39,216 bases of DNA, from NCBI GenBank assembly GCA_025059715.1, contig JANXCE010000022.1:1-39216 (forward strand), given 5' to 3'. Source of the DNA: Caldimicrobium sp. Lineage in GTDB: Bacteria; Desulfobacterota; Thermodesulfobacteria; Thermodesulfobacteriales; Thermodesulfobacteriaceae. The translations under genes were made by a program, and so were the position numbers. The notes under the pieces were generated by a model. It saw only the letters and a list, made by a program, of their open reading frames with translations, made no database searches and was not told the origin of the DNA. Shown piece after piece: positions 1 to 39,216 of the stretch; the first letter of the stretch is position 1, and each line of letters begins with the position of its first letter.

Positions 1-528
1 AGTATAAGTGGGAGGGGAACGGTGGTAACTGGGAAGGTGGAGAGAGGGGTATTGAGGCCTGGAGATGAGGTGGAGGTAGTGGGGCTTAGGCCGACGATAA
101 AGACGGTGGCTACAAGCATAGAGATGTTTAGGAAGATATTAGATGAGGCTTTACCTGGGGATAATGTAGGAGTATTGTTGAGGGGTGTAGGGAAGGATGA
201 TGTGGAGAGGGGGCAGGTTTTGGCGAAACCTGGGAGTATTAAGCCATATCGGAGGTTTAAGGCTGAGGTATATGTATTGAAGAAGGAGGAGGGAGGAAGG
301 CACACGCCGTTTTTTAATGGGTATAGGCCGCAGTTTTATTTTAGGACGACTGATGTGACGGGGGTGGTGAGTTTGCCGAGTGGTGTGGAGATGGTGATGC
401 CAGGGGACAATGTGGAGTTAGAGGTGGAGTTGATAAAGCCTGTTGCATTGGAGGAGGGTTTGAGGTTTGCGATAAGGGAAGGAGGAAGAACAGTAGGTGC
501 GGGAGTGGTCACTAAGATAATAGAATAG
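1..528 (+). CDS. tuf: Elongation factor Tu, C-terminal part (5' truncated by window)
   Basis: EF-Tu is the GTPase that delivers aminoacyl-tRNA to the ribosome. Only the last 175 residues are present, open from base 1 ([16 protein letters not shown]) to TAG at 526-528. They cover domains 2 and 3, including [20 protein letters not shown] and the C-terminal [13 protein letters not shown], and correspond to about residue 219 onward of a usual protein of about 393 residues. The G domain lies outside the window. Downstream are rpmG, tRNA-Trp, secE and nusG, the usual neighbours of tufB. Codon use is notably G-ending (GGG, GTG, TTG, AGG), unlike the ribosomal genes that follow. A second tuf starts at 39156 in the same orientation. 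Confidence 0.98.
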
Positions 529-539
529 GAGTAATTTTT

Positions 540-710
540 ATGGCTAAAAAAGGTGAGGTAAGAATAACTATACATTTGCAGTGCACAGAGTGTAAAAGGA
601 TAAATTATACGACCTCAAAGAATAGGAGAAATACTCCAGATAGGTTGGAATTGAAGAAATACTGCCCTTGGGATAGAAAGCATACTCCCCATAAAGAGGT
701 TAAAAAGTAG
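540..710 (+). CDS. rpmG: 50S ribosomal protein L33
   Basis: A 56-residue large-subunit protein beginning [20 protein letters not shown], with ATG 11 nt after the tuf stop and a GGAGTAA-type Shine-Dalgarno. L33 of the zinc-binding type carries two CxxC pairs. Here the first pair is intact (C15, C18), but the second reads YCPWDRKH, so the fourth ligand is Asp (D44) instead of Cys. The remainder ([18 protein letters not shown]) is canonical. The last two bases of the TAG stop are also the first two bases of the following tRNA-Trp. The gene is too short for many ORF callers but is certain by sequence and context. Confidence 0.96.
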
Positions 711-782
711 GGCAGTAGCTCAAGTTGGCAGAGCATCGGACTCCAAATCCGAAGGCTGGGGGTTCGAGTCCCTCCTGCCCTG
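709..782 (+). tRNA. trnW: tRNA-Trp (CCA anticodon)
   Basis: Cloverleaf with acceptor AGGGCAG/CTGCCCT, D arm GCTC..GAGC, anticodon stem TCGGA/TCCGA with loop CTCCAAA (anticodon CCA), T arm GGGGG TTCGAGT CCCTC and discriminator G. CCA is not encoded (the next bases are CAA). It sits between rpmG and secE, a common location for tRNA-Trp. It overlaps the rpmG stop codon by two bases, so excision of the tRNA from a common transcript would cut the rpmG message at its stop codon. Confidence 0.97.
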
Positions 783-808
783 CAATATCTTTGATATGAT
801 AAAGGATA

Positions 809-1039
809 ATGGTTGAGCTATTAAAAAAAGCAAGCCCACAGAGTGCGTCGAATATAATTAATAGAGGGCTAAGATTTTTAAAGGAAGTAAAAATAGAAGG
901 CCAAAAGATTACCTGGGCGGGAAGAAAGCAGGTGTTAATGAGTAGTTTAATGGTAATCTTTTTAAGTATCTTTATTGGTGCCTATTTAGGGCTGTTGGAT
1001 ATTATTTATAATTTTATTATATCGCTTCTGGTGAAATAA
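809..1039 (+). CDS. secE: Preprotein translocase subunit SecE
   Basis: A 76-residue SecE, the small essential subunit of the SecYEG channel in the inner membrane. It has an amphipathic N-terminal region (RGLRFLKEVKIEGQKITW, with the KxxxW motif typical of SecE) and a single transmembrane helix at about residues 46-72. Position between tRNA-Trp and nusG is canonical. ATG start at 809; the stop lies one base before the nusG start, so the two are translationally close. Confidence 0.96.
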   Translation: MVELLKKASPQSASNIINRGLRFLKEVKIEGQKITWAGRKQVLMSSLMVIFLSIFIGAYLGLLDIIYNFIISLLVK

Positions 1040-1040
1040 A

Positions 1041-1571
1041 GTGGGTAAGGATTGGTATTCTATTCAAGTTTGGGCAGGAAAAGAAGAGGAAATAAAGGAT
1101 AAGTTATTAGCCTTGCTTGAGGAACGGGGACTTAGTAGTAAAGTAGAGCAAGTCTTTCTTCCTCCACCAAAGGAAATTGAATTGGTTTTTTCGCCTGAAA
1201 GACATGAAAAGAGACGGTTTTATTCGGGGTATTTCCTTCTTTATGGTGAAATTGACGAAGATCTAAAGACTTTTATAAAATCCTTAGAGGGAGTATTAGA
1301 TGTAACTGGCGGAGATAAACTATATTTTTATAGAACTGAAGAGGTTGAAAGACTTAAAGGTAATTTAGTTGTTGAGGAGATAAAACCAAAACCTCGCTAC
1401 CAATTTATGGCTGGAGATAGAGTTAAGATCATCGAAGGTCCCTTTGCTAACTTTATAGGAACCGTAGAGGAGGTTAAACCCGATAAGGGAAAGGTAAGGG
1501 TATTAGTGAGTATCTTTGGTAGGGAGACTCCCGTTGATATAGATTTTACAAATTTACAGAAGATCTCTTAG
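1041..1571 (+). CDS. nusG: Transcription termination/antitermination factor NusG
   Basis: A 176-residue NusG. The N-terminal NGN domain (KDWYSIQVWAGKEEEIKDKL) binds RNA polymerase, and the C-terminal KOW domain (about residues 125-175, GDRVKIIEGPFANFIGTV) binds Rho or S10. GTG start one base after the secE stop. It travels with the L11/L1 operon as in most bacteria. No insertion in the NGN domain and normal length. Confidence 0.97.
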   Translation: MGKDWYSIQVWAGKEEEIKDKLLALLEERGLSSKVEQVFLPPPKEIELVFSPERHEKRRFYSGYFLLYGEIDEDLKTFIKSLEGVLDVTGGDKLYFYRTEEVERLKGNLVVEEIKPKPRYQFMAGDRVKIIEGPFANFIGTVEEVKPDKGKVRVLVSIFGRETPVDIDFTNLQKIS

Positions 1572-1586
1572 GGAGGCAAGTAGAGT

Positions 1587-2012
1587 ATGGCTAAAAAGGT
1601 TGTGGCTCAAATAAAACTCCAATTACCTGCTGGGCAAGCAACTCCAGCACCACCTGTAGGTCCGGCCTTGGGGCAACATGGGGTAAATATTATGGAGTTT
1701 GTTAAGGCTTTTAATGAAAAGACTAGAGGTCAAGAGGGATATATAATACCTGTGGTAATAACTGTGTATGCGGACAGATCTTTCACTTTTGAATTAAAGA
1801 CTCCTCCTGCCTCAGTGCTTCTTAAAAAGGCAGCAGGGATTGAAACTGGAGCGCATAATACAAAAAAAGAGAAGGTTGGCACCATAACTCGAAAACAATT
1901 AGAGGAAATTGCTAAGACAAAGATGGCAGATATGACTGCTGCTTCCCTTGAGGCAGCAATCAGAACTATTGAAGGAACTGCTAAAAGCATGGGAATTGAA
2001 ATAGTGGACTAA
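1587..2012 (+). CDS. rplK: 50S ribosomal protein L11
   Basis: A 141-residue L11, part of the GTPase-associated centre of the 50S subunit, which binds 23S rRNA around the thiostrepton site. The start reads [20 protein letters not shown], followed by the conserved [22 protein letters not shown] and a normal C-terminal RNA-binding domain with TIRKQ-like helix residues. Shine-Dalgarno GGGAGG lies upstream of ATG 1587. Cotranscribed with nusG and rplA. Confidence 0.98.
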
Positions 2013-2024
2013 AGGAGAAAGGCT

Positions 2025-2747
2025 ATGCCAAGAAGGGGTAAAAAGTATTTGACAGCATTATCCAAGATTGACCGAATCAAAAAATATAGTTTTGAGGAGG
2101 CAGTAAAGCTTGCTTTAGAAAATGCTTATGCTAAATTTGATGAAACTGTAGAGGTAGCAGTAGTCTTAGGGGTAGATCCACGCCATGCGGATCAGATGGT
2201 GAGAGGTTCAGTGGTTTTACCCCATGGAACAGGAAAGGTTGCTCGAGTGTTAGTTTTTGCCAAAGGGGAAAAGGCAAAAGAAGCGTTAGAGGCGGGAGCA
2301 GATTTTGTGGGAGATGAAGACCTTATAAAAAAGATCCAAGAGGAAAATTGGCTTGAATTTGATAAGGTCATTGCTACACCTGATCTTATGGGACAGGTGA
2401 GCAGATTGGGAAAGATCTTGGGGCCAAGGGGTCTTATGCCCAGTGCTAAGACTGGAACTGTTACTTTTGAAGTTGCTAAAGCGGTAAGGGACATTAAAGC
2501 GGGTAAAGTAGATTTTAAAGTTGATCGAGCTGGGGTTTTACATGCCCCAGTGGGAAAGGTATCCTTTGGACAAAAGAAAATCTTAGAAAATTTATGTGCC
2601 CTTTTTGAGGCCATATTAAAGGCAAAGCCCGCCTCAGCTAAAGGGCAGTATATAAAAGGTATTACCCTTTCGACTACAATGGGACCAGGGATTAAGGTTG
2701 ACATAAACGATTTGAGAAACCTGCTACATAAATATTCTGGAGACTAA
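2025..2747 (+). CDS. rplA: 50S ribosomal protein L1
   Basis: A 240-residue L1, which forms the mobile stalk at the E site and in many bacteria represses its own L11-L1 operon. It shows [20 protein letters not shown], the [19 protein letters not shown] block, [16 protein letters not shown] and a C-terminal [11 protein letters not shown]. The start is 12 nt after rplK, preceded by AGGAG. Length is normal for the family. Confidence 0.98.
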
Positions 2748-2749
2748 AG

Positions 2750-2900
2750 TATATATTTTTGGCCAAAAGGTGCTCTCATCTTTTGGGGAGCCCTTTGAGG
2801 CCCAAGATAAGTAGGCGCCCCTTGAGTGGCTTAATTAAGGCTCTAAGGCCTTAGCCTACTTTAGGCGAAAGGGTACCCTTTCAGGTTTTAATTAAAATTT
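2750..2900 (+). ncRNA. L10 leader (rplJL autoregulatory 5' UTR)
   Basis: About 165 bases separate rplA from rplJ in an otherwise tightly packed operon. They contain short paired elements such as CCAAAAG...CTTTTGG, AAGGCTCTAAGGCCTTAGCC and AAAGGGTACCCTTT. This is where the conserved L10(L12)4-binding leader lies in bacteria, and it represses rplJL translation when L10 is in excess. The call rests on position and visible inverted repeats; a covariance search was not possible. Confidence 0.7.
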
Positions 2901-2913
2901 AAGGAGGTATGCC

Positions 2914-3444
2914 TTGATCACCCGTGCAAAAAAAGAAGAAATGTTAAAAGCCTTGCAGGAAAAGTTGCAACGCTCCGAGGCGGTTTTTATTGCCTCTTTC
3001 AGAGGATTTAAAGTATCTGAGGTAAATGAAATTAGAAGACTTATCAGAGAAAAAGGAGGTGAATATAGAGTTTATAAAAATACTCTAATTAGAATAGGAA
3101 GTGAAAACACACCCTTTCGAGCTATTATGGACTATGTAGAAGGCCCAACTGCTTTGGTGTTTTCCTACAAAGATCCAGTAGAAATTGCTAAGGTTTTGAA
3201 GGAGTTCATTAAGACACATCCTAACTTGCAATTGAGAGGACTGGTGATTAAGGGTAAAGGATATGATAGTCAGGTCATTGATGAATTAGTAAAGCTTCCA
3301 CCTAAAGAAATTCTTTTAGCTCAGCTTTTAGGAACCATTCAAGCTCCACTTTCGGGTTTTGTGGGCGTATTGTCCGCAGTGATACGGAATTTTCTTTATG
3401 TTCTAAAAGCAATTGAGGAAAAGAAAGGAAAAGGAGAAAGCTAA
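2914..3444 (+). CDS. rplJ: 50S ribosomal protein L10
   Basis: A 176-residue L10, the stalk base that anchors L7/L12 dimers. TTG start at 2914, chosen because AAGGAGG at 2901-2907 is correctly spaced and the ATG at 2909 runs straight into TGA. It contains FRGFKVSEVNEIRRLIREKG, YRVYKNTLIRIG and LVIKGKGYD, with the C-terminal helix that docks L12. It is preceded by the putative L10 leader, which implies autogenous control. Confidence 0.97.
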   Translation: MITRAKKEEMLKALQEKLQRSEAVFIASFRGFKVSEVNEIRRLIREKGGEYRVYKNTLIRIGSENTPFRAIMDYVEGPTALVFSYKDPVEIAKVLKEFIKTHPNLQLRGLVIKGKGYDSQVIDELVKLPPKEILLAQLLGTIQAPLSGFVGVLSAVIRNFLYVLKAIEEKKGKGES

Positions 3445-3489
3445 TTAAGTATTAAGAGAAGAAAATAAATAAAAAAGGAGGGTAAAGAA

Positions 3490-3879
3490 ATGGCGGTAAC
3501 AAAAGAAGAGGTTATTGAATTTATTTCTAACATGACGGTTCTTGAACTTTCTCAATTTATCAAAGAGCTGGAAGAGAAGTTTGGGGTTACTGCTGTTGCA
3601 CCTGTGGCTGCAGTGGCTGCCATGCCTGGGATAACTGCTCCAGCAGAGGCCGCACCTGTAGAAGAAAAAACGGAGTTTGATGTTATTCTCACAGAGGTTG
3701 GTGCTAATAAGATTAATGTCATCAAAGTAGTTAGAGAGCTTACAGGCCTTGGGCTTAAGGAGGCTAAGGATTTAGTAGAATCTGCACCAAAGCCCATTAA
3801 AACTGGCATCCCCAAGGCGGAAGCTGAGGAAATTAAAAAGAAATTAGAAGAAGTAGGAGCTAAGGTAGAAATTAAGTAA
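3490..3879 (+). CDS. rplL: 50S ribosomal protein L7/L12
   Basis: A 129-residue L7/L12 that recruits translational GTPases. It has an N-terminal dimerisation region (residues 1-35), an Ala/Val/Pro-rich hinge ([20 protein letters not shown]) and a C-terminal domain with [20 protein letters not shown] and [20 protein letters not shown]. Strong Shine-Dalgarno AAGGAGGG upstream of ATG. Its transcript runs into a hairpin before rpoB, which could set the excess of L12 over polymerase subunits. Confidence 0.98.
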
Positions 3880-3915
3880 TCTTGACAAATTATATTATCT
3901 CGATAATCTTTTTTA

Positions 3916-3942
3916 AGGGTTTTCCCTTTGGGGGAAAACCCT
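3916..3942 (+). terminator. rplL-rpoB intergenic hairpin (attenuator or processing site)
   Basis: A perfect 11-bp stem, AGGGTTTTCCC (3916-3926) with GGGAAAACCCT (3932-3942), and a 5-base loop. It is followed by CATAGTCTTTTTATATT, with a short T run not directly abutting the stem. In E. coli the equivalent gap holds an attenuator and an RNase III site that uncouple L12 from beta synthesis. The same role is inferred here from position and shape. Confidence 0.7.
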
Positions 3943-3982
3943 CATAGTCTTTTTATATTCATTAAAAGGAGGTAAATCAGGG

Positions 3983-6900
3983 ATGTCCGAACTAAACAGG
4001 ACTTTGAGGATAAGAAAAAGTTTCGCCAAGGTAAAACAAATTGCAGATCTGCCTGATTTGATAGCTATTCCCAAAAGTTCCTATGAACTATTCTTACAGG
4101 CGAGTACCCCCCCAGAACACAGGCAAGAAGTTGGTATCCACAGATGCTTTAAAACAATCTTTCCTATTAAGGATTATGCAGAGACTGCAGTATTAGAATA
4201 TCTTGATTATAAAATATTACCTCCGGAATACGAGCCCTCGGAAGCTAAGGATAAGGGACAAAGCTATGAAGCTTCCATGAAATTGAGAGTTAGGCTCGTA
4301 ACTTACGATATAGATCCTCACACCGGTGTGAAGAGTATTAGAGACATAAAGGAGCAGGAGCTTTACTTTGGAACCATCCCTCAGATGACTGAGGATGGCA
4401 GATTTATTATAAATGGCACCGAAAGGGCAGTGGTAAATCAATTACAAAGATCACCAGGCGTAATCTTTGAAAAAGAAAAAACCCAAGCTAAGGCAGGAAG
4501 ACTTACCTATATTGGAAGGGTAATTCCTGTTAAGGGATCTTGGATTGATTTTATTTATGATTATAAAGGAAGATTTTTTGTAAGGATTGATAAAAGGAAG
4601 AATATATCTGCTACGGTCTTTCTCAAGGCTATGGGATTAAGTGAGGAAGCTATTCTTAATCTATTTTATCCCAGAGAGAGGTATTATCTTCTGGAAGAGG
4701 GTGTGGAAAGAGAGCTTGATTTTGAGATTCTATCGGGACAAAAGGCGGAGGTTGATTTTATCCACCCTGAAACTGGAGAGGTTTTGATTAAGAAGGGTAA
4801 GGTTATAAGTAGCGGAGTAATAAAAAAATTTAAAGAATTAGGGATTAAAAGAATTAAGGGCGAAGACAAAATGCTTCTTGGTAAAATCTCTGCTAAGGAA
4901 ATCGTGGATAAGGAGACAGGAGAGGTATTACTTCCTCTTAATACTGAGATCACAGAGGAAACCCTAAGGATTTTAAGATCCAAGGGGATAAAGGAGATAG
5001 ATGTAATTTTTACGGATATTCATCGTTACTCTTTGGCTTTAAGAGAGTCTTTAAAAGCCGATAAGGCTAAGGATAAGGAACAAGCACTTTTAGAAATATA
5101 TCGTAAAATGAGACCTACAAGCCCAGCTAATCTTGAAGTAGCTAGTGCTTATTTTAACTCTTTATTTTTCGATTTACAAACTTACGATCTTTCCGAGATT
5201 GGAAGATATAAGATTAATCTTAGATTAGGTCTGGATATACCAATAACCCATCGAACCCTTACTTTAGACGATGTTATTGCTATTTTAAAGGAACTAATAA
5301 GACTTAAAGAGGAGGAAGAGGAAGGAGACGATATAGATAGCCTTTCTAATCGCAGAGTGAGAGCGGTAGGTGAGTTAGTGGAAAATCAATTTCTGATAGG
5401 TCTTATGCGACTGGAAAGGCTTGTTAAAGAAAAGCTTCAGCTCCAAGAGGTAGAAAATCTTACTCCTGGGGACCTTATAAACAGTAAACCGGTGCTTTCC
5501 GCAGTAAAGGAGTTTTTTGCTCAGGGACAGCTTTCTCAGTTTATGGATCAAACTAATGTGTTATCCATGTTAACTCATAAGAGGAGACTTTCTGCTCTTG
5601 GTCCAGGGGGACTAACCAGAGAGCGGGCTGGTTTTGAGGTAAGAGATGTGCATCCGAGTCATTATGGAAGAATATGTCCTATTGAGACACCCGAGGGACC
5701 AAATATTGGTCTTATTGTTTCACCTACCACCTATGCCAAAACGAATCCCTTTGGTTTTCTTGAAACCCCCTATAGGTTAGTGAAAAACGGACGGGTCACT
5801 GATCAAATCATTTATCTTAATGCTGCAGAGGAAAAGGACTTGGTTATTGCCCAGTCAACTATTGATATAGACCCCTATGGTTATATCATTTCTGAAGTTG
5901 TTCCAGCAAGGAAGAATGGAGAGTTTATCATGGCTCGAAGAGAAGAGGTAGATTTAGTCGACCTTTTCCCAGCGCAAATTGTGAGCGTATCTACCTCTCT
6001 TATCCCCTTTTTGGAACATGATGATGCTAATCGTGCTCTTATGGGATCAAACATGCAAAGGCAGGCAGTGCCTTTGATAAAAGCTAAAGCCCCTTTGATA
6101 GGATCGGGAATGGAGCGAAGTGTGGCGAGACACTCTGGGTTCTTGCTTGTTGCGGAAAAGGACGGAGTAGTGGAAAATGTAGATAGTCAAAGAATTGTTG
6201 TGCGATATGATGGTGATCAAGGGGGATTGCCCGAGGTAAAGGTTTACAATCTAATAAAGTGGGTTAAATCTAATCAAAATACTACTTTTAACCAAAAACC
6301 AGTAGTCTATCCCGGTCAAAGGATTCGAAAGGGAGATATTTTAGCAGATGGACCTTCCATTGAACAAGGGGAATTAGCCCTGGGTAAGGATGTATTAGTA
6401 GCCTTTATGCCCTGGAGGGGATATAACTTTGAAGATTCTATAATTATTTCAGAGCGTTTGGTGAGGGATGATGTTTTTACTTCCATTCACATAGAGGAAT
6501 TTGAGTGCGTAGCTCGTGAAACAAAGTTGGGGAAAGAGGAAATAACCAGGGATCTTCCCAATATAAGTGAAGAGGCTTTGTTGCATCTTGACAAAAGTGG
6601 TATCGTTCAGATTGGTAGCTATGTTAGGCCCGGAGACATATTGGTGGGGAAGGTAACTCCAAAGGGTGAAACTACTCTAACTGCGGAAGAGAGACTTCTG
6701 AGGGCTATTTTCGGAGAGAAAGCTAAGGATGTAAAGGATACATCTTTGAGAGTTCCTGCAGGAATTGAGGGAATTGTAATTGATACCAAGGTTTTGACTC
6801 GAAAGGGAGTAGAAAAGGATAGTCGCGCCAGACAAAAAGAGGACGAGGCTATAGCTAAGATCTTAAGGAATCAGGCAGATTTATTAGAGGTATTAAAGAG

Positions 6901-8068
6901 AAGTCTGCTTCATAAACTTGCTCAGCTTCTTGAAGGGGTCGAGGCTACAGGGACCCTTGAGTGGGAAGAGGAAGTCCTATTGAAGAAAGGTGAAAAATTT
7001 ACAAAGGAGATAATTTTAAATTTACCTACCGCTCTTATTTCAAAGCTAAGAGAAGTGGTGCCGCAAGAGAAGAAGGCAATTGTGCAAGAATTGGTGAAGG
7101 GATTTGAAAGGAGAAGAAAGGAAATTTTAGAGGAATATGAAGCAAAGATAAATAAGATTAAACAAGGTGAGGAACTTCCTCCAGGGGTCTTAAAAATTGT
7201 AAAGGTTTATGTAGCTATGAAGAGGAAGCTACAACCTGGAGACAAGATGGCAGGTCGCCATGGAAATAAGGGAGTTGTTTCTAAGATTGTCCCTATTGAG
7301 GACATGCCCTTTTTACCCGATGGAAGACCTATAGATATTATACTTTCTCCGCTGGGAGTTCCCTCCCGAATGAATATAGGCCAGCTTCTTGAAACTCACT
7401 TAGGTTGGGCTTGTAAGGAGTTGGGAGCTAAAATAGCTAAATTAGCTCAATCTTATGATGTGATTGCAGTAAAAGCCCTTTTAAAAGAAATATTTAGTCC
7501 AGAGGAATATGAGAAATTAGTAGAAGGTAAAAGTGATGAGGAGATATTAGAGTTAGCGAAAGCCTTTGAAGATGGAATTCCTATTGCTACTCCTGTTTTT
7601 GCGGGGGCAAAGGAAGATGAGATTAAAAAATGGCTAAGATTGGCAGGTCTTGATGAAAGTGGCACTACGATTTTATACGATGGTATGACTGGAGAGCCCT
7701 TCATGGAGAAGATAACTGTAGGGGTGATGCATATGTTAAAGCTTCATCACTTGGTAGATGATAAAATTCATGCCCGTTCAACTGGACCATATTCTCTAAT
7801 TACTCAACAACCCTTAGGTGGTAAGTCCCAGTTTGGTGGGCAGAGATTAGGGGAGATGGAGGTCTGGGCTATTGAAGCCTATGGAGCGGCTTATACCTTA
7901 CAGGAGTTTTTGACAGTAAAAAGCGACGATGTGGAGGGAAGAACCAAAATGTATGAAAAACTTGTTAAAGGTAAAAACTTTCTGGAGGCAGGTTTACCAG
8001 AGAGTTTCCGAGTCCTCACTAAGGAACTTCAGGGATTAGCCTTGGATGTAGAATTGATAGAGGAGTAA
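3983..8068 (+). CDS. rpoB: DNA-directed RNA polymerase subunit beta
   Basis: A 1361-residue beta subunit. Landmarks are the N-terminal [16 protein letters not shown], the rifampicin region ([27 protein letters not shown]), [20 protein letters not shown], the catalytic-region [15 protein letters not shown], the [19 protein letters not shown] block and the C-terminal [18 protein letters not shown]. An AAAGGAGG Shine-Dalgarno precedes ATG 3983. In rifampicin cluster I the usual Pro (E. coli P520) is Val (V526 here). Cotranscribed with rpoC 24 nt downstream. Confidence 0.99.
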
Positions 8069-8092
8069 AGTTTTTAAAAGGAGGAGGTAAAC

Positions 8093-11000
8093 ATGAGGGA
8101 TCTTTTAAGTATTCTGGAAAAACCAAAGGAAATAATGAGAATAAGAGCAATTAGGATAGGTCTTGCCAGTCCGGAAAAGATAAGAGAATGGAGCTACGGA
8201 GAAGTAAAAAAACCGGAGACAATAAATTATAGAACCCTAAGGCCTGAGCGCGATGGTCTTTTTTGTGCCAAAATTTTTGGGCCTGTTAGGGATTTTGAAT
8301 GTATATGTGGAAAATATAAAGGTATAAAACATAGAGGTGTAATCTGTGAAAAATGCGGGGTTGAGGTAATCCAAAGTAAGGTTCGTAGAGAAAGGTTGGG
8401 GCACATAGAGCTTGCTGCACCAGTTGCTCACATCTGGTATTTGAGGAGTATTCCCAGTAAGATAGGTCTTCTTTTAGACAAAACTCTCAAAGAGGTTGAA
8501 TCTATACTTTATTTGGAAAAATATGTAGTTATAGATAGTGAAATTGAGGAATATCCTCCAGGAACTTTGCTTAATGAAGAAAAGTATTATTTTCTACAGG
8601 AGACCTATGGAGACAAAATAAAGATTAGCACTGGTGCGGAGGCCATAGCGGAACTTCTGAAAAAACTCGACTTAGAAAAATTATCTCGGGATATTCAATT
8701 GGAAATGCAGGCTACTCAGAGTGAAGCCCGAAGAAAGAAATTAGGGAAGAGACTTCAGCTAATTAGAAATTTCATAGAGTCTGGTAATAGGCCAGAGTGG
8801 ATGATTTTGCAGGTCATACCGGTAATTCCGCCAGAGTTAAGACCTCTTGTTCCTTTGGAGGGAGGAAGATTTGCTACCTCTGATTTGAATGATCTTTATA
8901 GGCGAGTTATCAACCGAAATGTCCGTCTTAAGAAACTTATAGATCTTGATGCCCCGGAGATAATTTTAAAGAATGAAAAGAGAATGCTTCAAGAGGCAGT
9001 AGATGCCCTTTTTGATAATGGAAGAAGGGGTAGACCGGTGACAGGTCCAAACAGGCGTCCTCTAAAGAGTCTCTCAGATATCCTGAAAGGAAAACAAGGA
9101 AGATTTAGACAAAACTTACTGGGTAAAAGGGTAGACTTTTCGGGAAGATCGGTCATTGTTGCTGGTCCAGAACTTAGGATGCATCAATGTGGCCTGCCCA
9201 AAAAAATGGCTCTTGAGCTTTTTAAACCCTACATATTTAGTTGGCTTGAAAAAAATGGCTATGCCACAAACATTAAAACCGCCAAAAAGTTAGTAGAAGA
9301 GGAGCATATGGCGGTATGGGATGCCCTGGAGGAAATAGTGAGGGAATATCCTATTATGTTAAATCGTGCTCCTACGCTTCACAGACTTGGTATTCAAGCC
9401 TTTGAGCCCGTTCTTATAGATACCAAGGCTATTCAGCTTCATCCTCTGGTATGTGTGGCATATAACGCGGATTTTGACGGTGACCAGATGGCAGTGCATG
9501 TTCCCCTCTCGGTTGAAGCACAGGTGGAAAATAGAGTCTTAATACTCTCTACTAATAACATACTTCTTCCGGCAAATGGAATTCCTGTGGTATATCCTAC
9601 TCAGGATATGGTTTTAGGAATTTATTACATGACTATGGAGAGACCCTTTGCGCCTGGAGAAGGAATGGTTTTTAAAGATAAAGAGGAAGTATTCTTGGCC
9701 TATCAATCTGGAGAGATACATCTTCAGGCAAAGATAAAGGTTAGAATGGAGGGCAAACTCGTTGAGACTACTGTGGGTAGAGTAATACTTTCGACAATTG
9801 TGCCAGAGGTAATTCCCTTTGAAGAATACAACAAACCTCTTAGAAAAAAGGAACTTCAGGAATTAATTAATCTTTCATACCGGAAGGCAGGACTTAAAAA
9901 CACTGTTATTTTTGCGGATAGAATTAAAGATTTAGGATATGCTATGTCCACAAGGGCAGGGTTATCTATCTCCGTAGATTATCTTACTATTCCAGAGAAA
10001 AAGACCGAGATTCTAAAAGAAGCGGAAAATAAGATTAAAGAGCTTTGGGAGCAGTATCAAGAGGGTTTAATTACTGAGTCAGAGCGATATAATAAAGCAA
10101 TTGATATCTGGTCTACCGCTACCGAACGAGTTACGGAAGAGATGATTAAAAAGATGGAAACTAAGGTATATCAAGGACCAAGTGGTGAAAATAGAATTGG
10201 GCCTAGTTTTAATCCTGTTTATATCATGGCTTTTTCTGGAGCTCGTGGGTCGAAAGATCAAATAAGACAGTTGGCCGGTATGAGAGGGCTTATGGCTAAG
10301 CCATCAGGAGAAATCATTGAAACTCCTATTAGAAGTAATTTTAGAGAAGGCCTTTCCGTATTGGAATATTTCGTGTCAACTCATGGAGCAAGAAAGGGCC
10401 TGGCAGATACTGCTTTGAAGACTGCTAATGCGGGATACCTAACGAGAAAGCTCGTAGATGTAGCTCAAGATTGTGTTATAACTGAAGAGGATTGTGGAAC
10501 TATTGATGGTATAGAATTAGGCCATTTAGTAGAGGGTGGTGAGATTATTGAACCTGTTTGTGATAGAGTGCTGGGAAGGGTTGCCTTGGAAGACGTGGTA
10601 GATCCTTTAACTGGGGAGATTTTAGTTAGAGCCAATGAAGAAATTGATGAGGCAAAGGCAGCTAAGTTAAAGGAGGCAGGAATTGAAAGGGTAGTCATTC
10701 GGTCCGTTATAACTTGTGAGTCTAAATTTGGAGTTTGTAGAAGGTGTTATGGAAGAGATTTGGCAAGGGGCAAACTTGTGGAAATAGGAGAGGCGGTAGG
10801 TATAATTGCAGCCCAATCCATAGGAGAACCAGGCACCCAGTTAACTATGAGGACCTTTCACATAGGTGGAGCAGTGGGTAAAGCCTTGGAGCAAAGTCAG
10901 CACATAGCTCAATCTCAAGGTAAAGTAAAATTCCTGAATATTCGAGCAGTAAGAAGACCTGATGGAACCCTTGTTGCGCTCAATAGACAGGGAGAAATAG

Positions 11001-12154
11001 CTATCGAAGGACCCGATGGCAGGATTTTAGAAAAATATCCTGTGGTATATGGAGCTAAAATTAAAGTGGAACAAAATGAGGTTGTTAAAGCAGGTACTCT
11101 TTTAGTTGAATGGGATCCCTATACAATGCCTATTATTACTGAAGTTTCTGGTCGGGTTAAGTTTGGTGATATTATCGATGGTGTAACCGTGGATGAAAGG
11201 ATTGATCCTACTACGGGGAGAATAACTATTGTAGTAAGGGATTATAAACTAACGGATTATCGCCCAAGGATTTCTATAAAAGATGATAAGGGTAGAACTA
11301 TTGATTTACCTGATGGGAGAGGCAAGGCCCGATATGAATTACCAGTGGGAGCTATTATCAGTGTGCAAGAGGGCGAGATGGTAGAAGCAGGTGATATCAT
11401 AGCAAGGCTACCCAGGGAGACTTTAAAAGCTAAGGATATTACCGGTGGTTTGCCTAAGGTTACAGATCTTTTTGAAGCAAGAAAACCTAAGGAGAGTGCC
11501 ATTATAAGTGAGATTGAGGGAAGGGTTTTCTTTGAGAAAGATGTGCGCGGGAGGAAGAGGTTGGTAGTCCAACCTGAGATTGGAGAAACTAAAGAATATA
11601 TGCTACCTAAGGGAAAATATATCGTAGTTCGAGAGGGAGATATGGTAAAACCTGGGGAACCTCTTATTGAAGGGTCCCCTAATCCCCATGATATACTCAA
11701 AGTTACTGGAATTAAAGGTGTGGCCAGGTTTCTTATTGAGGAAATTCAAGAGGTTTACAGACTTCAAGGAGTGAAGATCAGCGATAAGCACTTCGAGGTA
11801 ATCATCAGACAGATGCTTAAAAAAGTTAAAATCAAAGAGGCAGGAGATACCTCCTTTATGATTGGAGAGTATGTAGATAGAGTGCGCTTTGAGGAGGAAA
11901 ATGAACGGGTATTAGCACAAGGGGGAAAACCTGCAGTAGCTGAACCCGTCTTACTTGGAATAACAAAGGCAGCACTTTTAACTGAATCTTGGTTATCCGC
12001 AGCCTCTTTCCAGGAGACCACCAGAGTCTTAACAGAGGCTTCTTTGGCAGGTAAGGTAGACTATCTAAGAGGTTTAAAGGAAAATGTAATAATTGGTAGG
12101 CTTATTCCAGCAGGCACCGGAAGAGTTCTATACGAAGAGATGGGCTGGGTATAA
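8093..12154 (+). CDS. rpoC: DNA-directed RNA polymerase subunit beta'
   Basis: A 1353-residue beta' subunit. The N-terminal zinc ribbon is at C70, C72, C85 and C88, the clamp region has [20 protein letters not shown], and the Mg-binding catalytic loop [12 protein letters not shown] has D460, D462 and D464. The bridge-helix/trigger-loop region includes [20 protein letters not shown] second Cys cluster ([13 protein letters not shown]) and [19 protein letters not shown] follow. Shine-Dalgarno GGAGGAGG at the start. The message ends at the hairpin at 12158-12181. Confidence 0.99.
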
Positions 12155-12157
12155 GAA

Positions 12158-12181
12158 ACAGGCGGGCTACTCCCCGCCTGT
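12158..12181. terminator. Bidirectional terminator between rpoC and rpsO
   Basis: Perfect 9-bp GC-rich stem ACAGGCGGG (12158-12166) with CCCGCCTGT (12173-12181) and a 6-base loop. On the + strand it is followed by ATATTATTTCTTT. On the minus strand it is followed by TTTCTTAT, so it can end both rpoC and the convergent rpsO transcript. Confidence 0.85.
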
Positions 12182-12184
12182 ATA

Positions 12185-12454
12185 TTATTTCTTTAGACCT
12201 AACTCCTTTAAAAGAACTTGATATTTCATAAAATCAGATCTTTTTAAATAATTGAGAAGAGCTCTTCTTTTACCAATTAACTTCATGAGCCCTCTACGGG
12301 AATGAAAATCTTTACGATGAGTTTTTAAGTGTTCCTCCAGTTGTTTAATCCTTGCGGTAAGAAGGGCTATTTGAACTTCTGGAGACCCCGTATCTTGAGG
12401 ATGTCTTCTAAAGTGTGAAATAATATGAATCTTTACTTCAGGATCTAAAGGCAT
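12185..12454 (-). CDS. rpsO: 30S ribosomal protein S15
   Basis: An 89-residue S15, a primary binder of the 16S rRNA central domain. It contains [51 protein letters not shown] and ends in LGLKK. AGGAGG lies 9 bases before ATG on the minus strand. It is here alone and convergent to rpoC, without the usual pnp or truB neighbours. It shares its terminator with rpoC. Confidence 0.98.
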
Positions 12455-12496
12455 AAATCTTTCCTCCTTCTCTTTAACTTCCCAGCCTTCATCCTC

Positions 12497-12524
12497 AATA
12501 TAATAGAATTTTGATAAAAATCAA
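12497..12524 (-). promoter_or_regulatory. Putative rpsO promoter
   Basis: Read on the minus strand: TTGATT (12519-12524), a 16-base spacer, then TATATT (12497-12502), about 40 bases upstream of the rpsO start. The -35 box is part of a short inverted repeat TTGAT-TTTT-ATCAA (12511-12524). The similarity to sigma-70 promoters is direct; activity is inferred. Confidence 0.55.
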
Positions 12525-12663
12525 CTTATTTAAGCCAACTTTGTTTTTTATCTGAATTCTTCCATAGGGTGCAAGAGGTGAGATGATCTGCGGTCTGTCA
12601 ACTATTCAAGTTATGGAGGTAAAGGGAAGAGATTAGGAGGAGTGAAATAATAAGATATAATAG

Positions 12664-12966
12664 ATGAAAAAAAGAAGAAAAAAGATGGTGAGAGACAAAG
12701 AGGAAACAGAGTTGCGTGAAGATAAGTTTTATGAAATCAGAGCCCCTCTACGGGGAATTATATGGAGAATAGGAAACTTTGAAAGAGAGGATCTAAAGCC
12801 AGGTGATGTAGTAGAGAAAGGAGAGGAGATAGCCAATTTGGAATTTATGAAAATGGAGACTCCAATTTATGCGCCCTCACGGGCTCAAGTTATAGAAATT
12901 TTAGTTAAACGCAACCAGATTGTAGAGGAGGGCCAACTACTTTTCATTTTAAAGTCTCTGGAATAG
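12664..12966 (+). CDS. Stand-alone biotin carboxyl carrier (biotin/lipoyl attachment) protein
   Basis: A 100-residue protein whose residues 22-98 form a biotinyl domain: GDVVEKGEEIANLEFMKMETPIYAP, with the expected biotinylated lysine K63, then a return hairpin VKRNQIVEEGQLLFIL. The usual AMKM is FMKM here. The first 20 residues are a lysine/arginine-rich tail. No carboxylase, transcarboxylase or decarboxylase subunit lies nearby, so the partner is unknown. ATG 12664 gives the full reading frame, but TATAAT at 12656-12661 is only three bases upstream, so ATG 12688 (MVRDKEE) is a serious alternative start. The 3' end overlaps the convergent methyltransferase gene by 23 bases. Confidence 0.8.
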   Translation: MKKRRKKMVRDKEETELREDKFYEIRAPLRGIIWRIGNFEREDLKPGDVVEKGEEIANLEFMKMETPIYAPSRAQVIEILVKRNQIVEEGQLLFILKSLE

Positions 12967-13669
12967 TTTTGATTTTTTTGAACACATAGAGTGTTACCAC
13001 TCCAAAGGTTAAGGAGTGCATAGATAGTTTCTGAAAACCCACTTTTTGTATCTCTTGAGAAATTATTTGGGGAGGGGGAAACCTTTGAATAGAGTTTGCT
13101 AAGTATTGATAAGCCTCTCGGTCTTTAGTGATAAGGCCTCCCACTAAGGGAACTAAATATCTTAGGTAAGGGATATAAAAAGCTTTTATAATGGGATTAA
13201 CAGGCATGGAAAACTCAAGTATAAGTAAGAGACCTTCTTCTTTGAGTACCCTGTGAAATTCACTAATAGCTAAGGAGAGATTGGAAAGATTTCTTAAGCC
13301 AAAGGCAAGAGTGATGGCGGAGAACTGAGCCTCCTTAAAGGGTAATCTCTCTGCATCTGCCCTTATGGGGAACAAAAAGGGATAAAAAAGAGAGCTTCTC
13401 TTTAATCCGAATTTTAGCATATTAAAACTGAGATCTAAGGCAAAGACCCGCTTGGAACAAGTATTAATTATTTCCACACTTAGAGTAAAGGGACCACAGC
13501 AAAGATCGAGGATAGGACCCTCTATGTTATTAAGGAGCTGAACGACTCTCTTTCTCCATGCACGGTCTTGATTGAAACTTAGTAGGGAGTTAACAAGGTC
13601 ATAAAATCTTACTATATGATCAAATTTTTCCTCCAAGTATTTTTTATGGGGTTTTTTGGTTCCACTCAT
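12944..13669 (-). CDS. menG: UbiE/MenG-type quinone C-methyltransferase
   Basis: A 241-residue class I SAM methyltransferase of the UbiE/MenG family, which C-methylates a demethylquinone to menaquinone. SAM motif I is LDLCCGPF (about residues 54-61), with ALDLSFNMLKFG, the family block ADAERLPFKEAQFSAITLAF, GLRNLSN and HRVLKEEGLLLILEFSMP. It is the last gene of the minus-strand cobO-mqn operon and overlaps mqnA by 4 bases (ATGA). In futalosine organisms the final steps still need a MenG-like methyltransferase, so context supports the role. The symbol ubiE could equally be used. Confidence 0.88.
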   Translation of the reverse strand: MSGTKKPHKKYLEEKFDHIVRFYDLVNSLLSFNQDRAWRKRVVQLLNNIEGPILDLCCGPFTLSVEIINTCSKRVFALDLSFNMLKFGLKRSSLFYPFLFPIRADAERLPFKEAQFSAITLAFGLRNLSNLSLAISEFHRVLKEEGLLLILEFSMPVNPIIKAFYIPYLRYLVPLVGGLITKDREAYQYLANSIQRFPPPQIISQEIQKVGFQKLSMHSLTFGVVTLYVFKKIKTIPETLK

Positions 13670-14526
13670 AGGTCGAAAAATTGTAACTTAGGTAGTTTAG
13701 AGATAATACCTCTTTTTTGGAGAAAAGAACAAAACTTAAGAAAGGCTCTTTGTTTGAGACCAGAGAAATCATATTCTAAATGCTGAAGATAGGATAAAGC
13801 CTGTTTGGGCTCTATTTGAAGAGAAGAATTTTTTAGGAGGATTTTCAAGGTTGATACCCCCTTTGCTCTTGCTTGATAAAGTCTAAGAATAAAGGCTTTG
13901 AGTTTTTCCCGAATTTCCGGAGAATAACTCCTCTCTCTTCGTAGTATAAGTAGAGCAAAAATAAAGGGAAGATTGGTTTTTTTCAGCCATATCTCTGCAA
14001 GATCCGTAGCTTGGTCAAAGGGCCTTTTCTTTTGCAAAAGTAGGGCCTCATCCCCAATTGCCAAATAGCCCTTTAAGGTCTCTTTTTTTGATCCAGATAG
14101 ATTGGCCCATCCCTCTTCAAGGATTTCATACTGGGGTTTTATGTTATAGAAGTCTTCAAGAATTATTCTTAAGAGGGCAAGGGAGGTTTCAGTTTCAGGT
14201 GTGATACCAATTATTTTTTTATGAAGGGTTGAAAGGGGACCTTCGTGAAAAAGAATAACACTTTTGACTTTCCCTACCGCACTTATAGAAATATCAGGTA
14301 TAATCAGATAATCTCTATAATTTTTAGCATAAAAAAGACTTGAGGCAAGTCCTGCAACAAGGGTCCCAGATTCAAGAGCGCGGTTGATTTCCTTTGGAGG
14401 TTTAAGTCTCAACTCTATCTCTGGAGATATCTCTAAGTAGTGAAGAAGAGGAAGGGTGTTTAAATACTTAGGAAATCCGATTTTAATACTAAAACCTAAA
14501 TTTGCAGATTCTTTAATTACTGACAT
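13666..14526 (-). CDS. mqnA: Chorismate dehydratase MqnA (futalosine menaquinone pathway)
   Basis: A 286-residue member of the MqnA/MqnD periplasmic-binding-like enzyme family. It shows IGFPKYLNTLPLLHYLE, the ALESGTLVAGLASSLFYAKN block that corresponds to the 'G-D-x-G-x-x-P/S' substrate loop, and GYLAIGDEALLL. MqnA dehydrates chorismate to 3-enolpyruvylbenzoate, the first committed step. MqnD is a paralogue, but the sequence and the position beside mqnX and mqnC favour MqnA. It overlaps mqnX by 14 bases and ubiE/menG by 4, implying coupled translation. Confidence 0.88.
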   Translation of the reverse strand: MSVIKESANLGFSIKIGFPKYLNTLPLLHYLEISPEIELRLKPPKEINRALESGTLVAGLASSLFYAKNYRDYLIIPDISISAVGKVKSVILFHEGPLSTLHKKIIGITPETETSLALLRIILEDFYNIKPQYEILEEGWANLSGSKKETLKGYLAIGDEALLLQKKRPFDQATDLAEIWLKKTNLPFIFALLILRRERSYSPEIREKLKAFILRLYQARAKGVSTLKILLKNSSLQIEPKQALSYLQHLEYDFSGLKQRAFLKFCSFLQKRGIISKLPKLQFFDL

Positions 14527-15739
14527 AGAACTTAAATTTTATTTTTTTTTCGTTTAATAAAAGGGAATCTAATGCCCGATCAAGGGATTTTTCAGGTAAC
14601 CCCTGAACTTCAACTGCTATAAAGTCTGGCTTGACACCCCTTTTGATAGTTCCCCCATCCTTAATTCCGAGGATTTTTGCTCCCAGGCTTGTAGCCATTT
14701 CCAAAATCCTTAGGGATGACACTTGGGGATAAAAAAGTTTAAGAGTTTTCATTTCCTCAAAGAGAGAGAGGCGGTCGTTACTGGCTAAAGAATCAGTCCC
14801 CAAAGCAATGTCAACACCTGCTTGAAGGAGTTTTGGTAAATTAGGTAGTCCAACCCCAGTGAATAAATTGCTTTTAGGACAAATACACAGTTTGGCCTTG
14901 GTGCGAGAGAGTATTTCAAAGTCCTCTTCTTCCAAATAGACTCCGTGCACTAAGAGAGTTTTCTCATCTAACAGACCAAGATTAAAGAGATATTTGAGAG
15001 GAGAAACTCCTGGTATTTTGAAATCCTCCTGCCATTGTCCCCTTTCTATGAGAAGTTCCCTAAAGGGTCCCTTTCCGCTTTTTAAGAACTCTACTTCTTC
15101 TGGTGATTCCGCACAGTGGATGGTAAAGAGTTTTCCTCGTCTATTGTTAAAGGCCTTTATGGCTTGTAAAAGAAGAGGGGAGACACTGTAGGGTGCATGA
15201 GCAGAGTAGGTAACTCTAAAATTAGGAGAAATTTCTTGAAGTTCTCGCAGGGCACAAGAACCCCTGAAAGTTAAGATTTCTTGGAAGATGTATCCCCTAA
15301 AAGAAGAGTGGGCAAGCACCTCGAGAGTTAAGGCAGTGTTGGTTACCTCTCCAAGGATGCCTATACCCTCGCGCCAAAGTTCTTGCAAAGCTAATTTAGC
15401 TGACTCGTAGATCTCCAAAGGGGATAGTTGGTCCCTTTTCTTGATTATACTTCTAACCCAGTATATGAATCTACCTGCAGGAGGTATCCTCAATCTTAGA
15501 GGAGAAAGCTCTAAATGTATGTGGGCATTAGTGAGAGAGGGAAGGATTACTAAATCTTCCAGGTCTATAAGTTTGAATCGAACACTTTGCTTTTTTAACT
15601 CTTTAAAGGTGCCAATTTGATTTATTTTCCCCCCTCTAATTTCTATAGCTCCATCCCATAGGGGTAAGCCCTCTCCAAGAAAAAGCAATTTACCTCTTAT
15701 TAAGAGACGGTGCTGATGATCAAGGAGGATCTCTTCCAT
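14513..15739 (-). CDS. mqnX: Aminofutalosine deaminase-type amidohydrolase (MqnX)
   Basis: A 408-residue cytosine-deaminase-like amidohydrolase. Metal-binding motifs are AHIHLE (H73, H75), IHCAESPEEVEF, VHGVYLEEEDF and GTDSLASNDRLSLFEEM. In the futalosine pathway MqnX deaminates 6-amino-6-deoxyfutalosine to futalosine. Its ATG shares one base with the mqnC stop (TAATG), and it overlaps mqnA. The substrate is assigned from this context; by sequence alone it could be another nucleoside deaminase of the Atz/Trz group. Confidence 0.86.
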   Translation of the reverse strand: MEEILLDHQHRLLIRGKLLFLGEGLPLWDGAIEIRGGKINQIGTFKELKKQSVRFKLIDLEDLVILPSLTNAHIHLELSPLRLRIPPAGRFIYWVRSIIKKRDQLSPLEIYESAKLALQELWREGIGILGEVTNTALTLEVLAHSSFRGYIFQEILTFRGSCALRELQEISPNFRVTYSAHAPYSVSPLLLQAIKAFNNRRGKLFTIHCAESPEEVEFLKSGKGPFRELLIERGQWQEDFKIPGVSPLKYLFNLGLLDEKTLLVHGVYLEEEDFEILSRTKAKLCICPKSNLFTGVGLPNLPKLLQAGVDIALGTDSLASNDRLSLFEEMKTLKLFYPQVSSLRILEMATSLGAKILGIKDGGTIKRGVKPDFIAVEVQGLPEKSLDRALDSLLLNEKKIKFKFYVSN

Positions 15740-16821
15740 TATTCTATGGAGGTATAATCCATTTTTCTTCTTTTAGGAAGGTATCCTGCTTCTGTTATTA
15801 ATTGTCTAATCTCCTCTTCAGTTAAGCGGTGATACACTCCCGTTGAAGCTACCACATTTTCTTCAATCATGGTGCTCCCAAAGTCATTGCCACCAAATTC
15901 TAAAGCCAGTTGAGCTATCTTAGGCCCCTGGGTTACCCAGGATACCTGAATGTTAGGCACATTATGGAGAACCACTCTACTAATGGCTAAAATTTGAAGA
16001 TATCTGGCCGAGCCTACTTTTTTAATATGAGATAAAGCGGTATTCTGGGGCTGAAAAGTCCAGGGAATAAAGGCGGTAAACCCGTGAGTTCTACTCTGAA
16101 GGTCTCGGATCTTAAAGAGGTGCTCTAAGATTTCTTCTTCAGTTTCAATGTGGCCAAACATCATTGTGGCGGTAGTTTTTAATCCTAAGGTATGGGCGGT
16201 TTCCATAACTAAAAGCCATTCCTCGGCGGAACATTTGTTAGGTGAGATAATTTTCCTCACTCGGTCTACAAGAATCTCTGCACCACCTCCAGGAATGGAG
16301 TCTAAGCCCGCTTCCATTAGTCTTTTTAAAACCTCATTTACTTCTAAATTTGCTCTTCTGCTTAAAAAGATTATCTCTGGAGGAGATAGAGCGTGAAGAT
16401 GTATCTGAGGAAACCTTTTTTTTATAAAAGAAAAAAGGTTTTCATAATACTCTAAGCTGAGATCTGGATGTAAGCCTCCCTGTAGAAGAATCTGATATCC
16501 ACCAAGAGCAAGAGTTTCCTCTATCTTTTGGGCTATCTCTTCAAAACTTAGTAAATATCCCTCAGGAGAAGAGGGGACTTTATAGAAGGCACAAAATTTA
16601 CAACGGGAAATGCATATGTTTGTATAGTTAATGTTGCGATCAACAACATAAGTGACAATCTTTTCGGGATGGATTTGAAATCTCATAAGTTGAGCAAGCT
16701 CTCCCAAATGAGTAAGAGGTAAAGAAAAAAGTTTTCGGGCAAGATCCTTAGAAAGACCTTCTCCAGCTAAAATTTTTTCCCTGACTTGGGCCTTTATTTT
16801 CTCTATTTCTCTATTCCCCAT
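15739..16821 (-). CDS. mqnC: Cyclic dehypoxanthinyl futalosine synthase (radical SAM)
   Basis: A 360-residue radical SAM enzyme with the cluster motif C70-x3-C74-x2-C77 (CISRCKFCAFY). It closes the ring of dehypoxanthinyl futalosine on the way to menaquinone. MqnC rather than MqnE is indicated by GGYQILLQGGLHPDLSLEYY, HALSPPEIIFLS, GLDSIPGGGAEILVDRVR, TTATMMFGHIETEEE and WVTQGPKIAQLALEFGGNDF. The start overlaps the upstream cobO by 19 bases. No mqnE, mqnB or mqnD lies in the window. Confidence 0.93.
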   Translation of the reverse strand: MGNREIEKIKAQVREKILAGEGLSKDLARKLFSLPLTHLGELAQLMRFQIHPEKIVTYVVDRNINYTNICISRCKFCAFYKVPSSPEGYLLSFEEIAQKIEETLALGGYQILLQGGLHPDLSLEYYENLFSFIKKRFPQIHLHALSPPEIIFLSRRANLEVNEVLKRLMEAGLDSIPGGGAEILVDRVRKIISPNKCSAEEWLLVMETAHTLGLKTTATMMFGHIETEEEILEHLFKIRDLQSRTHGFTAFIPWTFQPQNTALSHIKKVGSARYLQILAISRVVLHNVPNIQVSWVTQGPKIAQLALEFGGNDFGSTMIEENVVASTGVYHRLTEEEIRQLITEAGYLPKRRKMDYTSIE

Positions 16822-17321
16822 CGGGCTTTTACTCCTTGGTCGTAGTAGTGTTTTATCTTTTTCATCTCGGTTACCAGATCAGCTATTTCTATAAGCTCTT
16901 TAGGAGCCTCCCTTCCCGTAATTACTATTTCTACTTGCTTAGGTTTGTTTCTGAGTTGTTCTATAAAATCCGAGATTGTTATTATATTCCATCTGAGAGC
17001 ATAGACAAATTCATCTAAGATAATCAAATCAAAGTTCCTCTCGGATAGAAGCTCTTTAAACGAGGTATAACCCTCCATTATTTTGGCTTTAAGTTTTTCT
17101 GAGGGTCTTCCTCTAATGAACTTGCCACTATGAAAGTTCTTGAACAAAAGGCGGGGATAAAATTGCTGAAGTATTTTGACTTCAGAAGAATCACCAGGTT
17201 TGAAAAACTGAAGGAAGGCAACCCGAAGCCCCGCCCCCAGTGCTCTTATAGCTAAACCTATGGCGGCTGTTGTTTTGCCCTTACCATCACCAATGTAAAG
17301 CTGTAAATACCCTCTATCCAT
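16803..17321 (-). CDS. cobO: Cob(I)yrinic acid a,c-diamide adenosyltransferase (CobO/BtuR)
   Basis: A 172-residue ATP:corrinoid adenosyltransferase that makes adenosylcobalamin precursors. It has the P-loop GDGKGKTT (residues 11-18), IRALGAGLRVAFLQFFKP, the Walker-B-like LIILDEFVYAL and the C-terminal HYYDQGVKARWGIEK that characterises this family. It is the first gene of the minus-strand operon that continues into menaquinone genes. There is no obvious functional link apart from cofactor biosynthesis. Confidence 0.93.
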   Translation of the reverse strand: MDRGYLQLYIGDGKGKTTAAIGLAIRALGAGLRVAFLQFFKPGDSSEVKILQQFYPRLLFKNFHSGKFIRGRPSEKLKAKIMEGYTSFKELLSERNFDLIILDEFVYALRWNIITISDFIEQLRNKPKQVEIVITGREAPKELIEIADLVTEMKKIKHYYDQGVKARWGIEK

Positions 17322-17335
17322 AACTTATAGCCATA

Positions 17336-17348
17336 AAATGCAGCATTT
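17336..17348. promoter_or_regulatory. Palindrome upstream of cobO
   Basis: Perfect inverted repeat AAATGC-A-GCATTT, 15 bases upstream of the cobO start. It is short, so a chance palindrome in AT-rich DNA is possible. Its position makes it a candidate operator for the cobO-mqn operon. Confidence 0.3.
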
Positions 17349-18129
17349 AAAATTTAAAAAAAATCTCCTACTTTAGCTCTTATTATTGACTAATACCATC
17401 TATTCTTGCCCTTCTTTCCTATGTGGTTTTTTGTGTTTTTTTCTAATAGCCTTTAAGTTCTCTCCTCTTAGCCTCCCCTATCTTCCCTAATCATTTTTAA
17501 TAATCAATCATAAAAGTGTTTTAGACATTGAGTATCTTTCTTTCCTCCCTAACCCCCTCCTTATCTTCAAGCTCCGCCGCAGGCAGAATAATAAATTTAC
17601 ACAACCTAAATATACTATATAGCTTCCTATAATTCTACATATCTTTTCATCACTCTTATAGAGTCTATTCTTTGTAAAAGTTACCCTATGGGCCAAACAA
17701 TACCTTCTTAAGGGATACTTTACAAACTCTCCGTCATCACGGAAGCTCCTTCTAAGTCAAGTAGAGGGCAAGGTCTTCCTGATACTTTCTATAGTCCTGT
17801 TCTTTTAGTAAGTCTAACTATGGTAAGTAGACTTATGAGGGGTTCGCTTTATAGATTGGTTGGAGAAAGCATAGCTTTGGATACTTATCACAAAGGAGGT
17901 CAGCCTATTTTCAGGTAAGATCAAAGTTTGAGAGAGCTTTTCATGGTAAGTGTTTAAGTCTGCGTAGTGAGTAGAAAGGAAGCTTAGTAGCAGGTTTAGA
18001 ATGTTGCAGGGAAGCTTTTTGGTAATTTTTGTGAAAGCTTTGGAAAGGCAAAATAAAGTTTGAAATAACGTAACGATAGGCTTAATCCTTTTGTTTTTAA
18101 TAAGGCAATTCATATTCTTGTTTTTTTTC
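17349..18129. other. Gene-poor AT-rich stretch with fragmentary coding-like pieces
   Basis: No intact gene found. On the minus strand, pieces at about 17814-18060 (LSTHYADLNTYHEKLSQT) and 17755-17820 (LDLLKEQDYRKYQEDLALYL) look protein-like but sit in different frames with stops between them. There is no Shine-Dalgarno or recognisable domain. A decayed gene, perhaps from a mobile element, is possible but not shown. Terminal inverted repeats were not seen. Confidence 0.35.
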
Positions 18130-18157
18130 TTGATTAGGTTATAGTAGTTCATATAAA
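18130..18157 (+). promoter_or_regulatory. Putative promoter of the 18181 gene-kdsD pair
   Basis: TTGATT (18130-18135), a 16-base spacer, TATAAA (18152-18157), then AAGGTGAG and ATG at 18181. Both boxes are close to sigma-70 consensus and spacing is normal. Confidence 0.55.
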
Positions 18158-18180
18158 AATAAAATATTAAGGTGAGAAAT

Positions 18181-18567
18181 ATGGAGGAAAAGGACAAAAT
18201 TTTGACCCTTAAGGAATGGATTGAAAGTTTTTGGAATTTTCAAGAGGAGGATATTCGCTTTTTTAAGGAGGAATTTAAAGAGAAGGTAAAGCATCCTGAA
18301 GATCTAATTCAAGTAATAAAAAACCGGATGCAAACTCGTAAAGCCTATTATAGGCTTTTTAAACATCTTTCTTGGAGAGATTTACCTCCAGAGGAGTGGT
18401 CCTGGGCCTGTGATAAGCTTGATGAAATTGTTGCTAGAGAAAATATTATAAACGAAACCATAGAGAAAATCTTAGAGATAATCTCGGACCTCATAAATGA
18501 GGAGGGAAAGCCCTCTGAGGTAAATCCTTTTAAAGTCAACATTGATAAATCCATAATTTATCACTAA
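18181..18567 (+). CDS. Uncharacterised 128-residue helical protein
   Basis: Not recognised. The sequence is charged and helical throughout, with no signal peptide or membrane segment: TLKEWIESFWNFQEEDIRFF, then LIQVIKNRMQTRKAYYRLFK, LSWRDLPPEEWSWACDKLDE and IIETIEKILEIISDLINEE-like helices. ATG 18181 was chosen over GTG 18172 because AAGGTGAG (18169-18176) is its Shine-Dalgarno. Its stop codon touches the kdsD ATG with no spacer, so translation is almost certainly coupled, and a role near lipopolysaccharide/KDO synthesis or simple co-regulation is possible. Codon use resembles the neighbours. Confidence 0.75.
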   Translation: MEEKDKILTLKEWIESFWNFQEEDIRFFKEEFKEKVKHPEDLIQVIKNRMQTRKAYYRLFKHLSWRDLPPEEWSWACDKLDEIVARENIINETIEKILEIISDLINEEGKPSEVNPFKVNIDKSIIYH

Positions 18568-19551
18568 ATGTTTTCCTTTGATATTTTGAATAGAGCAAAG
18601 GAGATAATCTCTATTGAAAAAGAGGGGCTTGAAGCTTTACTTCAAAATTTAGATGTGAGCTTTGAAGAGGCTATAAAGGCAATTTATAATATCTCAGGTA
18701 GAGTTGTAGTTACAGGTGTTGGGAAAAGCGGTTTAATTGGAAGAAAGATTTCCGCAACCCTATCTTCTACAGGAACGCCCTCTTTCTTTTTGCATCCCGT
18801 TGAGGCTCTTCACGGAGATTTAGGAATGGTTACATCTAATGATCTCTTGCTTGCCCTTTCTTATTCGGGAAATACTTTGGAGGTATGCGAGGTAGCCAAA
18901 ATATTGAGAAAAAGGAATATACCTGTTGTCTCTATGACGGGGAATCCAAAGAGTGTGTTAGGAGAGATTTCCAATATAGTGCTTAACGTGGCTGTTCCTC
19001 GAGAAGCCTGTTCTTTTGGCCTTGCCCCTACAACCAGCACAACCGCTATGTTAGCCTTAGGAGATGCTATAGCTATTACTCTTTTTGAGCTGCGGGGATT
19101 AAGTCAAGAGGATTTTAGAAGAAATCATCCAGGAGGCACCTTAGGGGAAAGACTTAAAGTAAGAGTAAAGGAGATAATGCTTAAAGGCGACTCTATTCCC
19201 ATAGTTAAAGAGGGGGTTTCACTAAAAGAAGCTCTTGAAGAACTGGACAAAAAAAGACTTGGAGCAGTGCTTATTGTCGATAGCTTTGACCATCTTGTTG
19301 GAATTTTTACCGATGGAGATCTTCGCAGAGTTGTAAGAAAATTTCAGGCCTTGCCAGAGATAAATATAGAGGAGGTTATGACAAAAAATCCTAAGAAGAT
19401 TGAGGAAAATAGACTTGCGGTGGAAGCCTTAGAGATAATGGAAAAGCATCAAATAACTGTGTTGCCGGTCATTAACTTTGATGATCAATTAGTGGGAATA
19501 CTTCATCTTCATGATATATTAGGTAAAGGAACTTTTAAGTTTGTCCTATAA
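18568..19551 (+). CDS. kdsD: Arabinose-5-phosphate isomerase (KpsF/GutQ/KdsD family)
   Basis: A 327-residue protein with an N-terminal SIS sugar-isomerase domain (about 30-180; VVTGVGKSGLIGRKISATLS, GTPSFFLHPVEALHGDLGM, LLALSYSGNT, GLAPTTSTTAMLALGDA). Two C-terminal CBS motifs follow (about 205-325; EIMLKGDSIPIVKE, TDGDLRR, VMTKNP, LLHLHDIL-type end). It interconverts ribulose-5-phosphate and arabinose-5-phosphate, the entry to KDO for lipopolysaccharide, which indicates a Gram-negative envelope. It starts immediately after the preceding stop. Confidence 0.94.
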   Translation: MFSFDILNRAKEIISIEKEGLEALLQNLDVSFEEAIKAIYNISGRVVVTGVGKSGLIGRKISATLSSTGTPSFFLHPVEALHGDLGMVTSNDLLLALSYSGNTLEVCEVAKILRKRNIPVVSMTGNPKSVLGEISNIVLNVAVPREACSFGLAPTTSTTAMLALGDAIAITLFELRGLSQEDFRRNHPGGTLGERLKVRVKEIMLKGDSIPIVKEGVSLKEALEELDKKRLGAVLIVDSFDHLVGIFTDGDLRRVVRKFQALPEINIEEVMTKNPKKIEENRLAVEALEIMEKHQITVLPVINFDDQLVGILHLHDILGKGTFKFVL

Positions 19552-19657
19552 TTTTTTTCAAAGTTTTCACCAAACAGACTCTATAAAGGTAAATCAAACT
19601 CCTATTTAGAGGTGTTCATTTAATTTAAGAAAGTTTAAGATTAATATTGGTTACCTC

Positions 19658-19685
19658 TTGATTTTGAATTTAAGAGGAATAAAAT
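19658..19685 (+). promoter_or_regulatory. Putative rtcB promoter
   Basis: TTGATT (19658-19663), a 16-base spacer, TAAAAT (19680-19685), 22 bases before the rtcB ATG. It has the same TTGATT-N16 layout as the promoter at 18130. Confidence 0.45.
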
Positions 19686-19707
19686 TTTTAATTGAGAGGT
19701 GAGGGTT

Positions 19708-21138
19708 ATGGAGCTTAAAAAACTTAAAAGAATTTCTGATTACGAATGGGAAATACCTAAAGAAGGGGAAATGAATGTTCCAGGCAGAATTTTTGGAAGT
19801 GAAAAGCTTTTGGAAGAGATGGACGAAAAGGTATATGAACAAGTATATAATGTTGCCTGTCTTCCTGGAATAGTAAAAGCCTCCATTGCTATGCCCGATG
19901 CTCATTGGGGCTACGGTTTTCCTATTGGAGGGGTAGCAGCCTTTGATCCAGAAGAGGGCGGGGTTATATCCGTAGGCGGAGTTGGATATGATATCTCCTG
20001 TGGAGTTAGAACACTTCTTTCACCTTTAACAAGAAGGGAGCTTAGTCCTTACATTGAAGATTTACTTAGAGATCTCTTCAACACTGTCCCAAGTGGTGTT
20101 GGTTCAGAAGGTGAGATTAAGCTAACACCTTCTCAATTGGATGAAGTTTTAGTTGGTGGGGCTAAATGGGCAGTAGAAAAGGGATATGGAGTTGAGGAGG
20201 ACCTAGAATATATTGAAGAGAAAGGTAGAATGGAAGGTGCAGATCCAAGCTTCGTCTCTCTGGAGGCGAAAAAGAGACAGCACCGACAGGTAGGGACTCT
20301 GGGATCGGGAAATCACTACTTAGAGATTCAATATGTTGCGGAGATTTATGATAGAAGTATTGCCTCTGCCTTTGGTCTCTTTGAGGATCAAGTGGTGGTA
20401 ACTATCCACTGTGGTTCTCGAGCCTTAGGCCATCAAATAGCTACCGATTATCTGCCCATTTTAGCTAAAGCATCAAGGAAATATGGTATTCCCATAAGAG
20501 AAAAGGAGCTTGTATGTGCTCCAATTAATTCTGAAGAGGGGCTTCAGTATTTTAAAGCTATGTGTTGTGGTATAAATTGTGCTTTAGCTAACAGACAGGT
20601 TATTACGCACTTAGTTAGAGAGGTTTTTAAAAGTTATTTTCCTGACATCTTCTTGAAGCTTTTATATGATGTAAGCCATAATACCTGCAAAGTAGAATAT
20701 CATGTTATAGATGGCGTAAAGAAAAAGTTATATGTTCATAGAAAGGGGGCAACCAGAGCCTGGGGACCTGGGAGAGCCGAACTTCCACCTGCCTACAGAG
20801 AGGTAGGACAACCGGTTATAATTGGTGGCTCCATGGGAACGGCATCTTATATTTTAGCGGGAACTAAAGAGGGAGAGGAGAAAGCCTTTGGCTCCGCCTG
20901 TCATGGAGCTGGAAGAACTATGAGTAGAAATCAAGCCATAAAGTCCTTTAGAGCGGATGATCTAATAGAGCAACTGAGAAAAAGGGGCATAATCGTATTA
21001 GGTAAATCCAAAAAGGGTTTAGCAGAAGAGGCCCCAGAGGCTTATAAAGATGTAACCTTAGTTATAGAAGCAACCTGTAAAGCAGGTCTTACTAAAAAGG
21101 TTGCTAAACTAATGCCTTTGGGTTGCATTAAGGGTTAA
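19708..21138 (+). CDS. rtcB: RNA-splicing ligase RtcB
   Basis: A 476-residue RtcB, the Mn/GTP-dependent ligase that joins 2',3'-cyclic phosphate (3'-P) and 5'-OH RNA ends. Visible motifs are MPDAHWGYGFPIGGVAAFD, GVGYDISCGVR (metal ligands D95 and C98), GTLGSGNHYLEIQ, VTIHCGSRALGHQIA, DVSHNTCKVE, HRKGATRAWGPG, GGSMGTASYIL and CHGAGRTMSR with the guanylylated histidine H399. ATG 19708 is preferred over GTG 19699 because GAGGTGAGGG precedes it. No archease, RtcA or RtcR is adjacent. It is followed by the lipoprotein gene, 26 bases away. Confidence 0.97.
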   Translation: MELKKLKRISDYEWEIPKEGEMNVPGRIFGSEKLLEEMDEKVYEQVYNVACLPGIVKASIAMPDAHWGYGFPIGGVAAFDPEEGGVISVGGVGYDISCGVRTLLSPLTRRELSPYIEDLLRDLFNTVPSGVGSEGEIKLTPSQLDEVLVGGAKWAVEKGYGVEEDLEYIEEKGRMEGADPSFVSLEAKKRQHRQVGTLGSGNHYLEIQYVAEIYDRSIASAFGLFEDQVVVTIHCGSRALGHQIATDYLPILAKASRKYGIPIREKELVCAPINSEEGLQYFKAMCCGINCALANRQVITHLVREVFKSYFPDIFLKLLYDVSHNTCKVEYHVIDGVKKKLYVHRKGATRAWGPGRAELPPAYREVGQPVIIGGSMGTASYILAGTKEGEEKAFGSACHGAGRTMSRNQAIKSFRADDLIEQLRKRGIIVLGKSKKGLAEEAPEAYKDVTLVIEATCKAGLTKKVAKLMPLGCIKG

Positions 21139-21143
21139 ATATA

Positions 21144-21168
21144 CCATGATAGAGGAGGTGTATCATGG
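21144..21168 (+). promoter_or_regulatory. Start-site hairpin presenting the Shine-Dalgarno in its loop
   Basis: Perfect 8-bp inverted repeat CCATGATA (21144-21151) and TATCATGG (21161-21168). The 9-base loop GAGGAGGTG is the ribosome binding site, and the start codon ATG (21165-21167) lies inside the 3' arm. The structure would keep the Shine-Dalgarno exposed while pairing the start codon. Confidence 0.6.
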
Positions 21169-21560
21169 GAGTATCCCTTTGGAAATGGGGTGGATTATTA
21201 ATTAGTTCTGCTCTTCTTGTTGCATGCGCATGTCCTACTCTTCCACCGGTGGCTGAAAAGGCGGAAGTTAAGCCCACACCCATCGTTCCCACTGAGCCTG
21301 ATTGTTGCAAAAGGCTGGATAACGAGCTGAAAGCTTTAAAACTACAAGTTGAAGGGCTCAAGTCTCAGCTCGAGCGAGTGAAAACAGAGGCAAATGAAGC
21401 TAAAGAGGCTTCTCGCCGGGCAGTTGAAGCCTCTAATAGAGCTGTTGAAGCGGCTAACAGGGCAATTGAAGCTGCCAATAGAGCGGATGATGCAGCCAAA
21501 AAAGCAGAGGCCTCTGCTACTAAAGCGGAGAGAATCTTTGAAAAGGGATTAAAAAAATAA
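21165..21560 (+). CDS. Small lipoprotein with alanine-rich coiled coil (Lpp-like)
   Basis: 131 residues. The signal peptide WGGLLISSALLVAC ends in a lipobox with the lipidated cysteine at C21. A Pro-rich linker (residues 24-46) is followed by a leucine-type coiled coil (KALKLQVEGLKSQLERVKTE). It then has a long alanine-zipper in which RAVEAANRA/RAIEAANRA heptad units repeat (about 77-120), ending EKGLKK. The architecture and the lysine C-terminus resemble Braun-type lipoproteins that link outer membrane and peptidoglycan, but there is no clear homology and the role is inferred. Translation probably depends on the hairpin at 21144-21168. It abuts the Smr gene (TAA-ATG with no gap). Confidence 0.82.
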   Translation: MGVSLWKWGGLLISSALLVACACPTLPPVAEKAEVKPTPIVPTEPDCCKRLDNELKALKLQVEGLKSQLERVKTEANEAKEASRRAVEASNRAVEAANRAIEAANRADDAAKKAEASATKAERIFEKGLKK

Positions 21561-22160
21561 ATGCCCAAACCCTTTAAAAAATTAGGAGAGATCTTAGGGA
21601 TCTCTCCAAATGCTATTTCTAAAAAGGAGACATCCTTTCCCTTCAAAGTTCTATCTTGGGAAGAGATAATTCAATTAGTGAAACCTCTAAATGAAAAAAA
21701 CATCCATTTTGAAATGATCCCTAAACCTGCAAAATTCTTTAAAGAAGAGTTTTGGCCTCCTTATAAATTAGAGGTTAAAGTGGATTTGACTTCTGAATAT
21801 ATAGAGGGAAAAAAGAAAGGGGTAGATAGTCAACTTTTACAAGCTTTAAAGATGGGCAAGTTTTCAATACAAGCAAGTCTCAATATAAGAGGCCTTAGCG
21901 CAGAAGAGGCTAAGCTTTCCTTAGAGGAATTTTTTAAAAGAGCCCTTCAAAGAGGTTATTCTTGTGTTTTAATAATTCATGGAAGGGGTCTTTCTTCTAA
22001 GGCAGACCCTGTTCTTAAACCCTTAGTGAAAGAGTGGCTGGAAAAGGGGCCCTATCGGAGATACATTCTTGCCTTTGCGAGCGCAAGACCCTGTGATGGA
22101 GGTTTGGGAGCAACTTATGTGCTGTTAAGCTCAAAACCCCTAAAAAAGAATGTTTCTTAA
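21561..22160 (+). CDS. Smr (MutS2-related) domain protein
   Basis: 199 residues. The C-terminal Smr domain occupies about 100-190: SLNIRGLSAEEAKLSLEEFF, VLIIHGRGLSS (HGRG motif), LKPLVKEWLEKGPYRRYIL and CDGGLGATYVLL. Smr domains are nucleases or nucleic-acid binders. The N-terminal half (residues 1-95) is unassigned. The gene starts directly after the lipoprotein stop and its 3' end overlaps the fused kinase gene by 11 bases, so the three genes form one unit. Confidence 0.88.
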   Translation: MPKPFKKLGEILGISPNAISKKETSFPFKVLSWEEIIQLVKPLNEKNIHFEMIPKPAKFFKEEFWPPYKLEVKVDLTSEYIEGKKKGVDSQLLQALKMGKFSIQASLNIRGLSAEEAKLSLEEFFKRALQRGYSCVLIIHGRGLSSKADPVLKPLVKEWLEKGPYRRYILAFASARPCDGGLGATYVLLSSKPLKKNVS

Positions 22161-23313
22161 AGGACCTCGACAGCTTCTTCTTTTTTTCGGAAATCCTCGA
22201 ACAGGCAAAACTACTCTCTTAGAATACCTCTTTAATTATGTCTCTTCCCTTTCCCTTGCCTATCATTTGACAGGTTTTTTAACCAAAGAAGTTAAAAGTA
22301 ATGGAGAGCGCCTTGGTTTTGATTTGATTTACCTAAGGGATAGAGAATTTACTCTTCCCTTAGCACGAAGAAAGGATCTTGTTACTACCTCCCGTAAACC
22401 TTCTGTAGGTAAGTATGTAGTTTTCCTGGAAAATCTGGAAAGAATAATTGAGGTTCTAAAGGCAGACCTTTCCAAGGCCTCTTTATCTCCTCTTATTTTT
22501 ATTGATGAAATAGGAAAAATGGAGGTTCTTTCAGATAAATTTATTAATTTTATGGAACATCTTAGGGAGGAAAAACACATAGTGGTGGCCACTTTGGGGT
22601 TGGGAGAGCACCCTTTTTTAAGGGATTGGTCTGCTAAAAGAGAGGCTATTTACATAGAGGTAACTCCTGAAAATAGAGATTTTCTCAAAGATAGACTGAA
22701 AGTTGAATTTTATCGTGAGGGGAAACTTATTGTTCTGGAGGGAATTGATGGAGCAGGTAAATCTACCCTATTCGAACTTTTGAAAGGGGAACCTCTTTTT
22801 TCTACTTTTATATTTTCCCAGGAGCCTACTACAGGTTCATATGGTCTAAAAGTAAGAGAAGCCCTTTCAAGTAAAGCGATATCGCCAGATAAGCTTTCAG
22901 AACTTTTCCTCTTAGATAGAAAGGAACATGTTAAAGATTTGATTCTACCTAATCTAATGGAGGGTAAAAAAATTTTCCTTGATAGATATTATCTTTCCAC
23001 AGTAGCCTATCAAGGCGTTTATGTGGAAGAGCCCTTAACTTTGCTTAAGAGGAACGAAACCTATGCTCCTATTCCTGATCTTGTTATTTATCTTAATGTT
23101 CCCGTTGAATTAGCTTTAAGAAGAATTAGAGCCAGAAACACCCGAGTAAGTATCTTCGAAAAGGAGGAATTTCTGTTAAAAGTTTCAGGGATTTATGAAG
23201 AGTTTTTACCACTTTTTACCCATGTTAGAATAGAAGCTAATAGAGCACTTGATGCTCTATTGACCTCTCTAAAGGAGATTCTTAAGAGCTTTACCGATGA
23301 TTTACAGGCGTAG
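22150..23313 (+). CDS. Fusion of THEP1-like nucleoside-triphosphatase and thymidylate kinase
   Basis: 387 residues in two P-loop halves. Residues 1-188 match the NTPase_1/THEP1 family: GNPRTGKT P-loop (14-21), TGFLTKEVKSNGERLGFDLI and the Walker B IDEIGKME (118-125). Residues 191-387 are a thymidylate kinase: LEGIDGAGKST (P-loop 198-205), SQEPTTGSYG, the dTMP-binding LDRYYLSTVAYQG (278-290), DLVIYLNVPVELALRRI and a LID with RARNTRVSIFEKEEF. Tmk phosphorylates dTMP to dTDP, and THEP1 hydrolyses NTPs in vitro. Each half normally exists as a separate protein of about 180-210 residues. The frame is continuous and both P-loops are intact. Confidence 0.9.
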   Translation: MFLKGPRQLLLFFGNPRTGKTTLLEYLFNYVSSLSLAYHLTGFLTKEVKSNGERLGFDLIYLRDREFTLPLARRKDLVTTSRKPSVGKYVVFLENLERIIEVLKADLSKASLSPLIFIDEIGKMEVLSDKFINFMEHLREEKHIVVATLGLGEHPFLRDWSAKREAIYIEVTPENRDFLKDRLKVEFYREGKLIVLEGIDGAGKSTLFELLKGEPLFSTFIFSQEPTTGSYGLKVREALSSKAISPDKLSELFLLDRKEHVKDLILPNLMEGKKIFLDRYYLSTVAYQGVYVEEPLTLLKRNETYAPIPDLVIYLNVPVELALRRIRARNTRVSIFEKEEFLLKVSGIYEEFLPLFTHVRIEANRALDALLTSLKEILKSFTDDLQA

Positions 23314-23333
23314 TGAAAGTTTTCCCCAATCCC

Positions 23334-23362
23334 TTGACAAGATTTTTTTCTATGTTTATTTT
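23334..23362 (+). promoter_or_regulatory. Putative por operon promoter
   Basis: TTGACA (23334-23339), a 17-base spacer, TATTTT (23357-23362), 28 bases ahead of the first por ATG. The consensus -35 lies just after the stop of the kinase fusion gene. Confidence 0.6.
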
Positions 23363-23390
23363 GACAAAAATTTATTTTAAGGGGTGCTCT

Positions 23391-23942
23391 ATGATTGAGA
23401 TAAGACTTCATGGAAGAGGAGGGCAAGGAGGGGTAACCTCTGCGGAGTTAATTGCTATAGCAGCTATAACTCAGGGTAAATATGCTCAAGCCTTTCCCAG
23501 TTTTGGGCCAGAGAGAAGAGGTGCACCAGTGCAAGCCTTTGCCAGAATTAGTGATACTCGTATTCGTACCAGAGAGAAGATTTACCATCCCGATGTAATT
23601 CTTGTGTTGGATGCAAGTTTGCCCAAGATAGTGCGGGTTACTGCCGGACTTAAAGAAAATGGTATAGCCATACTGAATAGTTCTCACTCGGAACAGGAAG
23701 TTAGGGAGATGTTAGGGGGTTACAAAGGAAAGTTGGCCTTAGTCGATGCAACTAAAATTGCTCTTGAGGTCTTAGGGGTTCCTATTACCAATACTACTAT
23801 GCTTGGAGCCTTTATTAAGGCAACCGGTTTAGTGGACCCTAAGTATATGGAAGAGGCTTTAAAAGAGAGATTTGGTAGGCTTGCGGATAAGAATATTAAA
23901 GCCTTGTATAGGGCGATTGAAGAAACAAAAATTTATGAATAA
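23391..23942 (+). CDS. porG: 2-oxoacid (pyruvate-type) ferredoxin oxidoreductase, gamma subunit
   Basis: 183 residues: MIEIRLHGRGGQGGVTSAEL, AFPSFGPERRGAPVQAFARI and VPITNTTMLGAFIKATGLV, the gamma chain of four-subunit POR-type enzymes. These oxidise pyruvate (or another 2-oxoacid) and CoA to acyl-CoA, CO2 and reduced ferredoxin. ATG 23391 with AAGGGGTG upstream is the family-typical start; the open frame extends further upstream but without homology. First gene of the gamma-delta-alpha-beta operon. Confidence 0.95.
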   Translation: MIEIRLHGRGGQGGVTSAELIAIAAITQGKYAQAFPSFGPERRGAPVQAFARISDTRIRTREKIYHPDVILVLDASLPKIVRVTAGLKENGIAILNSSHSEQEVREMLGGYKGKLALVDATKIALEVLGVPITNTTMLGAFIKATGLVDPKYMEEALKERFGRLADKNIKALYRAIEETKIYE

Positions 23943-23953
23943 GGAGTAGAGCT

Positions 23954-24247
23954 ATGCCAAGGGATCAAGGATTAATGAGTTGGAAAGATGTGGTATTAGG
24001 AATGTATATAGTAGAACCAGGAAATTCAGTCAAGTTTAAAACTGGGGATTGGAGATCCCATAGACCTATTTTGGATAAAGAGAAGTGTATAAAATGTGCT
24101 CAGTGTTATCTTTTATGTCCAGAGCCAGCATATGAGGAAAACGAAGAGGGTTATTTTATTTGTAATCTCAATTATTGTAAGGGTTGCGGTATTTGTTCGC
24201 TTATTTGCCCTAAAGGGGCTATAACTATGGTTTTAGAGGAGGCCTAA
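23954..24247 (+). CDS. porD: 2-oxoacid ferredoxin oxidoreductase, delta subunit (2[4Fe-4S] ferredoxin)
   Basis: 97 residues with two 4Fe-4S motifs: C45-IK-C48-AQ-C51-YLL-C55P and C75-KG-C78-GI-C81-SLI-C85P. The N-terminal part (SWKDVVLGMYIVEPGNSVKF, TGDWRSHRP) is typical of POR delta chains, which relay electrons from the catalytic subunits to ferredoxin. AAGGAG precedes ATG. It lies 11 nt after porG and 1 nt before porA. Confidence 0.95.
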   Translation: MPRDQGLMSWKDVVLGMYIVEPGNSVKFKTGDWRSHRPILDKEKCIKCAQCYLLCPEPAYEENEEGYFICNLNYCKGCGICSLICPKGAITMVLEEA

Positions 24248-24248
24248 C

Positions 24249-25418
24249 ATGGGAAAGAGGGTGGCAAAAGAGGTATCTATTGCGGTAGCGGATGCCGTTG
24301 CCCAATGTAGGGTAGATGTAATATCCGCATACCCTATTACACCTATGACGCATATTGTTGAACATTTGGCAGAGTTAGTGAACAATGGAGAGTTAGATGC
24401 GGAGTACATTGCGGTAGAGTCTGAACATGCAGCGATGAGTGCCTGTATTGGTGCTGCCGCTGCTGGAGCTAGAACTTTTACATCTACTGCAGCGCAGGGG
24501 CTTATGTTTATGTATGAACTTCTTTTTATCGCCTCGGGATTTAGGCTTCCCATTGTTATGGTAGTAGTTAATAGAGCCCTTTCTGCACCAATAAGTATTT
24601 GGAATGACCACGGCGATGTGATGACCATGAGGGATGCGGGATGGATTCAGACCTTTGCGGAAAACGGGCAAGAGGCGGTGGATCTTCTCTATCACGCCTA
24701 TAGAGTAGCGGAAAAAACTATGATTCCTGTAGCGGTCAACCTTGACGGATTTATCGTATCTCATGTGGTTGAACCAGTAGAGTTATTAGATCAGGAGCAG
24801 GTAGATAAGTATTTACCACCACTTAAAATGAAGTACAAACTTGATCCTAAGAAACCAATAACTATGGGTGCTATAGGAGTGCCGGAGATATATACCGAGG
24901 TTAAGAAGGCTCAAGATGAGGCGCTAAAAGCAAGTTATAGGGTGATCTTGCAAGCCTGGAAAGATTTTGAAAAAATAACTGGCAAAAGATATCAGCCCAT
25001 TGAGACCTATTGGATGGAAGATGCGGAAGTTGCCTTGGTGTTAATGGGCTCTCTTTCTGAGACAGCTATGAATGCGGTAGACAAGCTAAGAGACCAGGGG
25101 AAGAAGGTAGGGCTTATTCGCATTAGATTGTGGAGACCTTTCCCCCTTCAAGAGTTTATTAAGGCTATTGGAAAGGTTAAAGCCCTTTGTGTTTTTGATA
25201 GAGCTATGAGCTACGGATCTACTGGAGGACCCGTTGGTATTGAAGTTAGATCAGCTCTTTATCAGTCCAATAAAAGGCCAAAGGTTCTCAATCTTATTGG
25301 GGCCCTTGGTGGAAGAGATGTAACCGTAGAAGACTTTGAAGAGATCTTTGATAGGACCTATTCTTTTATTAAGGCCAAACCAAGATTTACCTATGAAATA
25401 TATGGAGCAAAGGAGTAG
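24249..25418 (+). CDS. porA: 2-oxoacid ferredoxin oxidoreductase, alpha subunit
   Basis: 389 residues. The N-terminal pyrimidine-binding domain shows ISAYPITPMTHIVEHLAELV, ESEHAAMSACIGAAAAGART and TSTAAQGLMFMYELLFIASG, followed by NDHGDVMTMRDAGWIQTFAE. The C-terminal domain includes DRAMSYGSTGGPVGIEVRSA. It supplies the thiamine-diphosphate dimer interface of POR. The pyruvate preference is by similarity only; 2-ketoisovalerate or similar substrates are not excluded. Confidence 0.94.
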   Translation: MGKRVAKEVSIAVADAVAQCRVDVISAYPITPMTHIVEHLAELVNNGELDAEYIAVESEHAAMSACIGAAAAGARTFTSTAAQGLMFMYELLFIASGFRLPIVMVVVNRALSAPISIWNDHGDVMTMRDAGWIQTFAENGQEAVDLLYHAYRVAEKTMIPVAVNLDGFIVSHVVEPVELLDQEQVDKYLPPLKMKYKLDPKKPITMGAIGVPEIYTEVKKAQDEALKASYRVILQAWKDFEKITGKRYQPIETYWMEDAEVALVLMGSLSETAMNAVDKLRDQGKKVGLIRIRLWRPFPLQEFIKAIGKVKALCVFDRAMSYGSTGGPVGIEVRSALYQSNKRPKVLNLIGALGGRDVTVEDFEEIFDRTYSFIKAKPRFTYEIYGAKE

Positions 25419-25422
25419 AGCC

Positions 25423-26388
25423 ATGAGACCAGAATGGACTAAATTTAAACCAGTCAACATTAAGGAATTGCCTAAGGAAGATTGGATTGCACCGGGGCAC
25501 AGAGGGTGTCAGGGCTGTGGAACTGTGCTACCCATAAAGTTAGCGCTAAAGGTGCTTGGTCCTAATACTATTGCGGTTTCTTCTACTGGTTGTATGGAAA
25601 TCATAACAAGTCCTTTCCCGTTTACCTCCTGGAAGATTCCTTGGATACATGTTGCCTTTGAAAATGCTGCTACAGTGGCTTCAGGTATAGAGGCAGGTCT
25701 TAAAGCTCTCATGCGAAAGGGTAAGATTTCAAAAAAGGAATGGATCAATGTGGCAGTTTTTGCAGGAGATGGAGCTACTTACGATATTGGTTTACAATAT
25801 GTATCTGGTGCGCTTGAGCGAGGGCATCGGATCATCTATTTTTGCCTGGACAATGAGGCTTATATGAATACGGGTGTGCAGAGATCAGGAGGAACTCCTC
25901 TATTTGCTCACACTACTACAAGTCCAGCAGGTAAGGTCATCCACGGGAAAGTGGGCTGGAAAAAAAACTTAGATGGCATAGTAATTGCGCACGGCATCCC
26001 CTATTTCGCTACTGCCAATCCTATTTTCTTTGCGGACTTTTTGAATAAGGTCAAGAAGGCCTCCCTTGTGGAGGGTCCCTCCTTTATTCATGTTTATTCT
26101 ACTTGCCCCACAGGATGGGGTGCAAAGTCTGAAGATACAGTTACCCTTTGTAGATTAGCTACAGAAACGAGAATTTTTCCGCTTTTTGAGGTAATTGACG
26201 GAAAGTATTACATTTTAAACCGCAAGATAGATAAACCTAAACCTGTGGAGGAATATCTCAAAATTCAGAGGAGATTTAGACATTTGACTCCTGAGGAGAT
26301 AGAGTTATTCCAAAACAAAGTAAACGAGGAATATGAGAGATTGGTCAAACTTTGCGAGGTATTTGCACCTCCTAAGGAGAGTAGTTGA
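25423..26388 (+). CDS. porB: 2-oxoacid ferredoxin oxidoreductase, beta subunit
   Basis: 321 residues. The catalytic TPP/4Fe-4S subunit has GHRGCQGCGTVLPIKLAL (C29, C32), VSSTGCMEIITSPFP, the TPP/Mg motif GDGATYDIGLQYV...NEAYMNTGVQRSGGTP and STCPTGWGAKSEDTV. ATG 25423 follows AAGGAGTAGAGCC. Its TGA stop is embedded in the TTGACA box of the next promoter (26385-26390). Confidence 0.95.
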   Translation: MRPEWTKFKPVNIKELPKEDWIAPGHRGCQGCGTVLPIKLALKVLGPNTIAVSSTGCMEIITSPFPFTSWKIPWIHVAFENAATVASGIEAGLKALMRKGKISKKEWINVAVFAGDGATYDIGLQYVSGALERGHRIIYFCLDNEAYMNTGVQRSGGTPLFAHTTTSPAGKVIHGKVGWKKNLDGIVIAHGIPYFATANPIFFADFLNKVKKASLVEGPSFIHVYSTCPTGWGAKSEDTVTLCRLATETRIFPLFEVIDGKYYILNRKIDKPKPVEEYLKIQRRFRHLTPEEIELFQNKVNEEYERLVKLCEVFAPPKESS

Positions 26389-26413
26389 CAGGGCGGAAAT
26401 CCTGTTATATATT
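26385..26413 (+). promoter_or_regulatory. Putative promoter of tRNA-Gly(GCC)
   Basis: TTGACA (26385-26390), a 17-base spacer, TATATT (26408-26413), with the tRNA starting 12 bases later. The -35 box contains the porB stop codon TGA. Confidence 0.65.
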
Positions 26414-26425
26414 TTTTTACAAGTA

Positions 26426-26499
26426 GCGGGCGTAGCTCAGTTTGGTAGAGCGACAGCTTGCCATGCTGTAGGTCGCGGGTTCGAATCCCGTCGCCCGCT
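26426..26499 (+). tRNA. trnG: tRNA-Gly (GCC anticodon)
   Basis: Acceptor GCGGGCG/CGCCCGC, D arm GCTC..GAGC, anticodon stem ACAGC/GCTGT with loop TTGCCAT (anticodon GCC), T arm CGGGT TCGAAT CCCG and discriminator T. CCA is not encoded. Its acceptor and T arms closely match the second tRNA-Gly at 38944. Confidence 0.97.
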
Positions 26500-26523
26500 C
26501 TTACTTTGAATTGGTAAGTTATT

Positions 26524-27213
26524 ATGAAGATTACTTATTACGGCCATTCTTGTTTTAAGATCCTCTCTCCAGAAGGTAAAAAAATTATTATTGATCCTTG
26601 GATAACTCATCCTTTAGCCCCTAAGGATATTGATCTTGGTCCCTACGATTATATTCTCATTACTCATGCTCACGGGGATCATTTAGGAGATACAATAAAA
26701 CTTGCTCGAACAGCGGTTACAGAGGTAGTTGCTATCCATGAGATTCAACAATATCTCTTAGCCCAAGGTGTGCCTAAGGCTACCGGGATGAATATTGGTG
26801 GAAGTTTTCGAACCAATAGTCTTACCTTTACCATGGTTCCTGCAATGCATAGTTCTTCTTTACCTGATGGAAGTTACGGAGGAGAGGCCTGTGGTTTTGT
26901 TATTACCTTAGAAAATGGTGAATCTATTTATCATGCTGGAGATACTGGTGTTTTTGGAGACATGAGCCTCATTGGAGAGCTTTATCAGCCAAAGGTTGCG
27001 CTACTTCCCATTGGTGATCACTATGTTATGGGGCCAAAGGAAGCAGCAAAGGCTTGTCAACTTATAAGGGCACCTATTGTTATTCCAATGCATTATGGGA
27101 CCTTTCCAATACTAACCGGGACCTTAGAGGCCTTCATGGGAGAGCTTCAGAAATACCCCTTTCAGCCTAAAGTTATTCCCTTAAAACCCGGAGAAGAATA
27201 CCACCTTTCTTAG
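26524..27213 (+). CDS. UPF0173 metal-dependent hydrolase (metallo-beta-lactamase fold)
   Basis: 229 residues, full length for the UPF0173 family. The signature ITHAHGDHLGD (H48, H50, D52, H53), PAMHSSSLPDGSYGG, IYHAGDTGVFGDM and PIVIPMHYGTFPILTG supply the dinuclear metal site. Substrate unknown for the family. It starts 24 bases after tRNA-Gly and is followed after 4 bases by mobB, so it is probably read from the tRNA promoter. Confidence 0.92.
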   Translation: MKITYYGHSCFKILSPEGKKIIIDPWITHPLAPKDIDLGPYDYILITHAHGDHLGDTIKLARTAVTEVVAIHEIQQYLLAQGVPKATGMNIGGSFRTNSLTFTMVPAMHSSSLPDGSYGGEACGFVITLENGESIYHAGDTGVFGDMSLIGELYQPKVALLPIGDHYVMGPKEAAKACQLIRAPIVIPMHYGTFPILTGTLEAFMGELQKYPFQPKVIPLKPGEEYHLS

Positions 27214-27217
27214 GAAA

Positions 27218-27844
27218 TTGCCCATATTAATTGCTCTCTCAGGACAGCATAACTCCGGTAAGACTACATTAGGGGTTTATCTTCTTCAAAGATTAACGGA
27301 CGAGGGATACAAAGTTGCAGTAGTCAAATCAACAAAAGAAACAGGACTTATAACCGATCAAGAAAACACTGATACTCATAGGTATAAAAAGGCTGGGGCA
27401 AAAGCTGTAGTTCTACTACAAAGGGACCTTGCAACTCTTTACTGCTCACCACCCATGGGAAATAAAGAGGAGCTACTTTCTTGGGTTAGGACTATGTTTT
27501 GGAACTATGACTTGGTAATTTTAGAGGGATTTAAAACTTGGAAGGGAATTCCTAAGATTTGGATTTTAAAGGAGGGAGAAGCAAGAGAGGATGTTTTAAA
27601 GTATTATCCTAATGTAGAATTAATGATTGGCCTTGAAGAAAGGGATAGGGCCTATGAGTTTGTTTTAAGAAAACTAGAAGAGAGGCAAAAAGAGGAGGTT
27701 AATCTTTGGGTTGAGGGAAAAGAGATCTATCTAAAGCCTTTTATTCAAGTTATTTTAAAGGAGATAGTTTTAGGATTTTTAAAGGGATTGAAAGGAGTTC
27801 CTAAAGAAGTAGATCAAATTGAAGTAAGAATCAAGGCAAAATAG
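27218..27844 (+). CDS. mobB: MobB-type molybdopterin-guanine dinucleotide accessory GTPase
   Basis: 208 residues. P-loop GQHNSGKTT (9-17), KVAVVKSTKE, DTHRYKKAGAKAVVLLQRD and DLVILEGFKTWKGIPKI are the MobB landmarks. MobB assists MobA in attaching GMP to molybdopterin. It starts with TTG 4 bases after the hydrolase stop; GGAAA is a poor Shine-Dalgarno. The C-terminal about 40 residues extend past the usual MobB core. No mobA or molybdoenzyme lies nearby. The 3' end overlaps the convergent gene by 31 bases. Confidence 0.85.
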   Translation: MPILIALSGQHNSGKTTLGVYLLQRLTDEGYKVAVVKSTKETGLITDQENTDTHRYKKAGAKAVVLLQRDLATLYCSPPMGNKEELLSWVRTMFWNYDLVILEGFKTWKGIPKIWILKEGEAREDVLKYYPNVELMIGLEERDRAYEFVLRKLEERQKEEVNLWVEGKEIYLKPFIQVILKEIVLGFLKGLKGVPKEVDQIEVRIKAK

Positions 27845-29187
27845 GCCAAGTAGAGGATGAAAACCAGAATGAGGAAGGGAACATAGCGTTTGAGGGGTAT
27901 TTCTCTTTGAAAATCTTTAAAATAGAAGTAGCATAACAAATAAATGCTTCCAGAGAATGCCAAGAAAAGGAGAGATACATTCCAAAGTTCGATGAATCTT
28001 TTGGGGATTTCAAAGTGAAGATTTAGAAGATAGGATAAATCAAATTGCCTGCCAAGGGTGGGTAAAAATTCACCTATTCCTTTCAGTAAGTAGGTGCTTC
28101 TATAGATTAGTTCTCCGGTGAACGCAAGGGGAATAAGGATGGCAATGGCTAAGTTAAATCGACCAAGAATAGGATCTTCAAAATATTTGAAATAGCTTCC
28201 TGAAAGTTTGGAAAGAACTATGATACTTATAGAAAACCAAAAAAACAGGATGGTAAATAGAACTTCAGAGCTAAAACCAATGGAAGAACGCCAAACATGA
28301 AAGAAGGGTGTTTCAAATAAGAATCTTGCTAGTTGAGAACCAATTAAAAAGGGGATGATGTAACTGCAAGTAATTCCCTTTCCTTTGTTTAGAATGATTT
28401 CTTTGAGAGGGTGTCTGATATAGATGGTCGGAGAATCATGAGGGCAAAGGATTAGACAATGGCCACAAATAAAACAATTAAGGTTATTTTGAACTGCCAC
28501 TGCCCCTAAATAGACAGGACAGGGCTTGATTTGATCAGTTCCTCTTTTGCAGGGTGCACCATTACAGCGTCTACATAAGGTATAATCCGCTCTAAATTCA
28601 ATTAGAGACATAGTGGCTGCAACTCCGGTTATTCTGCCTAAGGGACAAAGATATCTACACCAGGCATATTCTCTATAAATCATCCCTAATATACCTGCAA
28701 GGGCCCAAATGGAAATTAAAAAAATCGCCGTGTAACGAGGAGAATGCACCAATTCTGTGGTGGTTTCGAGCCAGATGATGATAAAAAAAAGAGTGGTTGC
28801 CAGATGAATACCATAATCTTTAAGAAAAGAAGAGGGATACTTGAAGAGAGACATCTTTAAATTTTGAAATAATCTCGCTAATCCTGGAAAGGGGCAAAAG
28901 GCACACCACATGCGACCTAAGAAAAACCAACTTAAAACTACTGAACTCCACCAAACTCCCCAAGCTAAAAAGAGCATTATATTAGCTTTAGGGTCTTGGG
29001 GACCAAATAGTCCCATAATTATCAGTGTAAGAAAAACGATATCTCCAAAAGTGCGAATATAAGCAAAGTTCCTACGGTTGTAGAAAAAAGCTTTAATTTT
29101 TGGAAAAATAATAAAAAGATTAATACGATGGTCCCTTTCAAAATCAGGCCAAAAAAGGGTTTTTAATAGTGTTTTTAAAAATTCCAT
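27814..29187 (-). CDS. NapH/CcoG-like membrane polyferredoxin
   Basis: 457 residues from ATG 29187 (TTG 29199 is an alternative; neither has a clear Shine-Dalgarno). Several membrane segments carry the twin motifs WCAFCPF and AWCRYLCPLG found in NapH/NosR/CcoG-type proteins. A cytoplasmic segment follows with two [4Fe-4S] sets, CRRCNGAPCKRG...CP and CFICGHCLILCP. Further membrane segments make up the C-terminal half. It probably moves electrons between the quinone pool and a soluble or periplasmic partner. No reductase subunit is adjacent, so the partner is unknown. Confidence 0.85.
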   Translation of the reverse strand: MEFLKTLLKTLFWPDFERDHRINLFIIFPKIKAFFYNRRNFAYIRTFGDIVFLTLIIMGLFGPQDPKANIMLFLAWGVWWSSVVLSWFFLGRMWCAFCPFPGLARLFQNLKMSLFKYPSSFLKDYGIHLATTLFFIIIWLETTTELVHSPRYTAIFLISIWALAGILGMIYREYAWCRYLCPLGRITGVAATMSLIEFRADYTLCRRCNGAPCKRGTDQIKPCPVYLGAVAVQNNLNCFICGHCLILCPHDSPTIYIRHPLKEIILNKGKGITCSYIIPFLIGSQLARFLFETPFFHVWRSSIGFSSEVLFTILFFWFSISIIVLSKLSGSYFKYFEDPILGRFNLAIAILIPLAFTGELIYRSTYLLKGIGEFLPTLGRQFDLSYLLNLHFEIPKRFIELWNVSLLFLAFSGSIYLLCYFYFKDFQREIPLKRYVPFLILVFILYLAYFALILTSI

Positions 29188-29199
29188 ATATCTAAACAA

Positions 29200-29413
29200 T
29201 AATATATTAGCTTATATCTAAATAACCACTTGTGAAACTCTTCACGAAAAAGGGGAAACTTTATAAAGGCAAGTTCCAAAAAAGATCCTCCAGAGAAAGT
29301 TTTGAAAATATTTATGAGGGGTCAATTTTGATATTCTGGGAGATCTTTCAGATTTAGCCCCCTTTCCTTTACTTGACAGTTTCTTTTTACTAATCCACTT
29401 AGGTTTAGCCTAA
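29200..29413. other. AT-rich intergenic DNA before the rhodanese remnant
   Basis: No gene recognised. A TTGACA at 29373-29378 has no good -10 partner. Nothing else is supported. Confidence 0.4.
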
Positions 29414-29680
29414 ACTTGGCAGGAGGACATTCTAAAGAAAATCGAAGAGTTGAAGACTTTAGCTAAAGAAGGAAAGGAGATGCCTGATTTATCTGGAATC
29501 ACAAAGATAGATGAAGCAAGAGCTTACGAGCTTGATAAGACAAAGACCTATATGCTTTATTGTAATGGAGTAGTTTGTTGGAGAAGCCCAGCAGCTGCAT
29601 TAACGCTAAAGCACCTTGGTTTTGACCTTCTTTAGTATAAGGAGGGGCTCCCCGATTGGAAAAAGAGAGTATTCTACTGA
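29414..29680 (+). pseudogene. Rhodanese-like domain remnant with in-frame amber stop
   Basis: Translation from 29414 contains MPDLSGITKIDEARAYELDK, YMLYCNGVVCWRSP and AALTLKHLGFDLL. The YCNG..CWRSP..A segment is the active-site loop of rhodanese sulfurtransferases. At 29633-29635 a TAG interrupts the frame, and translation resumes as YKEGLPDWKKRVFY to TGA at 29678-29680. Rhodaneses commonly read LGF...WYxxGxPxW here, so TAG very likely replaces a TGG tryptophan codon. Upstream, TAA at 29411 closes the frame and the N-terminal half of a rhodanese domain is missing. AGGAGG at 29421-29426 is not followed by a usual start, although TTG 29450 is possible. Confidence 0.75.
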
Positions 29681-30043
29681 ATAAGCTTTTGAGTGGGGCA
29701 ATTTGTGATTTTATATTGGTTATTTTATTTTATCAGAGACTGGACCAAAGATAGCCTTGGAGGATCTTTTTAAAAGGAATATTGATTCTGCTTGTGCAAG
29801 GGTTTCCTTTGAAGCCTGAGTGGATCAAACGAAAAAGGAGATCAATTGCAACGCTTAGGAGTGTGAAGGGGGGAATAGATATGTTGAGTGTATTGATAGG
29901 AGATTGGAGGAGGGCTTTAATAGAGTATTTGGAGGAGGAGTTGGGGGATTATATAGAGGAGGTTTAATGGGGAGTGTAGGAAGTTTAGTAGTGGAGTAAA
30001 AAAATCTTACTTAGTCCCAAATCATATGGACTTATACAGGGAC
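29681..30043. other. Gene-poor stretch with a short G-rich open frame
   Basis: No intact gene. The open frame at 29782-29967 ends MLSVLIGDWRRALIEYLEEE and uses G-ending codons, so it may be the tail of a lost gene. The piece DLFKRNIDSACARVSFEA just upstream is in another frame and is followed by a stop. Function not recognisable. Confidence 0.35.
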
Positions 30044-30076
30044 TTGTTCTAATTTAAAGGAAGTATTATAATACTT
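30044..30076 (+). promoter_or_regulatory. Promoter with perfect 16-bp palindrome over the -10 box
   Basis: TTGTTC (30044-30049), a 17-base spacer, consensus TATAAT (30067-30072). The -10 lies inside AAGTATTATAATACTT (30061-30076), a perfect 16-base palindrome and hence a candidate repressor site. The downstream gene starts at 30106. Confidence 0.65.
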
Positions 30077-30105
30077 AAAGAAAATTCCCTTGAGAGATTC
30101 CTTAG

Positions 30106-30870
30106 ATGTATAAAGAAATTAATACTCAAGTTTCAATTAAGTCTCCAAAGGAGTATGTAATTAAAACTTTTGAGGATTTACTTAACGCTTTACGAGAAAA
30201 TCCCCATTGGGCGGAAGAGTTAAGAAATTTAATTCTTAGTAGAAGGCTTTTAGAACTTCCTGAAAGATTTGATGAATTTGTGGAAAAGCGTTTTACACCT
30301 CTTGAAAGAAAAGTAGATAAGATAGAACAAGATGTGGAAGAATTAAAGCAAGATGTGGAAGTATTAAAGCAAGATGTGGAAGAATTAAAGCAAGATGTTG
30401 AAGTATTAAAGCAAGATGTGGAAGAATTGAAAAGAGATGTGGGGGTGTTGAAAATCGATGTGGGAAACTTGAAAGGGGACAATTTAGAGAGGAAGGTAAG
30501 AGAGAAAGCTCCAGCGTATTTTGGAAAAAGATTTAAAAAGATCAAACTTATTGATTCCTATCGTTTAGCAGAAGCTTTAGACGAGGCGGAAGAGAGAGGT
30601 ATAATAACACCTGAGGAGAGAGCTTTGGCATTAAGAGTAGATGTGTTATTGCGTGGGAGATGGGTTGAGAAGGATAAGGATGTTATGTTAGTGGTTGAGG
30701 TGTCAGTTGTGGCAGAAAAAAGGGATGCGGAAAGGGCTTTTAGTAGAGCGGAGGTAATTGCAAAGGTGTACGGGATAGAAGCAATACCTGTGGTTGTTGG
30801 AACTAAGATTTCTAAGAAGCTTGAGAGTAAATATCCTCATATTCTATTTATAAGAATAGAGAACGAATAA
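30106..30870 (+). CDS. Coiled-coil protein with C-terminal nuclease-like (PD-(D/E)XK-type) domain
   Basis: 254 residues. N-terminal helical part (1-62), then a coiled coil built from heptads QDVEELK/QDVEVLK (about 74-124) encoded by near-identical 21-bp DNA repeats. The alpha/beta domain (about 135-254) contains LRVDVLLRGRW, VMLVVEVSVV and RAEVIAKVYGIEAIPVVVGT. The D179...E198-V-S200 arrangement resembles a PD-(D/E)XK core in which the lysine position is serine. I know related thermophile and cyanobacterial proteins only as uncharacterised, so function is not assigned. Leader of about 27 bases, weak Shine-Dalgarno. Confidence 0.75.
   Translation: MYKEINTQVSIKSPKEYVIKTFEDLLNALRENPHWAEELRNLILSRRLLELPERFDEFVEKRFTPLERKVDKIEQDVEELKQDVEVLKQDVEELKQDVEVLKQDVEELKRDVGVLKIDVGNLKGDNLERKVREKAPAYFGKRFKKIKLIDSYRLAEALDEAEERGIITPEERALALRVDVLLRGRWVEKDKDVMLVVEVSVVAEKRDAERAFSRAEVIAKVYGIEAIPVVVGTKISKKLESKYPHILFIRIENE
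30325..30440 (+). repeat. 21-bp tandem repeats encoding coiled-coil heptads
   Basis: Repeating units of the form AAGCAAGATGTGGAAGAATT/GTATTA run five times or more inside the 30106 gene, alternating between EEL and EVL versions. In-frame unit gain or loss would lengthen or shorten the coiled coil without breaking the frame. Confidence 0.85.
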
Positions 30871-31151
30871 TTTTTTTCCAACTTTTCTCAACTTAAGAAC
30901 TTTAACTTTTTTGAGATCACCTCTTATGATAATTTTTTTTCTAATCAATAAAGTATAATACATAGTCTCTTTAAGGACTCATTAACACACATCAGAATTT
31001 CACCAATAGATGGCTTTTTAGGCACTTCCTTTTCTAAAATTGGGACATATTTTTTAAAAGGGTGCAATTTGTGGCGCTGACTGCAATAGGGTTTTGTGGT
31101 CAATGGCCTGTTGATAACAATTTTATGTAGAGGGGTAGGAAGGGGTAGGGC
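30871..31151. other. AT-rich intergenic DNA, no gene seen
   Basis: Starts with a T run after the 30106 gene but has no convincing stem. No open frame with coding character, and no repeats beyond those described for the tRNA-Pro promoter. Confidence 0.4.
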
Positions 31152-31208
31152 TTGACATAGGGAAAAAGTTAATTATTATAGGATTGTTAAAAAAGGATTG
31201 TTAAAAAA
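31152..31208 (+). promoter_or_regulatory. Putative tRNA-Pro promoter with tandem 14-bp duplication
   Basis: TTGACA (31152-31157), a 16-base spacer, TATTAT (31174-31179). Immediately downstream GGATTGTTAAAAAA occurs twice in tandem (31181-31194, 31195-31208), just ahead of the tRNA. Confidence 0.6.
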
Positions 31209-31214
31209 GCAAAT

Positions 31215-31288
31215 CGGGACGTAGCGCAGCTTGGAAGCGCACCCGCTTGGGGTGTGGGGGGTCGGCGGTTCAAATCCGCCCGTCCCGA
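31215..31288 (+). tRNA. trnP: tRNA-Pro (GGG anticodon)
   Basis: Acceptor CGGGACG/CGTCCCG, D arm GCGC..GCGC, anticodon stem CCCGC/GTGGG (one G-T pair) with loop TTGGGGT (anticodon GGG), T arm CGGCGG TTCAAAT CCGCC and discriminator A. It is followed by a run of seven T. CCA not encoded. Confidence 0.95.
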
Positions 31289-31318
31289 TTTTTTTAATGT
31301 TTCTAAATTTATAAAAAA

Positions 31319-31335
31319 CCAGGCACCTTGCCTGG
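31319..31335 (-). terminator. Hairpin in the speD-like leader, shaped as a minus-strand terminator
   Basis: CCAGGCA (31319-31325) pairs with TGCCTGG (31329-31335), loop of 3. On the minus strand the stem is followed by TTTTTTAT, the form of an intrinsic terminator. On the plus strand it precedes GGGGAGGTGAG, the Shine-Dalgarno of the gene at 31349. No minus-strand gene upstream explains it. Confidence 0.5.
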
Positions 31336-31348
31336 GGGGAGGTGAGCT

Positions 31349-31789
31349 ATGAGGGCAACTCAAAGGGCCTGTCTCGTAGAAAATTTTGAGATTCTTCCTA
31401 CCCAGCAAGGTGCGGTTAAACGATGTATATGGAATTATCATCTGGTGGTAGAATTTTGGAATTCTCCCTTTGATCTTTTGGCTGAGGCAAGTGGTGTAGA
31501 GAAATCTCTACGTTTAGCCATAGAAGAGCCTCACAACAGAAATGAAATAAGGTCTATTAGTTATCAATTTCAGCCCTTTGGAGTCTCTGCTCAAGTCAAT
31601 ACAGGCCAAGCACATATTTATATCCACACCTGGCCTGAAAGAGGTTATTCCGCTATTGACATTATAGCAGATTCTAGAGATAAAGCCTATCAAATTTTAG
31701 AGAAATTACAGGAAGCCTTGCTTCCAGAAAAGATTTGTGTAGCAGAGGTTACAAGAGGGTTAGCTCAATCAGAGTGGGGGGAAACTTGA
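31349..31789 (+). CDS. SpeD-like protein (S-adenosylmethionine decarboxylase family) lacking the pyruvoyl serine
   Basis: 146 residues with the AdoMet decarboxylase proenzyme fold: HLVVEFWNSPFDLL, YQFQPFGVSAQVNTG and the hallmark IHTWPERGYSAIDI (92-105). In active SpeD the segment before IHTWPE reads SESHLxI and the proenzyme cleaves at Glu-Ser to make the pyruvoyl group. Here it reads GQAHIYI, so that serine is Ala (A88). The conserved Cys in the following DVFTCG is Asp (D108). The histidine of IHTWPE (H93) is kept. Self-processing and classical decarboxylation are therefore unlikely, though the fold looks intact. It overlaps the speE start (TTGA). GGAGGTGAG precedes ATG 31349. Confidence 0.85.
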   Translation: MRATQRACLVENFEILPTQQGAVKRCIWNYHLVVEFWNSPFDLLAEASGVEKSLRLAIEEPHNRNEIRSISYQFQPFGVSAQVNTGQAHIYIHTWPERGYSAIDIIADSRDKAYQILEKLQEALLPEKICVAEVTRGLAQSEWGET

Positions 31790-32610
31790 CTGGAAGCTTT
31801 TGGTGGCGAGAGCGTATCTTTAAGGATTTTGGTCATAGCTATTTCGCTGAATTAGTCTTTGAAGAACGGGGTTTACAAAAAATTCAAATCTTTAAAAATA
31901 ACACCTGGGGATATTTCCTGGTTTTAGATGGTATTGTCCAATTTACAGAGAGAGATGAATATATTTATCATGAAACTATTACTTATTTGCCTGCAAGTCT
32001 TTTAGATACTCCGCCAGAAGAGGTGCTAATTATTGGCGGAGGCGATGGGGGTGCTTTAAGGGAATTACAAAAAATTCCCACTTTAAAAAGAGTGGTTCAA
32101 TTTGAGATTGACAGTTTAGTTTTTGAGCTTTCTAAGAAATACTTTTTTAAAATTATGGGTAATTATGAGGATTCCAGAGTTAACTTTTTTATAAAGGATG
32201 GTTTGGTGGGATTACAGGAGAGCCCCTCCCAAACATTTGATATGGTTATTGTAGATTGCACAGATCCCGTTGGTCCGGCTAAAAGTCTCTATAACTCTCA
32301 GTTTTATGAAAATGCTAAAAGAGTATTAAAACCCGATGGTGTATTTATACAGCAGGCTAGTCTACCTGCTTACTTTCCCCATGTTCTGCAAGGAGCTTAT
32401 CCAATAATTAAGCAAATTTTTCCCTTTGTTAAGATTGTTAGGGCCTATGTGCCCTGTTATGGAGAGGAAATAGCTTTCTTTGTTGCAACCCTTGAAGAGA
32501 AGGACTGGTTTTATCCTAAGCAAAAGTTCTGGGGACGTTACTATCACCCACAATTGAACCCCTATTATTTTTCTATTCCAGCCACTTGGCTCAAACTGCT
32601 GAACCCTTGA
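31786..32610 (+). CDS. speE: Spermidine synthase-like aminopropyltransferase
   Basis: 274 residues from TTG 31786, which overlaps the speD-like stop (TTGA). Family motifs are FLVLDGIVQFTERDEYIYHE, the nucleotide-binding IIGGGDGGALRE (82-93), VQFEID, the catalytic-site VDCTDPVGPAKSLYN (156-170) and LKPDGVFIQQ. It would transfer an aminopropyl group from decarboxylated AdoMet to an amine. The ESP-like motif after VFxxQ is ASLP, a variant. Because its partner SpeD looks inactive, either another SpeD exists elsewhere or the acceptor or donor differs. The 3' end overlaps rsmD. Confidence 0.9.
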   Translation: MTGSFWWRERIFKDFGHSYFAELVFEERGLQKIQIFKNNTWGYFLVLDGIVQFTERDEYIYHETITYLPASLLDTPPEEVLIIGGGDGGALRELQKIPTLKRVVQFEIDSLVFELSKKYFFKIMGNYEDSRVNFFIKDGLVGLQESPSQTFDMVIVDCTDPVGPAKSLYNSQFYENAKRVLKPDGVFIQQASLPAYFPHVLQGAYPIIKQIFPFVKIVRAYVPCYGEEIAFFVATLEEKDWFYPKQKFWGRYYHPQLNPYYFSIPATWLKLLNP

Positions 32611-33206
32611 GAATAACTGGCGGATACCTAAAGGGAAGATCTTTTTACACTCCTAAGCGAGGACTTTTTGATATTCGACCTCTTCGATCAAGAATTAGAA
32701 AAGCCTTGTTTGATATTTTGGGAAATGATTTAAATGGAATAAAAGTGTTAGATCTCTTTGCGGGCACAGGGGCTTTGGGACTTGAAGCTCTCTCCCGAGG
32801 GGCTGAATTAGTAGTTTTCGTAGACAGTAGCCTCCAAAGTCGAGAATTGATAAAAAAAAATCTTCTCCATTTAAATCTTCATTTCAAGGCACTAATCAAA
32901 AATTGGAAATTACCCCAAGATTTTGAAAAATTAAAGAAGTTTGCTCAGGAAAGGGCCATACTCTTTGATTTAGTATTTATTACTCCACCCTATGAAACTA
33001 ACCTTGCTCTTAAGTCCTTGGAATACTTTCCTGTAAATGTATTAACAAGAAGGGCTAACATAATAGTTGAAGAGAGAACCTCAGTGGACTTACCTAATAC
33101 GATAAATTTCCTCCATTTGGAAGACAAGCGTAACTATGGTGAGACCACGCTGTATTTTTATATTTTTAAGGATAACAAAGAGGGGCGGTCTTTAGTCCAG
33201 GAATAA
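32607..33206 (+). CDS. rsmD: RsmD-family 16S rRNA (guanine-N2) methyltransferase
   Basis: 199 residues from TTG 32607, which gives the family-typical MRITGGYLKGRSF and overlaps the speE stop as TTGA; an earlier in-frame TTG (32586) adds unlikely residues. It contains PLRSRIRKALFDILGN, SAM motif VLDLFAGTGALGLEALSRG and FITPPYE (T126-P-P-Y129). RsmD methylates G966 of 16S rRNA, and its catalytic motif is normally (D/N)PPY; here the first residue is Thr. It overlaps the convergent lipoprotein gene by 41 bases. Confidence 0.88.
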   Translation: MRITGGYLKGRSFYTPKRGLFDIRPLRSRIRKALFDILGNDLNGIKVLDLFAGTGALGLEALSRGAELVVFVDSSLQSRELIKKNLLHLNLHFKALIKNWKLPQDFEKLKKFAQERAILFDLVFITPPYETNLALKSLEYFPVNVLTRRANIIVEERTSVDLPNTINFLHLEDKRNYGETTLYFYIFKDNKEGRSLVQE

Positions 33207-33873
33207 GGGTTCCCTGATAGTTGAGGATTGCCTGGAGGCGATAGCATATTCTCATATCTCCTCTGAATTCCTCAATGAGACTTTTCTCTTTAGTTTCAAA
33301 GGATATAGTTTTATCCCCACTTTGCTTTTCTATTCTAAAAAACACTTCTCCTTTAAGAGGATGGTTTTTTATGTCCACCTTAGGAGTTTCCCAAGATAGC
33401 TTTATCTTTCCATGTTCTAAGGGTAGAATTTGAAATTTTTCAGGAAAGGAAGGGGGATTACTCCAAAATACCACCTTTTCTGAAACAAAGGGACTACTAA
33501 CCAAAAAGTCCTTTTTTATTTTTAATCTATATCTGTATTCATGTCCTCCTTTGAGCTCAGTATCAGAATAGAGAAAAAGTCTAGCTGCGGAGTGTAGTTT
33601 TGGTTTGAGCACTATGTGTTTAAATTTAGGTTTAGAAGGGCTTTCAAGAGACCTTTCTTCACGTTCAATTATAAGGGAGCTAATTTTATTTAAGGGGAAT
33701 CCACCCTTGGTCTGTGAAGGAAGGTTTATCCAAAGATTAAAACCCAGAGGGGTTATCTCAATCTCCAATTGGGGATCCTCAGGTATACTCTTTTCTATAG
33801 GAAGAGGAGAAGTTTTTTTTCCACAGGATGTTAGGATTAAATAGACTAAGAGGAGGAGTACAGGAAGTTTCAT
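33166..33873 (-). CDS. Lipoprotein with fibronectin-like beta domain
   Basis: 235 residues. Signal peptide MKLPVLLLLVYLILTSCGKK with lipobox cysteine C17 and the CGKKTSPLP start often seen in small envelope lipoproteins. The remainder is beta-rich with two fibronectin-III-like stretches (YRYRLKIKKDFLVSSPFVSE, GKIKLSWETPKVDIKNHPLK). Function not known. Last gene of the minus-strand nifS-nagZ-fumarase unit; overlaps the fumarase stop by 4 bases (ATGA). Confidence 0.8.
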   Translation of the reverse strand: MKLPVLLLLVYLILTSCGKKTSPLPIEKSIPEDPQLEIEITPLGFNLWINLPSQTKGGFPLNKISSLIIEREERSLESPSKPKFKHIVLKPKLHSAARLFLYSDTELKGGHEYRYRLKIKKDFLVSSPFVSEKVVFWSNPPSFPEKFQILPLEHGKIKLSWETPKVDIKNHPLKGEVFFRIEKQSGDKTISFETKEKSLIEEFRGDMRICYRLQAILNYQGTLIPGLKTAPLCYP

Positions 33874-34709
33874 ATGAATTTAATTTTTTTTATTCTTGCA
33901 CTGTGGCACTGAAGATTTACTGCAAGAGGTAAGCTTGCTATGTGCGTAGGTTGGGTTTCAATATGGACGGCCAAAGCAGTGGTCCTTCCACCAAATCCCA
34001 GAGGTCCTATGTTTAACTGATTAATTTCCTCTAAAAGTTCTTTTTCCAACTCAGCGATAAAGGGATCGGGGTTTAAAGTTCCTAAGTCTCTAAAGAGAGC
34101 TCTTTTGGCTAAATAGGTTGATCTTTCAAAATTACCTCCTATTCCAACGCCTACTATTAGTGGAGGACAGGGATTAGGTCCTGCTTCTTTTACTACCTCC
34201 AAGACGAAACTTTTAATACCTCTAAGTCCCTTAGCAGGTGAGAGCATAAGCAGTTTACTCATGTTTTCGCTACCACAGCCCTTAGGCATAAGCCAGATCT
34301 CAAAGGTAGGTTCTTTACAAAGTTCATAATGAATCACAGCGGGGGTATTGGTTCCAGTATTTATTCTGTGGAGAGGATCTGCAACCGATGCTCGTAAGTA
34401 ACCCTCTTTAACAGCCTCTTTAAGGCCTTCATTTATTGCCTCTTCAAGCCAGGGAAGGCAATAATCGGAGGAAAATCTCACTATAACTACAGGTAATCCC
34501 GTATCTTGACATAAGGGAAGGCCCTCTCTTTGAGCTATCTCTTGATTTTCTATAAGTATTTCTAACCCCCTTTTAGCTAAGGGGGATTTCTCTTCCTGGA
34601 GAGCCCTTTTAAATTCGATGAGAATCTCCCTTGGCAGAAGGGTGCAAGCTTCAATGTAGGCTTTTTTTATCGCTTCAACAATCCTTTGGAAGGTTAGATT
34701 CATGATCAT
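33870..34709 (-). CDS. Class I fumarate hydratase, alpha subunit
   Basis: 279 residues matching the N-terminal (alpha) half of class I fumarases and L(+)-tartrate dehydratases. The three [4Fe-4S] ligands are C67 in LCQDTGLPVV, C145 in PKGCGSENMS and C181 in PNPCPPLIVGVGIGG; RINTGTNTPAVIHYE is also conserved. It interconverts fumarate and malate in the (reductive or oxidative) citric acid cycle. The beta subunit is not in the window, which is unusual because the two are often adjacent. Start ATGATCATG overlaps the nagZ stop; ATG 34703 is equally possible. Confidence 0.92.
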   Translation of the reverse strand: MIMNLTFQRIVEAIKKAYIEACTLLPREILIEFKRALQEEKSPLAKRGLEILIENQEIAQREGLPLCQDTGLPVVIVRFSSDYCLPWLEEAINEGLKEAVKEGYLRASVADPLHRINTGTNTPAVIHYELCKEPTFEIWLMPKGCGSENMSKLLMLSPAKGLRGIKSFVLEVVKEAGPNPCPPLIVGVGIGGNFERSTYLAKRALFRDLGTLNPDPFIAELEKELLEEINQLNIGPLGFGGRTTALAVHIETQPTHIASLPLAVNLQCHSARIKKIKFI

Positions 34710-35638
34710 AGAATGAAATATTTTTCCAATATTGTCAAGGACTCTTTGACTCTTATTTTTATAACCTGACTTTTTTCAAGCTCCGATTTTAATTCAAACA
34801 GAGTTTCAACAAGCTCCAAAGGCTTCCCACAAAAAATAATCAAGTTATGCCCGGAAACTAAAGTTCTGATTATTCTCTCTGAAAGAGAGTACCTCGCTAA
34901 AGCTCCCATTTGGAGATCATCACTGACAATGACTCCCTGATAATTTAAAAATTCTCTTAAAAATTTGATAGCCCTTTGAGAAAAAGTTACAGGAAAGGTA
35001 TCCCATTCAGGCACAAGAATATGGGTAGTCATTATAAAAGAAACCTTGGGAGCAAGTTCTTTAAAGGGATAAAGATCCTCAGAGGAGACCCTTTCTTTAA
35101 GGGATAACTCCAAATGAGGGTCGACTTTTACCTCTCCTAAACCAGGAAAATGCTTGAGGGTTGTATTTATGTGCCATTTTTTATGAATTTCAATGAAAAT
35201 ATTTGCAAAAAATGTAACTAATTTTGGATCATTTCCATAGGTTCTTCCCTTTAAAAAGTCGCTTGCGGATTCATCTCCTAAATCAACAACAGGTGCAAGG
35301 TTTAGATTTAATTCATAGGACTTTAGAGTTTTGGCAATTTTCTCTGCCCAGGCAATAAAAACTTCCTTTCCTTCTTTTTGAGATTTTTTGACAATCTCCA
35401 AGGGAGCTTCAAGGTCCTGTTTGATTCTACAAACTTGTCCCCCCTCTTGATCTATCGCTAAAAGTCCTAAACTTTTGAGCTTGTTCTTTAATAATTCTTT
35501 ATAAGATGCAAAGTCTCCGTTAAAGTGTTCTTTAAAGAAAACGAAGTTTTTAAAAGAAAGATCCCTATAGAAAGAGAGTTCTTCAGAAGTTAGACTTTGA
35601 GGTTTGATCATGAAGAGTTTTCCAATTTCTTTAAACAT
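34706..35638 (-). CDS. nagZ: Glycoside hydrolase family 3 (NagZ-like beta-N-acetylhexosaminidase)
   Basis: 310 residues of the single-domain GH3 type. AIDQEGGQVCRIK, LNLAPVVDL, GRTYGNDP, LKHFPGLGEVKVDPHLEL and VIVSDDLQMGAL are visible. The NagZ acid/base dyad fits D173-P-H175, and the nucleophile Asp fits D240 in SDDL. It trims GlcNAc from recycled muropeptides in the cytoplasm. The usual FPGHG is FPGLG here. The start is 12 bases after nifS. Confidence 0.9.
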   Translation of the reverse strand: MFKEIGKLFMIKPQSLTSEELSFYRDLSFKNFVFFKEHFNGDFASYKELLKNKLKSLGLLAIDQEGGQVCRIKQDLEAPLEIVKKSQKEGKEVFIAWAEKIAKTLKSYELNLNLAPVVDLGDESASDFLKGRTYGNDPKLVTFFANIFIEIHKKWHINTTLKHFPGLGEVKVDPHLELSLKERVSSEDLYPFKELAPKVSFIMTTHILVPEWDTFPVTFSQRAIKFLREFLNYQGVIVSDDLQMGALARYSLSERIIRTLVSGHNLIIFCGKPLELVETLFELKSELEKSQVIKIRVKESLTILEKYFIL

Positions 35639-35650
35639 GTGTTTTTTTAT

Positions 35651-36778
35651 TTAAAGACTGCTTCGGGTGAAATAGTTAGAAAATATTTCCAAGGTTTGAT
35701 CTATTTCTTCAAGAGTAGTTAATTTTCCTAAGGAGAATCGTATCATACCTTTGGAGACATCTGCGGGCACTCTCAGGGCTTGCATGGTGATTGAGCCTTT
35801 TCGGTCGTGGCAGGCAGAGCCTGTTGAGGCACAAATTTGAGGCAAATCCGCTAATATTTGGGCGCCCTCCCTTCCCACAAAGGATACTGCGAGAGTGTTG
35901 GGGAGGGTTTTCAATGGATCACCAAAGCGATATAATGCTGGGTATATCTCTTTTAAACCTTGGAAGAGTCTCTCTCTGAGGAAGCAAAGTCTCTCCATCT
36001 CTCCATCCATATCTCTTTTAGCTATCTCACAGGCTTTAGCAAAAGCGCCAATCAGAGGTAAGGGCTCTGTCCCTGCCCTGAGGCCTCCCTCCTGGCCTCC
36101 CCCTATAAAAAGGGGTTCAAGTTCCACTCCTTTTCTCACAATCAGCGCCCCTATCCCCTTGGGGGCATACATCTTGTGTCCAGCTATACTTAGTAGATCT
36201 ACCTTAAGCTTCTCAAAATCTACTGGGATTTTTCCTACTGCCTGACAAGCATCAGTATGAACTAAAATATCTCTTTCTTTACAGATCTCCACAATTTCCT
36301 CTATAGGTTGAATAGTTCCTATTTCATTGTTGGCAAGCATGATAGAAATGACCTTGGTATTAGCTTTAAGTCTTTTTTTTACCTCCTCTGGATCTACATA
36401 ACCCTCTGAGGAAACAGGCACAAAATCAACTTCGTAGGCTCTTTCCAAAAACTTTACAGCTACCTGCAAGACTGAAGGATGTTCAAAGGCAGAGACAACT
36501 AAGTGAGCCCTCTTATATTTGTTTAGAATTCCAAAAAGGGCGAGATGGTTGGCCTCAGTTCCGCCAGAGGTAAAGACTATCTCCTCAGGGGCACAGTTCA
36601 AAAACTTTGCTATCTCTAATCGAAAACCCTCTAAGGCTTCTTTAGCCTTCTTTCCCAAAACATGGGCGGAACTTGGATTGCCAAAATACTCCTCCGCATA
36701 CAAGGAAAAAACAGAACTTATCTCCGGGAGCACCGGTGTTGTGGCATTGTAATCTAAATAAATATAGGGCTTTACCAC
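35651..36778 (-). CDS. Cysteine desulfurase (NifS/IscS family)
   Basis: 375 residues, class V aminotransferase fold. YLDYNATTPVLPE (7-19), FTSGGTEANHLAL, HTDACQAVGK, PLP lysine K202 in AGHKMYAPKG, GGGQEGGLRAGTEPLP and the catalytic C323 in STGSACHDRKGS. It removes sulfur from cysteine as a persulfide for Fe-S cluster or thiocofactor assembly. GTG start; no Shine-Dalgarno is evident and a TATACT lies close upstream (36793 region), so a very short leader is possible. No iscU/nifU is adjacent. Confidence 0.92.
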   Translation of the reverse strand: MVKPYIYLDYNATTPVLPEISSVFSLYAEEYFGNPSSAHVLGKKAKEALEGFRLEIAKFLNCAPEEIVFTSGGTEANHLALFGILNKYKRAHLVVSAFEHPSVLQVAVKFLERAYEVDFVPVSSEGYVDPEEVKKRLKANTKVISIMLANNEIGTIQPIEEIVEICKERDILVHTDACQAVGKIPVDFEKLKVDLLSIAGHKMYAPKGIGALIVRKGVELEPLFIGGGQEGGLRAGTEPLPLIGAFAKACEIAKRDMDGEMERLCFLRERLFQGLKEIYPALYRFGDPLKTLPNTLAVSFVGREGAQILADLPQICASTGSACHDRKGSITMQALRVPADVSKGMIRFSLGKLTTLEEIDQTLEIFSNYFTRSSL

Positions 36779-36779
36779 A

Positions 36780-37440
36780 ATTTATAAGTATAATCTCAAA
36801 CCCTAAATTTTCATCTTCTTTTTTGAGAGAAAAAATGTATCAGTTCCATTTCTTTTATAGATTTAGGAAGAGGGGTGGAGGGGTGATGGGAGGCCCCCTA
36901 AATTTTGGACAGCTAAGATATTAGGGTTTGTTTTAAGGCTTTAGATTTGAACCTCATATTCCCTAAATCCATGTTCTAAATGTTCCGCTACTACCTTACC
37001 TCTCAACTTAAAATCAACCAACGCCCAAGATGAATACCTTCTTATGATTTACTTTGTAGCCCTTTTAAGCCCATAAGTCAAAAAGGCTCTCTTCCTATAT
37101 TCCCTTCTTTTGACCTTATTTCCCTTTGTTTTTGGTAATAAAAAGTTGAACGAGGAATAAGCATCTATCAAGTAAATAACTCAAGGAGAGAGGGCCCTTG
37201 GATAGGAGAGCTTTTTGTTTGTATTTCAAGTTCCTTACATGCTGGCAATTTTTTGAGTCTTGAGGTTTTAGTTTCAAGAACTTTCAATCTTTGGAGAGGC
37301 TTTAGAGTAGAGGCTTTTGTTTTTTTTGGGGCTTTACTTGTCAAGTGTTTGTTTGGAGATTCCGTATGATCTTCAGGTAGCCTTAAAGGAGTTGTTAGGG
37401 GACTCAACTTCAGAGAGGATTTGAGTGATTTATGTCTTAG
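36780..37440. other. Gene-poor region with broken coding-like frames on the minus strand
   Basis: No intact gene. On the minus strand (37168 down to about 36950) one frame reads IYLIDAYSSFNFLLP, RREYRKRAFLTYGLKRATK, a stop, then SWALVDFKLRGKVVAEHLEH. A Lys/Pro/Thr-rich frame at 37168-37407 precedes it in another phase. This is the look of a frameshifted pseudogene. The family is not recognised, and terminal repeats or a transposase motif were not found. Confidence 0.35.
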
Positions 37441-37500
37441 GTATTATCCTTAACATTTAATTTGTTCAAAAAAATGGAGCAATCCAGCTTTTATTTAGGC

Positions 37501-37529
37501 TTGCCCACTCATGAAAGGCTATTATACTT
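37501..37529 (+). promoter_or_regulatory. Putative promoter of the 37561 gene
   Basis: TTGCCC (37501-37506), a 17-base spacer, TATACT (37524-37529). It supports a start at 37561 rather than upstream. Confidence 0.45.
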
Positions 37530-37560
37530 ATCAGTTAAGACTCAGACTAAGGGGGAGCAA

Positions 37561-38010
37561 ATGAATGGGGTAGAAGCCCTAACCCAGAGCGAATTAAGAG
37601 AATGGATGACCTCCATTGTGGAAGAGATCATCAAGGAGAAACTAAGGGAGTTTGTGATAAAGCATGAGCGGGAGGCAAGGGAGTTCTCCTTAGTGGAGAG
37701 GTTATTGAGAGTGGAGGAGGAGCTAAAGTTTTTGAGGCAGTTAGAGGAGGAGAGATTTTCCGCTTTGTTAAAGGAGATGAATGCTCGTTTTGAGGCCATG
37801 AATACCCGTTTTGAAGCTCTGCAAAAGGAAATGAACACCCGCTTTGAGGCTCTGCAAAGGGAAATGGATACCCGCTTTGAAGCCCTGCAAAAGGAAATGG
37901 ATACCCGCTTTGAGGCCTTGGAGAGAAGATTTAACTTTCTTCAGTGGTTAATTGTGGGTGGCTTTTCCTTCTTGAGCCTTCTTCTAGTCTTAATAAGATT
38001 TGGATCTTGA
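37561..38010 (+). CDS. Coiled-coil protein with hendecad repeats and C-terminal membrane anchor
   Basis: 149 residues from ATG 37561 (GGGGGAG just upstream and a promoter at 37501; an upstream TTG at 37462 lacks a ribosome site). An N-terminal helix (SELREWMTSIVEEIIKEKLR) is followed by a long coiled coil with four to five copies of the 11-residue unit EMxTRFEALQK (about 71-121). A single transmembrane helix (127-146, WLIVGGFSFLSLLLVLI) ends in RFGS. No catalytic motif. Such tail-anchored coiled coils are common but uncharacterised in thermophiles. Confidence 0.75.
   Translation: MNGVEALTQSELREWMTSIVEEIIKEKLREFVIKHEREAREFSLVERLLRVEEELKFLRQLEEERFSALLKEMNARFEAMNTRFEALQKEMNTRFEALQREMDTRFEALQKEMDTRFEALERRFNFLQWLIVGGFSFLSLLLVLIRFGS
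37815..37925 (+). repeat. 33-bp tandem repeats encoding the 11-residue unit
   Basis: Units of the form GCTCTGCAAAAGGAAATG followed by (A/G)ACACCCGCTTTGAG repeat about three times with few mismatches, flanked by diverged copies. They lie inside the 37561 coding frame. Confidence 0.85.
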
Positions 38011-38035
38011 GGCTTCGCCATTAAGTCAAAGCCTC
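38009..38035 (+). terminator. Weak hairpin after the 37561 gene
   Basis: GAGGCTT (38009-38015) pairs with AAGCCTC (38029-38035) across a 13-base loop, overlapping the stop codon. No T run follows, so termination is doubtful. Confidence 0.3.
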
Positions 38036-38798
38036 TTCTGGATATAACTCTCTGAAAAAGTTGCATAAAGTAAATTAGATATTTATACTAACGCTCTAAC
38101 AACCCTTTAATAAGTTTATTTAAATTTCTTTTGGTGCACAAGTTTCGTCTCCTTTATCTGAAGGTAGGAAAGGTTTTTTTTTCATAAGTTCAAGATCTTT
38201 TTGGCCTCTCACTAACCTCATCTCTCATCAAATACTTAAAAGGGCTGCCAAGACTTGAAGCAATCAAAGATGCATCCCAAAGAAAAGAAGTCGCCTTTAG
38301 ACTAAAGGTCATCTAATTTTACAACTCTTTTGACACTGAAGCCACAATTGACCGAAGAGGAAATGCTCAAAGAGGTAGCGAAGGGAGGTAATAGAAATTA
38401 GCCTGAGTTATAGGAGAGAACATCCTTGCAAGGGAAAGCTTTAAGCCTTTGGTGGATAGATTTTGTGGGGAGAGAGGTATAGCTTTGTGTCCATATCCAC
38501 TATTGGATATACATTATAGAGTAGCTGTGAGAGAGGAGGTAAATTAGAGGAGAGGTTAGTGAACAAGCCTTAGTTTTTATGGCTAACAGGAAGGTTTATT
38601 GAGAGGGAGAAGAGTGAGCCGAGGATGTGGCTAATAAATCTGGATTTGCTTATGAAGAGTAGTCATTTATCGAGTAGCATTGGAAGGGACTTTTGGAGTA
38701 AGTTTTGGAGTTGGGAATGTATCGCCTTTGGAGTGGATTCGTTATAAATTTTATGAGAATTCCCCTTAGTCTAAAATCATTTGGGCTTATATTGCCCC
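38036..38798. other. Gene-poor region with degenerate open-frame pieces
   Basis: No intact gene. Short coding-like pieces on the + strand occur in different frames: KPQLTEEEMLKEVAKGGNRN near 38341-38400, LVDRFCGERGIALCPYPLLD near 38450-38510, and EPRMWLINLDLLMKSSHLSS near 38617-38676. Stops separate them. Family not recognised; a decayed gene is the simplest reading. Confidence 0.35.
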
Positions 38799-38826
38799 TT
38801 GACAAATAACTAAAATAAGTTAATTT
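38799..38826 (+). promoter_or_regulatory. Putative promoter of the tRNA-Tyr-Gly-Thr-tuf operon
   Basis: TTGACA (38799-38804), a 16-base spacer, TAATTT (38821-38826), 18 bases before tRNA-Tyr. No other good promoter is seen before tuf. Confidence 0.6.
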
Positions 38827-38844
38827 TAGTTTAAATTTAAGAGA

Positions 38845-38928
38845 GGAGGGGTACCCGAGCGGCCAAAGGGGCCGGGCTGTAAACCCGGTGGTGTAACGCC
38901 TTCGGAGGTTCAAATCCTCCCCCCTCCA
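38845..38928 (+). tRNA. trnY: tRNA-Tyr (GTA anticodon)
   Basis: 84-nt class II tRNA. Acceptor GGAGGGG/CCCCTCC, anticodon stem CCGGG/CCCGG with loop CTGTAAA (anticodon GTA), long variable arm (TGGTGTAACGCCTTC region), T arm GGAGG TTCAAAT CCTCC and discriminator A. First of three tRNAs ahead of tuf, as in E. coli tufB. Confidence 0.97.
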
Positions 38929-38943
38929 TTTTACGAAAATGTT

Positions 38944-39016
38944 GCGGGCGTAGCTCAAGTGGTAGAGCATCAGCCTTCCAAGCTGAATGTTGCGGGTTCG
39001 AGTCCCGTCGCCCGCT
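38944..39016 (+). tRNA. trnG: tRNA-Gly (TCC anticodon)
   Basis: Acceptor GCGGGCG/CGCCCGC, anticodon stem TCAGC/GCTGA with loop CTTCCAA (anticodon TCC), T arm GCGGG TTCGAGT CCCGT and discriminator T. Shares acceptor and much of the body with the GCC isoacceptor at 26426. Confidence 0.97.
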
Positions 39017-39026
39017 CGTAAATTTT

Positions 39027-39099
39027 GCCCACGTAGCTCAGGAGGCAGAGCACTTCCTTGGTAAGGAAGTGGTCACCGGTTCGAGTCCGGTCGTGGGCT
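39027..39099 (+). tRNA. trnT: tRNA-Thr (GGT anticodon)
   Basis: Acceptor GCCCACG/CGTGGGC, anticodon stem CTTCC/GGAAG with loop TTGGTAA (anticodon GGT), T arm ACCGG TTCGAGT CCGGT and discriminator T. It precedes tuf by 56 bases, the classical tRNA-Thr-tuf order. Confidence 0.97.
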
Positions 39100-39155
39100 T
39101 ATGTTTATGGGATAGATTATTTACTACTTTAAGATATTGTTAGGAGGAAGAAGCT

Positions 39156-39216
39156 ATGGCTAAGCAGAAGTTTGAGCGTAAGAAGCCCCATTTGAATGTG
39201 GGAACGATAGGGCATA
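39156..39216 (+). CDS. tuf: Elongation factor Tu, N-terminal 20 codons (3' truncated by window)
   Basis: ATG 39156 preceded by AGGAGGAAGAAGCT. The 20 visible residues MAKQKFERKKPHLNVGTIGH are the EF-Tu N terminus leading into the G1 loop. It is cut by the window edge. Position after tRNA-Tyr-Gly-Thr is canonical for tufB. It has the same orientation as the tuf fragment at 1-528. Confidence 0.97.
   Translation, partial: MAKQKFERKKPHLNVGTIGH

Follow-up and report, generated by a model that had tools for sequence, protein, structure and literature searches.

A pyruvoyl-less SpeD homologue coupled to speE in Caldimicrobium and its relatives, a candidate subunit of a two-gene AdoMet decarboxylase

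Why would bacteria keep, directly in front of a spermidine synthase gene, a homologue of AdoMet decarboxylase (AdoMetDC, SpeD) that lacks the serine from which the pyruvoyl cofactor is formed? This question is raised by a gene in a stretch of 39,216 nucleotides from Caldimicrobium sp., a thermophilic sulfur bacterium of the order Thermodesulfobacteriales (hereafter the window). An earlier note on this DNA described the gene as an intact speD paralogue in which the pyruvoyl-forming serine and a conserved cysteine are replaced, coupled to an aminopropyltransferase gene, and proposed to explain its retention by a role of the product as a conserved inactive partner, or by a new activity or ligand-sensing role. 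We refer to such a pyruvoyl-less homologue as dead SpeD.

The dead speD gene and its surroundings

The gene (31349..31789, forward strand) starts with ATG and encodes 146 aa. Its product belongs by sequence to the class 1b AdoMetDC family, matching Pfam AdoMet_dc with 73.3 bits against a cut-off of 25; with 66.2 bits it stays under the cut-off of the NCBIfam equivalog SAM_DCase_Bsu (75.65). The protein was aligned to Thermotoga maritima SpeD (1tlu/1tmi), which serves as the reference for residue numbering. Pyruvoyl-forming Ser63 and Glu62 are replaced by A88 (codon at 31610..31612, +) and Q87, and the catalytic Cys83 by D108 (31670..31672, +). The segment IHTWPE is retained, with H93 and E97 at the positions of His68 and Glu72 (H93 to E97, 31625..31639, +), as is S80 (31586..31588, +), the equivalent of Ser55. 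The alignment therefore confirms the substitutions that the earlier note had read from the sequence, residue numbers included.

An AF2 model of the protein (mean pLDDT 83.3, but about 95-98 in most of the domain) has the predicted half-sandwich fold, its best matches being T. maritima and Aquifex SpeD (Z 15.3-15.6; 1tlu 15.6), followed by the N-terminal domain of human spermine synthase (Z 9.7) and human AdoMetDC. A preference of the model for the C-terminal half of human AdoMetDC was rejected as evidence, since the model of the SESH-type paralogue described below, used as a control, gave a similar match set and aligned to the same half, so that the half chosen is uninformative.

The aminopropyltransferase gene speE (31786..32610, +; Pfam Spermine_synth 162.7 bits; top PDB match spermidine synthase 1iy9) begins with a TTG at 31786 that overlaps the TGA of dead speD at 31787-31789, giving a shared TTGA of four bases. 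This overlap recurs in relatives and is kept through the order, and a G-run within the 3' end of dead speD (31776..31781, +) is the probable Shine-Dalgarno sequence for coupled translation of speE. The gene's own Shine-Dalgarno sequence, GGGGAGGTGA (31336..31345, +), is also kept across the order. Immediately 5' of it lies a small hairpin, CCAGGCACCTTGCCTGG (31319..31335, +), whose stem (CCRGGC/GCCTGG) is kept across the order while the loop varies. Nearly every locus of the order has this hairpin abutting the Shine-Dalgarno sequence; the outlying dead genes lack it, and it matched no Rfam family. A pseudoknot between the loop and the Shine-Dalgarno sequence was dropped as a candidate because the loop sequence is not conserved. 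Directly upstream of dead speD is a tRNA-Pro (ggg) at 31214-31289, and a similar tRNA sequence lies upstream in several relatives.

Residues kept and lost across the dead clade

The same losses recur in 55 distinct dead proteins from many independent assemblies, so they are far from a chance event. These proteins are spread through the order and reach into outlying families of the phylum. When 395 genomes of the phylum were searched with a profile, the dead type was cleanly split from the remainder, with 33 genomes at 159-206 bits and all others at or below 103 bits. In a tree built on 132 columns, the deeper forks of which are weak, the dead proteins all cluster together (support 100/100), on the same side as canonical SpeD and apart from the SESH type. 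The clade that the earlier note looked for thus exists, though not by the motif it named: GQAH itself was seen only in the Caldimicrobium group, and elsewhere the site reads GRAH, GDAH, EEAH, GNVH, GCSH, GVTH, NSTMH and others. The clade has a single origin, and its ancestor would be a canonical SpeD that lost its pyruvoyl side and kept its trans-acting side.

The overlap with speE might suggest that dead speD is a decaying gene, or a mere leader reading frame through which speE translation is coupled. Decay is excluded by the median pairwise dN/dS of 0.095 among close dead pairs (0.055 for the SESH type), i.e., by purifying selection, and neither form of this explanation is credible for a gene with about 30 invariant residues in the order-wide alignment, which is also retained in three genomes with no speE downstream. 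The private, decaying gene that the note had held against its own proposal is therefore not what was found.

What selection has kept is specific. Phe49, Pro51, Ser55, His68, Glu72 and E11 are each present in 55/55 dead proteins, the HTWPE segment is invariant, and H7 is also retained. Position 63 is occupied by Ala (32 proteins), Ser (7), Val (4), Leu (4), Thr (3), Ile (3) or Met (2), Glu62 is free to vary, and the residues listed at position 83 (Glu, Arg, Gly, Ala, Asp, Lys, Ser and others) do not include Cys. Where Ser63 persists, its surroundings have mostly gone, with Glu62 lost in six of the seven proteins and Cys83 in all seven. No other serine is conserved near the site among the 55 sequences, which removes the alternative cleavage site that the note had allowed for, and the alignment of the clade contains no new conserved catalytic residue in place of Ser63 or Cys83. 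One clade member (L041, 1716-2135, genome G030) keeps Glu62-Ser63 in the form PESH, without Cys83, and may still self-process; its score of 80.7 bits exceeds the SAM_DCase_Bsu cut-off.

In bacterial SpeD two half-sandwiches dimerise and share each active site: one chain brings the pyruvoyl, Glu62 and Cys83, and its partner brings Phe49, Ser55, His68 and Glu72. In the human enzyme, Ser229 and His243 belong to the C-terminal half; from matching spacing and from what is known of the two enzymes we take human His243, Glu247, Phe223 and Cys82 to be the equivalents of His68, Glu72, Phe49 and Cys83. Human Ser229, which corresponds to Ser55, and His243 are required to convert Ser68 into the pyruvoyl (PMC3975893). 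The eukaryotic AdoMetDC chain consists of two fused bacterial half-sandwiches (PMC5201418), of which the second has no cleavage site in the human enzyme (PMC10407285). The dead proteins have the residues of that C-terminal half, with the equivalents of F223, S229, H243 and E247 in 55/55 and the Ser63/Cys83 pattern lost. If these equivalences hold, the kept residues would be the half-site lent to a neighbour's pyruvoyl, and the lost ones those that would surround the protein's own. By this homology to the human enzyme, the pattern suggests relaxation at Ser63, Glu62 and Cys83 together with strict retention of a trans-acting half-site.

A retained pocket could also serve a sensor of AdoMet, decarboxylated AdoMet or polyamines, or an enzyme that does without pyruvoyl. 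This explanation fits the conservation of substrate-binding residues, and genes for a SAM hydroxide adenosyltransferase (PF01887) adjoin or lie near dead speD at two outlying loci (L255, 5206-5994; L168, 5248-6093). However, nothing conserved has replaced Ser63 or Cys83, and no recurring partner gene besides speE was seen in the loci inspected; we give it a small chance of being right.

The SESH-type paralogue and a putative heteromeric decarboxylase

If dead SpeD lends a half-site, a chain with an intact pyruvoyl side should be at hand. The second, SESH-type speD for which the earlier note suggested searching is present in the window's genome beside an agmatinase gene, and nearly every complete relative carries one intact SESH-type SpeD besides the dead gene. 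Where a dead-gene genome is largely complete, this SpeD is nearly always encoded directly before the agmatinase gene; in a few incomplete assemblies of the order, just one of the two types was seen. The SpeD-family genes of dead-gene genomes are these two only, plus a further divergent copy in a few genomes.

The SESH-type protein is itself probably not a canonical AdoMetDC. It occurs with agmatinase also in genomes without an aminopropyltransferase (e.g., G157, G129 and G057), and elsewhere it coexists with a canonical SpeD-SpeE pair. A search for other sources of agmatine found none: in the window's genome the sole PF02784 match is LysA, with no further SpeA/SpeC-like PLP decarboxylase, most SESH genomes likewise have only a LysA-like enzyme (some relatives show a second PF02784 match), no PvlArgDC was found, and matches to OKR decarboxylase were fragmentary and below cut-off. 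Pro51, possibly the published gamma Pro that distinguishes true AdoMetDC, is absent in 58/58 SESH proteins, which have an insertion just before this site, and Glu72 is not conserved, being Leu, Phe or Asp in 11/58. On account of this context, the coexistence with the canonical pair, the Pro51/Glu72 pattern and the want of SpeA, SpeC or PvlArgDC, the SESH type is probably the arginine decarboxylase SpeDA of Li et al. 2023 (PMC10407285). The likeness to SpeDA is thus that of the SESH protein beside agmatinase, and not of the window gene.

The two types go together. In a 297-genome sample of the phylum, SESH was present in 23/23 dead-gene genomes and in 40/274 others (p about 8e-18, with no correction for phylogeny). 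The dead gene mostly takes the position next to speE that belongs to canonical SpeD elsewhere, and a profile search found canonical SpeD in 0/33 dead-gene genomes as against 65 genomes that lack the dead gene (p about 0.003, uncorrected for ancestry). Since the dead group is a single clade, these figures describe patterns and not independent events.

We consider the chances about even that dead SpeD is the non-pyruvoyl subunit of a two-gene, heteromeric AdoMetDC. The SESH chain would supply the pyruvoyl, Glu62 and Cys83, and the dead chain Phe49, Ser55, His68 and Glu72, so that a SESH-dead heterodimer would carry one AdoMet-decarboxylating site and feed decarboxylated AdoMet to SpeE, while SESH alone would work as an arginine decarboxylase. 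In three dead-gene genomes (G104, G238 and G319) position 72 of SESH is Asp, and Glu72 is therefore available solely from the dead chain. A need for the product is apparent in Thermodesulfobacterium thermophilum, which has the dead speD/speE gene pair. Norspermine is prominent in this species, and its two aminopropyltransferases both give spermidine in Escherichia coli (PMC11107197). These enzymes use decarboxylated AdoMet, which the bacteria therefore need, and with SESH and dead SpeD as the only SpeD-family genes, it is simplest to suppose that the AdoMetDC would be made up of these two proteins.

The neighbouring SpeE is the other obvious partner, and the main alternative is that dead SpeD binds it as a subunit serving dimerisation, stability or ligand sensing, in a two-gene version of human spermine synthase. 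The four-base overlap kept through the order and the match of the fold to the N-terminal domain of that enzyme, which mediates dimerisation (PMC11203672), speak for it. However, both T. thermophilum aminopropyltransferases are active in E. coli without dead SpeD (PMC11107197), so SpeE has no strict need for it, and the full retention of Ser55, His68 and Glu72 would be unexpected in a purely structural domain. Furthermore, dead speD nearly always adjoins speE but lies away from it in G138, G260 and G191, all three with SESH, and no aminopropyltransferase was found in G191 (97% complete). The C-terminal Thr of dead SpeD is retained in these genomes too, and is therefore not kept just for the ribosome site of speE. 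We regard a SpeE-bound role as unlikely. The earlier note's conserved inactive partner is well supported at the sequence level, in a conserved clade with SESH in the same genome, and adjacency to speE holds with these three exceptions; because of them, the likely partner is SESH, rather than or in addition to SpeE.

Dead SpeD could instead switch SESH on allosterically, as the trypanosome prozyme does its partner (PMC5201418), giving it no active-site residues; SESH would then be bifunctional or an AdoMetDC in its own right. Constant co-occurrence with SESH would be expected on this explanation as well, but the invariant catalytic residues of the trans half imply a contribution to the active site, and the trypanosome switch needs a dimerisation domain that bacterial SpeD does not have (PMC5201418), which makes it a rather improbable one.

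Several points weigh against a heteromeric AdoMetDC of SESH and dead SpeD. The retained H7 and E11 are not predicted by a simple trans model, the dead gene sits with speE and not with the SESH gene, and SESH itself may decarboxylate AdoMet. The weakest point is posed by six genomes (G118, G147, G175, G083, G201 and G288) with SESH, an AQSH-type SpeD and an aminopropyltransferase, where, as neither canonical nor dead SpeD is present, SESH or something else must make decarboxylated AdoMet. The other SpeD in genomes of this kind (L193, L196-L200) is of the AQSH or SQSH type and is possibly the ornithine decarboxylase SpeDC.

An extension of the heteromeric AdoMetDC, put forward more tentatively, is that one pyruvoyl subunit could serve two enzymes, the SESH homodimer acting on arginine and SESH with dead SpeD on AdoMet, with the half-site of the partner setting the substrate. 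Such an enzyme would be a two-gene AdoMetDC that occurs unfused in nature and whose substrate is switched by subunit exchange, and a living model for how the eukaryotic enzyme could have become asymmetric, with one active and one dead half.

Relation to known systems

Dead SpeD resembles class 1b SpeD (T. maritima TM0655, Aquifex aq_254) in predicted fold, in about 27-34% identity, in Ser55, His68 and Glu72 and in the speD-speE gene order, but without Ser63, Glu62 and Cys83 it would form no pyruvoyl by the known route, and it occurs alongside a second SpeD. With the C-terminal half of eukaryotic class 2 AdoMetDC it shares a half-sandwich without cleavage site and the residues that complete the active site of the other half; however, it is bacterial, and a separate gene and polypeptide rather than part of a fusion to the catalytic half. 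The N-terminal domain of human spermine synthase is likewise an inactive AdoMetDC fold joined to an aminopropyltransferase, whereas here the genes overlap without being fused and the AdoMetDC half-site residues are retained.

Two precedents involve dead paralogues. The trypanosomatid prozyme, described as restricted to trypanosomatids (PMC5201418), is a dead AdoMetDC paralogue kept with an active one in the same genome, as dead SpeD is kept with a paralogue whose intact residues suggest activity. Unlike the prozyme, dead SpeD is a class 1b protein of 146 aa, a single half-sandwich without the dimerisation domain, and by analogy with the human C-terminal half it would complete an active site rather than relieve autoinhibition. 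In bacteria, Victivallis vadensis and Desulfobacter latus have fusions of SpeD with a degraded SpeD domain, and a fused SpeD-dead-SpeD ancestor has been proposed for the asymmetric eukaryotic AdoMetDC (Li et al. 2023, PMC10407285). These fusions also pair a bacterial SpeD domain that lacks some active-site residues with a working one, but in one chain, whereas here two genes are involved, of which the intact one lies elsewhere in the genome and resembles SpeDA. Dead SpeD is best read as an unfused parallel of two of these systems, the trypanosome prozyme and the eukaryotic C-terminal half.

While trypanosomatids are already known to have dead AdoMetDC paralogues, and some bacterial fusions to contain a degraded SpeD domain (PMC10407285), a lineage-wide bacterial dead SpeD encoded by a separate gene, with selective retention of a putative trans half-site, was not found in the literature searched, nor was any publication on this gene among the full texts. 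A lineage seemingly without canonical AdoMetDC offers a small, expressible two-gene system for asking if an active site can be completed, or given another substrate, by a dead subunit. If the pair is indeed the decarboxylase, the annotation 'AdoMetDC' would be wrong for either SpeD gene of these organisms taken alone.

Further SpeD-like genes were seen at the margins of the family. The divergent copies L218 (G104), L225 (G171), L046 (G028) and L047 (G029) are mostly long branches in the tree, and two of them have an altered segment around His68, e.g., ETSMISAHFVNFT. The window's own assembly (G000) holds on contig C16 a GVTH copy and a SESH copy nearest to those of G028, a genome of the Thermodesulfobacterium group (83% and 93%). 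A real duplication is improbable for these copies, as their closeness to G028 fits the 4.8% contamination of the assembly, and contig C16 (L001, L004) probably belongs to another organism, similar to Thermodesulfobacterium, that has SESH and dead SpeD genes of its own.
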